NCBI RefSeq assembly: GCF_000568815.1
Contig: NZ_CP007201.1
Location: forward strand, 310,001 to 374,000
DNA: 64,000 bases
Source of the DNA: Sulfurospirillum multivorans DSM 12446
GTDB taxonomy: Bacteria; Campylobacterota; Campylobacteria; Campylobacterales; Sulfurospirillaceae
Direction: 5' to 3'
How positions within the stretch are numbered: position 1 is the first letter of the stretch; the number at the start of each line of letters is the position of its first letter. The translations under genes were made by a program, and so were the position numbers. Below are positions 1 to 64,000 of this stretch, in pieces. The notes under the pieces were generated by a model. That model did not search any database and was not told the DNA's origin. It saw only the letters and a program-made list of their open reading frames with translations.

Positions 1-149
1 CCCTCTCAGGAAGTGGCTCATCGTTTTTTAATCTCGTTAAGGCGGAAAATGCTCTAAAGGTTGCTACAGCGCTTAAAAACGCATTTGGAATGTTTAGAGT
101 AGAAATCTTTGAATTAGATAATAACGGTTTTGAAATCGTAAAAAGCTGA
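1..149 (+). CDS. thrB: Homoserine kinase, C-terminal fragment (5' end outside window)
   Basis: The reading frame is open from base 3 and stops with TGA at 147-149, giving the last 48 residues of a protein. It begins LSGSGSSFF, which matches the Ser/Gly-rich C-terminal motif of GHMP-family kinases. Homoserine kinase phosphorylates homoserine in threonine synthesis. The family is read from this motif, and the specific identity from position: thrB next to ylxR-infB-rbfA-rimP is a known arrangement in Campylobacter relatives. The catalytic N-terminal part cannot be seen, so another GHMP kinase remains possible. Confidence 0.6.
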   Translation, partial: LSGSGSSFFNLVKAENALKVATALKNAFGMFRVEIFELDNNGFEIVKS

Positions 150-167
150 AAGACAGCTAAAATTTGA

Positions 168-173
168 TATAAT
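168..173 (+). promoter_or_regulatory. Putative -10 element upstream of ylxR-infB
   Basis: TATAAT lies 11 bases before the ylxR start codon. No good -35 box is visible, which is usual for sigma-70 promoters of Campylobacterota. If used, transcription would start around base 180 and leave a leader of only a few bases, with no Shine-Dalgarno sequence before ATG 185. Confidence 0.45.
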
Positions 174-184
174 CAGGCGCAAAA

Positions 185-436
185 ATGAGTCAACCCATAC
201 GAATGTGCATTGTTTGTAGAGAAAGATCTTTACAACACAGTTTACAAAGATTGCAGATTGTAGATGGAGAGCTCATGCTCTTTTCCAAAGTTGGAAGAAG
301 CTTTTATATCTGCAAGGCATGTATGACACACAATGAAAAGAAAGTTGTAAAAATACTCAACAATAAATGCAAAACAAATCACAAAGCAATGATGGAATTT
401 GGTAAAATTTTTAAGGAGATAGGGTCGAATGGATAA
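185..436 (+). CDS. ylxR: YlxR family protein (DUF448)
   Basis: An 83-residue protein with the family signature RMCIVCRE near its N-terminus and a second Cys pair (CKAC) around residues 43-46. YlxR proteins are small basic nucleic-acid-binding proteins. The gene ends 8 bases inside infB (429-436), so the two are translationally coupled, and ylxR just before infB is the classical arrangement. The start has no clear ribosome-binding site; ATG 203 is an alternative but would remove the conserved residues before RMCIVC. The precise cellular role is not evident from sequence. Confidence 0.85.
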
Positions 437-3086
437 AGTTCGTATAACCGAAATAGCAAAAGAACTGGGCATGAAGAACAAAGAAATCGTTGACAAAGCG
501 GTAGATCTTGGTCTTGATGTCAAAGGGCATTCAAGTTCAATTAGTACAGAAGATGCCGAAAAACTCATGAATTACGTCTTAAGCGGAGAGACAGCACAAG
601 CAAGCAAGCCGTCCCCTCAACCTAAAGCTCCAGAGATTAAACACGTTGAAGTCGTAGAGACTCCAGCACCTGTCGTTGAAAAACCAAAAGTACCTGAAGT
701 TGCTGCTCCTAAAACGAAGACATTAAAAGAAAAAGAGCTTGAAACGGGGCATACCGCTCAAACTATCCCTCAAAAAGAGGTGGTTGAAAACGCAGTATCA
801 GATGTCGTCGCAGATAAAGTAGAGACCGTAGACAAAGTAGATCCAACCAATGTACAAAAGCGCAGAGGTTTGGTTATTGTCAAAAAGAAGCGACCTGAAG
901 TTAAAGAGGTCGAAGTTGAAGTAAGACAAAGCCCATCATCATTTTATGGTTCACGCGAGAGTACCCCTTCAAGGAGTATGGAGTCTATGTTTGCTACGTC
1001 TAACAGTGCAAGCGAACTTCAGAAAAAGAAAAAGAAGCTTAAAAAAATACCTGCTGAGAAAAAATCTACAACAGAAAAATTGGATATTGCTTTAAATATT
1101 GAGATGGGAGATAACCGTATTGATACGGAAGAAGAGGATATGATTGTCCTTCCCGATCTTAATGTGGGCCTCTTGGTGAATGAAGAAGCCAAAAAGAAAA
1201 AACAGATCGATCCAAGCCAAATTAGAACCACTAAAAAAACCAATTTTGTGATGCAAGGTATTCAAAGAGTTGGGCGAAAGCGTAGACGCCGTCCAGCGCA
1301 AGTGCAAGAATCCGAAGCGATTAGTGCGATTGAAATTCCTGAAGAAATTAGGGTGTATGAGTTTGCTGAAAAGATCAATAAACCGGTGAGTGAAGTCATT
1401 AAAGAGCTTTTCTCGTTAGGTGTTATGTTTACTAAAAATGACTTTTTAGATAAAGATTCGATTGAAATTTTAGCAGAGACCTTTGGCATCAATGTGACAA
1501 CGGTTAATGATCAAGAAGCGTTTGACTATGTTAAAGCGTACGATGATGAAGGCGAAGCTAGTGATCAAATTCTTGTCGAGCGTGCTCCTGTTATCACGAT
1601 TATGGGTCACGTCGATCATGGTAAAACATCTCTCTTAGATTACATTAGAAGTGCCAAAGTCGCTGCCGGTGAAGCAGGTGGCATTACCCAACACGTGGGT
1701 GCTTATATGGTAGAGAAAAATGGTCGAAACATTACCTTTATCGATACCCCAGGCCATGAAGCATTTACGGAAATGCGTTCACGTGGTGCGAAAGTGACCG
1801 ACATCGTTATCGTTGTTGTCGCTGCCGATGATGGTGTTAAACCTCAAACTAAAGAGGCGATTGAACATGCAAAAGCGGCCAATGTTCCTATTATTATTGC
1901 CGTCAACAAAATGGATAAAGAAGCCGCCAATCCTGATCTTGTCAAAGCGCAACTTGCAGAGCTTGGTATTACCCCTGTTGATTGGGGTGGAGAGCATGAA
2001 TTTGTGCCAGTATCTGCCAAAACAGGTATGGGTATCGAAGACTTACTTGAGACTATTTTATTGCAAGCAGACGTTTTAGAGCTCAAAGCAGATCCTAGTC
2101 GTGAAGTGAAAGCAACCGTTATTGAAAGCTCCCTCGAAAAAGGGCGTGGTCCTGTCGCAACCGTTGTTGTTGAAGATGGTACGATGCGTGTGGGCGACAT
2201 TGTGGTTGCTGGCGTTGCCTTTGGTAAAGTCAAAGCATTGCTCGATGATCTTGGACGTTCCGTCAAAGAAGCACTTCCTGGTGAGCCAGTCGTTGTGCTA
2301 GGGCTTAGCGAAGTTCCAGGCGCTGGTGATACATTGATTAGCGTTAAGACGGATAAAATTGCACGTGAATATGCGAAGAAAAAAGCAGAATACCTCCGTC
2401 AAAAAGAGCTCTCCAAAACGACTAAAGTAAGTTTGGATGATCTAAGTGCGATGATTGCAGAGGGTGCTTTAAAAACATTGCCTGTTATTATCAAAGCGGA
2501 TGTTCAAGGAAGTCTTGAAGCCATCAAGGGCAGTTTAGAAAAAATCAGAAATTCTGAAACCAAAGTTAATATCGTTAGTGCAGGTATTGGTGGCATTACA
2601 GAGAGTGATGTCGCGATTGCGAGTGCGAGCTCAGACTGTATCATTCTAGGTTTCCATGTACGACCTACAGGTGTGGTTAAAGAGAAAGCAAAAAGTGCTG
2701 GTGTTGAAATTAAAACCTACAATATTATCTATGATTTGATTGATGATGTCACCAACATTGTGACAGGCCTCATGGCACCGGTTATTCGTGAAGAGAATAT
2801 CGGTCAAGCAATGGTTAGAGAAGTCTTCCCTGTGCCAAAATTGGGACACATTGCAGGTTGTATCGTAACGGATGGAACCATTAATCGTGGTGTTAAAATC
2901 AGGGTTATTCGTGATGGCGTTATCATTTATGAAGGCAGTGTTTCATCCCTTAAACGTTTCAAAGAGGACGTTAAAGAGGTGGGCAAAGGGTATGAGTGTG
3001 GTGTAGGTATCACAGGATACACAGATATTAAAGTCGGCGATTATATCGAGAGCTTTAAAGAGGTTGAAGAAAAAGCGAAACTATGA
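429..3086 (+). CDS. infB: Translation initiation factor IF-2
   Basis: An 885-residue GTPase that brings initiator fMet-tRNA to the 30S ribosomal subunit. Residues 1-50 form an IF2_N domain, followed by a long charged Pro/Lys/Glu-rich linker to about residue 300 and a second IF2_N-like segment near 310-360. The G domain starts near residue 390 with GHVDHGKTS, then DTPGHEAF and NKMD. Domains II-IV follow up to the C-terminus. Length and order fit epsilonproteobacterial IF-2. AAGGAGATAGGGTCG before the ATG supplies the ribosome-binding site. It overlaps ylxR at the start and rbfA by 4 bases (ATGA) at the end. No TTACATGTAA palindrome occurs in this long conserved gene. Confidence 0.98.
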
Positions 3087-3460
3087 TAGACAAAAGTATT
3101 AAAATCCAGAGAACCCAAAGCGTTTTAAGAGAACTTATTCCTGAGGCGCTTTCAACGTTAGAAGATGAGATGTTACGCGGGGTTTGCGTGATCGATGTTG
3201 AGTGTAGCCGTGGAAAATACGATGCGAACGTCTATTTAGATGGTTCTGTGTATGATGAAAAAGAGAAAAATTACATTCTTTCACGATTGGATCGCGTTCA
3301 GCGTCACATTCAAACCCACTGTATGCAAGCAGAAGGTTGGTTTCGCTGCCCCCGTTTCACGTTTTATTTCGATGATAGCTTAGAGCGCCAAAATAAGATG
3401 GATGCTCTGTTTGCCAAGGTAGATGAAGAGCTCAAAAAAGGTAAGAATAACGATGCTTGA
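3083..3460 (+). CDS. rbfA: Ribosome-binding factor A
   Basis: A 125-residue KH-like protein needed for 16S rRNA 5'-end maturation and cold adaptation. The N-terminal stretch with [18 protein letters not shown] and the central segment [18 protein letters not shown] are recognisable family features. It starts in an ATGA overlap with infB and its last 8 bases overlap the start of rimP, so the infB-rbfA-rimP group is tightly coupled. Length is normal for the family. Confidence 0.92.
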
Positions 3461-3881
3461 TCAAGAAAAAATTGTAAAAATTGTAGAGAGCTGCGGTGTC
3501 TCTTTCTATGATACCGAAGTAGCCAATGAATTTGATAAAAGAATTTTTCGTCTTTACATTACGTCAAAAGAGGGCATTAGCCTTGATAAATGTGCGGAGA
3601 TTAGCCGTATTTTATCCCCTATTTTTGATTTAGAGCCACCACTTGAGGGTGAGTATCTTTTTGAAGTCAGTTCTCCTGGCATTGAGCGCAAACTCACTAA
3701 ACCTGAGCATTTTACAGCTTCCATTGGTGAAAAAGTTAAAGTCAAGCTGAACAGTAAAGAGAAATTCATCGGGCTTCTTGAGAGCTTCGCTGACAATGTT
3801 GCCTGTGTTCGCGTTGAAAATGAACTCAAACAGATTTCACTGAATGAGATCGAAAGTATCCGAACTTATTTTGAATGGTAA
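3453..3881 (+). CDS. rimP: Ribosome maturation factor RimP
   Basis: A 142-residue protein for 30S subunit maturation. Visible family motifs are DCxxxSRxLSP-like (DKCAEISRILSPIFD) and the strongly conserved FEVSSPGIERKL. ATG 3453 is chosen because it directly precedes [12 protein letters not shown], typical for the family N-terminus, has AAAAAAGGTAAG upstream, and gives an 8-base overlap with rbfA; an in-frame ATG at 3423 would add ten unsupported residues. The stop overlaps the ribD start region (ATGGTAA). Confidence 0.92.
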   Translation: MLDQEKIVKIVESCGVSFYDTEVANEFDKRIFRLYITSKEGISLDKCAEISRILSPIFDLEPPLEGEYLFEVSSPGIERKLTKPEHFTASIGEKVKVKLNSKEKFIGLLESFADNVACVRVENELKQISLNEIESIRTYFEW

Positions 3882-4888
3882 GCGCGTTTGACACTCTTTT
3901 AATGCAAAAAGCACTTGATGCTGCTTGGGCGTATCAGGTGCTGACGTTTCCAAACCCTGCCGTGGGCGCAGTTGTGAGCAATGACCAAGGCGATATTTTG
4001 GGGTTAGCGGCACACCAAAAAGCGGGATCGGCTCATGCTGAAGTACTCGCGATTAAAGCAGCTTACGAAACACTCACAGAAGATAGGCGCATCAGCGACA
4101 TCGAAGATGCGAGCGAACTCCATACATTTTTAAAAAAACATCACACCCATCTTTTCCACAATCTCTCTTTACATGTAACCCTAGAGCCGTGTCACCATTT
4201 TGGCAAAACCCCTCCATGCTCCTCCTTGATTGAAGCGCTTCATTTTAAACGGATTGTTATTGGCTCGTATGATGAAAGTATGGCACAAGGCGGTGGGGCG
4301 TATCTTCAAAGCAAAGGGATGGAGGTGCATTTTGGATGTCTGAAAAAGGCGTGCGATCTGCTTTTATCTCCTTTTACATGTAAAGAAAAAAAAGAGCCGT
4401 TTCTCTTTTTTAAACTCGCACTGAGTGCGAATGGCGTGGCTACGGGCGGGATTATTACTTCGCTTGATTCGCGCATTATGGTGCACCGTTTACGGGATCG
4501 CTGTGATCTTTTAGTTATCGGAGGCAATACGGTTCGAACCGATCGTCCCATTTTAGATGCGAGGCTGTGTGAGGGTAAAGCACCCGATGTGCTTATTTAC
4601 TCTCATCACAACGATTTTGATTGTACCATTCCTCTGTTTGACACTCCTGATCGCTGCGTAACCGTTGCTTCTGATCTTAATCACGTCAATGACTATGCAA
4701 TGGTGATGGTTGAAGGAGGGCAAGGGCTTTTGGATGCTCTTTCAAATGAAATCAAGTGGTATTTGATCTTTGAATCACCGCATGAAAAAGAGGGGAAGAC
4801 GATCGTTTTACCCACAGGATTACAAAAGGTTTTTTCTCAAAGAGTGGGCGAAGATACGATGAGTTGGTATTTTAAACACACCTCTTAA
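3875..4888 (+). CDS. ribD: Riboflavin biosynthesis bifunctional deaminase/reductase RibD
   Basis: A 337-residue protein with an N-terminal zinc deaminase domain and a C-terminal NADPH-dependent reductase domain; together they convert the early GTP-derived pyrimidine to 5-amino-6-ribitylamino-uracil phosphate. The deaminase site is visible as HAEVLA near residue 52 and the EPCHHFGKTPPC zinc motif near 107. The reductase part (LALSANGVATG, SLDSRIMVHRLRDRCD, VIGGNTVRTDRP) fills the rest. The ATG overlaps the rimP stop; ATG 3902 (MQKALDAAW) is an alternative start. Two copies of the genome-wide palindrome lie in frame (4168 and 4373, the latter coding FTCK). It is separated from ribB at 42.9 kb. 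Confidence 0.9.
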   Translation: MVSAFDTLLMQKALDAAWAYQVLTFPNPAVGAVVSNDQGDILGLAAHQKAGSAHAEVLAIKAAYETLTEDRRISDIEDASELHTFLKKHHTHLFHNLSLHVTLEPCHHFGKTPPCSSLIEALHFKRIVIGSYDESMAQGGGAYLQSKGMEVHFGCLKKACDLLLSPFTCKEKKEPFLFFKLALSANGVATGGIITSLDSRIMVHRLRDRCDLLVIGGNTVRTDRPILDARLCEGKAPDVLIYSHHNDFDCTIPLFDTPDRCVTVASDLNHVNDYAMVMVEGGQGLLDALSNEIKWYLIFESPHEKEGKTIVLPTGLQKVFSQRVGEDTMSWYFKHTS

Positions 4889-4892
4889 ACGT

Positions 4893-5207
4893 TTACATGT
4901 AAAGCGAATATTTGCGTAATAAAAGCGCTTGAGCCTCTTCGTAGCGTGGGGTTAAGGATGAAGGTGTGGAGGCAATTAGCGGAGCGTATTTTTCATACGT
5001 TTGCCACACGCGTAAAGCGCCCTCTTTTTTCCCTTTGCACGCCAATGCCAAAGCGGTAGAGGCATTGATCAGTCCTTTAAGGATTTTGGCTTCATCGGCG
5101 TGCTCTGGAAGTTTTTTCAAACGATGCCACTCCACTTCCAATACTTCGTGTCCTTCGACAAACTCATCACGTTCAACGACGTTCAAAAATGCTTCAATGG
5201 CTAACAT
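4893..5207 (-). CDS. DUF309 domain protein
   Basis: A 104-residue helical protein with the DUF309 core FVEGHEVLEVEWHRL and ILKGLINASTALALA. The function of the family is unknown. It lies convergent to ribD and its start overlaps the 3' end of the upstream PAS/EAL gene by 14 bases, so the two are probably cotranscribed. The stop codon is formed by the palindrome TTTACATGTAAA at 4892-4903: the last codons read TAC-ATG-TAA. This is the one reading frame in which the palindrome cannot be internal to a gene. Confidence 0.85.
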   Translation of the reverse strand: MLAIEAFLNVVERDEFVEGHEVLEVEWHRLKKLPEHADEAKILKGLINASTALALACKGKKEGALRVWQTYEKYAPLIASTPSSLTPRYEEAQALLLRKYSLYM

Positions 5208-7716
5208 AATGACTCTTTAGTTTTGTTTTTGGGGAAGGTTCATGCAAGTAGAAGCCTTGTGCAAAGTCAATGTCAAGCTCTTTGACTTTTTCTAAGATCT
5301 CTTTTTTATGAACAAATTCAGCTACGACTAAAATACCCAAGTTTTTAGCAAAATGGGTAATTGTTTTTACCGTCGCATACGCATTGGCATCGGTATCAAG
5401 GTTTTTAATCAGTGAACCATCGATTTTGATGAAATCCACATTGAGGCGCAGTAAGTATTCAAAGTTAGAATACCCTGCACCAAAATCATCAATCGCAAGC
5501 AAACAGCCGTATGTGCGTATCTGCTGCAAAAATGTTTGCACTTCTGTGGAGTCTTCAATGCCCTCTGATTCGACGAGTTCTAAGGTGATGTGCCCTTGAA
5601 GTGTGGGGTATTGGTGTAACATATCCATCAAAAACGCCGTTGTTTCTTGGTTCATAATATCTTCTTTGGTGATATTGATCGAAATATCACAATGCAGCTC
5701 CAAAGCGGCTCGCAACCCCTCTTGAATGACAAAACGTGTGAGTTGGTCGTACAGGTGCATGCGTTTTGAGAGGTCAATAAAATGAAAAGGGGAGATAATG
5801 CGTCCATCGGTATTAATGAGGCGAATCAGTACCTCATACTTTTTGCGCGCGTTCTTCTTTACATGTAAAGGAACAATTTCCTGCAAAAATATGGTAAAAC
5901 GGTTCTCTTTAAGCGCACTCATGATGGTTTCATTCCACTGAATGTCTTTTTGCAAACGCTCTTCAAAGCCTTTATTGTCATCGTAAACCACGAAATTTTT
6001 GCGAGATTCGCGTGCCTCTTTCATGGCTATTTCCGCACGGTTGTAAAGATACCCAACCCCGTTGGCAATGCCAAAACGAAGGGTGAGTGGGTAAAACGAT
6101 TGTTGTATGAAAAGCCCTTCATGCGAGAGAATGGCAAGAATGTGTTGGCACTCATTGTTAAAGGCTTGGTCAAGAAGTGGTGTGTCGCAAAAGAGGGCAA
6201 ATTCATCACTTTGGAGATGAAAGAATTGCCATGTTTTTGGCATAAGCTGTTTGATTTTAAGGGTTAAATGGCGCAGATAGAGGTCTCCAAAAGCTTGTCC
6301 ATGCAGGGTATTGATGTCACGAAACCCACAAATATTGAGAATGGCTAAGTGCGGTGCTTGGCTGCGTTCAATGGCTTCAAAGAGAAACTTACGACTGGGC
6401 AATTCCGTGAGCTTCTCTTTGCGCAGGTGTTCCACTTGTTCAAACAGCTCACTGACATCGTAACGAATCGCAATGTACTCATGAATCGCTCCTTGCTCAT
6501 CAAACAGTGGCATAATCACCGATTTGACATAGTAAGCACTGCCGTCTTTGCGACGGTTTTTCACAACACCTTTCCAGGTATTTCCCTCTTTTAGGGTTTC
6601 CCACATCTCTTTAAAGAAGTTTTGAGGGTTGTCTGGATGGCGGACAATGTTATGAGGTTTGCCTAAAAGTTCCATTTCGGTGTAACCTGAGATAGCCATA
6701 AATTGAGTATTGGCATAGGTAATAATGCCTTTAGCATCGGTTTTGGAGACAATCGTATTTTCATCAATCGCCTCTTTGTAGTGTTCTAAGAGGTGTGATT
6801 GTTTTTCATGCTCACAAATCAGATGCGCAATTTCACCCAGTTCATGTTCTTGACGTGAAAGTGCTGCGATGTAATTGAGATTGTGGCTTTTAAGTGCCAT
6901 GGAGATGTATCGAATTGGTGTGAAGATAATCTTATAGGTAAGGGTATGAAACAGTACAATGCCTCCTAAAACAATGATAAATCCTGCAAAAAGTAGAAAG
7001 TTTTGCATTTCAGCCATAAAAAGAAGCATCGAAGAGGTGTAGTAAAAATCAAGATAACCGATCACGTCATCCTGCAAGGAGCAAAGTGGAATCTCAAAGT
7101 GCTCTTCTAAGGTAGGATGATCACTCGCAGAAAAAAGTGACGCTGTTCCAAGGCTCACGTATCCCATACTTTTAAGAAAAGCATCATCAAAAAGTCGTCC
7201 TAAAACCAAAAATCCTTTTGGATCACCCGTGCGTTTCAAATCAGCCGAGGTATGAATGGGTGCTAAAAAAAATTGGACAAACGTACCATCTTCGTAGTGG
7301 TAAAATTCTTTAAAAGAGGACTTTGAGGCATCAAAAGAGGATAAATCGAAATTTATGGTTTGAACGTCGTTACTTTTATGGCGATAAACCTGCTTTTTGG
7401 AAGCATCAAAGATAAAAATATAATGCAGCCCAAATGTGGGAAGTAGAGGCTCTAAATTATCCTTGCTCCAGCTTAAATCTTGGGTGTTCACAAACGTTGC
7501 CATTTCATCCCAGCGTGAGTAGTTAAGGCTCATTTGCCTCAGAGGAGTCTTTTCCAGATTTAAGACGGCTTTGTAGCGTTCAAACACACTACTTTGCTCG
7601 TGTGCGATCTGCCTTTGCTCTTGCGTTTTTTTACTAAACCAGACACTTGTCATTAAGATCAGTGTGCAAGAGAGGATGATTGTGCTGTAAAGTGCGTATG
7701 TTTTTGCTATTTTCAT
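5194..7716 (-). CDS. Membrane CHASE4/PAS/degenerate GGDEF/EAL protein (probable c-di-GMP phosphodiesterase)
   Basis: An 840-residue membrane signalling protein. Residues 6-28 form a first membrane helix; a periplasmic CHASE4-like region follows (RWDEMATFVNT), then a second helix near 240-265, a PAS domain near 320-420 (GIITYANTQFMAISGYT), a degenerate GGDEF domain and a C-terminal EAL domain. The GGDEF signature is replaced by QSDEF, so cyclase activity is unlikely. The EAL domain keeps the expected catalytic positions: YEVLIR, INIT, LELVESEG, DDFGAGYSN, IKIDGS, VAEF and QGF. It should therefore hydrolyse c-di-GMP. The ligand of the periplasmic domain is unknown. One palindrome site at 5858 codes LHVK. 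Confidence 0.88.
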   Translation of the reverse strand: MKIAKTYALYSTIILSCTLILMTSVWFSKKTQEQRQIAHEQSSVFERYKAVLNLEKTPLRQMSLNYSRWDEMATFVNTQDLSWSKDNLEPLLPTFGLHYIFIFDASKKQVYRHKSNDVQTINFDLSSFDASKSSFKEFYHYEDGTFVQFFLAPIHTSADLKRTGDPKGFLVLGRLFDDAFLKSMGYVSLGTASLFSASDHPTLEEHFEIPLCSLQDDVIGYLDFYYTSSMLLFMAEMQNFLLFAGFIIVLGGIVLFHTLTYKIIFTPIRYISMALKSHNLNYIAALSRQEHELGEIAHLICEHEKQSHLLEHYKEAIDENTIVSKTDAKGIITYANTQFMAISGYTEMELLGKPHNIVRHPDNPQNFFKEMWETLKEGNTWKGVVKNRRKDGSAYYVKSVIMPLFDEQGAIHEYIAIRYDVSELFEQVEHLRKEKLTELPSRKFLFEAIERSQAPHLAILNICGFRDINTLHGQAFGDLYLRHLTLKIKQLMPKTWQFFHLQSDEFALFCDTPLLDQAFNNECQHILAILSHEGLFIQQSFYPLTLRFGIANGVGYLYNRAEIAMKEARESRKNFVVYDDNKGFEERLQKDIQWNETIMSALKENRFTIFLQEIVPLHVKKNARKKYEVLIRLINTDGRIISPFHFIDLSKRMHLYDQLTRFVIQEGLRAALELHCDISINITKEDIMNQETTAFLMDMLHQYPTLQGHITLELVESEGIEDSTEVQTFLQQIRTYGCLLAIDDFGAGYSNFEYLLRLNVDFIKIDGSLIKNLDTDANAYATVKTITHFAKNLGILVVAEFVHKKEILEKVKELDIDFAQGFYLHEPSPKTKLKSHYVSH

Positions 7717-7784
7717 GTCTCAGTATAGTTAAAAGCAATTTAAATTTGCTTTATTTTAAAAAATAAGATACACTATTTTCCTAG

Positions 7785-7809
7785 AAAGATGAGGTTCGAG
7801 TTCATCTTT
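7785..7809 (+). promoter_or_regulatory. 5'-leader hairpin of cold-shock mRNA
   Basis: AAAGATGA (7785-7792) pairs with TCATCTTT (7802-7809) around a 9-base loop, about 95 bases before the cold-shock ATG and just after an AT-rich stretch that could hold the promoter (AAGATACACT near 7764). A long structured leader is usual for cspA-type mRNAs. A T-run follows at 7815, so it could instead act as an attenuator. Confidence 0.4.
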
Positions 7810-7903
7810 GGTAGTTTTTTGATACGTGACCTTTAGTTAGCATCCTAAAATACTCCAAAAATACTCAATTTTCTACTTTTCGATCTTATAACAGGAGCAT
7901 AGA

Positions 7904-8119
7904 ATGGCTTTATTAGAGGGAACCGTTAAATGGTTTAACAATGAAAAAGGTTTTGGATTTATCCAACCAAACGATGGCGGAAAAGATGTATTCGTACACT
8001 TTCGTCAAGTAAATAGATCAGGTTATGGTCGTGTATCTTTGGCAGAAGGCCAAAAAGTCACTTATGAACTAGGCGAAGGTCCAAAAGGCCCACAAGCTGA
8101 GAACGTAACAGCACTATAA
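7904..8119 (+). CDS. CspA-family cold-shock protein
   Basis: A 71-residue single cold-shock domain that binds single-stranded RNA/DNA. RNP1 (KGFGFIQP) and RNP2 (DVFVHF) are intact, and the [14 protein letters not shown] start is typical. AACAGGAG provides the ribosome-binding site. The gene stands alone with a long leader and a strong terminator behind it. Its [15 protein letters not shown] segment replaces the usual HFSAI sequence, a variation seen in Campylobacterota members. Confidence 0.95.
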
Positions 8120-8122
8120 TTT

Positions 8123-9292
8123 TTAGGAGGAGATTTTCTCCTCCTTTTCCTCTTTTCTAAACCAATAGCTAAATTCACTTCCTTTTTTCTCTTCCGATTG
8201 CACTTCAATCACAACACCATACTTATCACAAATACTTTTCACAATACTAAGCCCAATTCCAAAGCCACCTTTATAGATGTCACCTCGGTAATGGCGCTCA
8301 AAAATCTTCTCGACCTCCTTAATTCCCACCCCTTGATCTTTGACTTTAAAACAGAGTCTGTCGTTGTCTGAGTTTAATGCGACTTCGATGATGGTTTGCG
8401 TGGGCGAATATTTGATCGCATTGGTCAGATTGTTGTCGATGATGCGTTGAAGCTCAATGCGGTTGATGCGCACATAAAGCTGAGGCTCGATGTGTGAACA
8501 AATCGTAATCTCTTTTGAAGCGCTCAGAGCTTCAAAGTACGCAATGCGATCTTCTAAAAACGTTGAAAAATTGAGCAGTTCGGTTGTGTAGGTGATCGTT
8601 TTATTTTTGATGAGGTACTCCAAATCATCGTATAACGTTGCAAGGGTAGAGAGTGCCGCAAGGGTGCGACCGAGGCGTTTGTCTTTGTATTTTAGAACCA
8701 GCCCTTCGATATTGAGCTGCATAATGCCCAAAGGTGTTTTAAGTTCGTGCATCACATCGGTGAAAAAGAGATTCATACGCGTGGAAGTTTCGATGTAGGG
8801 TTTAAGCAAGAGTTTTAACAGCAGGTACGAAAAGAGCAACATTCCCATCAAAACGACGCCAATAATGACCAAAATATCAAAAATAACTTGCGAATGCGAG
8901 ATCTCTTTTTGCACGATTAAATACTTTACATGTAACGCATTCGCAGCCAGAGGATGTTTGTAAAAAAGCGAGTTCTCATTGGTGACAAATTCATCGCTAA
9001 AGCTTGGAATGGGCTCTTCGATCAGTGAAAAAACGATGCGGTTGTTGGCATCTAAAAGCGCACTTTTAAAGAGGATGGAGCGTGGAAACAAGAAAGTTTT
9101 TTGAAGTGGCAAAATGCCTTGAATGGTTGCTTCAATCTCTTTGGCATAACTGCGCAGCTGCGTCTCTTGATTGACTTGGCTGAGGCGCAGTGAAACGGAG
9201 AGGTAATTTAAAATGGGAAATGAGACGAGTAAGAGCGTCAAAAAAGTGAGAATGATGGCGAAAATAAACGCATTTTTAGTCTCACTTTTCAA
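8123..9292 (-). CDS. Two-component sensor histidine kinase (triad 1)
   Basis: A 389-residue kinase with membrane helices at about 9-30 and 138-163 enclosing a short periplasmic region, then a HisKA domain with His182 in MHELKTPLG and a HATPase domain with NAIKYSP (N box), DQGVGIKE and GGFGIGLSIV (G boxes). The periplasmic part is only about 105 residues, and a separate Cache protein is encoded two genes upstream, suggesting that sensing is shared. It overlaps the regulator gene by 11 bases. Autophosphorylation at His182 and transfer to Asp51 of the neighbouring regulator is inferred. One palindrome (8925) codes LHVK in the periplasmic loop. Confidence 0.92.
   Translation of the reverse strand: MKSETKNAFIFAIILTFLTLLLVSFPILNYLSVSLRLSQVNQETQLRSYAKEIEATIQGILPLQKTFLFPRSILFKSALLDANNRIVFSLIEEPIPSFSDEFVTNENSLFYKHPLAANALHVKYLIVQKEISHSQVIFDILVIIGVVLMGMLLFSYLLLKLLLKPYIETSTRMNLFFTDVMHELKTPLGIMQLNIEGLVLKYKDKRLGRTLAALSTLATLYDDLEYLIKNKTITYTTELLNFSTFLEDRIAYFEALSASKEITICSHIEPQLYVRINRIELQRIIDNNLTNAIKYSPTQTIIEVALNSDNDRLCFKVKDQGVGIKEVEKIFERHYRGDIYKGGFGIGLSIVKSICDKYGVVIEVQSEEKKGSEFSYWFRKEEKEEKISS
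8125..8150. terminator. Terminator between convergent cold-shock and kinase genes
   Basis: AGGAGGAGA (8125-8133) pairs perfectly with TCTCCTCCT (8137-8145) around a 3-base loop, then TTTCC follows. It serves the cold-shock gene. The stem overlaps the last codons of the minus-strand histidine kinase, whose stop codon is 8123-8125. Confidence 0.8.
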
Positions 9293-9941
9293 TTTTGTAT
9301 CCTATACCTTTCGCGGTGATGATAAAGTCCTTATCGGTCTTGTCGCGCAGTTTTTTAATCAGCATGCGTATGTCATTATCACCGACTTCTTTGCCTTCCC
9401 AAACGTATTCGTGGATGAGCTCTGTGGAGATAAAATTGCCCCTATTTTTTACCAAAACAAAGAGCAATTTGCGTTCATAATTGCTGAGATTGACCTGCAT
9501 CTCTTCAAACCAAAGGCTTTGGTCGTCACTATGGTAGGAAAAACCATGCGTGAGGGGAATGACATCGAGTGTCGTATGCAGATGGTAACTTTTAAGCGTT
9601 TGCGAGACACGGTACTGAAGCTCTTTGAGTGAAAAAGGTTTACGCAGATAGTCATTACAGCCAAGCTCGTACCCCAAAGAGAGGTTGTTAATGTCCGTCA
9701 GCGAAGTGATGAAAATGATCGGTAGATCAAGTTTTGCTTTGCGAATCTCTTTGAGGATTTCATAGCCGTCCAGATGCGGAACTCGAATGTCCAAAAGGGC
9801 AAGATGGTACTGCTTTTCAAAGAGCGCATCAAGTGCAACAAGCCCATCTTCAAAGGCATCAACTGCATAGCCCATCTCTTCTAAGGAGTCTTTGATGCTT
9901 TCATTGTAGGTGTGGTCATCTTCCAGCAGTAAAATTTTCAT
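9282..9941 (-). CDS. OmpR/PhoB-type response regulator (triad 1)
   Basis: A 219-residue regulator. The receiver domain has EDD at 7-9, phospho-acceptor Asp51 in LLDIRVP, Thr/Ser79-80 and Lys101 in DYLRKPF. The C-terminal winged-helix domain (LSNYERKLLFVLVKNRG, DIRMLIKKLRDK, GIGYKI) is of the OmpR type. It overlaps both neighbours, so the Cache-regulator-kinase order forms one transcript. The second regulator at 26.3 kb is a clear paralogue. Likely targets are respiratory genes nearby, such as tsdA or psrABC, which is inference from position. Confidence 0.92.
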   Translation of the reverse strand: MKILLLEDDHTYNESIKDSLEEMGYAVDAFEDGLVALDALFEKQYHLALLDIRVPHLDGYEILKEIRKAKLDLPIIFITSLTDINNLSLGYELGCNDYLRKPFSLKELQYRVSQTLKSYHLHTTLDVIPLTHGFSYHSDDQSLWFEEMQVNLSNYERKLLFVLVKNRGNFISTELIHEYVWEGKEVGDNDIRMLIKKLRDKTDKDFIITAKGIGYKIEK

Positions 9942-10885
9942 CGAATCAGCACCTCACGTTTCTGTGAGTCTTCAATTGCAGGCTCCAAGGTCTTTACATG
10001 TAAAGGGGTCGCGCGAGGTGTCAATGAGGCTCGAAGGAGCAACGACTCTTTGAGCAAGGACTCTCCAAACCAGATTCCAATGTAACCGACCTGTTTGGCT
10101 TCAATGTCAAACAGCGGCGTAAAGCCAAAGAGGGCATCGTTAGAGCGCGCAAACCCTTTCTCCAGCGTAGACGTCGAGATGATGGAACTAAGGGCGTTGA
10201 TGCACCCACTAGGGCAACCGTTACTAACGATGACGTAGTTATCGATTTGGGTCAGCTCTTTCATCCATTCGCCAATTTCTAAAAGCTCTTTATCCATTAA
10301 AATGACAAAATTGATCTTTTTGGCGTTCAGCTTTTGCGCGACTTCATCAAAACTGATGATGATTTCGAGTGAGCCGATAAACTCATTTTTAGCATAAATC
10401 GGGCAGAGTGCTTTGATGTTGAGGCGTTTGCCAAGTTCAATGGCAACGAGGGGCATTTTAGTTTGTTGCAGGAGCGCTATGCCTTTGCGAAACGTGGAGA
10501 GATCATCACCATAACCTTCAAAATCCCAACTTCGCACATAGGCTCTAGCATCTTTGGTATGGAGTTGTACTTCAAGGGTTTCAATGTGCAGATACTGTTT
10601 GATTTTAGAAATTTCGCTCTGTAAGGTTTCAAAAAGTAACGCACGATCATTTTTAAGGTATCCCGCTTTGAGTGTCTCATTTTGAGAGAGCATCAGTGCA
10701 ATGCTAAGGGCGAGTTGTTTTTCATGGGAAATCAACTCTTGGGTCAGTCCTAGCACACTCTCCACACTGTTTTTGGCATCTTCGATGTAAAGGTTGTGGT
10801 TCGCGCGATAGATCAAAAAGCCAAGAGTGAGTATGAGGACGAAAAAGAGTCCAAAAAAGAGTGCAAATGCACGAAATGTTTTGAT
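9938..10885 (-). CDS. Membrane-anchored Cache-type sensor protein (triad 1), probable non-canonical ATC start
   Basis: About 315 residues with no output domain: one N-terminal membrane helix and a long periplasmic region that looks like a double-Cache fold (paired LHTKDARAYVRSWDF and CPIYAKNEFIGSLEI segments). It is paralogous to the protein at 28131. A conventional caller would start at TTG 10816, but that codon has no ribosome-binding site and lies at the end of the membrane helix. In frame upstream, AAAGGA lies six bases before an ATC at 10885-10883, giving an N-terminus IKTFRAFALFFGLFF that matches the paralogue's MKEKRFFLSAALMLFFGL. No ATG, GTG or TTG exists in that interval. The protein probably presents a ligand signal to the kinase two genes downstream. 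It overlaps the regulator by 4 bases. Confidence 0.7.
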   Translation of the reverse strand: MKTFRAFALFFGLFFVLILTLGFLIYRANHNLYIEDAKNSVESVLGLTQELISHEKQLALSIALMLSQNETLKAGYLKNDRALLFETLQSEISKIKQYLHIETLEVQLHTKDARAYVRSWDFEGYGDDLSTFRKGIALLQQTKMPLVAIELGKRLNIKALCPIYAKNEFIGSLEIIISFDEVAQKLNAKKINFVILMDKELLEIGEWMKELTQIDNYVIVSNGCPSGCINALSSIISTSTLEKGFARSNDALFGFTPLFDIEAKQVGYIGIWFGESLLKESLLLRASLTPRATPLHVKTLEPAIEDSQKREVLIR

Positions 10886-10907
10886 GGGAAATCCTTTAAA
10901 ATCATTA

Positions 10908-11036
10908 GAGTTCTGGAGAACTCTTTACACGTTTTCAAAGCGAAGCTTTCAAAACTACGTTAACACTGGGTTTTCTTCGGCAGAAAGCCCGCGCACCCTT
11001 GGTGCTTTCCTTCTTGCAAATTGAATTTTGCAAGAA
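10908..11036 (+). repeat. Structured dispersed repeat, copy A
   Basis: A 129-base intergenic element between the divergent triad-1 and tsdA genes, about 88% identical to the reverse complement of 42422-42550. Consecutive hairpins are visible: GAGTTC/GAACTC at 10908-10923, a 23-nt hairpin between TTTACACG and CTACGTT, GGGTTTTC/GAAAGCCC, GCACC/GGTGC, and a final TTCTTGCAAA stem. It begins only 23 bases upstream of the proposed Cache start codon. Because it lies between divergent genes it cannot be simply a terminator. Confidence 0.8.
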
Positions 11037-11080
11037 GTCTATTATGACTTGAATTATAGCTCAAAAGGGCGAAGTGGAAA

Positions 11081-11097
11081 TTGACGAAAAATTGACG
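11081..11097 (+). promoter_or_regulatory. 11-bp direct repeat upstream of tsdA (possible regulator site)
   Basis: TTGACG occurs at 11081-11086 and 11092-11097, a period of 11 bp, about 50 bases before the tsdA start. Direct half-sites one helical turn apart are usual for OmpR/PhoB-type regulators. TATGAT at 11107-11112 or TTATAG at 11118-11123 may be the -10 element. The assignment is inference from spacing. Confidence 0.35.
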
Positions 11098-11144
11098 GAA
11101 AAAAACTATGATGGTGGTTATAGAAAATTTTAAGGAGATAAGAG

Positions 11145-12140
11145 ATGAAAAAAGTATCGATTCTTGGAACAGCGCTACTCTTTTTGGGTGCAAGCGGGCT
11201 TTTTGCATTTGATGTGGGTGAACTTGCTAAACGAAGTGACCATGGTTTTAAACCTGTTGTGGTGAAAGATTGGCAAGCGCCTGATGAAAAAACGATTCCT
11301 AACAATATGTTTGGTGAGTATGTGCGCTACGGCAAAGCCTTAGTTCAAGAGACTTATAAATACATTGGACCTGAAGTAAATGATCCTAAAATGCGTTATG
11401 CAGGGAATAATCTTTCCTGTAATAATTGCCATCTTGACGCGGGAACTAAAAAATACTCTGCTGGTTTTATGGGTGTTTTTGCGAATTTTCCACAATACCG
11501 TCCACGTGAAAATACGATCGGTAATATTGAAGAGCGCATTAATGGGTGTATGCAACGCAGTATGAATGGTAAACCATTACCTGAAAACTCTAAAGAGATG
11601 AAAGCGATGGTTTCTTATATGTATTGGTTAGGTCAAGGCGTACCGATTGGCGCGAAAGTTGAAGGCGTCTCTTTGGTGAAAGTCGATCGTAAAATCATCA
11701 TGAGCCGTGCGGCCGATCCGATTGCGGGTGAAAAAGTGTACAAAGAGATGTGCGCTTCATGTCATGGTGATAATGGTCAAGGTGTCAAACGTGAGGGTAA
11801 AGCAATGGGCTATGAGTTTCCGCCACTCTGGGGAAAAGACACGTATAACACAGGAGCTGGTATGTTTAGATTGATTAAATCAGCCGATTGGATTGTCGCC
11901 AATATGCCTTTGGGTGCTACCAGCGATGCTAGAATTTTGAGTGATGATCAAGCCTATGATGTCGCTGCTTATATGAATAACTACGACAAAGAACGCCCAA
12001 TTAAAGCCAACAAAGAGAAAGATTTCCCTGATGCCGTTGTGAGAGCAGCTGATAGCGATATTGGACCATACAATGATGACAAAAATCGTCACCAACACAA
12101 ATTTGGCCCTTACAAAGGGATCATTATTCCTGCAAAATAA
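11145..12140 (+). CDS. tsdA: TsdA-like dihaem cytochrome c (thiosulfate dehydrogenase/tetrathionate reductase)
   Basis: A 331-residue periplasmic protein with a signal peptide (residues 1-21, cleaved near LFAFD) and two haem sites: CNNCH (92-96) and CASCH (203-207). Cys135 in RINGCMQRSMNG matches the position of the cysteine haem ligand typical of TsdA, which interconverts thiosulfate and tetrathionate. Length and motif order fit the family. AAGGAGATAAGAG gives a strong ribosome-binding site. A terminator follows. Its position between a two-component triad and psrABC fits a role in sulfur-oxyanion respiration; the direction of catalysis cannot be decided from sequence. Confidence 0.82.
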   Translation: MKKVSILGTALLFLGASGLFAFDVGELAKRSDHGFKPVVVKDWQAPDEKTIPNNMFGEYVRYGKALVQETYKYIGPEVNDPKMRYAGNNLSCNNCHLDAGTKKYSAGFMGVFANFPQYRPRENTIGNIEERINGCMQRSMNGKPLPENSKEMKAMVSYMYWLGQGVPIGAKVEGVSLVKVDRKIIMSRAADPIAGEKVYKEMCASCHGDNGQGVKREGKAMGYEFPPLWGKDTYNTGAGMFRLIKSADWIVANMPLGATSDARILSDDQAYDVAAYMNNYDKERPIKANKEKDFPDAVVRAADSDIGPYNDDKNRHQHKFGPYKGIIIPAK

Positions 12141-12146
12141 ACACCT

Positions 12147-12170
12147 TGTGGCAAATTTCGGTTTGCCACA
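12147..12170 (+). terminator. Hairpin after tsdA
   Basis: TGTGGCAAA (12147-12155) pairs perfectly with TTTGCCACA (12162-12170) around a 6-base loop, seven bases after the tsdA stop codon. No long T-run follows, so termination may be incomplete or the hairpin may stabilise the mRNA. Confidence 0.65.
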
Positions 12171-12238
12171 GACTTCAACCCCTGCTTTAAAAATTGACAC
12201 TGCTTTGCTGTAATAACGTTAGGTTTAGACTATTTCTT

Positions 12239-12244
12239 TATAAT
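12239..12244 (+). promoter_or_regulatory. Putative -10 element for the ygbA-like gene
   Basis: TATAAT at 12239-12244, with a second TATAAA nine bases later, lies 28 bases before the start codon. A TTGACA at 12194-12199 is too far away to be its -35 box. Confidence 0.4.
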
Positions 12245-12271
12245 ACGGTATAAAATCAGAAAAGAGCCTCC

Positions 12272-12619
12272 ATGACCAAAGAAAAACTCATCTCCGACAC
12301 GCAAACCTTGCACCGTTTTATTCAACTGCATTGCGACAAAAAGCATCACGATGTTCCCAAAAAGAAGGGCGCTTTGCAGGTGAGTTTTAAAGAAGAGTCC
12401 TTGTGCGATCTTCCCTATCATATCTGCGAAGAGTGCGAGACGCTTTTTCTCTACGCGTATGGCAAGCTTAAAAAGTGTCCGCATGAAAATAAACCGAGTT
12501 GTCGCAAATGCCCTGATCCATGTTATGAAAAATCGATGTGGAAAAAGATGGCAAGCGTAATGATGTTCAGCGGTATGCAGTTTGGACTCACTAAAATACG
12601 CAAAATTTTTTCCAAATAA
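12272..12619 (+). CDS. YgbA-like 'nitrous oxide-stimulated promoter' family protein
   Basis: A 115-residue cysteine-rich cytoplasmic protein with the family pattern CEECETLFLYAYGKLKKCP followed by CRKCPDPCY. In enterobacteria the YgbA family is induced by nitric oxide and linked to nitrosative stress; its reaction is not established. The paired cysteines suggest a metal or Fe-S site. Its stop codon shares one base with the start of the radical SAM gene, so the two form an operon. No operator was identified with confidence. Confidence 0.8.
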   Translation: MTKEKLISDTQTLHRFIQLHCDKKHHDVPKKKGALQVSFKEESLCDLPYHICEECETLFLYAYGKLKKCPHENKPSCRKCPDPCYEKSMWKKMASVMMFSGMQFGLTKIRKIFSK

Positions 12620-14307
12620 TGCTCCCCTACCTCAGTCACAAAGCCTTTATGCGCTCCCATTATGGCGAAGCACTCTTTAGCATTCCTGTCAATTTAGAGT
12701 TTGGCTGTCCTAATCGCGAACGTGATGGCAGTGGAGGCTGCTCTTTTTGCCCCGAACACGGAGCGCGTGCGGCGCAGATTGCGGATGCAAAAAGCGTGGA
12801 AGAGCAGATAGAAAAAGCAATTTCTTTTGCTAGAAGACGATACAAAGCCTCTTCGTTCGCACTCTACATTCAAGCTTACACAGGAACTTTTGCCTCGTTG
12901 GTCATGCAAAAAGAGGCGTATGAAAAACTGCTGTCGCTCTACCCTTTTCGCGCGTTACATGTAGGCACACGTCCTGATTGTCTCAGTGAATCGACGCTGG
13001 AGTATTTGCGTGAATTAAACCAAAAAATAGACGTCGTGGTCGAACTGGGCGTGCAAACTTTGCACGATGCAAGTTTAGCGCACATGAACCGAGGGCACGA
13101 TGCCGCTTGTTCGCTGAACGCAATTAAGCGTTTACATGTAAAGGGTTTGAAGGTCTATGCGCATCTCATTATTGGCTTGCCTAATGAGAATTTAGAGATG
13201 TGGAAACAGAGTCTGAAAGGCTTGGTGGACGCTGGCATTGATGGCATTAAATTTCACAATTTGCATATCATCGAAAATACCGATCTGGCGCGCGAATTTT
13301 CTCAAAACCCTTTTGCGCTTTTAAGCGAGTACGAATACGCCGAAGCGCTCATCGAGCTGTTGCGTTTGACGCCTTCACACATTCCTATTTTGCGCCTTGC
13401 CACCGACACGCCAACACATGAACTCATCGCTCCCAAATGGCACATGGCAAAAGGACAATTTGGCGAATACATTGCCCAAACGATGCGCTATCGTGGCATC
13501 AAACAAGGCGATTTGGTCGAATCTAAGCGTGAAGAAAGTTATGAAATACCACAAAAAATCGATCTAAAAGATGGAAGTTCGACTTTATGGAGTGAAACGT
13601 ACCATGATTATTACCATCCCAAAGCAGGTGCGTACATACAAGCCGAAACGCTTTTTATTGAAAAATCAGACCTCAAAGCACGCCTTGAAAAAGGCGATGT
13701 GAACCTTTTAGAGATCGGTTTTGGGATGGGTTACACCACATTTAAAGCGTTAGAATTAGCCCAAACCTTAGCCAAAAATCGTTTACATGTAAACACCATC
13801 GACCAAGATCGCATGCTCTTGCAAACGGCATCTGCCATCGTTCCCAATGCTTTACATGTAAAGATGTTGAACGCACTTTTTACATGTAAAACCTACGAAG
13901 ATGATTTTACAAGGATTGACTTCCACACTATCGAAGCGCGCTATGGTGTCACGCTTTTGAGCGAGACATTTGATGTCATCTTTCTAGACCCATTTATCGA
14001 GAGTAATAACGCTTCGCTCGTCACCTTAGAATTTTTCAAAAACCTGCGAAAATTGCTTAAACCTGATGGCATTTTGGTCGCCTCAACCACTTTACATGTA
14101 AGCCAAATCGGACTCAATCTCGCAGGCTTTGACGTGCAAGTCGCCAATGATGAAAACAGCGACATCAAAGGTGTCGTCGCCACACATTCTACGGCTTCAA
14201 AATCGTTACATGTAAAAGAGCCGTACCGCGATCCTTATGGTGTTTGGAGTGATAAAATGATAGAAAGCGAGCATCAAAAAATCTTTACATGTAAAGGCAG
14301 AAGTTAA
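12619..14307 (+). CDS. Radical SAM protein (YhcC/TIGR01212 type) fused to an MnmC-like methyltransferase domain
   Basis: A 562-residue two-domain protein. Residues 1-310 form a radical SAM domain of the YhcC type with cysteines 30, 41 and 44 in a C-x10-C-x2-C arrangement (CPNRERDGSGGCSFC), followed by YIQAYTGTF, GTRPDCL, ELGVQT and HLIIGLPNE. Residues 325-545 look like the MnmC-type methyltransferase (LWSETYHDYYHPKAGAY, SAM-binding LLEIGFGMGYT near 363-373, FDVIFLDPF). The fusion suggests a nucleic-acid-modifying enzyme, but the substrate is unknown. Eight copies or near-copies of the TTTACATGTAAA palindrome sit in this one gene, coding LHVK/N/S or FTCK. The stop codon lies in the left terminal repeat of the next element. 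Confidence 0.85.
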   Translation: MLPYLSHKAFMRSHYGEALFSIPVNLEFGCPNRERDGSGGCSFCPEHGARAAQIADAKSVEEQIEKAISFARRRYKASSFALYIQAYTGTFASLVMQKEAYEKLLSLYPFRALHVGTRPDCLSESTLEYLRELNQKIDVVVELGVQTLHDASLAHMNRGHDAACSLNAIKRLHVKGLKVYAHLIIGLPNENLEMWKQSLKGLVDAGIDGIKFHNLHIIENTDLAREFSQNPFALLSEYEYAEALIELLRLTPSHIPILRLATDTPTHELIAPKWHMAKGQFGEYIAQTMRYRGIKQGDLVESKREESYEIPQKIDLKDGSSTLWSETYHDYYHPKAGAYIQAETLFIEKSDLKARLEKGDVNLLEIGFGMGYTTFKALELAQTLAKNRLHVNTIDQDRMLLQTASAIVPNALHVKMLNALFTCKTYEDDFTRIDFHTIEARYGVTLLSETFDVIFLDPFIESNNASLVTLEFFKNLRKLLKPDGILVASTTLHVSQIGLNLAGFDVQVANDENSDIKGVVATHSTASKSLHVKEPYRDPYGVWSDKMIESEHQKIFTCKGRS

Positions 14308-14325
14308 AAGTTTAGCCCTGACCCC
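14306..14325 (+). repeat. Left terminal inverted repeat
   Basis: AAAAGTTTAGCCCTGACCCC; pairs with 15260-15279 with two mismatches. Its first two bases are part of the TAA stop codon of the upstream gene. Confidence 0.7.
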
Positions 14326-14358
14326 CTATGTACTTTCTTCATCTCAAAACCTTTTTCT

Positions 14359-14832
14359 TTACAGTGTTGGATAAGATAACTTCTCATTATGTGCTTGCGC
14401 ATCATCTTCCCAAATAAGCCGTACGATATGCTTTGGTCTTGTTTGCATATAAACTACAGTCATGAGTTCAACAGACTGATATTTTTCCAAACTCTCCATC
14501 GGAAATTTATCAGTCACTTCTGAATCAATGACCACATCGTTTCCTTCTGGAAACTCTATTCTCACGTTCCTTGCAGTTGATGCACCTTTATTCCATATTT
14601 TTAATCGATACTTACTACTACCTAATTTTATAAAAGATGCTCCGAGATCAGCTCTTTTCTCTTTAAGTAAATCCTCACTTTCTTTTTCTAATAAAAGTTT
14701 GTTCAGTTTCTCTTGGCTTTCAAAAAGTGACTTCTGCTTTTTATTGAAGCTGACTGTTTGCCAAGTTGCATAGCTAGACAATAAAAAGGCTAAGCCGGCA
14801 ATTATATCTCCTGTATCAATAGCTACTGGCAT
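14359..14832 (-). CDS. Unknown membrane-anchored protein in the inverted-repeat element
   Basis: A 157-residue protein I do not recognise. It has one N-terminal membrane helix (residues 7-27), then a coiled-coil-like Lys/Glu-rich stretch (28-60) and a beta-rich C-terminal domain with WNKGASTARNVRIEFPEG, reminiscent of small Ig-like domains. The start shares one base with the stop of the zinc-ribbon gene, so both are cotranscribed. Low GC and the terminal repeats suggest it arrived by transfer. No function can be assigned. Confidence 0.6.
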   Translation of the reverse strand: MPVAIDTGDIIAGLAFLLSSYATWQTVSFNKKQKSLFESQEKLNKLLLEKESEDLLKEKRADLGASFIKLGSSKYRLKIWNKGASTARNVRIEFPEGNDVVIDSEVTDKFPMESLEKYQSVELMTVVYMQTRPKHIVRLIWEDDAQAHNEKLSYPTL

Positions 14833-15113
14833 TACTTAAACCTAATATTTTTATTACCAGAAAATGCCTTTTCTAAAGACTTCTGCAGTTCATTGGTTAA
14901 ATCGTTCACAATTTCTTCTTTCGTCTCTGAAATATGCTCATGAATATTTTCACTATTTTCTTGGATTAGTTTGTCTTTATTGAATTCTCTTTTACATGAA
15001 GCACACGTTATTATTTGAATAGTTTCGTCTACTCCTTCATCATACGAAAAATCAGAGCAACCACATGTTGGACACAACAACTTTATACTTCGATTATATT
15101 TTTCAAGATTCAT
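14832..15113 (-). CDS. Unknown zinc-ribbon protein in the inverted-repeat element
   Basis: A 93-residue protein with CPTCGCSDF (residues 14-22) and CASCKREF (37-44), a typical four-cysteine zinc ribbon, followed by a charged helical tail (EHISETKEEIVNDLTNEL). It is the first gene of a two-gene unit. The sequence AATAACATG at its start is preceded by TGGAGGAAT when read on the minus strand, a good ribosome-binding site. The function is unknown; nucleic-acid or protein binding is possible. Confidence 0.6.
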   Translation of the reverse strand: MNLEKYNRSIKLLCPTCGCSDFSYDEGVDETIQIITCASCKREFNKDKLIQENSENIHEHISETKEEIVNDLTNELQKSLEKAFSGNKNIRFK

Positions 15114-15259
15114 GTTATTCCTCCATTTATTAAGAATTAATGGAACTTAATGGTGACAGGCTACTTTTTTATATTCTCATCTCATTTTATATTTTTAACA
15201 TGTAAAAATTTTATCTGACCATTTTGAGACAAATTATTGTAGCAAAATAACAGAAAATA

Positions 15260-15279
15260 GGGGTCAATGCTAAACTTTT
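15260..15279 (-). repeat. Right terminal inverted repeat
   Basis: GGGGTCAATGCTAAACTTTT on the plus strand; the inverse of 14306-14325 with two mismatches. Confidence 0.7.
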
Positions 15280-15337
15280 AACATTTCCCCATTAAACGCC
15301 AATTTTATACGTTAAATTGTAGCCAAATTTCGTCTGC

Positions 15338-15359
15338 AAATCTTTACATGTAAAGATTT
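15338..15359. repeat. 22-bp perfect palindrome around TTTACATGTAAA
   Basis: The recurrent 12-bp palindrome at 15343-15354 is extended on both sides by AAATC/GATTT to a perfect 22-bp inverted repeat. This is the longest version in the window and lies about 290 bases upstream of psrA1; a second 12-bp copy follows at 15449-15460. Confidence 0.75.
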
Positions 15360-15476
15360 TTCACGTATCAAAAAACCAACCATCCTTTTTATTCTATGAA
15401 AAAAAGCTTTATTTGTAACGCTTACGACTTCTTTTTAAACAAAGTATCTTTACATGTAAACGTAAAAACATCAAAA

Positions 15477-15494
15477 TTTACGTTATTTTTACGT
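15477..15494 (+). promoter_or_regulatory. Direct repeat TTTACGT, 11-bp period
   Basis: TTTACGT at 15477-15483 and 15488-15494. The half-site resembles TTTACATA at 15577/15588 and its complement ACGTAAA/TATGTAAA near 30361-30384. The spacing fits a tandem OmpR-type regulator dimer. Confidence 0.4.
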
Positions 15495-15576
15495 CATAGA
15501 GTGCCCTGAAGCACGATGAAAAGCCTACTTATATAAAATCTTCTACAAAAAAAGTATTTAAAAGTCGTCTTTAAAG

Positions 15577-15594
15577 TTTACATAAAATTTACAT
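15577..15594 (+). promoter_or_regulatory. Direct repeat TTTACATA, 11-bp period
   Basis: TTTACATA at 15577-15584 and 15588-15595, 46 bases before the psrA1 start codon. Spacing of one helical turn suits OmpR/PhoB-type binding. It may be an operator for one of the two triad regulators. Confidence 0.4.
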
Positions 15595-15640
15595 AGCTTT
15601 TCTAAGATACCACTATGAAATCTTATGAAAAGGATGAAAG

Positions 15641-17932
15641 ATGACTCAAATGCTTAGCCGAAGAGGATTTTTAAAACTCTCTTCTACTGCAGCGGCCGTT
15701 GCAAGTCTCTCTTCGATACCAGGGACTCTTGGGGCGATTGAAGAGAGTAAAAAGCAATACAAAGGTACAACGAAGTTTACACCGAGTATTTGCGAGATGT
15801 GTACGAGTTCGTGTACCATTGAAGCGCGTGTGGAAGAGGGGAAGGGAATGTTTATTCGCGGTAATCCTGCGGATAAAAGCCGAGGTGGCAAAGTCTGCGC
15901 TCGTGGTAGTGCAGGGTTTAATCAACTCTATGATCCACAACGTTTGGTCAAACCGATTATGCGTGTGGGTGAGCGTGGGGAAGGAAAGTGGAAAGAGGTC
16001 AGTTGGGACGAAGCATACACTTTCATTGCCAAAAAACTGGATGAGATCAAGCAAAAACACGGTGCGCATACGGTGGCATTTACCGCACGCAGTGGTTGGA
16101 CGAAAACATGGTTTCACCATTTAGCACAAGCGTATGGCTCTCATAACCTTTTTGGTCATGAAGCGACCTGTCCATTGGCGTATGGAATGGCGGGTAAAGA
16201 TGTATTTGGCGCAGGCGCTAATCGTGATTTTGCGAAAGCAAAATACATCATCAATATGGGTCACAATGTCTTTGAGGGCATCGTTATCTCTTACGCTCGT
16301 CAATACATGGATGCCCTTGCAAATGGTGCAAAACTGGTAACTTTGGAGCCAAGACTCTCTGTCATGGCGGCAAAGTCAACCGAATGGCATGCCATCAAAC
16401 CAGGGCACGATCTTCCGTTTGTTTTAGCGTTTATGCACACACTGATCCATGAAAATCTTTACGATAAAAAGTTTGTTGAAAAATACTGCGAAGGCTTTGA
16501 AGAACTTAAAGCGAGTATTGCGGAGTATACACCTGAAAAAATGGCAACCGAATGTGATATACCAGCCGATACCATCAAACGTTTAGCGCGTGAGTTTGCA
16601 AAAGCGGCTCCAAAAGCGATCTTTGACTTTGGTCACAGAGTTACGTTTACACCACAAGAGTTGGAGCTTCGCCGTGCGATGATGATGATAAATGTTCTTG
16701 TTGGTGCGGTTGAGAGAGATGGTGGTTATTACCTCTCTAAGGGAGCGGATTATTACAACCAATTTATTGGCGAGGGTGATCCAAAAGCATTTAAACTTAA
16801 AAAACCAAAAACACCAGCGTATCCAAAAGTCGAAGTACCACGCATTGACCGTATTGGCGAGAAAGACAGTGAATTTTTCCTTGCAGGCAAAGGTGAGGGT
16901 ATTGTCACATTGATTCCTCATGCGACACTGACAGAACTTCCAGGTGTGGGGTATAAACTTCACGGATGGTTCATTGCACGTAACAATCCTGTTATGACAC
17001 AATCCAATATGGAACATGTCATCAAAGCGATTAAAGCGATGGATTTGGTGGTGGTTGTAGATATTCAAGTCTCTGATACCGCATGGTTTGCTGACATCGT
17101 GCTTCCAGATACGACCTATTTAGAGAGAGATGAAGAGTTTACTGCCAGTGGTAGCAAAAATCCAAGTTACGGGGTCGGTCGCCAAAAAGTGGTTGAGCCT
17201 ATTGGTGAGAGTAGAGCACCATGGCGTATTGCTAAAGAGCTCGCTGAAAAAATGGGACTCAGTGCGTATTTCCCTTACAAAGACATTGAAGATTATCGTT
17301 TGCAACAAGTGGGCGATAACATTGATCTTCTTGCAAAACTTAAAGCGACAGGAAGTGCTAGCTTTGGTGTGCCTTTGATGCTTCAAGAGAAAAAGAGTGT
17401 GGCTGAGTTTGTGAAAAAATACCCAAGTGCTGCGAGCAAAGTGAATGAAGAGGGCACGATGGACTTCCCTCATAAAATCAAACTTTTCAGCCCAAGATTA
17501 GAAGAAGTTTCTAAAAAAGGCGCTCTGAGCTATGAGCCTTATAAATACAAAGAAGCGGATGAACTCTACTTCGTTAATGGTAAATCAGCGGTGCGCTCAA
17601 ACAGTCACAACGGTAACAACGCATGGCTTAACAACCTTTTAGACGATGCGGCGGTGTGGATTCACCCAAAAACTGCTGAACGTCTCGGTATTAAAAATGG
17701 TGACAAGATCGATGTTTATAACAAATACAGCACTCAAAAAGGCAAAGCGCTTGTCACCAAAGGGGTAAGAGAAGATACGATCTTTGCTTACTTCGGATTT
17801 GGTCACATCAGCAAAGAGCTCAAACGAGCTTACGGCAAAGGTGTTAACAGCAATTCGCTTTATTCGCCTTTGGTATCGCCAAATTCAGGTATGAACCTGC
17901 ATGTCGTTGGCGTCAAAGTCAAAAAAGCGTAA
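15641..17932 (+). CDS. psrA: Molybdopterin oxidoreductase catalytic subunit, polysulfide/thiosulfate reductase type (copy 1)
   Basis: A 763-residue periplasmic catalytic subunit. A Tat signal is visible ([10 protein letters not shown], residues 6-15, with a following hydrophobic stretch). Cysteines 51, 54, 58 and 86 form the [4Fe-4S] site. Cys177 in EATCPLAYG is the expected molybdenum ligand. Length matches PsrA/PhsA proteins. It starts a three-gene unit with an Fe-S subunit and a NrfD-type anchor, which together reduce polysulfide or thiosulfate with electrons from the quinone pool. The exact substrate cannot be read from sequence. AAAAGGATGAAAG precedes the ATG. The whole operon lacks the palindrome found in most other long regions. 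Confidence 0.88.
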
Positions 17933-17947
17933 GGGGAGGAGAGAACA

Positions 17948-18520
17948 ATGGCAAAAAAATATGGAATGATCCACGATAACAATCTGTGCATCGGCTGTCA
18001 AGCGTGCAATGTTGCGTGTAGATCGGAAAATCAAATACCAGAATCCGTGTACCGTTTACAAGTATGGGTCAAACAAGAAGAGTACCCTAATGGAACGCTT
18101 GGCTATGAATACCACCGCCAATCCTGTGTCCAATGTGAAAACACACCGTGTGTGAGTGTTTGCCCAACTAAAGCGTCTTATGTCAATGACGAGGGCATCG
18201 TGTTAGTCGATGTGGATTTATGTGTGGGCTGTTTGTACTGTGTTGCAGCGTGCCCTTACCAAGCACGTTATGTGCATCCAATTACCAAAGCGCCTGACAA
18301 ATGTACTTTCTGCCATGAATCACGATTGGCTAGAGGTGAAGAGCCAGCCTGTGTCACCGTGTGCCCAACAGACGCACTTATTTTCGGTGATCTGAATGAT
18401 CCGAAAAGCAAGATCAATAAAGCACTCTCAGAGCGCGTAACGTATCGTCAAAAAGAGTCTTTAGGCACTCAACCAAAAATGTTTATTGTACCAAACCACA
18501 AAGGAGGGATCAGATCATGA
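17948..18520 (+). CDS. psrB: Four-cluster ferredoxin-type electron-transfer subunit (copy 1)
   Basis: A 190-residue periplasmic Fe-S protein carrying four [4Fe-4S] binding sets: CIGCQACNVAC, CVQCENTPCVSVCP, CVGCLYCVAACP and CTFC...CVTVCP. It passes electrons between the membrane anchor and the catalytic subunit. AAGGGGAGGAGAG lies upstream, and the stop overlaps the anchor gene (ATGA, 4 bases). Highly similar to the copy at 24756. Confidence 0.9.
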   Translation: MAKKYGMIHDNNLCIGCQACNVACRSENQIPESVYRLQVWVKQEEYPNGTLGYEYHRQSCVQCENTPCVSVCPTKASYVNDEGIVLVDVDLCVGCLYCVAACPYQARYVHPITKAPDKCTFCHESRLARGEEPACVTVCPTDALIFGDLNDPKSKINKALSERVTYRQKESLGTQPKMFIVPNHKGGIRS

Positions 18521-19482
18521 ATCAGATATGGGGCTCAATGGAGCAATACTCAACACTCGTATGGCATTGGCCAATTGCGGTCTATCTCTTCTTAGCAGGT
18601 CTCTCAGCAGGTGCGGCGATGACGTCGTTAATCGTTAAATGGATAGAGGGTAACGGCAAGCCTCCTTGGGATGGTCTTATCAAAGCAGGAGCAATTCTTG
18701 CGCCTCTTACAATTTGTCTTGGTCTTTTCTTGCTAATTTTCGACCTTACACGACCATTGCATTTTTGGAAATTGTTGATTCATTATAACTTTGGATCGGT
18801 TATGACACTGGGTGTTTTAGCGCTTTTTATCTATACTCCACTCAGTTTTCTCTACACAGCCATCAAATTTAAACCGTGGTTGTTTGAAACAGGACCGTTT
18901 GCAGGACTTCTCAAACCTTTCCGTGGCATTATCGATAGCATAGGTGATAATCCTGCATGGTTAGAGAGAACACTGTTCTTGTTTGCTGTTATCATCGGTA
19001 TTTATACAGGATTTTTGCTCTCAGCAATGTACAGTTATCCGTTGTTTAATACCCCGTTATTGCCGATTCTTTTCTTGGCTTCCGGTCTTTCATCGGGTGT
19101 GGCAGCGTCTATTCTCTTTGGACTTCTTTTCTTCAAATCAGAAGTAAACGAGAAAAATGCTAAGTACCTCCTTGAACTCGACCTTCGGGTTGTGCCAATG
19201 GAGTTGTTACTTCTTTTTACTCTCTTTGTGGGTATGTACTTTCAAGGTGGCGATAAAGCGATGGTTGCTATTCAAGCGATGACAACAGGTATTTGGGCTT
19301 TTGTTTTTTGGTTCGGTGTGATCGGTGTGGGTATTGCTACGCCACTTCTTATCGCCGTTACAGCGCTTAGACACCATGCGTACCGCGTAGGTTATATTTT
19401 ACTAAACTCTGTAGTGGTTCTTATCGGTGTTATCTTTTTACGCCTTTACATTCTCTACGCAGGACAAACCTTCGTAGGATAA
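18517..19482 (+). CDS. psrC: NrfD/PsrC-type membrane anchor (copy 1)
   Basis: A 321-residue integral membrane protein with about eight helices, beginning MNQIWGSMEQYSTLVWHWPIA, typical of the NrfD/PsrC family that oxidises menaquinol and anchors the complex. AAAGGAGGGATCAG precedes the ATG. A strong terminator follows, closing the psrABC unit. No regulator is encoded in this unit, unlike copy 2. Confidence 0.9.
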   Translation: MNQIWGSMEQYSTLVWHWPIAVYLFLAGLSAGAAMTSLIVKWIEGNGKPPWDGLIKAGAILAPLTICLGLFLLIFDLTRPLHFWKLLIHYNFGSVMTLGVLALFIYTPLSFLYTAIKFKPWLFETGPFAGLLKPFRGIIDSIGDNPAWLERTLFLFAVIIGIYTGFLLSAMYSYPLFNTPLLPILFLASGLSSGVAASILFGLLFFKSEVNEKNAKYLLELDLRVVPMELLLLFTLFVGMYFQGGDKAMVAIQAMTTGIWAFVFWFGVIGVGIATPLLIAVTALRHHAYRVGYILLNSVVVLIGVIFLRLYILYAGQTFVG

Positions 19483-19494
19483 GCTTTCATCCTA

Positions 19495-19518
19495 AAGCTC
19501 CCTTTTTTAAGGGGGCTT
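19495..19518 (+). terminator. Intrinsic terminator after psrC copy 1
   Basis: AAGCTCCCTT (19495-19504) pairs with AAGGGGGCTT (19509-19518), including one G-T pair, around a TTTT loop; CTTCTTTTTA follows. Confidence 0.85.
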
Positions 19519-19611
19519 GCCTTCTTTTTATGTTTCACTTTGTAAAATACTTCTTATAATAATTTTTTATTAGGGCCTTTTACATGTAAGACTTCAAAAT
19601 AAGGTAACAGA

Positions 19612-22413
19612 GTGAAGTTAGTTAATTATACATATGAAACACTTGAGGCATTAGAGCACTTTTCACGAACCTATTTCAGACCGAACGAACATCTCTTTAT
19701 CCAGCTTTTCTGCGGCAATACAGACAAAGCAATCATAACCGAAATCCTCCATTTTCTCAAAAAAACCTTTCCCAAATGTGTCATCATCGGTGCGAGTACG
19801 GCAGGCGAAATTAAATCGGGTCGCATCAAAGCCAGCACCCTTCAAATCAGCTTTTGCCAGCTTGAAAAAAGCAGAGCCAAGGCGCATTATTTTGAAGCGG
19901 TGAACTTTGAAAGCGGGCAAAAAGCAGCTGCAACGATTCTCGAAGAGGATACCAAAGTGTGTGTTGCGTTAGCGCATCCTTTTGGAGAGGATGACAGCGA
20001 AGATTTTGTGGAGGGATTTAATACGCTAAGAGCCGATATGCCACTTTGTGGTGGCAATGCTGCGGATGATTTTTTCTTCCAGAGCGCGTTTGTTATTTAC
20101 GAAAAGCAGATCTTTTCCAAAGGCATCGTGCTCGTAACCCTAAGCGGTAAACGTTTACATGTAAACACCAATTACTCCCTTGCATGGACGCAAGTTGGCA
20201 AAGAACTGAGCATTACCAAGGTCGATAAAGGAACCATTTACGAGATCGATCATCAACCGATTCAAGAGGTTTATCGGCACTATTTAGGAAACGATGCGAT
20301 TCAAAATCTTCCGAGCAGTGCGATGGAGTTTTCGTTTGTCAAAATCTCGGATGATGTCGATGTGTGTCGTTCTCTGATTAGCGCTAATCTTGATGGTTCA
20401 TTAACCTTTGCGGGGCATTTTGAAGAGGGCGAAAAGGTACGTTTTGCGATTGGCAATGTGGAAGCGATTATCGACAGAGCTATCGTGATGCAAGATGAGA
20501 TCAATGAAAAACCCTGCGATGCTATTTTTGTCTATTCGTGCAGTGCGCGTAAACTGTTTCTCTCAAAACAGCTCAATTACGAATTTGGACTCTTACAGCA
20601 AATCGCTCCCACAGCGGGCTTTTTTACCTACGGAGAATTTTTTCACTCACACCATAAAAACCAACTGCTTAATGTGACCACAACGGTGTTGGCGCTGGGT
20701 GAGTCGGATTATATTATCACCCATCCTTTGGGCGAAAAACCAGCCCTTAACTGCTCCACACTCAAATCTCTCACCCATTTGGTCAACACCACGCAGCATG
20801 AACTCGATGTCAATCTTAATTTTTTAAGTCAGTATAAACTGATTTTAGATGAGTGTTGTATTGTCTCCAAGATGAATTTAGAAGGAGAGCTGATCTACGT
20901 GAGTGAGCCTTTTTGCACGGTGGTAGGCTACTCTAAAGAGGAACTTTTAGGCAAAACGCATCGCATGCTTAGACCCAGCGACGCCGATCCTGCGATTTAC
21001 ATTCAGTTATGGGAAACCATAAAAGCGAAAAAGATTTGGAAAAACAGCGTTAAAATAGTCACTAAAAATGGAAGTGTACGCTATTTGCAAGCTACGGTTA
21101 TGCCTATTTTGGATGAAGATGGCGCTACATTTGAGTATTTTTGTGCCCATTTTGACATTACCGATCTGATTTTGAAAGAGCAGTTAATCGAACAGCATTT
21201 TAAAGACGAGCTTACGGGGTATGGAAATCGCGAAGCCCTTTTTCATCGCATGCGTTTGGATGAGAGTGCGAAGCTGTTGATTTTGCTCAATTTAGTCGAA
21301 TTCTCGGAGATCAATGACTATTTAGGGTATGACGTCGGCGATGAACTTTTACAGCAAGTGGCGCATTTTTTGGTGGAGACCTTTGATGGGCATCCTGATA
21401 CTGTTTTTCGCATTAACGGTGATGAATTTGCCATTTTACTGATGGAGCAAGACCATAAAAGTTTTCGCAGCGTGCGCGATAAAATCAAACGCATGATCCA
21501 CCATATCGAGAAAAAAGTCTTTACGATTGGTGGCTATGAGGTCGTGGTGAGGCTCAATGTGGGGGTTGCTGAGGGAATTTCCGATGCGATTTACATGCAG
21601 TCACATGTCGCGCTCAAAGCGGCAAAGGTGGAGCATAAAGCGGTGGTCTTTTACGACATCCATCAAACGTTGAAAGCCAAAACAGAAGAGAACCTTCAAG
21701 TCATCCAAAAGATCAGTGCAGCGATTGAAAATGACCGTATCGTTCCCTTTTTCCAAGGCATTTACGACAATACTTTGCGTAAAATCACCAAATACGAAGT
21801 GCTGATGCGTCTGCAAGAAGAGGATGGTAGTTATCTGAGTCCTTATTTTTTCTTGGATCAAGCAAAAAAGACACGGCTTTATGAGAAGCTGACCAAAATC
21901 ATGATTTATAAATCGTTTGAATACCTCAAAGATTTTGAAGTGGATTTTTCGATCAACCTGACCAAGGGCGATATTTTATCCCTTTCGGTTAAAGAGTGTT
22001 TGTACGAAGCGATCAAAAAATACAACTGCGCACACCGCGTTATATTAGAGATCGTTGAGTCTGAAGGCATTGAAAATTTTGGTGAAATTACCGCGTTTAT
22101 TCATGAAGTCAAACAGCTAGGATGTCGCATCGCCATCGATGACTTTGGTACAGGATATTCTAATTTTTCCTACCTCGCAAAGCTTGAAGTCGATATTATC
22201 AAGATTGATGGCTCTTTGATTAAAGATATTGACACGAACGAGATCAGCGCGATGGCAGTGGAGACCATCATCTCGTTTGCACACAAAATGGGCTATGCGA
22301 TTGTCGCTGAATTTGTCGATCGTGAAGCGATTCAAGAGAAGCTTTTAGGTTTACATGTAAACTTCTCGCAAGGCTACCTTTTCAGCAAACCAAGCCCCAT
22401 TATTTCGCATTAA
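19612..22413 (+). CDS. FIST-PAS-GGDEF-EAL signalling protein
   Basis: A 933-residue cytoplasmic protein without membrane helices. Residues 1-380 form FIST_N and FIST_C sensory domains (VIIGASTAGEI, PLCGGNAADD), then PAS (EGELIYVSEPFCTVVGYS), GGDEF and EAL domains. The GGDEF signature reads NGDEF, which may weaken cyclase activity, while the EAL residues are intact: YEVLMR, INLT, LEIVESEG, DDFGTGYSN, IKIDGS, VAEF and SQGY. FIST domains are proposed to bind small ligands such as amino acids. It starts with GTG behind AAGGTAACAGA. Its place between two respiratory reductase operons may link c-di-GMP to their substrate. Palindromes at 20154 and 22350 code LHVN. Confidence 0.88.
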   Translation: MKLVNYTYETLEALEHFSRTYFRPNEHLFIQLFCGNTDKAIITEILHFLKKTFPKCVIIGASTAGEIKSGRIKASTLQISFCQLEKSRAKAHYFEAVNFESGQKAAATILEEDTKVCVALAHPFGEDDSEDFVEGFNTLRADMPLCGGNAADDFFFQSAFVIYEKQIFSKGIVLVTLSGKRLHVNTNYSLAWTQVGKELSITKVDKGTIYEIDHQPIQEVYRHYLGNDAIQNLPSSAMEFSFVKISDDVDVCRSLISANLDGSLTFAGHFEEGEKVRFAIGNVEAIIDRAIVMQDEINEKPCDAIFVYSCSARKLFLSKQLNYEFGLLQQIAPTAGFFTYGEFFHSHHKNQLLNVTTTVLALGESDYIITHPLGEKPALNCSTLKSLTHLVNTTQHELDVNLNFLSQYKLILDECCIVSKMNLEGELIYVSEPFCTVVGYSKEELLGKTHRMLRPSDADPAIYIQLWETIKAKKIWKNSVKIVTKNGSVRYLQATVMPILDEDGATFEYFCAHFDITDLILKEQLIEQHFKDELTGYGNREALFHRMRLDESAKLLILLNLVEFSEINDYLGYDVGDELLQQVAHFLVETFDGHPDTVFRINGDEFAILLMEQDHKSFRSVRDKIKRMIHHIEKKVFTIGGYEVVVRLNVGVAEGISDAIYMQSHVALKAAKVEHKAVVFYDIHQTLKAKTEENLQVIQKISAAIENDRIVPFFQGIYDNTLRKITKYEVLMRLQEEDGSYLSPYFFLDQAKKTRLYEKLTKIMIYKSFEYLKDFEVDFSINLTKGDILSLSVKECLYEAIKKYNCAHRVILEIVESEGIENFGEITAFIHEVKQLGCRIAIDDFGTGYSNFSYLAKLEVDIIKIDGSLIKDIDTNEISAMAVETIISFAHKMGYAIVAEFVDREAIQEKLLGLHVNFSQGYLFSKPSPIISH

Positions 22414-22426
22414 AGTCAAATTATCG

Positions 22427-22432
22427 TACAAT
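22427..22432 (+). promoter_or_regulatory. Possible -10 element for psrABC copy 2
   Basis: TACAAT lies 27 bases upstream of the psrA2 start in a 45-base gap. No -35 box is evident. Confidence 0.3.
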
Positions 22433-22458
22433 AGTATTAAACTAGGAAAGGGTAAGGT

Positions 22459-24744
22459 ATGGCATATCTCCAAGCGCGAAGAGACTTCTTAAAGCTAGCA
22501 ACAACGGGTGCAACCGCAACGGTTTTGATACCTGGAAGCTTGGGCGCTTTGGGCGAAGTCGCACTTCGGGGCGAAGATAAATTTGTTCGCTCCATTTGTG
22601 AGATGTGCAGTAGCAGGTGCCCCATGGAAGCGCGTGTCATCAATGGCAAAACCGTCCTGCTTCAAGGAAACGCCTTTGCTAAAGAGATGGGAACTTCTTT
22701 GTGTGCCAAAGGGGTTGCGGGCTCTTCTCAACTTTATGATTCCCAACGGCTTGTGAGTCCCTTGATTCGCGTGGGAAAACGTGGTGAAAACAAGTGGAGA
22801 GAAGCGAGTTGGGAAGAGGCATTAAACCTTGTCTCCACCAAACTCTCTGCGCTAAAAGAGCGGTATGGGGCTCGCAGTGTCATCTTTTCGTCTAAAACAG
22901 GCGAACATTACGACCTTTTGCGCTCTTTCGCCTCTGCGTTTGGCTCTCCCAATGTCTTCTCCCACTGGAGCTCCTGTCCCATCGCCATTGAGAGTGCGTT
23001 TACGCAGACCTTTGGCGAAAAACTTCACCGTGATTTTGAAAATGCTAACTACATTCTCAACTTTGGGCACAACCTTTTTGAGGGCTTAGACATTCCCCTC
23101 ACCAAAGCGATGGCACACTTTTGCGCCAATCCTTCTAAAAAATTGGTCGTGCTCGATCCTCGCTTTTCCATCATCGCAGCTAAAGCCGATGAGTGGCATC
23201 CCATCAAGCCAGGCAGTGATTTAGCGTTTGTTCTTGCGCTTTTACATGTATGGATCAGGGATGGCAAATTCGATCACACTTTTGTTGAACAGTACACCAT
23301 TGGCTTTGATAATTTGGTGGATGCGGTGAAAGAGACAACTCCTCAATGGCAACAAACACTCAGCGGTATTGACGCCAACATGGTGGAGCGTATCGCCTCC
23401 GAACTGTACGCGGCAGCACCTCGGTGTATTATTGATTGGGGGCACAAAGCGACTACGACGCAGGCAGAGTATCAGCGATCGCGGGCAATTTTGATCGCCA
23501 ATATTTTGATGGGCAATGTGGAAAAAGAGGGTGGCATCTATTTTACAAAGAGTGCAAAGCGTGTCAATGCACTGGCAAAAGAGAGTATTGTTCCCGAATT
23601 AAATAACCCATATCCTCGTCCACAGATTAACGAACCACGCATCGATGGGGCAGGAGAAGAGGGAGCCTACCGTTTTGTCTCAAAACAACACGGTGTTTTA
23701 ACCGCAATTCCCGAAGCCATACTCTCCCAAAAACCGTATGAAATTAAGGGATGGTTTTTAACCCGTCACAATCCGCTCATCACCGTCGCCGATCCGCAAA
23801 AGATGAAAGAGGCGATGGAGCAGCTCGAATTCATTGTGGTCAACGATATTTACCTCTCCGACACCGCGATGATGGCAGATGTCATCTTGCCTGAGTGCAC
23901 CTATTTGGAGCGCGATGAGGGCATTAGCACGCTTACATGTAAAGTTCCCACGTATGCCATGCGAAACCGTATCGTCGCTCCTTTGCATGGGAATAAAAGT
24001 GCGATTGAGATCATGCGAGATTTGGCTGAGCGCATGGGGTTTGGAAGCCATTACGCGTGGAAAAACAGTAGTGAGCTTCGAGCATTTCAAGCCAAAGGCA
24101 ATGCGGAGCTTTTGCAAACCTTGCTCTTACGAGGTGTCGCGTCGTTTGATGTGCCATATTTTTGTGCGCTTGAACCCTCTTTGGTGGAACGGTTTTGTGA
24201 ACGCTACCCCAAAAGTCGCGCTTGGGTAGATGCACAGGGCTGTTTTGGACATCTTTTGGAGCATCTTAAAACACCCTCAGGAAAAATTGAGATCTATTGC
24301 GAAGAGATCGAAAAAGTGTTTAAAGGTTATGGAGTACCCAGAAGTGTTGATATGGACGTCACACAAGGATTTCCTTATGTGCTCACCAGTGGCAAAAGTG
24401 CGGTGCACACCAACGGGCACACGCAAAATGTTCCCTACCTTGCGATGCTCCTCTCTTCCAATCCCATCTGGATGCACCCCTCAACTGCAAAGGCGCATGG
24501 GCTGAAAATGGGCGATACTTTTTACCTTCAAAACGCTATTGCTAAGGAGAAGGCGACTGTTTTTATCACCGAGGGCATTCGACCCGATACACTGTTTGCC
24601 TACATGGGCTTTGGTCATGACGCCCCTTCTCTGAAACGAACCCATGGTAAAGGGACAAACCCTTCAACGTTTCTCTCCTTGGAGTCTGCACCGCTTTGTG
24701 GCGCTATGATCACCAATGTTGGTGTGAACATCATCAAGGCATAG
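22459..24744 (+). CDS. Molybdopterin oxidoreductase catalytic subunit, PsrA/PhsA type (copy 2)
   Basis: A 761-residue paralogue of the protein at 15641. It has a Tat-like start (ARRDFLKLATT, residues 6-16), Cys47, 50, 54 and 82 for the [4Fe-4S] cluster and Cys173 in WSSCPIAIE as likely Mo ligand. It differs clearly from copy 1 around the active site, so a different sulfur or other oxyanion substrate is likely. It starts an operon psrA2-B2-C2-regulator-kinase-Cache that runs without gaps to 28979. Palindrome sites at 23241 and 23932 lie in frame, in contrast to copy 1, which has none. Confidence 0.87.
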   Translation: MAYLQARRDFLKLATTGATATVLIPGSLGALGEVALRGEDKFVRSICEMCSSRCPMEARVINGKTVLLQGNAFAKEMGTSLCAKGVAGSSQLYDSQRLVSPLIRVGKRGENKWREASWEEALNLVSTKLSALKERYGARSVIFSSKTGEHYDLLRSFASAFGSPNVFSHWSSCPIAIESAFTQTFGEKLHRDFENANYILNFGHNLFEGLDIPLTKAMAHFCANPSKKLVVLDPRFSIIAAKADEWHPIKPGSDLAFVLALLHVWIRDGKFDHTFVEQYTIGFDNLVDAVKETTPQWQQTLSGIDANMVERIASELYAAAPRCIIDWGHKATTTQAEYQRSRAILIANILMGNVEKEGGIYFTKSAKRVNALAKESIVPELNNPYPRPQINEPRIDGAGEEGAYRFVSKQHGVLTAIPEAILSQKPYEIKGWFLTRHNPLITVADPQKMKEAMEQLEFIVVNDIYLSDTAMMADVILPECTYLERDEGISTLTCKVPTYAMRNRIVAPLHGNKSAIEIMRDLAERMGFGSHYAWKNSSELRAFQAKGNAELLQTLLLRGVASFDVPYFCALEPSLVERFCERYPKSRAWVDAQGCFGHLLEHLKTPSGKIEIYCEEIEKVFKGYGVPRSVDMDVTQGFPYVLTSGKSAVHTNGHTQNVPYLAMLLSSNPIWMHPSTAKAHGLKMGDTFYLQNAIAKEKATVFITEGIRPDTLFAYMGFGHDAPSLKRTHGKGTNPSTFLSLESAPLCGAMITNVGVNIIKA

Positions 24745-24755
24745 GAGACACGACA

Positions 24756-25322
24756 ATGGAAAAACAGTATCGACTGCTTTACGATGAAAACCTCTGCATC
24801 GGGTGTCAAGCCTGCAGTGTGGCGTGTCGTGTGGAAAACAGCGTACCTGATGAGGTTTACAGATTGCAAGTGCATCTTCACACCAAAGGCGAATTTCCCA
24901 ATCTGGGGATGAATTACGAGCGACTCAGTTGTGTGATGTGTGAAAATCCTCCGTGTGTGAGTGTATGTCCTACCAACGCCTCGTTTCAGAGCAAAGATGG
25001 TTTGGTGCATATTGATGAGCGCTCTTGCATTACATGTAAATACTGCATCCTCGCCTGTCCTTACCATGCACGTTTTATCAACCCTTTGAAAAACGTCGTG
25101 GAGAAGTGTAATTTTTGCTACGAAACACGTGTTTCCAAAGAGCTAAGTCCAGCGTGTGTCAGCATCTGTCCGACCGATGCGCTGAGTTTTGGCGACATGC
25201 GACAGAAACATTCTCTCGTGCATCAAAAATCGCACAAAGAGGTTCTGGTGTTTCCCAAAGCGCATCTTGGAACAAAGCCCAAAGTGGCGTTTATACCCAA
25301 TCGCAAAGGGATGAAATCATGA
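24756..25322 (+). CDS. Four-cluster ferredoxin-type subunit (copy 2)
   Basis: A 188-residue Fe-S subunit with CIGCQACSVAC, CVMCENPPCVSVCP, CITCKYCILACP and CNFC...CVSICP cluster motifs. ATG 24756 is chosen because TAGGAG precedes it and it aligns with copy 1; an in-frame ATG at 24696 lies within psrA2 and would add a meaningless N-terminus. The palindrome at 25029 codes ITCK, one of the cluster cysteines, showing that the motif can coincide with an essential residue. The stop overlaps the next start. Confidence 0.9.
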   Translation: MEKQYRLLYDENLCIGCQACSVACRVENSVPDEVYRLQVHLHTKGEFPNLGMNYERLSCVMCENPPCVSVCPTNASFQSKDGLVHIDERSCITCKYCILACPYHARFINPLKNVVEKCNFCYETRVSKELSPACVSICPTDALSFGDMRQKHSLVHQKSHKEVLVFPKAHLGTKPKVAFIPNRKGMKS

Positions 25323-26287
25323 GTCCAATGTGGGGAAGTGTGGAGCAGTACAGTACCATTCATTGGTCATGGGCGATTGCGATTTACCTCTTTTTAGCAG
25401 GACTCAGCTCAGGCTCCATCATTGTTGCGTTGCTCGTAAAATGGAACCGTCATGAGCGCAGTAACTCCTCCATTTGGGATGCGATGATCAAAGCGGGCTC
25501 TGTCGTAGCGCCTGTGGCAATCTTCTTGGGGTTAATTGTTTTGGTCATCGATTTAGGACGTCCTCTTTCGTTTTATTGGTTACTGATTCGCTACAATATC
25601 ACCTCTGTTATGAGCTTGGGAGTGCTTTTTTTACTCATTTACACGCCCATCGTAGTAGTCTTTATGCTGCTTGTTTTTGAGCGCAGTGTGATCAAATACC
25701 CGTTTTTTGCCCCACTGGAAAGTTTGATCAATCTGGTCAAAAGCTTTCATTCGTACGCGAAAATCATTGAGTATTTTCTCTTCGCAGCCGCTCTTTGTGT
25801 AGGCTCCTACACGGGGTTTTTACTCTCAGCTTTGTATGCGATTCCGCTGTGGAACAGCCCGCTTTTACCGATTTTATTTTTAACCTCAAGTCTCTCCTCA
25901 GGCGTTGCGGTGAACATTCTCATCGGACTTCTCTTTTTTAAAAGCACCATCAATGCAGAGAGCATCAAATACCTTTTGGTGCTCGATACGAGGGTTATTT
26001 TAACGGAACTTCCTCTTTTAGGGCTCTTTTTTATCGGTCTGTTTTACGCAGGAGGTGACGCTCCAAGTGCTGCTAAGATGGCACTCACAGAGGGGTTTTG
26101 GGCAGGTATCTTTTGGCTTGGAGTCATTGGTGTGGGGCTTGGGCTTCCTCTTTTGACGGTCATTATCGCTTTGCGCAGTCATGTGTACCGTGTGGGATAT
26201 GTTGTGATTAACTCAATGGTGGTTATTTTAGGCGTTTTGATGTTGCGGTACTACATCATTTACGCAGGACAAATTTATCTTGGTTAA
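25319..26287 (+). CDS. NrfD/PsrC-type membrane anchor (copy 2)
   Basis: A 322-residue membrane protein with about eight helices, starting MSPMWGSVEQYSTIHWSWAIA like copy 1. The start at 25319 overlaps the stop of the Fe-S subunit by four bases; the open frame reaches further upstream, but those residues belong to another frame of that gene. It should take electrons from menaquinol. The regulator gene follows 10 bases later in the same transcript. Confidence 0.9.
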   Translation: MSPMWGSVEQYSTIHWSWAIAIYLFLAGLSSGSIIVALLVKWNRHERSNSSIWDAMIKAGSVVAPVAIFLGLIVLVIDLGRPLSFYWLLIRYNITSVMSLGVLFLLIYTPIVVVFMLLVFERSVIKYPFFAPLESLINLVKSFHSYAKIIEYFLFAAALCVGSYTGFLLSALYAIPLWNSPLLPILFLTSSLSSGVAVNILIGLLFFKSTINAESIKYLLVLDTRVILTELPLLGLFFIGLFYAGGDAPSAAKMALTEGFWAGIFWLGVIGVGLGLPLLTVIIALRSHVYRVGYVVINSMVVILGVLMLRYYIIYAGQIYLG

Positions 26288-26297
26288 GGAAAAAGGC

Positions 26298-26966
26298 ATG
26301 AAGATTTTACTGTTGGAAGATGACTACAACTACAATGAGAGCATTAAAGAATATTTGGAGCTCTTAGGGTACGAAGTCGATGCCTTTTTTGATGGAGAGA
26401 GTGCGCTGGATGCGATTATGGAAAAGTGCTATTATCTCTTTTTACTCGATGTCAAAGTGCCCAAACTCAATGGACACGAGCTGATCAAATACATCAAAGA
26501 GGCGAACATCACGACGCCGATTATCATCATGACATCCTTGGTCGATATTGACAACATCGAAATTGGGTATCAGCTTGGGTGCAATGATTACCTCAAGAAA
26601 CCTTTTGAGCTCAAAGAGTTGGAGCTTCGAGTACGTGAGCTCATTAAAAAGCACTATCAAACGAGCAGTGATGGCGAGTTTCGCCTCAGTTGCGGTTTTG
26701 TCTTTAATTTTGAAACGGGTGAGCTTAAAAACGAGGAAAAAACCGTTTCACTCACCTCAAAAGAACTTGATTTGGTGCGTTTTTTGATTCGACGTAAAAA
26801 CACCTTTTGCGACATTGAGTTGATTCGTGAAAATGTGTGGGAAGGCAAAGAGATCAGCTACGCGGATATTCGCATGTACATCAGAAAAATCAGGCTTAAA
26901 GTGGGTGAAGATGAGTTTATCAAATCCTCCCGTGGTTTAGGATACCGCATCGATGTTATCGCTTAA
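26298..26966 (+). CDS. OmpR/PhoB-type response regulator (triad 2)
   Basis: A 222-residue paralogue of the regulator at 9282: EDD at 7-9, Asp51 in LLDVKVP, Lys in DYLKKPF, and a winged-helix domain (LTSKELDLVRFLIRRKN, DIRMYIRKIRLK, GLGYRI). ATG 26298 behind AAGGAAAAAGGC is preferred over a TTG at 26280. Being encoded in the psr copy 2 operon, it probably senses the substrate of that reductase and controls the operon; this is inference from position. Confidence 0.92.
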   Translation: MKILLLEDDYNYNESIKEYLELLGYEVDAFFDGESALDAIMEKCYYLFLLDVKVPKLNGHELIKYIKEANITTPIIIMTSLVDIDNIEIGYQLGCNDYLKKPFELKELELRVRELIKKHYQTSSDGEFRLSCGFVFNFETGELKNEEKTVSLTSKELDLVRFLIRRKNTFCDIELIRENVWEGKEISYADIRMYIRKIRLKVGEDEFIKSSRGLGYRIDVIA

Positions 26967-28134
26967 CCCCTTTCGTTCGGTCTTAATCTATACGCTGATC
27001 GTGATGGCACTTTTTTGCGTGCCCAGTTACTTTGCGATTCAAAGTACGATCATGGAAGAGAAATACAAAGCAACGCAGGAGATTTTGGAGTGGGTGGATG
27101 CCCACGAGAAGAGCATTTTTGAAAAAGAGCACTTTGAAATTCCACGAAGCGTGCGCTTTCATATCAACATCTACGATACCTCTCACCAACTTCTGTACCG
27201 AGGTATCCAAGAATCTTTGATGGATCTTGATTTTAAAGTGCATGTGATTTATCCGTTTTTATATTTTCAAAAAAAGATTCAACACAAGAATGAGCTTTTA
27301 TACCTTGTGGTGGAGTTGCAACTCAATTATGCCAAGATTATTTTTATTACGACGATGCTCTTTTTTATCGTGCTTTTTTTGATCTATTTGATGAGCAACG
27401 TTTTTATTCACTCCAGCATTTATCCCTATAAAAAGATGCAGCGTTATATGAACGACTTTTTTAATGACTCGATGCATGAGCTCAAAACGCCTTTGGGTGT
27501 CATCAACATCAACGTTGAACTGCTTTCAAGTTATGTGAACTCCACTAAGCATCTTCAGCGCATTAAAGCCGCCACCAAACAGATGCAGATGACCTATGAA
27601 GATGTGGAATACTACATCAAACATAAAAAAGTGATCTACAACAAAGAGAGGATGAATCTCTCCGAGTATCTAAACCAACGCATCGCATTTTTTGAAGATA
27701 TTGCTGTTTCAAAGTCCATTGATTTGGAGCACAGCGTAGCGCCTGATATGATGATCTATATGAGTAAAGTGGAACTGCAACGCATCATCGACAACACTCT
27801 CTCCAATGCGATCAAATACTCCTTTTTTCAAGGCAAAGTGGAGATAAAACTTCTGCTTAAAGATGAAGAGCATTGTGTTCTTAGTTTTCACGATTACGGT
27901 CAAGGCATAAAAGATCTCTACAAAGTATTTCAGCGCTTTGAACGGGAGGATTCGGTGCAAGGTGGATTTGGTTTGGGACTTAATATCGTTCAAAATATTT
28001 GCAATAAAAGTGACATTGACATCAGCATCGAATCGTATGAAAACAAGGGTTCATGCTTTACGTATATCTTTAGGCTTGATAAAAAGAAGCTCTTAGACAG
28101 CGTCGATGATGGAACACTAAAGGGTGAAAAATGA
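26953..28134 (+). CDS. Two-component sensor histidine kinase (triad 2)
   Basis: A 393-residue kinase with helices near 8-30 and 128-150, a short periplasmic loop, HisKA with His175 in MHELKTPLGV, and HATPase motifs NAIKYSF, DYGQGIKD and GGFGLGLNIV. It overlaps the regulator by 14 bases and the Cache gene by 4. Architecture matches the kinase at 8123. The short periplasmic loop again suggests that ligand sensing relies on the partner Cache protein. Confidence 0.92.
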   Translation: MLSLNPFRSVLIYTLIVMALFCVPSYFAIQSTIMEEKYKATQEILEWVDAHEKSIFEKEHFEIPRSVRFHINIYDTSHQLLYRGIQESLMDLDFKVHVIYPFLYFQKKIQHKNELLYLVVELQLNYAKIIFITTMLFFIVLFLIYLMSNVFIHSSIYPYKKMQRYMNDFFNDSMHELKTPLGVININVELLSSYVNSTKHLQRIKAATKQMQMTYEDVEYYIKHKKVIYNKERMNLSEYLNQRIAFFEDIAVSKSIDLEHSVAPDMMIYMSKVELQRIIDNTLSNAIKYSFFQGKVEIKLLLKDEEHCVLSFHDYGQGIKDLYKVFQRFEREDSVQGGFGLGLNIVQNICNKSDIDISIESYENKGSCFTYIFRLDKKKLLDSVDDGTLKGEK

Positions 28135-28979
28135 AAGAAAAACGGTTTTTTCTCAGTGCGGCACTGATGCTTTTTTTTGGGCTTGTCATGCTTTTTTTGT
28201 ACGACAAATCCATTGCGTATGAAGAGGAAGCAACGCTTAAAAAACAGATGGATGCTCTGCTGTTAACCTTGCACAATAAGATTGAAGAGACGACCAAGGT
28301 CTCTTTGGCAAGTTCGGTTATTTTGGCGAAAAGCCCGCATGTGGTGGCGTGTTTGAACCAACAAGAAAGAGAGCACTGTTTGCAATACTTGCTTGAAATC
28401 AGAAACAGTATGGCACAAGCCAACATCTTTGAGAATGCACGCCTGCATCTGCATACCAAGGATTTTAAAAGTTTTATGCGCTTATGGGATTACAGCAATC
28501 AGACCAATGATGATCTTAGCACATTTCGTCATGCGTTAGAGAAGATCAAACAGAGTAAACAGCCGATTCATGGCATTGAGATTGGAAGACATGGCATGTT
28601 TATGCGTGCGATTGCTCCGGTTTTTAGCAAAAGTGAGTATATCGGAACGATTGAAACCGTGGTAGATTTTAAAGACCTGAATGAGTACTTTAAAAAAGAT
28701 GGTATTGAGCTTTATGTGTTGATGAAAAATGAGTACCAACCTATCGCCAATGCGGCAAGCTACTGTCAAAAACTGATGCTCGATAATTACACCATTGTCA
28801 ATCAAGAAATCAATGGTTTGGGGTTCATTAAAGAGATCAATTTTCAAGGCACGGGGTATCTTAAACGCGGCGATTATTATGTGCTGTATACCCCAATTGT
28901 GGACATTAACGGGGAGCATATTGGTTTCTTTGTACTGACTTGGAGTGAGAGTCTCTCCCTCGCATCCTTTAAAGGATGA
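28131..28979 (+). CDS. Membrane-anchored Cache-type sensor protein (triad 2)
   Basis: A 282-residue protein with one N-terminal membrane helix (residues 6-25) and a periplasmic double-Cache-like region, including LHTKDFKSFMRLWDYSN and a second half around IAPVFSKSEYIGTIETVVDF. There is no kinase, cyclase or methyl-accepting domain. It is paralogous to the protein encoded at 9938-10885 and has a normal ATG. It probably acts as a co-sensor for the adjacent kinase. Its last 11 bases overlap the convergent radical SAM gene. Confidence 0.8.
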   Translation: MKEKRFFLSAALMLFFGLVMLFLYDKSIAYEEEATLKKQMDALLLTLHNKIEETTKVSLASSVILAKSPHVVACLNQQEREHCLQYLLEIRNSMAQANIFENARLHLHTKDFKSFMRLWDYSNQTNDDLSTFRHALEKIKQSKQPIHGIEIGRHGMFMRAIAPVFSKSEYIGTIETVVDFKDLNEYFKKDGIELYVLMKNEYQPIANAASYCQKLMLDNYTIVNQEINGLGFIKEINFQGTGYLKRGDYYVLYTPIVDINGEHIGFFVLTWSESLSLASFKG

Positions 28980-30234
28980 GTCCCTTGCGTGCATCGTTGC
29001 GGATGCGATCCATGCCCATGTAAAACTCTTTCATCATCACTAAAAAGAGGTAGTCGCCAAATTCAGTCGTGGTGACACTCTCGTGATTCTCTTTGATCGC
29101 TTTGGCAAATTTAAGCAGCATCAACTCTTTTCCAAGTGTGTCGTTAATACTGACGCCAAACATGGTGGCAAATTTTTTCTTTGAAAGTTTGCCATTGAAA
29201 AGATCGACCATCAAGCGATAATACATCTGAGAATTAGCAGGAAAGGTGCGCTCTTTGGTCACGGCTGAGTGTTTTTCTTGAATCAATGCCGCGTATTTAT
29301 CCAGAGCAAATTCATTGAGATAGAGGGTGTCTTGAAGGAAGCTAAACGAGCCTGAACCTACCCCGATGTACTCTTCATTGTCGATGATATACTCATCGAT
29401 AATCAGCTCGCTCTCTTTAGAAAACGACCAACCATGGCGCGCAGGATAACGCTCTTTTAAAGACTCTTTGATCACGCTAAAAAAGGCAAATTCGTTCTCA
29501 AGGCTGAATTCACCCAATGTTTTTTGGACACTGTTTTTCACTAAAGAGGAGGTCATAAGTGGATAAACACTGGTTTGCTCAGGGCTTAGTTTTTTCAAGA
29601 TATCTAAATCTTGAATCAATCCCTCTTTGGTTTGCGTTGGAAAATTGAAGATCAGATCCACGCTGGTGATGGGCAAGATCCCCAACATGGATGCAATCTT
29701 CGCGTACACCTCTTCGCCTGAACCAAACTTTTCATAACGTCCCAGTTTTTTTAACAGAACATCATCAAAGGTTTGAACACCGATGGAGAGACGATCCACC
29801 AAACCATCCAATTGGAGTATGGTCTTGGGCTTGATGTGGTTGGGATCGGTCTCGCACGAGACGTGTTCAATGGAGAAGAGTTTTCGAACCAACTCAATGG
29901 TCTTTAGAAGCTCTTCTTCATCAATCAGAGGTGTACCGCCACCAATCACCAAATAGTTAAAATCATACCCTAACGCCTTTACATGTAAAATCTCTTCACG
30001 TAAATGTGCATAGTAGTGCGCCGCAGCTTCTTTGGTGTAGGTGAATTTATTAAACGAGCAGTACGGGCAAAACATCGTACAAAACGGTACGTGAATATAG
30101 AGAAGATACTTTTTGTCTTCAGGCGGTGGTGGCAATCCTAAAGAGGGTTTTTCGACATGTAAATAGTGCTTGGTGTATTGGCTCATAAAATAGCTTGTCG
30201 CATTCGTAATAAGCTTTGATTGTCGGGTTTGCAT
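28969..30234 (-). CDS. HemN/HemW-like radical SAM protein
   Basis: A 421-residue radical SAM protein of the coproporphyrinogen III oxidase-like family. The cluster motif CTMFCPYCS places Cys at 52, 56 and 59 after the IHVPF motif, followed by VIGGGTPL, ETDPNHI, LSIGVQTF and DLIFNFPTQT. Family members include anaerobic haem synthesis enzymes, haem chaperones and haem-degrading methyltransferases, and I cannot separate these by sequence alone. Neighbouring genes give no clear hint. One palindrome at 29978 codes LHVK. Confidence 0.75.
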   Translation of the reverse strand: MQTRQSKLITNATSYFMSQYTKHYLHVEKPSLGLPPPPEDKKYLLYIHVPFCTMFCPYCSFNKFTYTKEAAAHYYAHLREEILHVKALGYDFNYLVIGGGTPLIDEEELLKTIELVRKLFSIEHVSCETDPNHIKPKTILQLDGLVDRLSIGVQTFDDVLLKKLGRYEKFGSGEEVYAKIASMLGILPITSVDLIFNFPTQTKEGLIQDLDILKKLSPEQTSVYPLMTSSLVKNSVQKTLGEFSLENEFAFFSVIKESLKERYPARHGWSFSKESELIIDEYIIDNEEYIGVGSGSFSFLQDTLYLNEFALDKYAALIQEKHSAVTKERTFPANSQMYYRLMVDLFNGKLSKKKFATMFGVSINDTLGKELMLLKFAKAIKENHESVTTTEFGDYLFLVMMKEFYMGMDRIRNDARKGLIL

Positions 30235-30360
30235 ACTAATCCTTATTTACTTTTCGTGCCAAATGAAAGTACATTATAGTGGTTCTTTGTGACATTCAGA
30301 ATGATATAAATTGTCTATAACAAACTTCTAGAAGTATTATAAACCTATGAACGTAATTTT

Positions 30361-30384
30361 TATGTAAACAAAAGGTTACGTAAA
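30361..30384 (+). promoter_or_regulatory. Pair of TATGTAAA/ACGTAAA half-sites
   Basis: TATGTAAA (30361-30368) and ACGTAAA (30378-30384), 16 bases apart start to start, are the complements of TTTACATA and TTTACGT upstream of psrA1. The same regulator could act at both places. Confidence 0.3.
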
Positions 30385-30476
30385 TCAAAATGTTAAGAAA
30401 TAAAAAAGGAATACTACATATAAAAAAGGAGAAAATGAGGGGAAATGCTTTTCATAATGAATCCACGTTATTTAAC

Positions 30477-30482
30477 TATAAT
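30477..30482 (+). promoter_or_regulatory. Putative -10 element for the secreted charged-tail protein
   Basis: TATAAT, 34 bases upstream of the start codon; the -35 region is weak. Confidence 0.4.
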
Positions 30483-30515
30483 GATAAGATCTATTTAAAG
30501 GCTCAAGGAGAGATG

Positions 30516-30989
30516 ATGAAATGTATAAAAATAGTTTTTACCGCGTTTGGAATAATGATGCTTACGGTATCTGCCCTCAGTGCTGCTGATTTTGATTGGA
30601 TGGTCAATCTCAATCTTCGTTCAAACGCAGATCCTTACGCGTATAAATCAGGGCTTGTCTCACGTTTTGGCGTTCCTGAGTCACAGCTGAGCGTGATTCT
30701 TAAAAGTGTTGGTGCCCCTGCGGATGCCTATATGATTTTACGTTTGTCGGAGCTTTCGGGAAGACCGCCTGAATATGTGCTTAAACACTATCATGCGAAA
30801 AAAGACCGTGGTTGGGGTGTTTTGGCACAAGATCTTGGTGTAAAACCTGGCTCCAATGAGTTTAAAACACTCAAAGGGGGGCATGATATGCGTGATATGA
30901 ATGATGACCGTCATGACGATAAACGAGACGACAAACGTGATGAGAGAGACCAAGTGCGTGAGAAAGAGCACGGTAAAGGCAAACACTAA
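30516..30989 (+). CDS. Secreted protein with a highly charged His/Asp/Arg-rich tail, unknown function
   Basis: About 157 residues. A signal peptide covers residues 1-24 (hydrophobic core, then SALSAADFDW). The middle is a helical domain (RFGVPESQLSVILKSVG). The last 40 residues are a low-complexity run of Asp, Arg, Lys and His with repeats of DDKRD. AAGGAG ends five bases before ATG 30516 (ATG 30513 is directly next to it); a longer open frame from 30390 has no support. The gene stands alone. The tail might bind metal or a charged surface polymer. I do not recognise the family. Confidence 0.65.
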   Translation: MKCIKIVFTAFGIMMLTVSALSAADFDWMVNLNLRSNADPYAYKSGLVSRFGVPESQLSVILKSVGAPADAYMILRLSELSGRPPEYVLKHYHAKKDRGWGVLAQDLGVKPGSNEFKTLKGGHDMRDMNDDRHDDKRDDKRDERDQVREKEHGKGKH

Positions 30990-31004
30990 TCGCTACGCTT
31001 CAAG

Positions 31005-31030
31005 CGCTTAGAGGGTTTTGCTTCTAAGCG
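31005..31030. terminator. Hairpin after the charged-tail protein gene
   Basis: CGCTTAGA (31005-31012) pairs with TCTAAGCG (31023-31030) around a 10-base loop, 16 bases after the stop. No T-run follows. It resembles in shape, but not clearly in sequence, the first hairpin of the structured repeat family. Confidence 0.45.
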
Positions 31031-31093
31031 TGATACGTGGCTAAAATTTGAGCTAAATCGGTTATAATTACAGAAAAACTAAAGGAATTTTCC

Positions 31094-32011
31094 ATGAAAA
31101 CGTATGCATGTGGACATATTAATCCCGATTCTGATTCTGTTGTATCAGCCATTTCCCTCTCGTATCTCAAAACCCAACTAGGTGAGACATGTATTCCCGC
31201 TCGTCAAGGCGAACTTAGCCCTGAGACAGAGTTCATTTTAAAGACGTTTAATCTTGAAAAACCGCTGTTAAAAAATGATTTTTCAGGCGACAATCTTTAC
31301 ATTACCGACTATTCCGACCTTGCGCAAGCACCTCACAATCTCAAAGAGACGAATATCTTAGGGATTATTGATCACCATAAACTAGGTGACATTACCACAA
31401 CGACACCCCTTGAGTGCTGGATTCGCCCTGTTGGGTGTACCAATACGATCGTCAAAGAGATGTTTGACCACTATAAAATTCAAATTCCAAAAGAGATTGC
31501 GGGTGGGATGATGCTAGCCATTCTCAGTGACACCGTTTTGTTCAAATCCCCAACCTGCACCAAAGTCGACACCAAAGCGGTGAAAGAGTTAGCGATAATT
31601 GCAGGTGTGGTTGATTTTAAAGCGTTAGGTATGGAGATGTTTTTAGTCAAATCGGCTGTGAAAGGTGCAAGTCCACGCTCCTTGTTACTTCGCGATTACA
31701 AAGACTTTGAAATGGGTGGTCATAAAATTGGCATCGGTCAACTTGAAGTGGTCGATCTCAAAGTGTTTGATGAGATGAAAGAGGCACTTTTTGCCGATAT
31801 GAAAGCCTACAAAGAAGAGGGCGGACGCCATACGGTCATGCTTTTGTTAACCGACATTATGATTGAAGGGTCTCAATTTTTAGTCGTGAGTGATGATGAA
31901 AGTGTGATTGAAAAAGCAATGAATACAAAACTTGTAAACCACGAAATGTGGGTTGATGGCGTATTGAGCCGTAAAAAACAGGTCATTCCTGTTATGGAAA
32001 AGCAGTTCTAA
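31094..32011 (+). CDS. ppaC: Manganese-dependent inorganic pyrophosphatase
   Basis: A 305-residue DHH-family enzyme that hydrolyses pyrophosphate to phosphate. Motifs: GHINPDSDSV (residues 7-16), ITDYSDLAQ, IIDHHKLGD and a C-terminal DHHA2 domain with the SRKKQVIP motif near the end. Length is typical for family II enzymes. AAAGGAATTTTCC precedes the ATG. An unknown gene follows 10 bases downstream. Confidence 0.93.
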   Translation: MKTYACGHINPDSDSVVSAISLSYLKTQLGETCIPARQGELSPETEFILKTFNLEKPLLKNDFSGDNLYITDYSDLAQAPHNLKETNILGIIDHHKLGDITTTTPLECWIRPVGCTNTIVKEMFDHYKIQIPKEIAGGMMLAILSDTVLFKSPTCTKVDTKAVKELAIIAGVVDFKALGMEMFLVKSAVKGASPRSLLLRDYKDFEMGGHKIGIGQLEVVDLKVFDEMKEALFADMKAYKEEGGRHTVMLLLTDIMIEGSQFLVVSDDESVIEKAMNTKLVNHEMWVDGVLSRKKQVIPVMEKQF

Positions 32012-32021
32012 AAGCGTTTCT

Positions 32022-32801
32022 GTGAAAAAATTTACGCTGAAGCGACGCTATCTGATTCAAAATCCTAAGGAAGTGGTGAAGTCTATTCTCACCACGTTTC
32101 CTCTTTACAAAAAAAATCTTCAACAACTTTTTATCGAAAACCATCCGGATGCGTCTGAGCGGTTGGCAGTACTTGGAACACGGTTTCATTCACTCGGCGA
32201 GATGGAAGATTTTGAAGAGGATTTGAAATCATTTCTATGCGCGGACGTGAGTGGCGATAAACGTTACAAAAGCCGCTATCTCTCTTTGTTTGGATTGCCT
32301 CAAACGTATGATTTTTCACTCTATGAAGTTTATAAGAAATGCGACAGAATCGGCATTAAATCCTTTGAGTTTGCTTTTGCTTCAGGAATGAGCACGCACA
32401 AAGTACTCAAAGTACTTCTCTATCGTGAGATGCAATTTTTAGAATACGAAGTGGCACTGCTTTTGGAAGATCATGCTAAAGCGCCTAAAACGATTGCCAA
32501 GCGAGCGGAAAATATCGGCTATCTTTTGAAGGTTTCAACGGCGATTTTCGATGAGGTGATGCGAGAAAAAATGCTCAAAACGTTCGCACCTCTGCTAAGT
32601 CAAGACAGAGCGCGTCTGCTTCCTTTTGTGCAAAGTAGAGCCTATGCAACCTTGCTGTTAGACATGCGTTTTTTTCTGCGTGAACAGAGTGGTTTTTACC
32701 TTTTAAAAAAGAGCGAAATGCCCCTGCTTTTTTTTGTGAAAAAGTACCTCAAAAAAGAAGAATTTCGCATCGCCAAAAGGCTTAAAAAGGCGCTTTATTA
32801 A
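32022..32801 (+). CDS. Hypothetical helical protein downstream of ppaC
   Basis: A 259-residue cytoplasmic protein I do not recognise. It is mostly helical and basic (KKFTLKRRYLIQNPKE at the start, KKYLKKEEFRIAKRLKKALY at the end), with no membrane helix or cysteine motif. It starts with GTG ten bases after ppaC and is probably cotranscribed. The reading frame is clean, with normal codon use, so it is a real gene. Confidence 0.65.
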   Translation: MKKFTLKRRYLIQNPKEVVKSILTTFPLYKKNLQQLFIENHPDASERLAVLGTRFHSLGEMEDFEEDLKSFLCADVSGDKRYKSRYLSLFGLPQTYDFSLYEVYKKCDRIGIKSFEFAFASGMSTHKVLKVLLYREMQFLEYEVALLLEDHAKAPKTIAKRAENIGYLLKVSTAIFDEVMREKMLKTFAPLLSQDRARLLPFVQSRAYATLLLDMRFFLREQSGFYLLKKSEMPLLFFVKKYLKKEEFRIAKRLKKALY

Positions 32802-32866
32802 CACTTTATTTTGATTTTTGAGGTATTGCGATACAATATCATACTTCTTTCTAAAAAGGATAAACA

Positions 32867-33637
32867 ATGAAAAAAATAGTACATGTAAGCCTTGCACTCA
32901 GTGCTGCGCTTGTTTTTATGACAGGATGTGCGACGAGTGAACTGCAAACAAGTGCCCGTATGACACAGAGCGTTTTTATTAATCCTGTGGCAAAAGATAA
33001 ACGAACCATTTTTGTTTCAACTAAAAATACCAGTGGCGCACCAATTAACCTTGAAAACCGCATGGTTCAAGCCCTTTATGCCAAAGGATATACGATTGTG
33101 GATGATCCTGAAATGGCAACGTATGTGCTTATGACAAACATTTTATTTTGTAACAAAAAAAGTGAGAACAATGTCGTTGCAGGAGCTGTAATGGGCGGTG
33201 CTGCAGGTGCGATCGCCAATTCAGGATCGAGTGGAAGAGGCATGGCAGCAGCAGGTCTTGGAGGTGCACTTGTCGGTGGACTCATTGGAAAAGCGACCGA
33301 AGATACCATTTTCCAAATGCAAGTCGACATCGTGATTCGTGAAAAAGCCAAAGGCAGAGTGATGGCAAATACAGGCAATGTTGGTGGACAAGCTGGCATT
33401 AGAGACGGTCAAAAAACAGGCACGATCAACAGCTTTGGCGGACCAATTCGCGATGCGGATGCAAGTGGCAAACTCTACAGCAACACCTACTCCTCTGCTT
33501 CCCAATCGTATGAGAGTGACTACATCGAACACCGTACGATGATGTTTGCAGAAGCTACGAAAATGGATCTAACACTGTCCGAAGCAACACCGATTTTAGA
33601 AGATAAAATCGCACAACAAGTCGCAGGACTGTTTTAA
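32867..33637 (+). CDS. TraT-like outer-membrane lipoprotein (complement-resistance family)
   Basis: A 256-residue lipoprotein. The lipobox FMTGC places the lipidated Cys at residue 21. The central VAGAVMGGAAGAIA...GLGGALVGGLIGKA glycine-rich segment and the surrounding NTKNTS-like region fit TraT. TraT proteins on plasmids block surface contact and complement; chromosomal copies are common in this phylum and their role is less clear. There is no conjugation context. It is directly followed by structured repeat copy C, which starts two bases after the stop. Confidence 0.85.
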   Translation: MKKIVHVSLALSAALVFMTGCATSELQTSARMTQSVFINPVAKDKRTIFVSTKNTSGAPINLENRMVQALYAKGYTIVDDPEMATYVLMTNILFCNKKSENNVVAGAVMGGAAGAIANSGSSGRGMAAAGLGGALVGGLIGKATEDTIFQMQVDIVIREKAKGRVMANTGNVGGQAGIRDGQKTGTINSFGGPIRDADASGKLYSNTYSSASQSYESDYIEHRTMMFAEATKMDLTLSEATPILEDKIAQQVAGLF

Positions 33638-33638
33638 C

Positions 33639-33750
33639 CTTGACACGCACCAAAAGCAAAGCTCTTGGTGCTACGTTTGCCACTAGGGCACTAAAGCTAG
33701 CCTCTTGCGAGGCAGAATCGTTAAGCAAAGCTCGCCAATCAATTGGCAAG
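33639..33750 (+). repeat. Structured dispersed repeat, copy C (diverged)
   Basis: This interval keeps the anchors CTTGACACG and CTACGTT at the same 23-nt distance as copies A and B, followed by CACTAGG, but the 23-nt hairpin between them has a different sequence: CACCAAA pairs with C-TTGGTG around AAGC-aaa-GCT. The geometry (ten positions per arm, one mismatch, 3-nt loop) is unchanged. It continues with GCCTC/GAGGC and ends with a GCCAAT/ATTGGC stem. It lies between the TraT-like gene and ubiE. Confidence 0.65.
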
Positions 33751-33753
33751 TAT

Positions 33754-33772
33754 TTTACATGTAGGAATTGTT
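33754..33772 (+). promoter_or_regulatory. Palindrome variant overlapping the ubiE ribosome-binding site
   Basis: TTTACATGTAGG at 33754-33765 runs into AGGA (33763-33766), six bases before TTG 33773. The recurrent palindrome here carries the Shine-Dalgarno sequence. Confidence 0.5.
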
Positions 33773-34492
33773 TTGGAGAATAACGACAACAAGCAACAAA
33801 AAATTGTTCAGATGTTTGATGAGATCGCAGGGACATATGACACTGCAAACCGCGTTTTAAGTATGGGAATTGACATTCAGTGGCGTAAAACGGCGTGTGA
33901 TGAGACCTTTGCACGCTACACTAAACCGATCACTCTCATTGTCGATGTCGCATGTGGCACAGGCGACATGATGGGCTATTGGGCAAAGCAAGCCAAAAAA
34001 GCAGGACGCCAGATCGGCAAGATTTTAGGTGTTGATCCCTCCGTTGGAATGACCGATGTGGGCAAACAAAAATTTCCCGCGTTTGAATTTGTCATCTCTG
34101 AAGCTACACAGATCCCTCTGCCAAATGAAAGTGCTGATATTTTAAGTATCAGCTATGGTATTCGCAATGTCGTCCGTCGAGGGGAAGCGTTTAGCGAGTT
34201 TGCGCGTGTCGTTAAGCAAGGCGGATATGTTGTCATTTTAGAATTTACCAAAGATGAGAAAAAGGGCTTTTTCTTCACGATCAAAGATTTTTACCTGAAC
34301 AAAGTGCTTCCGATTTTGGGTGGCATTATCTCTAAAAACAGAGCGGCGTATGAGTATTTGCCAACCTCTATCGAAGGGTTTTTAACCGCTTCGATGCTTC
34401 AAAAAGAGTTGGATGTCGCGGGCTTTGAAACTGAATTTGTTAAAAGCTTTTCGATGGATATCTCGACCTTGGTCATTGCTAAAAAACGCTAA
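33773..34492 (+). CDS. ubiE: Menaquinone/ubiquinone C-methyltransferase UbiE/MenG
   Basis: A 239-residue SAM-dependent enzyme for the last C-methylation of (mena)quinone. Motifs: KIVQMFDEIAGTYDTANRVLSMG, DVACGTGDMM (SAM site), SYGIRNV, YEYLPTSIEGF. TTG 33773 is chosen because AGGA lies six bases upstream and the protein then starts LENNDNKQQKIV, normal for the family; a TTG at 33743 would translate the repeat and palindrome. It fits the menaquinone-dependent reductases in this window. The stop overlaps xseA by one base. Confidence 0.9.
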   Translation: MENNDNKQQKIVQMFDEIAGTYDTANRVLSMGIDIQWRKTACDETFARYTKPITLIVDVACGTGDMMGYWAKQAKKAGRQIGKILGVDPSVGMTDVGKQKFPAFEFVISEATQIPLPNESADILSISYGIRNVVRRGEAFSEFARVVKQGGYVVILEFTKDEKKGFFFTIKDFYLNKVLPILGGIISKNRAAYEYLPTSIEGFLTASMLQKELDVAGFETEFVKSFSMDISTLVIAKKR

Positions 34493-35745
34493 TGAGCCAA
34501 ACGCTTAGTGTTTCAAGTTTAAACAATCAAGTCAAGTCTCTGCTTGAGACCACCTTTTTACATGTAAGCGTGGAAGGTGAGGTCTCAAGACCGACGTATC
34601 ACAGCTCAGGACATCTCTACTTTACCCTCAAAGATGCCGACTCTTCCATCTCCTGCGTGATGTTTAAAGGCAATACCAAAGCCTTAAAATTTCAAGTCGA
34701 AGAGGGCATGGCGGTGGTCGTTCATGGCTCGATTTCTGTTTTTTCACCGCGTGGAACCTACCAAATTAATTGTACATCCATGGAACCTTCCGGAAGTGGT
34801 GCTTTGGCTAAAGCGTATGAACAACTCAAAGTTAAACTTGGAGCGAAAGGCTACTTTGAAGCAGAGTGCAAAAAGCCACTGCCTCGTTTTGTGAACCACA
34901 TTGCGTTAGTCACTTCGGGTACGGGTGCTGCGCTGCAAGATATGCTGCGTGTTGCGACAAAACGTTGGCCGTTGGTGAAGATCACCCTGCTTGATACCCT
35001 TGTTCAAGGCGAAGGCGCAAAATTCTCCATCGAGGCGAACATTGCGCGTGCTGACGCTCTTGGGGCTGATGTTATTATTGTCGGGCGCGGTGGTGGAAGT
35101 GTGGAAGATTTGTGGGCGTTTAATGAAGAGATCGTGGCGGATGCTATCTTTACATGTAAAACACCGATTGTCTCAGCCGTAGGGCATGAGATAGACTATG
35201 TTATCAGCGATTTTGTGGCTGACATGAGAGCCCCAACGCCCTCGGCTGCGATAGAGATGATACTACCAGATAGTGTCGAGATGTTGCAACGCATCGATGG
35301 TTTGATGGAGCGCTACACACTTGTGTTTGGGCGAATCTTACGCTCCAAAGAGGAGAGTTTAACGCACCTAACACGCCTTTTTGCCAAACGTTCTATCGAT
35401 GAAAAACTCGCTTTATGGAAAAATGAGATAGTCATTTTACAGAGTCAATACAACGATAAAATAGCGCTTCTCTACCGTGAAAAATCACGTCACGTCACGC
35501 TACTCAAAGAGCAAATTTACTTTCAAACCAGACAAAATCTCGCCAAAAAAGAGCAACTGCTCTCCTCCTACACCATAGCGCTTAATTCCAAAGAGCCGAC
35601 GCGTGAACAAAAAGAGTGTTATGCGCAAATTGTTCAATCCGGTAAAAAAATTGCTCTTGAAAAAATCACAGAGGGTGATATTTTTGAACTGCAAACACCC
35701 CATACCATTGTAAAAGCAAAGGCATTAGAAAAAAAAGTGCTTTAG
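34492..35745 (+). CDS. xseA: Exodeoxyribonuclease VII large subunit
   Basis: A 417-residue nuclease subunit. An OB-fold tRNA_anti-like domain (VEGEVSRPTYHSSGHLYFTLKD) is followed by the nuclease core with VITSGTGAALQDM-like motif, IIVGRGGGSVEDLWAFN, PIVSAVGHEIDY and DMRAPTPSAA, and a coiled-coil tail. The enzyme degrades single-stranded DNA together with XseB, which is not seen here. It overlaps ubiE by one base (TAATG) and the convergent DUF683 gene by four. Palindromes at 34557 and 35149 code LHVS and FTCK. Confidence 0.93.
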   Translation: MSQTLSVSSLNNQVKSLLETTFLHVSVEGEVSRPTYHSSGHLYFTLKDADSSISCVMFKGNTKALKFQVEEGMAVVVHGSISVFSPRGTYQINCTSMEPSGSGALAKAYEQLKVKLGAKGYFEAECKKPLPRFVNHIALVTSGTGAALQDMLRVATKRWPLVKITLLDTLVQGEGAKFSIEANIARADALGADVIIVGRGGGSVEDLWAFNEEIVADAIFTCKTPIVSAVGHEIDYVISDFVADMRAPTPSAAIEMILPDSVEMLQRIDGLMERYTLVFGRILRSKEESLTHLTRLFAKRSIDEKLALWKNEIVILQSQYNDKIALLYREKSRHVTLLKEQIYFQTRQNLAKKEQLLSSYTIALNSKEPTREQKECYAQIVQSGKKIALEKITEGDIFELQTPHTIVKAKALEKKVL

Positions 35746-35930
35746 AGATTGTGTTGCGCTTTAAACGCCTCTGCTTCGTGAATCGCTGCAACAATTTTGG
35801 CGGAGAGTATGGGAAGCTCGTTGTATTTGACCCACAAGGTATCTTCAACAATATCGTGAATTTCACCTGCGATCTCAACGGCTAAACGTTTGAGTCTTGC
35901 TAACTCTTTTTTGAGCTCTTTTTCATCCAT
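35742..35930 (-). CDS. DUF683/CCE_0567-like small metalloprotein
   Basis: A 62-residue helical protein: DEKELKKELARLKRLAVEIA then EIHDIVEDTLWVKYNELP and KIVAAIHEAEAF. This pattern fits the small CCE_0567/DUF683 family, usually found near nitrogen-fixation genes. ATG 35930 is chosen because AAGGAG lies six bases upstream; a longer frame to 36011 lacks support. No nif gene is visible in this window. Adjacency to xseA suggested XseB, but the XseB motifs are absent. Confidence 0.65.
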   Translation of the reverse strand: MDEKELKKELARLKRLAVEIAGEIHDIVEDTLWVKYNELPILSAKIVAAIHEAEAFKAQHNL

Positions 35931-36089
35931 AGGGCACTCCTTACGTGACATTAGTGTTTCATTTGCAAGGAGTATTCCGCATGAGAGAATATTTTTTATA
36001 TTTTTTTGCATACACCATGACAGTTTTGAAACGTTTAACCGATATAGTGGCTGGTGCTTTTATTATGAGGATTATTGGGAGTAGGTGTA

Positions 36090-37142
36090 ATGCTAAACTT
36101 TTTTTACCACTTTTTTATCTCTAACCGCATGCCACTGAGTTCGTATGCAAGCAGGCAATATTCATTGGTGATGATATTTGCCACATTGGGTGCCGCCACA
36201 TTTGGCTTTTTCTTTTTTTACAACCTTTTGGTTCTGCACTATTACACAATCGCTCTAATCGATACGATCTGTTTTGCAACGTCGGTTGGTTCCATACTTT
36301 TTTTAAAGAAAACGCACAACATCGATCTGAGTAGAGTTTTTGTAACTGCCTACTTTTTTGTTTTTTTTGTTGTGTTTACCTACATTAATAAAAATGAGAG
36401 TTTTGGACTCATTTGGAACATCTTCTTTTGTATGATTGCCATCAATCTTAACGGGCATAAAAAAGGACTTTTTTATACGTTTGTGCTCTACGGCTATATC
36501 TTTTTGATGGCACATGAGGGCATTGGGGTGTGGCAAAATGGTCTTTGGGATAAGGTCGCTTTTTTTCGCTATGCTTTTTCAATGGTTCTCCTCACCTTTG
36601 TGGTCTATGTGATGGAATTAGCCTTGTATCGCTCGTACACGAAGCTTCAAAAATTAGCCGAAGAGGATGAGTTGACCCAGACGTATAATCGTCATAAATT
36701 ACGCGAAATCTTACAAGCGGAGATTGAGCGTGCAGGGCGTCATGATACGCTTTTATGCGTCGTCTTGTTTGATGTGGATAATTTTAAAAGCATCAATGAT
36801 ACGCATGGGCATAATACAGGCGATGCGATGCTTCAACTCCTTGCGAAAATTGTTAAAAACTCTATACGGGTGAATGACACCTTTGGGCGTTGGGGCGGAG
36901 AGGAGTTTTTGTTGGTACTGCCTCATATGAGCATAGAACAGGCGCAAAAGGCGTGTGAAAAGGTACGTCTTTTAATCGCGCAAAGTGTGTTTGAAAACGT
37001 CAGTGCGCTGACCTGCAGTTTTGGGTTGTGTGCGTATGAAAAGGGTATGAGTTTGGATGCGTTGGTTAACCGTTGCGATAAGGCAATGTACCAAGCGAAG
37101 TTGTTAGGCAAAAATTGTGTTAACGTTTTTGCTCAGTCGTAA
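36090..37142 (+). CDS. Membrane diguanylate cyclase
   Basis: A 350-residue protein with about six N-terminal membrane helices (residues 20-185) and a C-terminal GGDEF domain: DELTQTYNRHKL, FDVDNFKSINDTHGH, and the active-site signature WGGEEF. It should make c-di-GMP. No inhibitory RxxD site is evident just before GGEEF. ATG 36090 is chosen over an upstream TTG. It is followed after about 100 bases by another GGDEF gene. Confidence 0.88.
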   Translation: MLNFFYHFFISNRMPLSSYASRQYSLVMIFATLGAATFGFFFFYNLLVLHYYTIALIDTICFATSVGSILFLKKTHNIDLSRVFVTAYFFVFFVVFTYINKNESFGLIWNIFFCMIAINLNGHKKGLFYTFVLYGYIFLMAHEGIGVWQNGLWDKVAFFRYAFSMVLLTFVVYVMELALYRSYTKLQKLAEEDELTQTYNRHKLREILQAEIERAGRHDTLLCVVLFDVDNFKSINDTHGHNTGDAMLQLLAKIVKNSIRVNDTFGRWGGEEFLLVLPHMSIEQAQKACEKVRLLIAQSVFENVSALTCSFGLCAYEKGMSLDALVNRCDKAMYQAKLLGKNCVNVFAQS

Positions 37143-37245
37143 CCGCTTGCATCTTCTTATAAATATCATTCAGTTTTCTATTATTATTCGCACAGTAGAA
37201 TTGAGTAGGCATTTTTTGACGAATCGAGCCAAAAAAAGGCGTAAA

Positions 37246-40631
<3,386 letters not shown>

Positions 40632-40748
40632 TTATAGCAAAATTATAGTATTGAAGAGAAATAGGCAAATCTTAAAGCGTTTCATGCTAACACTATTTGA
40701 GCGTATGTGATAGAATTTTGTCTATAAAATATCTTTTTAGGAGTTACC

Positions 40749-41501
40749 ATGAAAATAGCATTGATTACCGGAGGAAGTAGAGGTTTAGGCAAAAGTATGG
40801 CGTTGCATTTGGCGCAAAAAGGGCATGATGTCATCATTACCTATCAGCATTCCAAAATTGAAGCACAAAATGTGGTGGATGAGATAGTCCAAGGCGGTCA
40901 AAAAGCAGCGTTGCTGCAACTGGATATCGCTCAAACAAAAATGTTTCCTCTGTTTTTAGAAGAGCTACAACTGCTCCTTGCTTCACAATGGAACACTCAT
41001 CGTTTTGATATTCTCATCAACAATGCAGGTATTGGGATTAACACGCCTTTTATGGAGACAACCGAAGAGCAGTTTGATACTTTGATGAACATTCATCTCA
41101 AAGGAACGTTCTTTTTTATTCAAACAGTGTTACCAATCCTCAATGATGGCGGTAGAATTCTCAATATCTCATCAGGCTTAGCCCGTTTTGTCATGCCAGG
41201 ATTTGCAGCGTATGCGATGATGAAAGGTGGCATTGAAGTTTTGACGCGTTATTTAGCGTTTGAATTGGGAAAACGTAACATCACCGTGAATGTTATAGCC
41301 CCCGGTGCGATTGCGACAGATTTTGGTGGCGGTGTGGTAAGAGACAATGCAAACGCAAATGCTTATATCGCGTCGCAAATTGCACTTGGTCGTGTAGGAC
41401 TTGCCGATGACATTGGTGCGGCGGTTTCCATGCTCGTATCGGATGATGCGCATTGGATCAATGGCGAACGCATCGAAGTTTCGGGTGGAATGCGTTTGTA
41501 G
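40749..41501 (+). CDS. Short-chain dehydrogenase/reductase, FabG-like
   Basis: A 250-residue classical SDR: TGGSRGLGKS nucleotide-binding motif (residues 7-16), NNAGIG, catalytic Ser in ISSG, Tyr-x3-Lys as YAMMK, and a C-terminal SGGMRL. It has FabG-like length, but an extra central segment (LASQWNTHRFD) and no fatty-acid context; it may act on another carbonyl compound. An AraC regulator follows 36 bases later, possibly controlling it. TTTTTAGGAGTTACC precedes the ATG. Confidence 0.85.
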   Translation: MKIALITGGSRGLGKSMALHLAQKGHDVIITYQHSKIEAQNVVDEIVQGGQKAALLQLDIAQTKMFPLFLEELQLLLASQWNTHRFDILINNAGIGINTPFMETTEEQFDTLMNIHLKGTFFFIQTVLPILNDGGRILNISSGLARFVMPGFAAYAMMKGGIEVLTRYLAFELGKRNITVNVIAPGAIATDFGGGVVRDNANANAYIASQIALGRVGLADDIGAAVSMLVSDDAHWINGERIEVSGGMRL

Positions 41502-41537
41502 TACAATAACACTCAAAAAGAGTCAAAAGGGTATTTC

Positions 41538-42437
41538 GTGCAAGTAAAACTAAGAGAACTCGCTGATTTACTTCAAAAAGAGACTTTACACGAAGGGCTC
41601 AATGCGACACGCATCGCTCATGTCAAGCTTTTCAAAGCCTCAAGTGTCACCGAAGCGTTGCATACAGTGTATGAGCCTTCACTCTTTATCATTGCTCAAG
41701 GGGCTAAAATCGTAATCTTGGGCGCTACTACTTATCGTTATGATGCTTCTTCGTATTTAGTCTCTTCGATGAATTTACCCATATCGGGGCAAATCATCGA
41801 GGCGTCTTTGGAAAAGCCTTTTTTGTCGATGCAACTGTGTTTTACGCCTGAGTCTATTTTTGACCTTGTATCTCAGTTGCCTTCTCACAAAGAAGAGGTA
41901 GCAAGAAGCCCTTTGGCAATGAGCGTTCACCACGTTACCGAAGAGCTGATTGATGCGGCGTTACGACTCGTAAAACTCCTTCACAAACATGAAGAGATTC
42001 CCATCTTAGCGCCACTGATTATCAAAGAGATTCTCTATCGATTGTTGCAAGGAGAATATGGTGTTATCTTACGGCAATTTGCATTGCATGGCTCTAACGC
42101 AAACCGCATTGCTCAGTCAATTGAGCTGATAACCTCAGATATTTCAGAGCCGTTGCGCGTCGAAGCCTTGTCGCAAAAAGTAGGCATGAGTGTCTCGGCT
42201 TTTCACAAACAGTTTAAACACGTAACAGCGATGAGTCCCATTCAGTACCAAAAACAGTTACGCTTGCAAAAAGCCCGCGAGCTGTTATTTACCAAGACGC
42301 ACGAAGTAGGTGAAGTGGCGTTTAATGTAGGCTATGAAAGTCCTTCGCAATTTAGCAGAGAGTATGCACGATTTTTTGGTCTTTCGCCTCAAAAAGACCT
42401 TATGAAATTTAAAATGGAAAGTTCTTGCAAAAGTTAA
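41538..42437 (+). CDS. AraC-family transcription regulator
   Basis: A 299-residue protein with an AraC N-terminal ligand domain (YEPSLFIIAQGAKIVILG) and two C-terminal helix-turn-helix motifs (VEALSQKVGMSVSAFHKQFK and VGEVAFNVGYESPSQFSREY). It starts with GTG behind AAAAGGGTATTTC. It probably regulates the SDR gene immediately upstream. The last codons and the TAA stop lie inside the end stem of repeat copy B (TTCTTGCAAAA/TTTTGCAAGAA). Confidence 0.88.
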   Translation: MQVKLRELADLLQKETLHEGLNATRIAHVKLFKASSVTEALHTVYEPSLFIIAQGAKIVILGATTYRYDASSYLVSSMNLPISGQIIEASLEKPFLSMQLCFTPESIFDLVSQLPSHKEEVARSPLAMSVHHVTEELIDAALRLVKLLHKHEEIPILAPLIIKEILYRLLQGEYGVILRQFALHGSNANRIAQSIELITSDISEPLRVEALSQKVGMSVSAFHKQFKHVTAMSPIQYQKQLRLQKARELLFTKTHEVGEVAFNVGYESPSQFSREYARFFGLSPQKDLMKFKMESSCKS

Positions 42438-42550
42438 TTTTGCAAGAAAAAAGCACCAAGGGTGCGTGGGCTTTCAGCCGATGAAAACCTAGTGTTAACG
42501 TAGCTTTCGAAGCTTAGCTTTGAAAGCGTGTCAAGAGTTCTGTAAGAACT
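42422..42550 (-). repeat. Structured dispersed repeat, copy B
   Basis: A 129-base element, the same length as copy A (10908-11036) and about 88% identical in inverted orientation. Read on the minus strand: GTTCT/AGAAC hairpin, TTGACACG, 23-nt hairpin (CTTTC pairs with GAAAG; AAGC pairs with GCTT), CTACGTTAACACTAGG, GGTTTTC/GAAAGCC hairpin, GCACC/GGTGC hairpin with TTTTTT after it, and a TTCTTGCAAAA/TTTTGCAAGAA stem. Relative to copy A, changes in the 23-nt stem are paired. It separates araC from the FMN riboswitch. Confidence 0.8.
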
Positions 42551-42594
42551 TTATAGATACAAGGGCGTGTGACATTTTTTAAGAAGAGTGGAGT

Positions 42595-42600
42595 TATACT
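42595..42600 (+). promoter_or_regulatory. Putative -10 element of the riboswitch-ribB transcript
   Basis: TATACT, 14 bases before the riboswitch; the -35 region around 42571 (TGACAT at 42570-42575) has plausible spacing of 19. Confidence 0.45.
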
Positions 42601-42613
42601 TTCATCGAAACTT

Positions 42614-42760
42614 ATTTCTCAGGGCAGGGTGCAACTCCCTACTGGCGGTAATCTTGTAACAAGGAGAGTCCGCGAGCGCTTTTACATGTAAAACGGTAAA
42701 AGGTCAAGCAGATTTGGTGTGATTCCAAAACCAACGGTTAAAGTCCGGATGAGAGAGAAT
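42614..42760 (+). ncRNA. FMN riboswitch (RFN element)
   Basis: The conserved blocks are in order: CTCAGGGCAGGGTG, CTCCCTACTGGCGGTAA, GAGTCCGCGAGCG, GGTCAAGCAGATTTGGTG, ATTCCAAAACCAACGGTTAAAG (in two parts) and AGTCCGGATGAGAGAGAA. It binds FMN and controls ribB downstream. The variable arm between CGAGCG and GGTCA holds a perfect TTTACATGTAAA (42681-42692). CAGGGCA (42620-42626) is complementary to TGCCCTG (42814-42820) in the leader, which could form the alternative pairing. Confidence 0.95.
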
Positions 42761-42833
42761 GTAGTGCATTATTGCCATTGTTGATGACAAAATCGTGTGT
42801 CTATATTTAAAGATGCCCTGATTCTGGTAAGTT

Positions 42834-42851
42834 TACTCATTCCTAGGAGTA
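42834..42851 (+). promoter_or_regulatory. Possible Shine-Dalgarno-sequestering hairpin of ribB
   Basis: TACTC (42834-42838) can pair with GAGTA (42847-42851), covering the TAGGAG ribosome-binding site before ATG 42856. There is no terminator between riboswitch and gene, so control at translation is likely. Confidence 0.45.
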
Positions 42852-42855
42852 ACCC

Positions 42856-43491
42856 ATGAATCAAATCTGTCGGGAATTTTCCCTTCACCACAATGTTAAG
42901 CAAGCCATCGCTTCGCTTCAAAACCACAACGGCGTGATCGTTATGGACAACTTCAACCGCGAAAACGAAGCGGACATCATCTTTGGTGCAGAATCTCTCA
43001 CTACAGAGCAAACCGCACTGCTGATACGCGAATGCAGTGGCATTGTCTGCCTCTGTTTACCCCATGAAAAAGTTGATGCACTCGATCTTCCGATGATGGT
43101 CACGCATAATCAGTCCAAATTTCAAACCGGTTTTACCATCTCCATCGAAGCCAAAGAGGGCGTAACCACCGGTGTGAGTGCGAAAGATCGCCTTACCACG
43201 ATTCAAGCGGCGATTCATCCAGAGGGTAAAACGAAGATCGTCTCGCCTGGGCATGTTTTTCCACTTCGCGCGAAAGAAGGTGGTGTGCTAGAACGTGATG
43301 GACACACCGAGGCTTCGGTGGATCTGATGCGTCTCTCTAATCTTTCACCCTATGCCGTTTTGTGTGAATTGACCAATCCTGATGGCACCATGATGGTGGG
43401 CGATGCGATTGATGAGTTTGCTGCAAAGCATGGATTGCCCATGGTGAGCATTGATGAGATTATTGCGTACCGAAAAGCGCATACACTCTAA
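42856..43491 (+). CDS. ribB: 3,4-dihydroxy-2-butanone-4-phosphate synthase
   Basis: A 211-residue enzyme that makes the four-carbon unit of riboflavin from ribulose 5-phosphate. Motifs: [20 protein letters not shown] (residues 29-47, metal-binding Glu), [41 protein letters not shown]. Length fits the monofunctional enzyme with no cyclohydrolase II domain. It is the only gene behind the FMN riboswitch and is followed by a hairpin. Confidence 0.95.
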
Positions 43492-43499
43492 GCATTTCG

Positions 43500-43527
43500 C
43501 CGACATAGGTTTATTGATCTATGTCGG
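43500..43527. terminator. Bidirectional hairpin between ribB and lysR
   Basis: CCGACATAG (43500-43508) pairs perfectly with CTATGTCGG (43519-43527) around a 10-base loop. It lies just behind ribB, and the TAG stop codon of the convergent LysR gene is within the right arm. Confidence 0.6.
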
Positions 43528-44400
43528 GGTCATCTTTGAATGAACAAACTGTTTGAACTCTGTAAAAAGTCTGCTTTGGTATTTGCTCTTGTGGTAAATG
43601 AGGTAAAACGACCGATCAATCTTTAAATTGACAAGCTTCACCTCAAAAAGTTCACCACGTTTAAGCTCAGTGGCAACGGCAACTTTGGAGAGACAGGTGA
43701 TGGTTTGAGGATTGTTCAGCAGAATCGTTTTTGCCTCTTCAAACTCGGAAAACTCCATAAAAATCGTTAAATCTTTGACGATTTCTCCCAAAGCTTCTAA
43801 AAAAACTTCTCTCGTGCCTGAACCTTTTTCCCGTAAAATCCATTTTTTATGAAACAGCTCATCAATAAAAAAAGTCCCCTCCGCAAGGCAAGGATCACTA
43901 CTCACAACGATCAGTTGGTCATCGCCTATCACTTCTTTGTGCAGCTCTAGTTCATCACACGAAGACTCGATAAAACCGATGTCGATAGTAGCATTTTTAA
44001 CCATTTGGATGATCTGCGCCGAGTTTTGAATATCTTTGTGAATCTTCACATGCTCATGCTCTGCTAAAAAATCAAACACTATCTGTGGGGTAATAAAATC
44101 TCCAATCGTTTTACTCGAAGCGATCGTTAAAATACCCGATATTTTGGTATTTTTAAAAAAATCTTCTGCATCATTGAGCGCTAAAAAATGGGGTTGTGTT
44201 TTCTCTCGAAACAGTTTTCCCGTCTCACTGAGCACCAGTTTCTTCCCAATGCGATCAAAAAGAGGCTCACCGATGTTTGCTTCAAGCGATTTGATCGCTA
44301 AAGAGATCGCTGATTGCGTGATGCCAAGCTTTTGTGCCAAATTGGAGATGTGCGAATCTTCACAGAGATAATAAAAGAGTCTGAGTTCTTGAAAGGTCAT
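43519..44400 (-). CDS. LysR-family transcription regulator
   Basis: A 293-residue regulator: N-terminal helix-turn-helix (LAQKLGITQSAISLAIKSLEANIGEPLFDR) and a C-terminal periplasmic-binding-like effector domain. It is divergent from the YeiH gene with about 100 bases between them, the usual arrangement of a LysR regulator and its target. A role in controlling YeiH is inferred. The effector is unknown. Confidence 0.9.
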   Translation of the reverse strand: MTFQELRLFYYLCEDSHISNLAQKLGITQSAISLAIKSLEANIGEPLFDRIGKKLVLSETGKLFREKTQPHFLALNDAEDFFKNTKISGILTIASSKTIGDFITPQIVFDFLAEHEHVKIHKDIQNSAQIIQMVKNATIDIGFIESSCDELELHKEVIGDDQLIVVSSDPCLAEGTFFIDELFHKKWILREKGSGTREVFLEALGEIVKDLTIFMEFSEFEEAKTILLNNPQTITCLSKVAVATELKRGELFEVKLVNLKIDRSFYLIYHKSKYQSRLFTEFKQFVHSKMTPT

Positions 44401-44472
44401 AGCGCCTCATTGATTAAAAATATTTATGATTATAACGAATATAATTTATTTTACTTGTGAAGTGAATCGTTT

Positions 44473-44478
44473 TATAAT
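44473..44478 (+). promoter_or_regulatory. Putative -10 element for the yeiH-like gene
   Basis: TATAAT, 25 bases before ATG 44504, in the AT-rich divergent region with LysR (44401-44503). Confidence 0.45.
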
Positions 44479-44503
44479 CTCTAAAATCGTTTCAAGGATA
44501 ACC

Positions 44504-45532
44504 ATGTTTCAAAAAGAGCATCGCACTAATACGCTTAGTGGTATTTTATTGGTTGCACTTTTTGCGATGAGTGCGACCTATTTGGCGGAGTTTTCATTGT
44601 TTCAACGCCTTGGCATCAGTCCTTTGATTATTGGCATCGTTCTTGGGATGATCTATGCCAACACACTTCGTACAAAATTGCCCAAAGAGTGGGTTCCTGG
44701 CATTCAATATTGCACTAAAACTATTCTTCGAGCAGGCATCGTTTTATACGGTTTTCGCATCACCTTTCAAAACATCGAAGCCGTAGGTCTTGCAGGCATT
44801 GCAACGAGTGGTTTGGTGGTGAGCTCAACGTTTATTATCGGTTATTTTGTGGGGACACGATGGCTCAAATTAGACAAAGAGACGACGATCTTAACCAGTG
44901 CTGGAAGCTCCATTTGTGGCGCTGCTGCAGTACTTGCAACGGAGCCTGTACTGAACGCAGAGCCTTACAAAAGTGCTATCGCGGTTTCAACTGTCGTGGT
45001 GTTTGGAACGCTTGCGATGTTTTTCTACCCTTTTGCCTACAAATTTGGGGTCATTCCTTTTACTCCTGAGCAGATGGGCATTTACATCGGAGGAACCTTG
45101 CATGAAGTTGCACACGTTGTTGCCGCGGGGAATGCTGTAGGCGTGGAAGCCTCAAAGACAGCGGTCATTGTCAAAATGATACGGGTCATGATGCTCGCTC
45201 CTTTTTTAGTGATTTTGGGATTTTGGTTGGTTCAAACGTCGCATGCGCTGAGCCAAAAGCAAAAAAAGAAGATTACAATTCCTTGGTTTGCCGTCTTTTT
45301 TATCGGTGTTGCAGGGTTTAATTCGTTAAATTTTGTTCCACTCAATGCCATAGAATATATCAACGCCATCGATACCTTTTTACTGACTATGGCGATGAGC
45401 GCTTTGGGAATGGAGACGAGCATCGACAAGTTTAAAAATGTGGGTATGAAGCCGATCTATTTGGCGAGTATTTTATTTGCATGGTTGATGGTTGGAGGCT
45501 TTTACATCGTCAAATTTTCATTGATGTTATAA
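44504..45532 (+). CDS. YeiH/UPF0324 family membrane protein (putative sulfate exporter)
   Basis: A 342-residue membrane protein with about ten helices. Family motifs: [59 protein letters not shown] and SALGMETS. The family is annotated as a putative sulfate exporter; the substrate is not proven. ATG 44504 is selected because AAGGATAACC precedes it; an in-frame ATG at 44426 would extend into the lysR promoter region. Overlaps the convergent peroxidase gene by six bases. Confidence 0.88.
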
Positions 45533-46003
45533 ATAGAGCAGAATGTCCACTTCTAAAGATTCTGGTTTGGTTGCTGGGGCAAAACGGTTGACAATAACGC
45601 CGCTTTTATCGACTAAAAATTTGGTGAAGTTCCATTTAATCGCTTCAATTCCCAAAAGCCCCTTTTGCGCCTCTTTAAGGTATTTGTAGAGTGGGTGAGC
45701 CTCTTCCCCGTTGACATCAATTTTAGCAAACATAGGAAAAGTAACACCATAATTGAGTGAGCAAAAGCTCTGGATTTCCTCTTCGCTCAAAGGCTCTTGA
45801 TTCATAAATTGATTGCACGGAAATCCCAAGATAACCAGCCCTTGGTCTTTGTACTTTTCATACAAACGCTCAAGCCCTTCGTACTGGCTCGTAAAGCCAC
45901 ATTTACTCGCCACATTCACGATGAGTAAAACCTTGTTTTTAAAGCTACTCATTGAGATGATTTCACCGCTAATCGTTTTCACTTCAAAGTCATAAATACT
46001 CAT
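45527..46003 (-). CDS. Glutathione peroxidase-family thiol peroxidase
   Basis: A 158-residue peroxidase. The active site is Cys (not selenocysteine) in [12 protein letters not shown], with Gln in GFPCNQF and Trp in KWNFTKFLV completing the triad. Bacterial members usually use thioredoxin rather than glutathione to reduce lipid or hydrogen peroxides. It follows the YeiH gene convergently. No regulatory site is evident. Confidence 0.92.
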
Positions 46004-46056
46004 AAAAGCTCCTTGTTTGACACAAACATGAAAAACAGAAAATTATAGCAAAGTTA

Positions 46057-46089
46057 TTGACAAGTAACGCTATATGCACTACAATTGTA
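46057..46089 (+). promoter_or_regulatory. Toxin-antitoxin promoter with overlapping palindromic operator
   Basis: TTGACA (46057-46062) and TACAAT (46080-46085) are separated by exactly 17 bases, the best sigma-70 promoter in the window. The -10 box is part of the palindrome TACAATTGTA (46080-46089), a likely operator for the ribbon-helix-helix antitoxin 25 bases downstream. Confidence 0.65.
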
Positions 46090-46113
46090 TCTACAAAATA
46101 AAAGGTGCTACGT

Positions 46114-46344
46114 ATGAAACAGGCTATTAATATACGTCTCGAAAAAGAGATGATTGACACATTGGATGAATATGCAGGTGAGCTGGATAAGAGTCGAACC
46201 AGTTTGATCGAAAAAGCAATTGAGCTTTACTTTGATACGCTCGATGAGATGGTGGCGGACAAACGCATCGACAATCTCAAAAGTGGCAAGTCAACCGTAA
46301 TCTCTTTGGGAGAGGTCTTTAAACAAGCAGGAATCAATGTATAA
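46114..46344 (+). CDS. Ribbon-helix-helix antitoxin (CopG type)
   Basis: A 76-residue protein: KQAINIRLEKEMIDTLDEYA (beta strand and helix of the ribbon-helix-helix fold), DKSRTSLIEKAIELYF, then a C-terminal toxin-binding tail. ATG 46114 is chosen behind AAAGGTGCTACGT; an upstream in-frame ATG at 46105 is less likely. It overlaps the toxin gene by eight bases, usual for type II toxin-antitoxin pairs. It probably binds the palindrome over its own -10 box. Confidence 0.88.
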   Translation: MKQAINIRLEKEMIDTLDEYAGELDKSRTSLIEKAIELYFDTLDEMVADKRIDNLKSGKSTVISLGEVFKQAGINV

Positions 46345-46588
46345 AGTCGCCTTTGAGCAAGATGCTCAAAAAGAGTTTTTGAAGCTTCAACAAAGCATTC
46401 AAACGTTTGTCGCCACAAAGATTTTAGAGCTCCAAGCAGGTAATTTTTTAGGCGATAAAGCACTCAAAGGTAAACACAAAGGCAAATTTAGAAAACGAGC
46501 TGGAGATTACCGCATTGTTTACCTCAAAGAAGGCGAGTTACTTGTTATTACGATCATCCGTGTGGCACATCGGAAAGAGGTTTACTAA
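46337..46588 (+). CDS. RelE/ParE-family toxin
   Basis: An 83-residue toxin with the RelE pattern: AFEQDAQKEFLKLQQSIQ, LKGKHKGKFRKRAGDYRIVYLKEGELLVITIIRVAHRKEVY. Arg/Lys residues before YRIVY and the C-terminal HRKEVY are typical of mRNA interferases of this family. The coupling with the antitoxin supports a functional pair. An AT-rich orphan gene follows 18 bases later. Confidence 0.9.
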   Translation: MYKVAFEQDAQKEFLKLQQSIQTFVATKILELQAGNFLGDKALKGKHKGKFRKRAGDYRIVYLKEGELLVITIIRVAHRKEVY

Positions 46589-46606
46589 ATTGAAGGGAAA
46601 TATATA

Positions 46607-47554
46607 ATGTCACTAAAAGAATCTCAAAATATGCCTAGAAAACAAGATAAAGAGACTATTTTTAATTCTTTTGATTTAAAAAAAGGTTTAATTATAGCTT
46701 TAATTTCAAGTGTTTTAGTTGGGATTGGTTATATAGCAAAAATAGAATATTTTGATAAAAAAACACAAGCTGAACAATTTGTTATTGAAAACCATAAAAT
46801 TTTATATAAGCAAGGAAGTGAAAAATTTCAAATTCTTCAAAATGTATATCGTGAAATCACAAATTATTTGACATCACGATATGGCTTAACACCAATAGAA
46901 ATTAAAAAAGATAAAGTGTTTGACAATTTCTATAAAACTAAAAATGAAATGCTTGATTATAAAAAAGAATTAGAAAAATACTCATTTGATACTTTCATTC
47001 TTTCGATTGACAATATCTTAAATCTTATGTATTCTGATATGTTGATTATAGAAACATACAAACTTTCTAGTCACGCACTAGAAGATAAAATTGGACAGAT
47101 TTTATCTGAAGAAAATATACAAAAATTATCTGATATAGATGTTAATATGATAAAAAAAATATTGATAGCTGTTGATCATGATTTGGATAAATTTATTTCT
47201 TTAGAAAATGAGCTTTATTTTAGACTAGATCCTTTTAGTACACAATTGGTGAATGGATTGGAAGAGGATTTTAATAGTAATTTTCGTAGTTTTTTAGGGA
47301 TGAAAGGGTTAAATAAAGAACAAAATTTAAATAAATTGATTCATGATTGGAAAAATTATAAATATGATGATCAAACGTATCCATTTATCATATCAAGTCA
47401 AAGAATTTATGCAGCACCTAACTTAAAGGTTGAAGGTGAATTTTTTGTATCGCAAAATTCTTTTTTGAAAAAGCAAATTTTATTAAAATTTATTTTAAGT
47501 GCGTCTTCTAAAATTTATGGAGAAAATTTTTTTCAAAATTTATCAGAAAATTAG
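46607..47554 (+). CDS. AT-rich orphan membrane-anchored protein behind the toxin-antitoxin pair
   Basis: A 315-residue protein with one membrane helix (residues 27-45) and a largely helical remainder. I do not recognise the family. Base composition is strikingly AT-rich compared with both neighbours, with AT-ending codons throughout, which indicates recent transfer. The spacing of 18 bases suggests cotranscription with the toxin-antitoxin genes. It could be a cargo or defence-related gene, but no motif shows it. Confidence 0.6.
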   Translation: MSLKESQNMPRKQDKETIFNSFDLKKGLIIALISSVLVGIGYIAKIEYFDKKTQAEQFVIENHKILYKQGSEKFQILQNVYREITNYLTSRYGLTPIEIKKDKVFDNFYKTKNEMLDYKKELEKYSFDTFILSIDNILNLMYSDMLIIETYKLSSHALEDKIGQILSEENIQKLSDIDVNMIKKILIAVDHDLDKFISLENELYFRLDPFSTQLVNGLEEDFNSNFRSFLGMKGLNKEQNLNKLIHDWKNYKYDDQTYPFIISSQRIYAAPNLKVEGEFFVSQNSFLKKQILLKFILSASSKIYGENFFQNLSEN

Positions 47555-47570
47555 AAAATAGTGTGTTTGT

Positions 47571-48422
47571 CTAGTCTCTTCCCAAAAACTCAGAAGCTTC
47601 GGAGATAATGAGAAACGCTTCAGGGTCGTACTCACGGATGATGTCTTTAAGCAGTTGAATTTTTGAGATCTCAACCGAGAGCAAAATCATCGTCTTCGTC
47701 TGTTTTTGATGGTGCAATCCTACACCTGTAAAAATCGTACCGTGCTCTTCGATGCGCTCTCTGATCTGTTCGGTTAAACTTTCAACGTTGTTAGAGACGA
47801 TTTTAACGACTTTTTTAGAGGGACGACCTGTGAGGATGACATCGATGATCTTAGCCGTGACATACACCCCAATCATGCTATAAAGCGCTTTTTTCAGGTC
47901 TCCATAGACGAAAATGTAGGCAAACATGATGGTCACATCGATGCTTAGAAGTACCTCAGAGGCTTTAAATTTACTCTTCATTGCGACGATTTCACCCACC
48001 ACTGACGTGCTGCCTGTAGAGGAGCGTCCTTTGATGACCAACCCGACGCCAAGACCTATAAAAATACCCCCAAAAACAGCGGCTAACAAAACGTCATCGG
48101 TGAGCGGTTTTAGGTGCAGAAATTCTCGAAAAAGATCGGTAAAAAATGAGGTGGAAAGCATGGCGAGCAGGGTTTTAAAGGTGTATTGCTTTCCAAAATA
48201 GATAAAGCCTAAAAGGATGAACGGAACACTCACCAACATAATGAGCGTTCCTAGCGTGAGCGATGTCACAATATAGTGCAAAATAAGCGCAATACCGATA
48301 CCACCACCCGTGACCATGTTGTTAGGCGATAAAAAGCAGACGACGGCAAACGCCATCGACATGGTGCCTAAAAGCACGTAGAGGTATTGCAGAAAAGCTA
48401 GGGAGCGTGAAGGCAGTTTCAT
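47571..48422 (-). CDS. YitT-family membrane protein (DUF161/DUF2179)
   Basis: A 283-residue protein with about six membrane helices in residues 10-190 (VVCFLSPNNMVTGGGIGIA, KGRSSTGSTSVVGEIV) and a C-terminal DUF2179 domain (GTIFTGVGLHHQKQTKTMILLSV). The function of YitT is not established; transport is assumed. Its start shares one base with the sppA stop, so it belongs to the transcript running from 50502. Confidence 0.85.
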   Translation of the reverse strand: MKLPSRSLAFLQYLYVLLGTMSMAFAVVCFLSPNNMVTGGGIGIALILHYIVTSLTLGTLIMLVSVPFILLGFIYFGKQYTFKTLLAMLSTSFFTDLFREFLHLKPLTDDVLLAAVFGGIFIGLGVGLVIKGRSSTGSTSVVGEIVAMKSKFKASEVLLSIDVTIMFAYIFVYGDLKKALYSMIGVYVTAKIIDVILTGRPSKKVVKIVSNNVESLTEQIRERIEEHGTIFTGVGLHHQKQTKTMILLSVEISKIQLLKDIIREYDPEAFLIISEASEFLGRD

Positions 48423-49282
48423 TATTTGAGATACCCCATCAAGTTAAAAATAGGCAGTTTGGAGCTGCTTTCTAATTTTTTCATCCATTTATCCATCGCA
48501 TCTGGCTTCTCCCAAACGGCTGATTTGACTTGGGCAAGCTCCTCGACCTTGTTTTTAGCATCTTGGATGGAGCCCACTTCGTCGATAAGGTGTAGACCCA
48601 GTGCTTTTCGGGCGATAAAAACTTGTGCGTTCGCAAATTCATTGGGTTTCGCAAGGTTGAGTCCTCGCGCTGTGGCGACATCGGTGATAAAAAGGGTATA
48701 CGCATCATCGATCAGCTCTTTAAGTGCGCCGCGCTCTTTGGGTGTCCATTCACGGGTAAACGTTCCCATCTGTTTATACTCACCCGCGGTAATAATCTGC
48801 TCTGAGATACCCAGTTTTTTAGCCAACTCTGCCACGTTAGGCGCTTGGAAAAGCACTCCGATGGAGCCTACAAACGCCCCTGGATTGGCAATGATATGGT
48901 TTGCCCAGATGGAAGCGTAGTAACTTCCGCTAGTCATACTTCCTGCCGCGTACGCCACGACAGGTTTGTGCACGCTCAAACGTTTCACTGCCATCGAAAG
49001 CTCGATGGAAGGCGCTAAAGCGCCACCAGGAGAGTCTACATGTAAAAGCACACCTTTGATGTGTTCGTCTTTATCTGCTTTGTCGATGTTCTCTAAAATC
49101 TCTTCAACGTTTAAGATTTCACCTTCGATTTTGATGATCGCAAGGTTGGGGTTATTTAGCTCTTCTTGGGAACCAAAAATCAGCACCAAGATCAGTACAA
49201 AAAGCATTGCTTTAAAGTGGTTTTGGATGTAGCTAAGAATGGCACCTATCCAGATAAAAGGTTTTTTAATCAGGTCTAGCAT
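48422..49282 (-). CDS. sppA: Signal peptide peptidase SppA (S49)
   Basis: A 286-residue membrane protease with one N-terminal helix (residues 20-38). Motifs: LLHVDSPGGALAPS (oxyanion region), GSMTSGSYYAS (catalytic Ser) and GSIGVL. It is the short form of SppA that degrades cleaved signal peptides. The near-palindrome TCTACATGTAAA at 49035 encodes the LHV of the conserved LLHVDSPGG. It lies next to the aminofutalosine-deaminase-like gene (7-base overlap), as in Campylobacter. Confidence 0.92.
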   Translation of the reverse strand: MLDLIKKPFIWIGAILSYIQNHFKAMLFVLILVLIFGSQEELNNPNLAIIKIEGEILNVEEILENIDKADKDEHIKGVLLHVDSPGGALAPSIELSMAVKRLSVHKPVVAYAAGSMTSGSYYASIWANHIIANPGAFVGSIGVLFQAPNVAELAKKLGISEQIITAGEYKQMGTFTREWTPKERGALKELIDDAYTLFITDVATARGLNLAKPNEFANAQVFIARKALGLHLIDEVGSIQDAKNKVEELAQVKSAVWEKPDAMDKWMKKLESSSKLPIFNLMGYLK

Positions 49283-50502
49283 GGTTGTTCTCCGTCAATA
49301 AAAGTTAAACGGGTTTGGTGCGTGTGCAAGATGAGCTGTAGTGCCACATCCTCTTTTTCACACGCTTGTGGCAAGGTTGCCACGATAAGGTCACTGTAAC
49401 GCTTTTTTTCAAGCACGCCACACGGCAGTTGTAACGCTTTGGCAGCGTTACATGTAACGCTTTGTAGAAGCGTTTTCGCTAAGCTTGAAAGTTCACATTC
49501 AGCATGCATCATTAAGGCAGAGCGCATTTCATCCCAAAGGCTGAGTGAAATGTTGGAGCTCAGTCCATCGGTTCCTAAGGTGAGGTTGATATTCTCTTTT
49601 TGCACGGCTTCGAGACCCAGTTTCCCCACCCCTAAAAGTCGGTTGGAAACGGGGCAATGTGTCAAGGTCGCTTTTTGCTCAGCAATCATCTCTAACTCGT
49701 GTTGCGTTGCGTGTACCGCGTGGGTGAAAAGCGTTGTGTTTTGCGAAAAAAGCTCAAGGAATTCTACACTTGAACACATCGGTTTGGCATGAGGATTAAA
49801 CGCACTAAAAAACGTTTCAAAATCGCCCGTTCCTTCATCGATCCACGCACGCTCCGCAGGGCTTTCCATAAAATGGGTGGAGACCACACACTGCTCTTCA
49901 CGAGCAATTTGAAGTGCTTTTTTAGCCAAAATCGGATGCGTTGAGTAGGGTGAATGCACGGAAATCGCAGGAATGAAACGTTTACATGTAAACTCTTTGG
50001 ACGCTTCAAGTCGCCCCCTGAAATCCCCATACATCGCGTCTACGGTACTCGGAACCGAGCCTAAAACTTCATTGAAATAAACCACACGTTGCGGTGCCTG
50101 AGCACACGCTTCCAAGTCCGCTCCAAAACTGCTGATCGCACCCAAGGTGGTTGTGCCACTGTAAAGCATCTCGTGAAGTTTACATGTAATGAGTTCCGTT
50201 GTTGCAAGCGCGCTGAGCTCTTCTCGATGTTTGATGACGGAGCGAAGCCATGGGATAAAATCGCCATAGCGAAGCATGCTTTGGTTGGCACTAAATTCGA
50301 GGTGAACATGGCTATTGATGAGACCGGGCAAAATAACACTGTTTGGAGGTGTTTCAATCAATTCTGCATGAGGATATTTTTGTTTTAAATCTTCACTGTG
50401 TCCTACATCAATGATGGTTTCATCAAAAGCAACAGCACCTTTTTCTATGATCTCAAAAGAGGCGTTGCAGGGTACTACAAAGTCTGCAATTAACAGTTTC
50501 AC
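49276..50502 (-). CDS. Aminofutalosine deaminase-like amidohydrolase
   Basis: A 408-residue metal-dependent amidohydrolase with LPGLINSHVHLEF (HxH), VSTHFMES, LTHCPVSNRLL and LGTDGLSSN. The family in Campylobacterota deaminates aminodeoxyfutalosine in the alternative menaquinone pathway; this assignment rests on family and on synteny with sppA and aroQ. It fits a menaquinone-using respiratory organism. Other deaminases of the same superfamily (guanine, S-adenosylhomocysteine) are possible. Palindromes at 49447, 49981 and 50179 lie in frame. Confidence 0.78.
   Translation of the reverse strand: MKLLIADFVVPCNASFEIIEKGAVAFDETIIDVGHSEDLKQKYPHAELIETPPNSVILPGLINSHVHLEFSANQSMLRYGDFIPWLRSVIKHREELSALATTELITCKLHEMLYSGTTTLGAISSFGADLEACAQAPQRVVYFNEVLGSVPSTVDAMYGDFRGRLEASKEFTCKRFIPAISVHSPYSTHPILAKKALQIAREEQCVVSTHFMESPAERAWIDEGTGDFETFFSAFNPHAKPMCSSVEFLELFSQNTTLFTHAVHATQHELEMIAEQKATLTHCPVSNRLLGVGKLGLEAVQKENINLTLGTDGLSSNISLSLWDEMRSALMMHAECELSSLAKTLLQSVTCNAAKALQLPCGVLEKKRYSDLIVATLPQACEKEDVALQLILHTHQTRLTFIDGEQPC
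49444..49461. repeat. 18-bp perfect palindrome around GTTACATGTAAC
   Basis: AGCGTTACATGTAACGCT is a perfect 18-bp inverted repeat inside the amidohydrolase gene, where the flanks differ from the usual TTT/AAA yet remain symmetrical. Confidence 0.7.
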
Positions 50503-50580
50503 ATCGATCCTTTTTGGCGTAATTGTATCCTAAACTAACCACTGATATAATAAGAGTAAATTTTAAACAAAAGGTAACTC

Positions 50581-51066
50581 ATGAAAATTGTCGTGATTCA
50601 AGGTCCAAATCTTAATATGCTCAGTCACAGAGAGCAAACCATCTACGGTGGCATGAAACTTGAAGAGATTCACTCTCAAATGGAGACGGTCGCCAAACAA
50701 AATGGTTTTGAAATCGAATTTTTTCAATCCAATTTAGAGGGCGAAATCGTTGATCGTATCCAAGAATGTCTTGGCGACGCAGATGGCATTATCATCAATC
50801 CAGCAGCCTATACTCACACCTCGATTGCGATTCGTGATGCGATTAGCGCGGTTGCTTTGCCAGCGATTGAAGTGCATATTAGCAACATCTACCGACGTGA
50901 AGAGTTTCGTCAAAAAAGCATGACCGCAGCGGTTTGTACGGGTCAAATCAGTGGTTTTGGACCGTTTGGCTACCACCTTGCGATGATCTCGATGATGCAA
51001 ATGTTAGGTGAGCTTGACGCACTTCGCAAAGCACAAGCTGCACAACAACACGTCACAAAAGCGTAA
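50581..51066 (+). CDS. aroQ: 3-dehydroquinate dehydratase, type II
   Basis: A 161-residue shikimate-pathway enzyme. Motifs: [18 protein letters not shown] (catalytic Tyr), [47 protein letters not shown] bacterial type II enzyme of usual length. AAAAGGTAACTC precedes the ATG. It starts the plus-strand block aroQ-pepP-folK-flhF-flhG, with the aminopeptidase start two bases after its stop. Confidence 0.95.
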
Positions 51067-51067
51067 G

Positions 51068-52096
51068 ATGAACTACATTCTCCAAGATGAAAATGCGCTT
51101 TATTACGAATGCGGGTTTTCATGCGATCATGCGGTTTTTTTGAAGCTTGGAAGCGAAGCCTTTTTTATCACCGATGCCCGTTATACAACAGAAGCCTCAG
51201 AGATCATCCAAAATGCAACTGTTTTAGAGGGCGATAGACGCGATCTGCTCAAAACAGCGCGTCTGTTGATCCGAAAAAGTGGCATCACAACGCTTGCGTA
51301 TAACCCCGCCGAATGGAATGTGGAAGCGTACGCAAGGCTGAGTGAAAAGTTGAGCATCAACCTTCAAAAAAAACCTAATTTTTCGCAACAAAAACGCATC
51401 ATCAAAAATGAGCATGAGCTTGAAATTCTCAAGAAAGCGGCACTTTTTGGACGAGATGCATTTACTCAGTTTGGAGAATTTTTAAAACTTCATGGCGAAG
51501 GTATGGATGAAAAACGTGCCTTCTTTGAAGCCGAAGCGATTTTAAAACGCCACGGCGAATTGGGGCTTAGTTTTGAGCCGATTATCGCGCTTGGAGCGAA
51601 TGCCGCCAAACCGCATGCGCTGCCTACATGTAAAACGCTTCAAAAGGGTGAACTCGTTCTTTTAGATGCGGGCGTGAAGTATCAGCGTTACTGTTCTGAT
51701 CGCACACGCACGAGCTTTTTTGACACGCAGTTTAACTTTGAGAAAGAGCAACATTTTAACGAGACCTTTAAACAGAAAGTTTATGATACAGTGCTGTCCG
51801 CGCAAGAAGCGGCACTTAAAACGGTCAAAATTGGTGTTAAAGCCAAAGAGATCGACAAAGCGGCGCGCGATGTCATCGACAAAGCGGGATTTGGAGCGTA
51901 CTTTATTCACTCCACGGGGCATGGTGTCGGACTTGATATTCATGAACTTCCTGTCATTAGTGCGCGTTCAGAAACCATCATTGAAGAAAATATGGTCTTT
52001 ACCATCGAACCTGGCATTTATTTACCAGAGCAATTTGGCGTACGCATTGAAGATACGATTATTGTGAGAAATAGCGGCGCTGAGGTTATGGGGTGA
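51068..52096 (+). CDS. pepP: Aminopeptidase P/Xaa-Pro dipeptidase-type (M24B) peptidase
   Basis: A 342-residue metallopeptidase. An N-terminal creatinase-like domain is followed by the M24 core: LLDAGVKYQRYCSDRTRT (metal Asp), IHSTGHGVGLDIHE (metal His), FTIEPGIY and GVRIEDT (metal Glu residues). It cleaves X-Pro bonds. ATG 51068 follows the aroQ stop directly; an upstream in-frame ATG (51008) lies inside aroQ. It overlaps folK by four bases. Confidence 0.88.
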   Translation: MNYILQDENALYYECGFSCDHAVFLKLGSEAFFITDARYTTEASEIIQNATVLEGDRRDLLKTARLLIRKSGITTLAYNPAEWNVEAYARLSEKLSINLQKKPNFSQQKRIIKNEHELEILKKAALFGRDAFTQFGEFLKLHGEGMDEKRAFFEAEAILKRHGELGLSFEPIIALGANAAKPHALPTCKTLQKGELVLLDAGVKYQRYCSDRTRTSFFDTQFNFEKEQHFNETFKQKVYDTVLSAQEAALKTVKIGVKAKEIDKAARDVIDKAGFGAYFIHSTGHGVGLDIHELPVISARSETIIEENMVFTIEPGIYLPEQFGVRIEDTIIVRNSGAEVMG

Positions 52097-52560
52097 AGCT
52101 AGAACGCATTCGATTTTTTCCTACATGTAAAAGGGCCAACCCCCATTTTTCGCACCGAGCTGTCATCGGCCTTGGTGGCAATCAAGGCGATGTTAAAAAG
52201 CGTTTTGTCAAACTCTACCGTATCTTTTTAAACGATCCACGTTTTTATATACAGAAAAGCTCCATGGTGTTTCAAAATCCACCGTTTGGCTATCTGGATC
52301 AGCCCGATTTTTACAATGCAGTGATCGTGTTGCAAACTTCTCTAAGCGCAAAAGCATTGCTCAAAGTGCTTTTACGCTTAGAGCATCTTTTCGGGCGCGT
52401 GAGACTCTTTAAAAATGGACCAAGAACGCTGGATTTAGATATAATATTTTTCGATAATCAAAAGATCCATCAACCAAACTTAATCGTTCCCCACCCTAAA
52501 TGGTCGGAGCGTGCATCGGTTATCGTTCCACTCTTTACGCTAAAAAGTTTTAAAGGATAG
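52093..52560 (+). CDS. folK: 7,8-dihydro-6-hydroxymethylpterin pyrophosphokinase
   Basis: A 155-residue folate-synthesis enzyme: IGLGGNQGDVKKRF, FQNPPFGYLDQPDFYNAV and GPRTLDLDIIFFD are the family motifs. It starts with GTG in a four-base overlap with pepP. An N-terminal extension of about 20 residues (ERIRFFPTCKRANPHF) precedes the core and contains the near-palindrome at 52120. It is followed directly by flhF, as in Campylobacter. Confidence 0.93.
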   Translation: MKLERIRFFPTCKRANPHFSHRAVIGLGGNQGDVKKRFVKLYRIFLNDPRFYIQKSSMVFQNPPFGYLDQPDFYNAVIVLQTSLSAKALLKVLLRLEHLFGRVRLFKNGPRTLDLDIIFFDNQKIHQPNLIVPHPKWSERASVIVPLFTLKSFKG

Positions 52561-52562
52561 AG

Positions 52563-53843
52563 GTGAAATTTCATACGTTTAGTGGTGAAACGCCAGCAGA
52601 AGCGCTCAAACAAGCTCAACAAGACTGCGGTGAAAATGCGCTTGTGATAAGCACCAAACAGATTCGCAAAAAGACGATTAGCACTTCCGCACTCTACGAA
52701 GTGGTTGTTGCCGTCGAAGAAGATCAACCAACACCCATTCCAAAAAAACCAGAACCAAGAGCCGAGAGTAAATACAAAAGTGGCGAAGATGTCCTCTTTA
52801 GCCTCTCAGAAGCGGCCAAGCAGATCTCACAAATTGCGCAAGCGACAGGCGATATGGGTGGCTCAAATGCTTCAAGAGCGGCAGAGCGAGCTCAAAACAG
52901 TGAAGGCATTGGCGAGATCAAATGCGAGATCAATAAGCTTGCCGATAAAATTAAACTGATTCAAGAGATGTTTTGGGAAGAGAGAGCGCCACATCGCAAT
53001 AATTTAGCGATTCCTTCAGAATTTTCAGAGATTTATAAACTCGCTAAAACCAGTGGCATGGGTGAAGATCATTTAGAAAACATCATGAACCTCACCTTAG
53101 AACACATGCCTGTACGCATGAAAAACAGCTCAGAGACGATCAAGCGCTATTTTCAAGTCTTACTTCGCAAACTGATTCCTGTGCGCATGGAAGCCGAACT
53201 TCCCAAAGGCAATAAGCGCGTGATGATGTTTGTAGGACCAACCGGCGTGGGCAAAACAACGACGATTGCTAAGCTTGCGGCACGTTACTCCTACATTCAA
53301 GAAAAGCGTGCGAAAGTAGGCATTATCACCCTTGATACGTATAGAATTGGAGCGGTTGAGCAACTCTTTCAGTATGCGAAGATGATGCGTTTGCCCATCG
53401 AAGATGTGGTCGATCCTAGCGATTTTAATAATGCTCTTTCTTCACTCAGCCATTGCGATGTCATTTTGATCGATACGGTAGGAAGTTCACAGTACGATAA
53501 AGATAAACTGATCAAGCTCAATAAGTTTCTGCAAAGCTCCCAATTACAAATCGATGTTAACTTAGTGCTCTCCGCGGGAAGTAAGCTTGAAGACCTCAAA
53601 GAGATCTACAAAAACTTCTCTTTTTTAGATATTGATACACTTATTTTTACAAAATTTGATGAAACGAAGGTTTTTGGAACGATATTTTCTTTGATTTACG
53701 ATATTGACAAACCCGTAAGTTATTTTTCCATTGGTCAAGAGGTTCCTGATGACATTGTCCCAGCCTCCAGTGACTTTTTGGTTGAATGTATTTTAGATGG
53801 CTTTGAGAAAAAAAGAGGTGAACATGGAAACGCAGGCGAATAA
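52563..53843 (+). CDS. flhF: Flagellar biosynthesis GTPase FlhF
   Basis: A 426-residue SRP-type GTPase that places flagella at the cell pole. The N-terminal basic part is followed by a helical N domain and a G domain with VGPTGVGKTTTIAKLA (P loop), DTYRIGAVEQL, IDTVGSS and TKFDE. It starts with GTG two bases after folK. In this phylum FlhF is also needed for sigma-54 flagellar gene expression. The last 20 bases overlap flhG. Confidence 0.95.
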   Translation: MKFHTFSGETPAEALKQAQQDCGENALVISTKQIRKKTISTSALYEVVVAVEEDQPTPIPKKPEPRAESKYKSGEDVLFSLSEAAKQISQIAQATGDMGGSNASRAAERAQNSEGIGEIKCEINKLADKIKLIQEMFWEERAPHRNNLAIPSEFSEIYKLAKTSGMGEDHLENIMNLTLEHMPVRMKNSSETIKRYFQVLLRKLIPVRMEAELPKGNKRVMMFVGPTGVGKTTTIAKLAARYSYIQEKRAKVGIITLDTYRIGAVEQLFQYAKMMRLPIEDVVDPSDFNNALSSLSHCDVILIDTVGSSQYDKDKLIKLNKFLQSSQLQIDVNLVLSAGSKLEDLKEIYKNFSFLDIDTLIFTKFDETKVFGTIFSLIYDIDKPVSYFSIGQEVPDDIVPASSDFLVECILDGFEKKRGEHGNAGE

Positions 53844-54696
53844 GCTCCAAGAACTGGTCGGCGCAGCTTCTGCAAAAGAGCATAGCCATACGAAATACAT
53901 TGCCATTACCAGTGGTAAAGGCGGCGTGGGTAAAAGTACGGTCAGTGCCAATATGGCAAATATTCTCGCTAGCAATGGCTACAAAGTGGGGCTCTTTGAT
54001 GCGGATATTGGACTAGCAAACCTCGATGTCATTCTCAATGTTCGCATTGATAAAAATATTTTACATGTACTTAAAGGCGAGTGTACGTTAGCCGATGTGA
54101 TTGTCCCTATTAAAAAAAATCTTTTGCTCATTCCTGGTGAAAGCGGTGATGAGATCTTAAAATACTCCGAGCAGTTTTTGTTCGAGCGCTTTTTAGAAGA
54201 GACTAAAGTGCTTAACGATCTTGATTTTATGATCATCGATACGGGTGCTGGCATTGGTGGGCATATACAACTTTTCCTAGAAGCAGCAGATGAAGTTATT
54301 GTGGTCACAGTGCCTGATCCTGCGGCGATTACCGATGCGTACGCAACGATTAAGATCACCAGTAAAACGCAGTCAAACATTCATGTCATATTAAACATGA
54401 CCAAAAGCGAAAAAGAGGCGCAACTGATTTTTGATAAGATCAATAAAGTTGCCATGGCGAATATCGGCAATGGTTTGAAGCTCAATTTAATTGGTAAATT
54501 GCCTGAGGATAAACTCATTTCAAAAAGCATCAAACAGCGCACGCTTTTTACCAATGATGCGCCTAATTCTTTGGCATCTTTGGATATGAAACGCATCGTC
54601 AACAATTTAGTCTACAAATTGGAACGAAAAGTGCTTAAAAGTGATACGAATAAGAGCTTCGGAAGCTTCTTTAAGCGTATTATTGAGCAATTTTAG
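53824..54696 (+). CDS. flhG: Flagellar number regulator FlhG (MinD/ParA-like ATPase)
   Basis: A 290-residue MinD-family ATPase: SGKGGVGKST (deviant Walker A), DADIGLANLDV, IDTGAGI. It limits flagellar number together with FlhF. ATG 53824 behind AAAGAGGTGAAC is chosen; an in-frame ATG at 53797 is further inside flhF. One imperfect palindrome (54060) codes LHVL, the only one in the flagellar block. Confidence 0.94.
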   Translation: METQANKLQELVGAASAKEHSHTKYIAITSGKGGVGKSTVSANMANILASNGYKVGLFDADIGLANLDVILNVRIDKNILHVLKGECTLADVIVPIKKNLLLIPGESGDEILKYSEQFLFERFLEETKVLNDLDFMIIDTGAGIGGHIQLFLEAADEVIVVTVPDPAAITDAYATIKITSKTQSNIHVILNMTKSEKEAQLIFDKINKVAMANIGNGLKLNLIGKLPEDKLISKSIKQRTLFTNDAPNSLASLDMKRIVNNLVYKLERKVLKSDTNKSFGSFFKRIIEQF

Positions 54697-54719
54697 ATAC
54701 ATTTTGTAAAGGCGTTTAT

Positions 54720-55094
54720 ATGGTCAAATCAGAAAATTTCATCTATTTTTTCACCATCTGTGGTTTTTTTATAGGGTTGATGTTTTCGATACTGAATTTT
54801 TCAGAGCCAGAAGAGATACTCTTTTACACGTTAGAAATAACGCTGTTTTTTTATCTCATTATCCATGTGGCTGTGATGAATTTCTTTGATTTTGATCGTA
54901 TGGCGACGTTTATTTTCGATAAAAAAGATCACGAAAATATTGGCGATTATTTTATTCAAGAGCTTGAGAGTAGAGAAAAAGTGATGGACAGTCTCTTAGC
55001 AAGCATTGATAATATGAACCAGCACTATGATAAGATCATGAAAGGCTCAACGGAGAGTAATGAATCCTACACCACTAAAAAAGCAGCAGCCTAA
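54720..55094 (+). CDS. Small two-helix membrane protein in the flagellar block
   Basis: A 124-residue protein with two membrane helices (residues 8-25 and 37-55) and a cytoplasmic helical tail (FIQELESREKVMDSLLASIDNM). The same small gene sits between flhG and fliA in Campylobacter, where it is annotated as an integral membrane protein. Its function is unknown. Its 3' end overlaps fliA by 35 bases. Confidence 0.8.
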   Translation: MVKSENFIYFFTICGFFIGLMFSILNFSEPEEILFYTLEITLFFYLIIHVAVMNFFDFDRMATFIFDKKDHENIGDYFIQELESREKVMDSLLASIDNMNQHYDKIMKGSTESNESYTTKKAAA

Positions 55095-55779
55095 TCCTTA
55101 CAGTCAAAATATTAAAAAAGAGCAAGATGAACTTGTCTTGCAATACCTTCCTGCCGTGCGTGCTATGGCGTATCGCCTTCGTGAGAGACTTCCCGCATCG
55201 GTAGATGTCAATGATCTGATCTCCATTGGAACCGAGGAGATGATCAAACTTTCCCGCCGTTACGATAAAGACCAAAATGACTCTTTTTGGGGATACGGTA
55301 AAAAACGCGTCTACGGTTCAATGCTCGATTTCTTACGCTCTTTAGATACGATGAGCCGAGCCAACAGGCGCCTCATCAAAATGGTCGATCATGAAATCAC
55401 CGCCTATTTGGGTGAACATGGAAATGAGCCAGATGATGCTTACTTGGCACAACTTTTAAATGAAGATATTGAAAAGATAGCCGAAGCTAGAAATAGTGCT
55501 ATGATAGTCTCTATCATGTCACTTAATGAACAGATCACCATTCTCTCAGGCGAAGATACCGCACAAAGAGTGGAAAAAGATGAGCTGATGGAGATGGTGC
55601 AAAGCATCCTTACAACCTTTAATGAGCGAGAACAGATGATCATTCAACTCTATTATTTTGAAGAGCTCAACCTCAAAGAGATCAGTGAAATTTTGGATAT
55701 TAGTGAATCAAGGATTTCTCAAATTCATAAAAAACTTTTGGTAAAGATCAAAGAACAGTTGGGAATTAACCATGGCTGA
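55060..55779 (+). CDS. fliA: RNA polymerase sigma factor FliA (sigma-28)
   Basis: A 239-residue sigma factor for late flagellar genes. Region 2 is visible as YLPAVRAMAYRLRERLP and FWGYGKKRVYGSMLDFLR; region 4 as NEREQMIIQLYYFEELNLKEI and ISESRISQIHKKLL. The ATG lies within the preceding membrane-protein gene; fliM overlaps its end by eight bases. Confidence 0.95.
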   Translation: MNPTPLKKQQPNPYSQNIKKEQDELVLQYLPAVRAMAYRLRERLPASVDVNDLISIGTEEMIKLSRRYDKDQNDSFWGYGKKRVYGSMLDFLRSLDTMSRANRRLIKMVDHEITAYLGEHGNEPDDAYLAQLLNEDIEKIAEARNSAMIVSIMSLNEQITILSGEDTAQRVEKDELMEMVQSILTTFNEREQMIIQLYYFEELNLKEISEILDISESRISQIHKKLLVKIKEQLGINHG

Positions 55780-56830
55780 TATATTAAGTCAAGAAGAGAT
55801 CGATGCGCTCTTAGAAGTTGTCGAAGAAGAGGGTGATACACTCTCCGCTGAAGTTGAGGCATCTGATACCAGACAAGTTATTCTTTACGACTTTAAACGA
55901 CCCAATCGTGTTTCCAAAGAGCAGTTGCGTGCGGTTAAAGGTATTCACGACAAGATGGCGAGAAACCTCGCTTCGCAGATCTCTTCCATAATGCGAAGTA
56001 TCGTTGAAATTCAACTGCACTCTGTCGATCAGATGACGTATGGTGAGTTTTTGATGTCCCTTCCAAGCCCAACGAGCTTTAACGTCTTTTCGATTAAGCC
56101 ACTGGATGGTAACTGCATTATTGAGATCAACCCTTCTATCGCTTTTCCAATGATCGACAGACTCTTAGGTGGACTGGGAGAGTCGTATGAATCAACGCGT
56201 GAGTTAACCGACATTGAGCTCAATCTCCTGGACGCCATTTTGCGTATTATCATGCAACGTCTTAAAGAGGGTTGGGCGCCGATTACGGACATGTACCCAA
56301 CGGTTGAGACCAAAGAGTCTAGCCCTAACGTTGTTCAAATCGTTTCACAAAATGAGATTGTTATTATGGTGGTGATGGAGATTATCATTGGAAATTCCAG
56401 CGGTATGATCAACCTGTGTTACCCTGTTATTTACCTAGAACCCATTCTCTCACGCCTTGCAAACCGCGATATTATGCTCGGTGAAACGAGTGCTAAAAAG
56501 AGTCGTAACAAAGAGCTCAATACATTGATTTCACGTGCAGAAGTGTTTATTGAGTCCATCATTGGACAAGCAGAACTCAGTGTAGGAGAGCTTTTAGAGC
56601 TTAAAAAAGGGGACATAATCAGGCTGGATCGTGCAGCAGATGATAAAGCCATTGTGATGATTGATAAAAAAGAGCTCTTTTTAGCGGAGATTGGCTTGCA
56701 TCGTTTCCGTAAATCGATTAAAATAGAGAGTTTGGTTCGAACTGATAAAGATGAAGTCAAAAGTGCGCTCGAAGAGCTAGAACATATTCGTAAATCAAAA
56801 ATTTCATCATTTGATACATCGCAGGGGTAA
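55772..56830 (+). CDS. fliM: Flagellar motor switch protein FliM
   Basis: A 352-residue C-ring protein. The N-terminus MADILSQEEIDALLEVV is the phospho-CheY-binding motif; the middle domain has MDRLLGGLGE-type sequence (IDRLLGGLGESYE) and the C-terminus the SpoA/FliN-like domain (VGELLELKKGDIIRLD). Overlaps fliA; fliY follows three bases later. Confidence 0.96.
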   Translation: MADILSQEEIDALLEVVEEEGDTLSAEVEASDTRQVILYDFKRPNRVSKEQLRAVKGIHDKMARNLASQISSIMRSIVEIQLHSVDQMTYGEFLMSLPSPTSFNVFSIKPLDGNCIIEINPSIAFPMIDRLLGGLGESYESTRELTDIELNLLDAILRIIMQRLKEGWAPITDMYPTVETKESSPNVVQIVSQNEIVIMVVMEIIIGNSSGMINLCYPVIYLEPILSRLANRDIMLGETSAKKSRNKELNTLISRAEVFIESIIGQAELSVGELLELKKGDIIRLDRAADDKAIVMIDKKELFLAEIGLHRFRKSIKIESLVRTDKDEVKSALEELEHIRKSKISSFDTSQG

Positions 56831-56833
56831 AGT

Positions 56834-57697
56834 GTGAATAATACATTTGTACAATTATTACAACAAGAGGTTATCTCTACCATTGAAGGGTTAACAGGTA
56901 TTGCACCTACGGTTGAACTCAACAAAGAGGAGAGTGGTGAGAGTAAACTCAAACTCAGTCCTCCCCTTGCAAAGCTTGATGTCACGGTTGGTGGAGAACT
57001 TCGCGGTCGCATGCGTGTTACAATTGCAACGTCGATCGCAACAGCCATTGGCGATATGATGCTGGGTGGCGAAGGTGATGAAAAAGAGGAGATGGACGCA
57101 GAAGATCTTGACGCGACCAAAGAGATTATCTCCAATATTTTAAGCTCTTTCTCACGCTCGCTTGGCAGTCAGAAAAATATGCCTAAATTGGAGTTTGACA
57201 TTGATGGCATTGAGTACATTGATGCTAACAGTCAAATCGATTTTAAAGGGTATGAGAAGCTTTTTATTTACAATTTAGCCGTTCATAATTCTCATGATAC
57301 GATTGCTTTTGCGATCACACATGAGCTGATACCGCTTATTGGTGAGGAGATCGCACCTTCTTTTGTCAGTGATGAAAGAGAAGAATATACCTATGAAGAG
57401 CCTAAAAAAGTTGTTATGGGGATTAGTCCTGAGGAGCTTAGTAATATCGAACTGATTAAAGATGTCAGACTGCCTATTCGTGTGCGCATTGGCTCTAAAA
57501 AGATGCTTTTAAAAGATGTTTTAAGCATGGATATCGGCTCTGTCATCGAGCTGGATCAATTAGCGAATGATCCTTTGGAAATTTTAGTCGGAGACAAAGT
57601 GATTGCGATGGGTGAAGTGGTCATTGTCGATGGTAACTTTGGTGTGCAAATAGGCGAGATCGGAACGAAACGTGAACGCTTAGAGAAGTTGCGATAG
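56834..57697 (+). CDS. fliY: Flagellar motor switch protein FliY
   Basis: A 287-residue C-ring protein with a CheC/FliM-like middle region (GDMMLGGEGDEKEE) and a C-terminal FliN domain (KDVRLPIRVRIGSKKMLLKD, GSVIELDQLANDPLEILV). It starts with GTG three bases after fliM. It ends the flagellar part of this transcript; a LOG-type gene follows seven bases later. Confidence 0.93.
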   Translation: MNNTFVQLLQQEVISTIEGLTGIAPTVELNKEESGESKLKLSPPLAKLDVTVGGELRGRMRVTIATSIATAIGDMMLGGEGDEKEEMDAEDLDATKEIISNILSSFSRSLGSQKNMPKLEFDIDGIEYIDANSQIDFKGYEKLFIYNLAVHNSHDTIAFAITHELIPLIGEEIAPSFVSDEREEYTYEEPKKVVMGISPEELSNIELIKDVRLPIRVRIGSKKMLLKDVLSMDIGSVIELDQLANDPLEILVGDKVIAMGEVVIVDGNFGVQIGEIGTKRERLEKLR

Positions 57698-57704
57698 TAC
57701 GACC

Positions 57705-58439
57705 ATGGAAGAACAACAGCACATTAAAGATACCGAACACTCGAACGAATGGAGTGTTCTTCGCATTATGTCCGATTTTGTTAAGGGGTTTGATGAACTT
57801 CAAGATCTAGGTCCTTCGGTGACTTTTTTTGGGAGTGCGCGTTTTCATGCCAATCATCGCTATTACCAAGATGCTCATGATCTAGCCTATACACTGGGGC
57901 AAAAAGGGTATACCATTATTACCGGTGGCTCCAAAGGGATTATGGAAGCGGCAAATAAAGGCGGATTTGATGCCAAAAATTGTCAATCCATTGGGCTGAA
58001 TATTAACCTTCCCCATGAACAATCCGGCAACCAATTTACCACAAAGCACCTCACCTTTGACTACTTTTTTGTGCGCAAAGTGATGCTCATTAAATACTCC
58101 CTTGCCTATGTCATCTTCCCTGGAGGATTTGGCACGCTGGATGAACTTTTTGAAGCACTCACCCTCACCCAAACGGGTAAAATCACTAAAATTAGCATCT
58201 TTTTGTATGGGAAAAGTTATTGGGAAAAACTCTATGATTTTATTGCAACCACGCTTGTGGAGCATCATACGATTCGCCCTGAAGATGTTGAACTGATTAC
58301 ATTAACCGATGATATGGATGAGATCGTTGCCAAGATCGATGAACGCTTGGTGATTTACACCAATGAGCTTAAAAACGATGGCTTAGATCAAAGCCGTCAT
58401 TACCAAAAAACCGTAGAATTCTTATCCAATCAAGAGTAA
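57705..58439 (+). CDS. LOG/TIGR00730-type Rossmann protein
   Basis: A 244-residue protein of the 'lysine decarboxylase-like' LOG family: TFFGSARF, ITGGSKGIMEAANKGG, and the key PGGFGTLDELFE motif. LOG proteins hydrolyse nucleotide 5'-monophosphates from a base, as in cytokinin activation. The physiological substrate in bacteria of this group is not known. It follows fliY closely and precedes the sugar-transfer cassette. Confidence 0.85.
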   Translation: MEEQQHIKDTEHSNEWSVLRIMSDFVKGFDELQDLGPSVTFFGSARFHANHRYYQDAHDLAYTLGQKGYTIITGGSKGIMEAANKGGFDAKNCQSIGLNINLPHEQSGNQFTTKHLTFDYFFVRKVMLIKYSLAYVIFPGGFGTLDELFEALTLTQTGKITKISIFLYGKSYWEKLYDFIATTLVEHHTIRPEDVELITLTDDMDEIVAKIDERLVIYTNELKNDGLDQSRHYQKTVEFLSNQE

Positions 58440-58441
58440 GC

Positions 58442-60130
58442 ATGCGCTCACGAATTTCCTTACAAACTCAGGTTAAAAAGTACTTACCCTTCTTTGGTGC
58501 AGTGATGCTACTGGGGTTTGTGCTTTATGAAATCAGCTTTTATATTTTTAAAACCTATCGTGCTTTTTTTAATTCAGATGCGGCGATTGCCAATATTTTA
58601 GCCGAAGAAATGGTGGTTGCAGAAAGTTTTTTTCCAAGCCATTGGTGGTATGTCAATAACGATTTGTGGATTTTTTACAAACAGATTTTAGTGATTCCTT
58701 GGGTGTTAGCGGGTAAAAATGGTTACTTTGCCCATGCCTTTACGGTGTTTGAAGTCAGCATTTTTATGATCGTGTTTATCTACCTCTTTTTACGCTCCCT
58801 CATGCTCTCCCGCACCTCTTCGATTATGGGAAGCGTGGTTGTCTGCATTGGGTACTCACCGATGTATCTGCGAGAGCTTTATGGGGAAGCGGCGTACACG
58901 TGGTATTTTCTCTTTATGATTGCATTTATGTTTATCTTTCGAAAACTCAGCCCGCATGTGATTAGCAAAAGTACACAAATTAAAGCATTTATTTCATTTA
59001 TGATCTTGCTGTATCTGCTTGTTCTTGCCAATCCTGTACGCTTTTTTGTCTACTATGTCGCACCTTTTTTTGGAGCATTGGCGCTGAGTATCTACTTTGC
59101 GCGGGATAGTCTTAAAACATTTGAACATGCGATGTATCGCCTTTTATCCATTAAACGAATCGTTATTTTTGCGTTTGCCTGTATTGTAATGGTGCTTGCC
59201 GCCATGGCACATTTTAATCTTTTGGAGAGCTTGCATTTAGCTGGTGGTGCGAACAATGCAGGTCTGGTTTCGCTTGAAATCTTACCCGTACACGCAGCAC
59301 ACGCTCTTTTAGGACTGCTTAATTTTATTGGTGCGGAGTGGACAGAGGGTGTGCGAGCTTCGTCGCTCGAAGGGGTTATCTCGCTTTTAAAATTTGGACT
59401 TTATCCATTTGTTTTGATTATTCCAGCCTTACATGTAAAACGATCTTTTTATCAAATGAGTGCAACGGAGCGCTTTTTTGTGCTCTTCTCATATGTGGGG
59501 TTTGCGATTATTTATATTTTGTATTCGACAACGGCACTTCATGAACATGCGTGGGCAGCACGCAATAACATTCGCTACATCTCACCGTTTTTGATGATGA
59601 TCTTAGTTTGTAATGTCATCATGTGGCGCTTCTTTTCACTGTTTATCAAATTGGTCTTGTCGCTTAGTTTGACGATTGCATTAGGACTTTCGTGGAATTA
59701 TGTCTCCCCCAAAGAGTGGCGAGGCATTGTCGATGAACGCATTGCTTTGGTTGAAGAGCTTAAGACGCGACATCTTCACTTTGGCTATGCCGAGTATTGG
59801 GATTCGCACATTTACACGGTTTTTAGCGATGGAGAGGTCGATATTCGTCCGATTGAATTTAGTGAAACCGAGGGCATGAAACTGGTCAAATGGCTCTCGA
59901 GTGACCGCTGGTACCAAAGAGACTCGACCGATGGAAAAGTCTTTTTTATGGTGATTCCAGAAGATATTGATGACATGTACCGTGCCATCAAAGATTTCAA
60001 TATGCCAGATCCCATTGATCAGTTTAATTATGATAAATATACGTTTTTTGTTTTTGAAAAAAATCCGCTGTACGTGAAGAGAGCTAAAGCTGAAGCTAGG
60101 AAGAAAAAGCGTATAATGACGGCTCCCTAA
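58442..60130 (+). CDS. Large multi-pass membrane protein, possible GT-C glycosyltransferase
   Basis: A 562-residue membrane protein with about ten helices. The first loop contains NSDAAIANILAEEM, with an acidic pair in the position where GT-C lipid-dependent transferases have their catalytic motif, and a soluble C-terminal domain follows from about residue 430. Similarity to a known family is weak. With its neighbours (GtrB-like transferase, transaminase, small flippase-like protein) it could transfer a lipid-linked sugar to a surface glycan. One palindrome at 59428 codes LHVK. Confidence 0.6.
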   Translation: MRSRISLQTQVKKYLPFFGAVMLLGFVLYEISFYIFKTYRAFFNSDAAIANILAEEMVVAESFFPSHWWYVNNDLWIFYKQILVIPWVLAGKNGYFAHAFTVFEVSIFMIVFIYLFLRSLMLSRTSSIMGSVVVCIGYSPMYLRELYGEAAYTWYFLFMIAFMFIFRKLSPHVISKSTQIKAFISFMILLYLLVLANPVRFFVYYVAPFFGALALSIYFARDSLKTFEHAMYRLLSIKRIVIFAFACIVMVLAAMAHFNLLESLHLAGGANNAGLVSLEILPVHAAHALLGLLNFIGAEWTEGVRASSLEGVISLLKFGLYPFVLIIPALHVKRSFYQMSATERFFVLFSYVGFAIIYILYSTTALHEHAWAARNNIRYISPFLMMILVCNVIMWRFFSLFIKLVLSLSLTIALGLSWNYVSPKEWRGIVDERIALVEELKTRHLHFGYAEYWDSHIYTVFSDGEVDIRPIEFSETEGMKLVKWLSSDRWYQRDSTDGKVFFMVIPEDIDDMYRAIKDFNMPDPIDQFNYDKYTFFVFEKNPLYVKRAKAEARKKKRIMTAP

Positions 60131-60148
60131 TTTACATGTAAAGGTGTT
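60131..60148 (+). promoter_or_regulatory. Palindrome forming the ribosome-binding site of the GT2 gene
   Basis: TTTACATGTAAA (60131-60142) is followed by GG, so its right half forms AAAGG, seven bases before GTG 60151. The motif starts at the base after the stop codon of the upstream gene and fills most of the 20-base gap. Confidence 0.55.
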
Positions 60149-60150
60149 GC

Positions 60151-61080
60151 GTGGAGTCTGTCAAGATAAGTGTTATCTCTCCTATTTATGGCTGTAAAGA
60201 GTGTCTGTTTGAACTCTATGATCGTTTAGTAAAGACACTGAGCCAAATTACTGAAAACTTCGAGATCATTTTGGTCAATGATGCCTGTCCGCAAGCTTCG
60301 TGGGAGCGCATTGCGATGTTATGCGCTAAAGATCCTCGTGTCAAAGGCATTAATCTCTCCCGAAATTTTGGGCAACACTACGCCATTACGGCGGGACTTG
60401 ATCATGCAAAAGGTGAGTGGGTGGTGGTGATGGATTGCGATTTGCAGGACAGACCCGAAGAGATCATCAAGCTGTACAACAAAGCACTGGATGGCTACGA
60501 TATTGTTTTTGGAAGACGGGCGCAGAGGCAAGATAGTTTTATCAAACGGTTTGGCTCGATGGCATTTAACCGCGTTTTAGAGTATTTCACCGAAACCAAA
60601 CACGATAATAGCATCGCCAATTTTGGTATTTATGCGCACAAAGTGGTTGAGACGATTAACCGTTACCGTGAGCACAGCCGCGATTTTTTACTTTTTGCTC
60701 AAATGGTCGGATTTAAAAAAGTTGAAATTGACATCGAACATGCTCCACGGGTGCATGGCGAATCTTCTTATAATTTCTCAAAACTGTTTCGTTTGGCGAT
60801 AGATTCGATTATTTCCCACTCCAATAAACCGCTCAGGCTTTCGATTCAACTGGGCTTTTTCATCGCCTTAGCGAGCCTTGTGTATGCGAGCTGGCTGGTG
60901 ATTCGTTACTTCTTCTACCACACACCCGCTGAGGGTTGGACGAGTTTGATGGTGTCGATGTTTTTTATGTTTGGACTTTTGTTTGCCATCATTGGCATTA
61001 CAGGGTTGTACATCGGCAAGATTTTTGATGAGGTCAAACGACGACCGCTTTATCTGATTCAAGAGACACTTAATTTATGA
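60151..61080 (+). CDS. GT2 glycosyltransferase, GtrB/ArnC/dolichol-phosphate mannosyltransferase-like
   Basis: A 309-residue family 2 transferase with VISPIYGCKECLFELYDRL, VNDACPQASWE, SRNFGQHYAITAGLDHA, and the MDCDLQD metal motif, plus two C-terminal membrane helices (residues 232-255 and 268-292). Such enzymes transfer a sugar from a nucleotide to undecaprenyl phosphate. It starts with GTG behind the palindrome-derived ribosome-binding site and overlaps the next gene by four bases. Confidence 0.87.
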   Translation: MESVKISVISPIYGCKECLFELYDRLVKTLSQITENFEIILVNDACPQASWERIAMLCAKDPRVKGINLSRNFGQHYAITAGLDHAKGEWVVVMDCDLQDRPEEIIKLYNKALDGYDIVFGRRAQRQDSFIKRFGSMAFNRVLEYFTETKHDNSIANFGIYAHKVVETINRYREHSRDFLLFAQMVGFKKVEIDIEHAPRVHGESSYNFSKLFRLAIDSIISHSNKPLRLSIQLGFFIALASLVYASWLVIRYFFYHTPAEGWTSLMVSMFFMFGLLFAIIGITGLYIGKIFDEVKRRPLYLIQETLNL

Positions 61081-61769
61081 AAAAAATAGCAATTTTACAA
61101 TCCAATTATATCCCGTGGAAGGGATATTTTGACATTATTGGCAGTGTGGACGAGTTTGTTTTGTACGATGATATGCAGTACACCAAAAATGACTGGCGCA
61201 ATCGCAACAAGATTAAGACGCAAAACGGACTTCAATGGCTCAGCATTCCCGTACGCCAAGAGAGTTTGCATCAAAAAATCAATGAAACGAAAATTACCGA
61301 TCCCAAATGGAACGTGAACCATTGGCGAAGCATCGCGCAAAGTTATGCCAAAGCACCTCATTTCAAGGCGTATAAAGAGCCGTTTGAAGCGCTGTACATG
61401 AGTGCAACGATGGAAACCATCAGTGAGATCAATCGCCATTTTATCGATGCGATCTGTGCGATGCTTGGGATTAAAACAATCATTCGTGATTCCAGGGAAT
61501 TTGTCTTAGCCGATGGTAAAAGTGAACGCCTTTTAGCGCTCAATCACGATTTGGGTGCCACGACGTATCTTAGTGGGCCTGCGGCAAAGGATTATCTGGA
61601 TGAATCCATCTTTGTAAAAACAGGTATCAAGGTTGAATGGATGGATTACAGTGGGTATGCTGAATACCATCAGCTGTTTCCACCGTTTGAGCATGGTGTG
61701 AGTGTGATCGATCTCATTTTCAACGAAGGCGAAAACGCCAAAAACTTTTTAAAGAGCACAAAACAATGA
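61077..61769 (+). CDS. WbqC-family protein
   Basis: A 230-residue protein with the WbqC motif SNYIPWKGYFDIIGSVDEF, followed by DDMQYTKNDWRNRNKIKT and PVRQES. WbqC proteins occur in O-antigen and capsule clusters with amino-sugar transaminases and are thought to acylate or otherwise modify the amino sugar. It overlaps both neighbours by four bases, so it acts in the same pathway. Confidence 0.88.
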   Translation: MKKIAILQSNYIPWKGYFDIIGSVDEFVLYDDMQYTKNDWRNRNKIKTQNGLQWLSIPVRQESLHQKINETKITDPKWNVNHWRSIAQSYAKAPHFKAYKEPFEALYMSATMETISEINRHFIDAICAMLGIKTIIRDSREFVLADGKSERLLALNHDLGATTYLSGPAAKDYLDESIFVKTGIKVEWMDYSGYAEYHQLFPPFEHGVSVIDLIFNEGENAKNFLKSTKQ

Positions 61770-62899
61770 TTCATTTTAATAAACCTCCACGAACAGGAAA
61801 CGAAGATAAATATGTATTAGAGGCGATGAATAGCCTTAAAATTTCGGGCGATGGTGCCTTTGGTAAACGCTCCCAAGAGTGGTTTGAAAAACGCTATGGT
61901 TGTCCTAAAACGTTGCTCACACCTTCGTGCACGCACGCACTTGAGATGGCAGCACTTCTATTGGACATCAAAGAGGGCGATGAAGTCATCATGCCTAGTT
62001 ACACGTTTGTGAGTACTGCCGATGCTTTTGCACTGCGTGGGGCAAAAATCGTCTTTGTGGATGTGCGAGCTGAGACCATGAATATGGATGAACGTTTGAT
62101 TGAAGCGGCAATTACGCCTAAAACGAGAGCCATTGTGCCTGTGCATTACGCAGGTGTGGGATGCGATATGGATGTTATTATGGACATCGCGAACCGTCAT
62201 AATCTTTTTGTCGTTGAAGATGCAGCGCAAGGTTTTGAAGCAACCTACAAAGGCAAACCGCTTGGAACGATTGGGCACTTGGGTGCGTTTAGTTTTCATG
62301 AAACAAAAAATGTGACCAGTGGCGGAGAGGGTGGATTGTTACTTATTAACGATGAGCGTTTTTCACAACGTGCCGAGATCATTCGCGAAAAAGGAACGAA
62401 CCGTAGCCAATTTTTTAGAGGCATGGTCGATAAATACGGTTGGATGGACATCGGAAGCAGTTACCTGCCCAGCGAACTTCAAGCAGCGTATCTTTGGGGT
62501 AATTTAGAAGAGGTGGATGCGATTCAAAATCACCGTTTGAATGCGTGGAAAATGTACTATACACAACTTGAAGGTTTGGCTAAAAAAGGGTTGATTGAAC
62601 TTCCTTTTATTCCTGAGGGATGTGTGCATAACGCGCACATGTTCTACTTTAAAGTGAAAGATTTAGAGACGAGAACGGCTCTGTTAGAGCAGTTTAAAGC
62701 GCAAAATATCGGTGCAGTGTTTCACTACATTCCCCTTCACAGCGCTCCTGCAGGGCTTAAATACGGTCGTATGTTTGGCGAAGATGTGTACACGACCAAA
62801 GAGAGTGAACGACTGGTTCGTTTGCCACTGTATTATGGCATTACCCATGAAGAGATTGACGCGGTTTGTGACATTTTGATGAAATGGAGTGCATGTTAA
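61766..62899 (+). CDS. DegT/DnrJ/EryC1 aminotransferase (WecE/RffA-like)
   Basis: A 377-residue PLP enzyme. The Lys181 in FHETKNVTSGGEGG is the expected PLP-binding residue; the N-terminus MIHFNKPPRTGNEDKYV and PSYTFVSTADAFALRGA resemble WecE/RffA, which makes dTDP-4-amino-4,6-dideoxygalactose. The product is most likely a nucleotide-linked 4-amino sugar. It shares one base with the start of the following membrane gene. Confidence 0.87.
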   Translation: MIHFNKPPRTGNEDKYVLEAMNSLKISGDGAFGKRSQEWFEKRYGCPKTLLTPSCTHALEMAALLLDIKEGDEVIMPSYTFVSTADAFALRGAKIVFVDVRAETMNMDERLIEAAITPKTRAIVPVHYAGVGCDMDVIMDIANRHNLFVVEDAAQGFEATYKGKPLGTIGHLGAFSFHETKNVTSGGEGGLLLINDERFSQRAEIIREKGTNRSQFFRGMVDKYGWMDIGSSYLPSELQAAYLWGNLEEVDAIQNHRLNAWKMYYTQLEGLAKKGLIELPFIPEGCVHNAHMFYFKVKDLETRTALLEQFKAQNIGAVFHYIPLHSAPAGLKYGRMFGEDVYTTKESERLVRLPLYYGITHEEIDAVCDILMKWSAC

Positions 62900-63261
62900 T
62901 GGCGCATTTATACATTTTTGGAACGATCTTTTTTACGGTCTACGGACAGCTCGTCATCAAATGGCGCATCCCTTTTCATGGGCATTTACCCGATGCGTCT
63001 GCTGAAAAATTGATTTTTTTGCTCAAACTTTTTTTAGACCCGTTTATTTTAAGTGGCTTTATCTCCGCGTTTGTCGCTTCTCTTTGTTGGATGGCGGCGA
63101 TGACCAAGTTTGAACTGAGCTACGCCTATCCGTTTATGGGAATGACGTTTGTGGTGGTGTTCGTCTCTTCGGTCTTTTTATTTAGTGAGAGTGTGACGCT
63201 TTATAAAATTTTGGGTCTTGCTTTGATTGTGTTGGGTATTGTCATTTCAAGTCGAGGATAA
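62899..63261 (+). CDS. Small four-helix EamA/SMR-like membrane protein (ArnE/F- or GtrA-like)
   Basis: A 120-residue membrane protein with four helices (LYIFGTIFFTVYGQLVIKW, then three more) and the EamA-like end LGLALIVLGIVISSRG. In the Arn and Gtr systems similar small proteins flip a lipid-linked sugar. ATG 62899 overlaps the transaminase stop (TAATG) with GGAG nine bases upstream; ATGs at 62893 and 62884 are alternatives. It closes the sugar cassette. A palindrome site (63288) follows 26 bases after its stop. Confidence 0.75.
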   Translation: MAHLYIFGTIFFTVYGQLVIKWRIPFHGHLPDASAEKLIFLLKLFLDPFILSGFISAFVASLCWMAAMTKFELSYAYPFMGMTFVVVFVSSVFLFSESVTLYKILGLALIVLGIVISSRG

Positions 63262-63300
63262 GCGAAGGTGAGGCGAACAATCGCCTCTTTACATGTAAGG

Positions 63301-63624
63301 CTATTTTCTGCCTCTGTTTTGCCTGTTTTCCTGCATATGTTTTAATTGACCTGTTTGAAACTCTTCTTTGGTCACTTTACCGTCTTTGTTGGCATCAAAA
63401 TAGGTAAAATCAGGTGAATTAGCAGCGTTTCGCATCGGCATTCCCGCTTTTGCATTCGCACTCATGCGTTCTACTTTAACAGTATCAAACTCCTCTTGGG
63501 TCAACATCCCATCTTTGTTGGTATCGTACGCCTCAAATCCGATGGGACCGCGCGTTGTGTCCACAGCATTTAAACTCAAACCGACCAGACTAACCAGTGC
63601 TAAGCACATGAAAGATTTTTTCAT
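63301..63624 (-). CDS. Periplasmic EF-hand protein
   Basis: A 107-residue protein with a signal peptide (residues 1-20) and two EF-hand calcium loops, DTNKDGMLTQEE (34-45) and DANKDGKVTKEE (74-85), with a Met/Asn/Gln-rich tail. It starts within the stop of the upstream gene (4-base overlap), so the two are cotranscribed. It may bind calcium in the periplasm; the partner is unknown. Confidence 0.88.
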   Translation of the reverse strand: MKKSFMCLALVSLVGLSLNAVDTTRGPIGFEAYDTNKDGMLTQEEFDTVKVERMSANAKAGMPMRNAANSPDFTYFDANKDGKVTKEEFQTGQLKHMQENRQNRGRK

Positions 63625-64000
63625 TTTGACTCCTTTTGGGTAGATGTTTTAAGTAATTCTAAGAGTTCAATGGGCTTTACATGTAAAGCATCAGCGATCT
63701 CTTTGAGTGTTGAATCCTCAGTAGCATTAAAGCCTTTTTCTCGGATAAGTTCCAGGGCTTTTTCCAGTGCAAAAGTGTGCTGCATGCTTGCATTTTTGAG
63801 CGTTACTTTACCGTATCCTCCACCTTCGCTTAGCGTGGACATTTTGGGTTTAGCATTGATCATATCGAAAATTTGCGCGGGTGATTTGCCATTTTCTTGA
63901 GCAATCTGCGCAATCGTTTTGGTCAGATTGACACCCTTGAGCTTAGAGGCGTTTAATTGCGAAACGATGACAGAGACATTGCGTCCCGTTTTTTGGGAAA
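63621..64000 (-). CDS. C-terminal part of a protein with repeated helical motifs (start beyond window)
   Basis: The minus-strand frame is open from base 64000 to the TGA at 63621-63623, giving at least 125 residues; an internal ATG at 63863 is probably not the true start, because the frame continues upstream with coherent sequence. Two related helical motifs are visible: TIAQIAQENGKSPAQIFDMI and TLKEIADALHVKPIELLELL. Such repeats occur at the C-terminus of some DUF4405-type membrane proteins, but I cannot confirm the family. The palindrome at 63676 codes LHVK inside the second repeat. Confidence 0.5.
   Translation of the reverse strand, partial: SQKTGRNVSVIVSQLNASKLKGVNLTKTIAQIAQENGKSPAQIFDMINAKPKMSTLSEGGGYGKVTLKNASMQHTFALEKALELIREKGFNATEDSTLKEIADALHVKPIELLELLKTSTQKESK

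Follow-up and report, generated by a model that had tools for sequence, protein, structure and literature searches.

A dispersed intergenic element of Sulfurospirillum with the anatomy of an IS5-type MITE and a covarying double-pseudoknot core

Related elements in the window

The window, by which we mean the whole 64,000-nucleotide stretch of DNA that was analysed, holds two copies of one element, A and B, in opposite orientations, and a third, related element, C (Table 1). A preliminary description, made from the sequence alone, had listed three copies, and much of what it said is borne out: all three are present at the positions given, A and B (42422-42550, minus strand) are 88% identical by BLAST over query positions 10-129, against a claim of about 88%, and C (33639-33750) keeps TTGACACG, a 23-nt hairpin, CTACGTT and CACTAGG in common with them. 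In each hairpin one mismatch and an AGC/GCT apex accompany a 3-nt loop (GAA, TAA or AAA). The outer pairs, said to vary together, indeed differ among the three and remain paired. The extent of A required correction, the element spanning 10907-11040 rather than 10908-11036. The claim that one hairpin covaries held only in part, as covariation extends over a 79-nt core of three helical blocks, of which the hairpin is the smaller share. The claim that C is one more copy of what A and B represent failed.

Table 1. Positions of the elements and their parts in the window (strand of a core or hairpin is its folding strand)
Feature	Position	Strand	Basis or remark
Left target-site duplication of A, ATT	10904-10906		ATT repeated past the right end
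Copy A, 134 bp, very likely a MITE of an IS5-family IS	10907-11040	+	Terminal repeats, ANT duplication, empty site, resident 916-bp IS
A left terminal inverted repeat, AGAGTTCTGGAG (family consensus AGAGTTCTTGCA)	10907-10918	+	Contributes to a small hairpin at the terminus
A structured core, 79 nt	10927-11005	-	R1 covariance-model match, 100.2 bits; minus is the folding strand
A hp1	10931-10955	-	Hairpin of the preliminary description plus a closing G-C pair; stem variable, plus-strand apex GCNAAGC conserved
A tandem double pseudoknot region, 36 nt	10956-10991	-	
A hp3 (GCACC...GGTGC)	10993-11005	-	
A right terminal inverted repeat, TGCAAGAAGTCT	11029-11040	-	Copy alignment and IS end
Right target-site duplication of A, ATT	11041-11043		
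Copy C, class C element	33643-33708	-	hp1 and CTACGTT as in A and B; 3' half different (GCCACTAGGGCACTAAAGCTAGCCTC...GAGGC)
C hp1	33647-33671	-	CACC...GGTG here, CCCC...GGGG in the G006 ortholog
Copy B, same element inverted	42418-42551	-	Outer ends decayed (AAGTTC.../...GAACTTT)
B structured core	42453-42531	+	R1 match, 98.0 bits; folding strand opposite to element orientation, hence window plus
B hp3	42453-42465	+	R1 match
B double pseudoknot region	42467-42502	+	
B hp1	42503-42527	+	R1 match

Under the covariance model used throughout (R1, built from 46 cores of the genus and applied order-wide), C scores 37.2 bits (E 4.8e-8) compared with about 100 for A and B. Some 20 places in the genome score between 25 and 43 bits; they have hp1 and CTACG in common, followed by GCCRCTRTGGYRCTRAAGCTTGCCTC...GAGGC, and are without the pseudoknot core. 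We conclude that they form a sibling class, class C, of the A/B element. Many of its copies lie 21-30 nt upstream of a start codon on the minus strand, according to rough gene calls.

Two other features of the window were observed in passing. The only hit of an Rfam 15 scan above the gathering threshold was an FMN riboswitch (RF00050, 112 bits) near copy B at 42611-42764 on the plus strand. A palindrome, TTTACATGTAA(A), occurs 53 times counted by strand (34 sites of TTACATGTAA) where 0.04 would be expected, for example at 13782-13792, 13851-13861 and 42681-42691 and at about 30 other sites, both within and outside genes. Its density throughout the genus is about 50 per 100 kb, and it is nearly absent from the other genera examined. 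It resembles a DNA-uptake sequence or some other genus-wide signal.

Anatomy of the element and its IS5-family partner

The 3.18-Mb genome contains 34 places that match A by BLAST, about 36 strong copies and 58 covariance-model matches, and A finds BLAST matches in all 24 genomes of Sulfurospirillum. The preliminary description had staked its case on further copies in the same genome and on covariation in an alignment of many copies; the first check is passed by these counts and the second, strongly, by the analysis of the fold below.

Alignment of the copies places the ends of the element at AGAGTTCTTGCA...TGCAAGAAGTCT. Among the 39 full copies, the duplicated target triplet is ANT, and the 3-bp flanks match in 82% of cells compared with 33% when the right flanks are shuffled, none of 2000 shuffles reaching as high. 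Clean empty, otherwise collinear orthologous sites were found in the genome of a sister species (G006) for copy A (320908) and for the copy at 142096. Further copies are absent from their G006 sites with junctions that are more diverged or less clean, about eleven are common to the two genomes, and the orthologous site of B is occupied, its hp1 being different but paired. A pattern search for the same ends returned pairs 921 bp apart, which correspond to a 916-bp insertion sequence (IS) with five intact copies and a perfect ANT duplication at each. The end of this IS is identical to the right end of the MITE at 21 of 22 bp. Its transposase gene is split over two overlapping frames, the halves of which match HTH_Tnp_4 and DDE_Tnp_4 in Pfam, and both halves also match NCBIfam transpos_IS5_4, each falling under the whole-protein cut-off because the gene is divided between two frames.

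It is very likely that A and B are MITEs of this IS5-type insertion sequence, and their mobility is well supported, although transposition itself is inferred from anatomy. Among the possibilities raised in the preliminary description, that of a non-autonomous mobile element thus holds for A and B. The resident two-frame transposase would cut and paste them in trans, an inference made without a transposition assay, and would do so by recognising ends of the form AGA(G/C)TTCTTGCA and duplicating a 3-bp ANT target; the ends and the duplication are shown by the anatomy. Like other IS5-family MITEs, A and B have matched terminal repeats, a 3-bp ANT duplication and a resident full-length IS with the same ends, but their interior is not derived from the IS and consists instead of a conserved structured module. 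Two further small sequences have related ends: an element of about 170 bp (L116 211-378), which has a TTATGCAAAAAGTCT end and a different interior, and a minimal hairpin, AGAGTTTTTGCAAAACCAGTTTTGCAAAAACTCT (L117 372-407).

Fold and distribution of the core

Covariation shows that the minus-strand core consists of hp3, two tandem H-type pseudoknots and then hp1. We gauged covariation against shuffles, against slid partners and by APC-corrected mutual information. In the genus alignment of 46 copies there are 80 double-change cells versus 26.4 in shuffles, and nine pairs change on both sides. RNAalifold proposed pairs 53-63, 54-62 and 55-61, which displace part of a hairpin, hp2, and order-wide both the 53-63 helix and 47-50/56-59 are almost always paired, with the two interleaving. 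A plus-strand fold with a TCGGC loop was dropped in favour of minus-strand pseudoknots because its pair 43-63 forms poorly whereas 53-63 is nearly always formed. The 36-nt consensus on the minus strand reads N-GRGC-N-CTCT-GCY-GA-AGAG-AAC-NNA-GY-GUU-A-RC-GUA, in which helices 3-5/11-13 and 7-10/16-19 make up pseudoknot 1 and helices 20-22/28-30 and 26-27/32-33 make up pseudoknot 2.

This arrangement was assessed in two wider sets. In 60 order-wide sequences, chosen out of 132 so that near-duplicates were avoided, 99.3% of cells are paired versus 81.6% in shuffles and at most 45% with slid partners, and 157 double-change cells are seen versus 42.5 in shuffles. In an unselected set of 189 sequences, gathered with a pattern that left these columns largely free and their neighbours fixed, the six column pairs ranking highest by APC-corrected mutual information are all predicted pairs; the next ranks, 23-32 and 23-27, are not base pairs, and 20-30 and 21-29 come ninth and thirteenth. 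Between genera the stems are wholly different and the pairing is kept. A coding origin was considered and rejected: plus-strand frames can be read through the element, but its variation, judged by eye, tracks base pairs rather than codons.

As for the strand that folds, the preliminary description had allowed either RNA or single-stranded DNA, a claim that stands and can now be narrowed to the minus strand. With the fixed A.C position excluded, non-Watson-Crick combinations in hp1 read on the plus strand comprise 59 A.C versus 11 G.T; a plus-strand A.C is a minus-strand G-U, which argues that the minus strand is the one that folds. In the 189 sequences, read on the minus strand, pair 27-32 is U-G in 15 cases versus C-A in one, and pair 24-34 is U-G in 49 versus none. 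Predicted folding energy is lower on the minus strand in 113 of 128 comparisons with RNA parameters and in 120 of 128 with DNA parameters. To judge from what is known of pseudoknot geometry, the loop lengths too are better suited to the minus strand. We regard folding of the minus strand, as RNA or as single-stranded DNA, as very likely, and note that the strand evidence does not separate the two.

Changes can also be followed between orthologous copies. The hp1 of C differs from its G006 ortholog by a compensatory double change (CACC...GGTG here, CCCC...GGGG there), and one pair of loci, L221 and L263, shows paired changes in hp1 from CACT/AGTG to TGCT/AGCA and from CGGC/GCCC to CAGC/GCTC. 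Some other orthologs carry changes that break pairs, so that single copies look dispensable once inserted and selection may favour spread over host function. A 17-nt longer hp1 variant, AAAACGAAGTTTCTGTGAAAAG, is found at G000:C1:225796 and 3083318 (L026 and L029) and is absent from both G006 orthologs; the variant that these two sites share is likely to reflect gene conversion from another copy. Conversion of this kind inflates the covariation counts within the genus. We therefore consider selection to be clear across the family and less so for each copy.

The core extends well beyond Sulfurospirillum: of 399 Campylobacterales genomes, 131 have a match to the covariance model, as do 28 of the 87 genera. 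Among the hits of a pattern scan of 84,980 species are records whose titles name Campylobacterota (Sulfurospirillum, Sulfurimonas, Sulfuricurvum, Sulfurovum, Arcobacter and Hydrogenimonas), along with a few that have unspecific titles such as 'Proteobacteria bacterium'. Phage and plasmid records yielded no match at 1e-5, and a pattern search matched one viral contig. Core copies also occur in tandem, with periods of about 82-99 nt. The taxonomic range of the core far exceeds that of the MITE, and from this we infer that the core predates it.

Its settings outside this MITE are varied. In one genome (G179) the core sits in a MITE with quite different inverted repeats, CCATTAAGTTAA...TTAACTTAATGG, and in three others (G278, G312 and G308) it lacks visible terminal repeats. 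Four core copies of G278 are missing at the orthologous sites of sister species; one of these insertions (L226) is bounded by a 23-bp direct repeat, and the junctions of the other three are ragged. As a separate observation, a repeat of about 107 bp (AAACGGTAGTTAGCGTGTCGGCCGGATCACCGAGG...) recurs in three related genomes (G205, G301 and G384), with several to more than ten occurrences per genome, and also forms the left flank of a G278 element (L223).

Possible roles of the core

Neither Rfam 15, which has no family for the element at the gathering threshold or at E values up to 5, nor the open-access literature searched, in which no description of it was found, supplied a match, and to that extent the earlier statement that no matching family is known holds. 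The element shares with Rfam structured RNAs the covariation typical of selected RNA folds, without matching any Rfam 15 family. ERIC, RUP, BOX and Correia elements are likewise dispersed, intergenic, structured and MITE-like sequences of about 100-150 bp, but they belong to other hosts, whereas the element described here is order-wide and has covarying pseudoknots. REP/BIME sequences of the GTAG, RAYT-associated type resemble it in having many intergenic copies, an imperfect palindrome that commonly, though not invariably, follows GTA(G), G-T pairs in the stem and tandem groups; they differ in that the core here is longer (about 80 nt), contains two pseudoknots, has no linked RAYT and, in this genus, is carried by a MITE of DDE type (IS5).

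All copies examined are intergenic save for one ambiguous call, and they lie near stop codons and ribosome-binding sites, often just past the former or just ahead of the latter. Relative to the neighbouring genes, taken from simple ORF picks, the orientations number 27 (++), 16 (-+), 14 (+-) and 13 (--) in the genus and 16 (--), 10 (++), 8 (-+) and 6 (+-) in the order. These near-even counts reveal no excess of a sense that a strand-specific mRNA element might prefer. Given this mixture, we rejected a regulatory leader of one gene class and favour a REP/ERIC-like element over a leader that serves particular genes. Integron attC sites were also set aside, as RYYYAAC/GTTRRRY boxes are found in none of the 189 36-nt sequences on either strand, a search confined to that stretch rather than the whole element.

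On balance, the explanation we favour is that A and B are IS5 MITEs carrying an older structured module of the Campylobacterales that is REP/ERIC-like in character. How such a module might act is a more tentative matter. When read through in the minus sense, the core would fold within mRNA, and a host factor might then bind or cut the folded core and so set the stability or processing of neighbouring messages. This REP/ERIC-like action in mRNA is inferred without expression data, and we stop short of calling it probable.

Ranked after the mRNA reading, and still possible, is one in which an enzyme of the host or of a transposon recognises the minus-strand structure as single-stranded DNA in the course of replication or transposition, as happens with REP/IS200-type hairpins, and the structure has no role as RNA. 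In its favour, the minus strand folds better with DNA parameters too (120/128), hp1 with GTAG ahead of it on that strand resembles GTAG-tagged REPs, and orthologous sites in another genus differ in whether they hold a core-only copy, which implies that something moves these copies. Against it, the G-U/G-T wobbles at many pairs and the conserved unpaired residues suit RNA at least equally, a Y1 transposase is absent from 4 of 12 core-bearing genomes, no examined Y1-gene locus carries the core, and the bias in replication direction is weak (about 18 of 25 in G278 and 12 of 21 in G301, by inspection with the record start taken as origin). A bolder reading, also possible, is that the core is an undescribed mobile structured RNA, a tandem double pseudoknot with a variable hairpin, that has spread through the Campylobacterales because unrelated transposons captured it, and possibly along its own route as well, its propagation being driven by an activity such as protein binding or self-processing.

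An unlikely alternative treats the core as a passenger, selfish or neutral, whose pairing owes more to gene conversion and palindrome-correcting template switching than to selection. Mutation alone can generate perfect palindromes, and hp1 variants common to several loci do appear to move within a genome. However, the interleaved helices of the pseudoknots covary, which correction of a single palindrome does not readily yield, the hp1 mismatch is retained as a minus-strand G-U rather than repaired, and stems that are wholly different between genera are nevertheless paired.

Weakest is the proposal of a REP moved by a RAYT (Y1 tyrosine transposase), which, although the minus strand reads as a GTA(G)-hairpin and Y1 genes are found in 23 of the 24 genus genomes, is very unlikely given that 43 Y1-gene loci contain no R1 match, that the sole Y1 gene of this genome is bounded by its own GGGGTCAGG inverted repeats, that the same 4 of 12 core-bearing genomes have no Y1 gene, that the ends and target-site duplication of the element are of IS5 type, and that the core is 79 nt long compared with 20-40 bp for a REP unit. 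A strict GTAG-hairpin script found no core beside Y1 genes either. The 5' GTAG beside the hp1 palindrome is common rather than fixed; GTAA and GCAG also occur, and the last G belongs to a stem pair. GTAG-tagged repeats have been reported in epsilonproteobacteria including Sulfurovum NBC37-1 (PMC3733652), and these may possibly include hp1 of the present element. The sole Y1/RAYT-like gene itself (L069 1393-2238; G000:C1:378441-379286) is flanked by GGGGTCAGGGCTAAA inverted repeats and resembles the TIR-associated tyrosine transposases of PMC3733652; in one genome (G008, L067), a GGGGTCAGGGCTAAA-type end abuts a truncated core.

Returning to the favoured reading of IS5 MITEs that carry an older module, what emerges is that intergenic repeats of sulfur- and hydrogen-metabolising bacteria of one order contain a compact, covarying two-pseudoknot fold that none of the RNA libraries searched includes. 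The family also provides a clear case in which compensatory change is visible from one ortholog to another. Because the same fold is found in two MITEs with different ends and outside recognisable MITEs as well, it is of benefit either to the host or to mobile elements, or is itself mobile.

Follow-up and report, generated by a model that had tools for sequence, protein, structure and literature searches.

The present analysis suggests that a strain-specific pair of small genes in Sulfurospirillum multivorans forms an accessory cassette, bounded by inward-facing repeats of a TIRYT-type, single-copy Y1 (HUH) transposase and swapped at fixed junctions, a reading to which we give a probability of about one half. 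The pair lies in the window, the whole stretch of 64,000 nucleotides that was analysed. At this site and at others, the repeat is where strains change from shared to unshared DNA; that the Y1 enzyme has a role in moving the cargo is what we infer.

The two 23-base inverted repeats enclose 934 bases and two genes, both on the minus strand (Table 1). The earlier note had described 20-base terminal inverted repeats matching at 18 of 20 positions; that match was confirmed, and when extended to the full repeat it becomes identity at 21 of 23 positions, the repeat reading GTTAAAAGTTTAGC, then the two mismatched positions, then TGACCCC. Chance origin of these ends was excluded with 60 dinucleotide-preserving shuffles of a 1.2-kb region, in which the best spacing-matched inverted 20-mer reached 16 of 20 or fell under the reporting floor. 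The left repeat reaches five bases into the 3' end of the upstream gene (AGT TAA, with the stop at 14305-14307), so the left end does sit on the upstream stop codon, as had been noted. The description of an AT-rich, transposase-less unit of two genes, a zinc-ribbon protein and a membrane-anchored one, holds as well: G+C is about 29-36% inside the unit versus about 43-48% in the neighbouring genes, the stop and start of the zinc-ribbon (93 aa) and membrane-protein (157 aa) genes overlap, and there is no transposase gene among the open reading frames between the end repeats.

Table 1. Features of the two-gene unit and its flanks (positions in the window)
Feature	Coordinates	Strand	Description
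Upstream flanking gene	12619..14307	+	Carries radical SAM and methyltransferase domains; the junction lies at its 3' end
Left end repeat	14303..14325	+	A/T-rich half GTTAAAAGTTTAGC (14303-14316) toward the conserved upstream gene
Left end repeat, tail	14317-14325	+	CCTGACCCC, toward the cargo
157-aa cargo gene	14359..14832	-	N-terminal membrane helix into coiled coil, then Ig-like beta domain; phrog_6723
93-aa cargo gene	14832..15113	-	Zinc ribbon (two CxxC) and C-terminal helix; NF047912
Right end repeat	15260..15282	-	Inverted copy; tail ATTGACCCC toward the cargo
Downstream flanking gene	15641..17932	+	Molybdopterin oxidoreductase

Across the genus, the upstream radical-SAM gene is full-length in 22 of 24 genomes, and what follows it differs. 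Six genomes (G001, G004, G005, G009, G011, and G017) have an empty site, in which the upstream gene, a short gap, and the molybdopterin gene follow one another with neither repeat nor cargo. The closest relative (G006) has the left repeat and other cargo: the DNA that it has in common with the present genome (G000) runs up to 14319, a position within the left repeat just past its A/T-rich half, and homology restarts at 15301, 19 bp outside the right repeat, the two genomes sharing 340 bp upstream of the molybdopterin gene. In place of the two genes G006 holds 1,063 bases with a different gene (286 aa, no Pfam match), and there the right repeat is missing and the tail of the left one is altered. 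Other small genes stand at this site in G012, G008, and G002, and others again in G010 and G014; among these five, only G012 has a repeat, on the right side. Because relatives carry different genes here or none, the focal junction is a variable site, and its left edge is the repeat in both G000 and G006. The membrane-protein gene is present in 1 of the 24 genomes and absent from the other 23, which rules out conservation of the cargo across the genus and leaves the mobile-unit reading standing.

The end repeats are true members of a dispersed repeat family. The pattern GTTAAAAGTTTAGCNCNGA, allowing up to two mismatches, occurs at 19 sites in the 3.18-Mb genome versus 2 for the reversed control, and the end repeat is present in all 24 Sulfurospirillum genomes searched. 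A search for a Y1 transposase gene with the same ends, as the earlier note had proposed, led to the single Y1_Tnp gene of the genome (genome positions 378510-379268, about 4.5 kb past the window), whose product passes the cut-off for PF01797 (E 7.5e-15) and in which the motifs NHYH and YIENNP were seen by eye in the translation; for the C-terminal helix-turn-helix of TIRYT subclass 2.1, the matches to HTH_Tnp_1 (E 0.011) and HTH_38 (E 0.016) are both below cut-off. This gene is bracketed by the repeat at 378445 (minus) and 379264 (plus), with GGGGTCAG outermost on both sides, and a repeat pair 817-819 bp apart, as around the Y1 gene, occurs in 10 of the 11 genomes with fully listed sites. The tails point outward around the Y1 gene versus inward around the cargo, and the link between repeat and enzyme is established by position only. 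The repeat ends match the published TIRYT motif GGGGWSAS. Neither GTAG nor GTGG stands at a hairpin foot in the repeat sequence, read directly, and the stable hairpin that would be expected was not predicted, the consensus folding at 0 kcal/mol on both strands as single-stranded DNA and one variant at -1.4 kcal/mol (z -0.62). Since GTAG and a stable predicted hairpin are both lacking, the strict REP definition misfits and the TIRYT label fits better. The interpretation in the earlier note is thus partly supported: mobilisation by a RAYT-type Y1 transposase gains from a Y1 gene that shares the repeat, but the repeats are oppositely oriented there and the repeat is not a strict REP; likewise the mobile cassette or accessory module proves strain-specific and repeat-bounded, but cargo moving elsewhere together with both ends was not found.

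Beyond the focal site, the repeats were compared with the places where genomes differ. Gaps of at least 300 bp were counted, a repeat being scored when it lay in a gap or within 60 bp of one; the aligned stretches were chosen for holding repeats (19 of 19 in G000, 15 of 20 in G006, 13 of 14 in G004, and 15 of 17 in G005), and the intergenic null was drawn from the same stretches. Between G000 and G006, 13 of 19 and 9 of 15 repeats were at gaps, versus 0.33 and 0.23 of intergenic positions (p 0.002 each); between G004 and G005, whose DNA is mostly 92-99% alike over the aligned stretches, the counts were 9 of 13 and 10 of 15, versus 0.13 and 0.18 (p 5e-6 and 4e-5). The repeats at the Y1 gene are not at gaps. 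Repeats and accessory genes might have become neighbours by chance, both gathering between genes, so that the focal ends would be two independent single repeats. Many repeats are indeed solitary or in direct pairs and most are intergenic, but all four genomes of the two pairs exceed the intergenic null, and the focal gap starts and stops within 20 bp of the repeats; we consider a chance association improbable.

The repeats also show a preferred polarity, with the A/T-rich half toward conserved DNA and the CCTGACCCC tail toward the variable side. Among repeats within 300 bp of a gap edge, orthologous copies having been merged, 19 have the tail toward the gap and 3 the other half, and in many cases the gap edge lies 0-20 bp from the repeat. 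Tally and merging were done by hand; variable DNA is on the opposite side of the repeat at 605643, 1973399, and 1079024, and the copy at 1224695/1079024, which touches gaps on both sides, was scored against the polarity. Neighbouring repeats within 4.5 kb of each other, counted over the 11 fully listed genomes of the 24 and with a porin site counted thrice (G000, G006, and G008), form 15 inward pairs, 3 outward pairs besides the 10 at the transposase, and 17 pairs in the same direction.

Inward pairs elsewhere enclose one to three small genes, encoding an HNH nuclease, a Sel1 protein, a polysaccharide deacetylase with a TPR protein, a GGDEF protein, GrpB, and proteins without a known family, and one empty inward pair was seen, its repeats 64 bp apart. 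At the gene that we take to be htpG (this name, like those of the FabF, ThiC, GNAT, and pyridoxamine-oxidase-like genes, was given by eye, without a family call), G004 and G005 have inward repeats at the gap edges (3-12 bp) with contents that differ: one holds an HNH nuclease gene, the other a pentapeptide-repeat gene between two copies of an IS110-like element. At a further site (site A), G004 holds a single gene and an inverted repeat in 590 bases, and G005 has one repeat and nothing else. Of three other cargo proteins searched for across the genus, two occur in 2 of 24 genomes each and the third in 1 of 24, and most repeat-bounded cargo is without a transposase.

When 88 repeats were compared, 18 pairs were alike only on the A/T-rich side and 10 only on the tail side, so switching happens both ways. 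In G006 and G011 the GrpB cargo begins right at the repeat, with left neighbours that differ between the two genomes; we had taken this for a repeat and cargo moved to another place, but dropped that reading when the wider region showed the same right neighbour in both, so that the case is a breakpoint at the repeat and not demonstrated transposition. The cargo of G001 has a relative in the present genome (82%, one internal stop) away from any repeat, and among the genomes compared no whole cassette was found to have moved cleanly to another location. Two longer stretches may be recorded beside these cases: a run of small toxin-antitoxin pairs (HepT/nucleotidyltransferase, Phd/ParE, and others) at G000 605008-609751 (L030), partly separated by end repeats and adjoining them at 605-608 kb, and 17.2 kb at G000 247635-264836 that are missing from G006, where the flanks join cleanly.

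The main rival to cassette exchange is that the repeats are passive. Under this account, which we regard as quite possible, repeats that spread long ago at gene ends now serve as short homologies or insertion targets, the Y1 enzyme is uninvolved, and cargo turns over by homologous or illegitimate recombination and through other elements. One such element is present: a presumably IS110-like element, so named by eye from its transposase, adjoins three repeat copies at their foot (G000 1976144; G005 1577065 and 1580821, the latter two in L111), and its targeting of the repeat foot would make the repeats variable places by that alone. Insertion of an IS into REPs is known from Pseudomonas putida (PMC8450116). 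The breakpoints on both sides of the repeat (the 18 and 10 pairs above) and the variability of the focal site even in relatives without a repeat there also fit passive repeats. In contrast, the 19-to-3 polarity and the gap edges 0-20 bp from the repeat exceed what homology alone requires, and the cargo is mostly transposase-free.

In the cassette-exchange reading, the repeat would be the substrate of the Y1 enzyme, and as an HUH enzyme it would nick single-stranded DNA at the tail, beside the A/T-rich half. The opened ends may then be connected to further repeat-bounded segments or traded for them, whether by cut-and-join or by inter-repeat recombination that the nick provokes, and the outcome would be short cassettes of one to three genes swapped at fixed junctions between core genes. 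Several observations count against this model: the repeats at the Y1 gene are reversed relative to those around cargo, which the model leaves unexplained; the empty genome at site A retains one repeat; G006 lacks the right focal repeat and its left tail is altered; G002, G008, G010, and G014 have other genes at the focal position and no repeat there; some variable DNA lies beside the other half of a repeat; the consensus repeat is predicted not to fold; a whole cassette moved elsewhere was not found; and same-direction pairs are as common as inward ones. A broader version, that a single-copy, vertically inherited Y1 enzyme of TIRYT type runs cassette exchange throughout the genus, with the repeats as polarised docking ends at which small operons are swapped at fixed junctions, is offered tentatively. 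In this version, and as doubtfully, cargo would include toxin-antitoxin pairs and the pair known from SXT elements, and the outcome would resemble that of integrons, reached with an HUH enzyme and without a cassette-borne recombinase.

The cargo itself is widespread outside the genus. The 157-aa protein is 82-83% identical to proteins of SXT/R391-type elements and matches its PHROG profile with E 5.5e-41; in a wider draw from the phylum it was found in 3 of 397 genomes including this one, the other two proteins being 83% and 28% identical, and elsewhere it is common, with 85 plasmid records and 34 loci in named genomes. Of these 34 loci, 30 have the zinc-ribbon gene immediately upstream by script, and L226 has it by eye; the loci without it are L216, L223, and L231. 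From this distribution we conclude that the pair is an accessory operon, widely mobile and acquired from outside. It might even have a recombination route of its own and have entered between two of the repeats by coincidence. Indeed none of the 34 loci in other taxa has these end repeats around the pair, which is carried on ICEs and plasmids and, by the look of the neighbourhood, in cassette-like arrays; it encodes no recombinase, however, and the same repeats bound other cargo in the same way, so that we hold an independent route to be very improbable. The Proteus plasmid pR997 has the pair flanked by a McrBC-type restriction operon on one side and mobH on the other, and at L198 and L200 the neighbours have the same sizes as those around the pair on pR997. 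At L208, L209, and L117 the same two genes stand within runs of small same-strand genes that resemble cassette arrays.

The model of the 157-aa protein (mean pLDDT 88.5) has a long N-terminal helix, comprising membrane helix and coiled coil, and then an Ig-like domain; no PDB entry matched it at E 0.001 or better, the TRAP complex and adaptin ears coming nearest with their Ig-like folds; four viral structure matches have low TM-scores. The Pfam family CARDB was touched by 4 of 19 members of this protein family (best E 0.012, too weak for a firm claim). The 93-aa protein scores 67.8 bits for NF047912 (ECs_2282-type zinc-binding) versus a cut-off of 37, and its model is of moderate quality (mean pLDDT 78.5). 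A profile search of the sequences of solved structures gave chance-level matches only. Phage origin by direct match was considered and set aside, neither protein having matched the phage collection at E 1e-5. Among PADLOC models the zinc ribbon weakly matches the candidate PDC-M14A (11 of 17 family members, best E 2.9e-7), and none was matched by the 157-aa protein. The role of the cargo is, at a guess, probably protective or envelope-linked, a protective one being suggested by the neighbours of the pair and the weak PDC-M14A match.

To our knowledge, RAYT and TIRYT enzymes are single-copy in many bacteria and have no agreed purpose. If the repeats are docking ends for accessory genes, such an enzyme would have a use visible to selection, and one directly testable in a culturable genus. 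Mobile insertion cassettes consist of transposase-less passengers between the ends of IS elements. They are like the present unit in having passenger genes between ends shared with an autonomous element, with the transposase elsewhere and none inside, and unlike it in that the ends here are of the Y1 family, not DDE, and are oriented opposite to the transposase unit; as to movement as a unit, exchange at fixed sites was seen, and relocation elsewhere was not found. Integrons likewise exchange small and varied accessory genes, as gene cassettes, at fixed sites, a resemblance by analogy only, with no evidence of membership.

Closest to the present case is the TIR-associated Y1 transposase (TIRYT, or TIRtron; PMC3733652), subclass 2.1 in PMC6006769. 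In the parts of these two accounts available to us, TIRYTs comprise a Y1/HUH enzyme between inverted repeats with GGGGWSAS, and the repeats recur in some genomes singly, paired, or grouped. The likeness extends to the Y1/HUH gene, the flanking GGGGWSAS inverted repeats, and the further copies across the genome; the difference is that inward repeats here bracket other genes, whereas the published accounts, in those parts, are without cargo, polarity, or exchange between strains. Like REPs and REPINs with their RAYTs, the Sulfurospirillum repeat is short, dispersed, tied to a single-copy Y1 enzyme, and found in inverted pairs. Published REPs, in the portions of that literature at hand, have GTAG and a hairpin (PMC3116915, PMC3686654, PMC3390384); here there are 19 copies versus hundreds, no GTAG, and no stable predicted hairpin. 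According to the same portions (PMC3116915, PMC3686654, PMC3390384), REPs in Pseudomonas are markers of old core DNA and are lacking where DNA was acquired laterally, whereas the Sulfurospirillum repeats are at variable sites; docking ends for accessory genes would reverse the Pseudomonas-derived rule that repeats of this kind are a sign of stable core DNA. No report of cargo bounded by TIRYT repeats was found in the limited literature collection searched, and in the parts of it available TIRYT genes and repeat families are already described, whereas repeat-bounded cargo, polarity, and fixed-site exchange were not found described.

A second inverted pair around the unit (14277-14296 and 15342-15361, identical at 20 of 20 positions) is unrelated to the end repeats and is built of copies of the palindrome TTTACATGTAAA (e.g., 14284-14295 and 15343-15354). 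This is a highly iterated palindrome, with 20 copies in the window versus 0 in 100 shuffles, and TTACATGTAA occurs 34 times in the window versus 0.04 in shuffles; no publication with the TTTACATGTAAA string was found within a limited literature collection. The palindrome is often intragenic, encoding LHVK, and a full copy is absent between the two end repeats. Within 60 bp of the end repeats in the G000 and G004 stretches, with about 1.6 expected per side, TTACATGTAA occurs on the tail side once in G000 and not at all in G004, and on the A/T-rich side 6 times in G000 and 5 times in G004.
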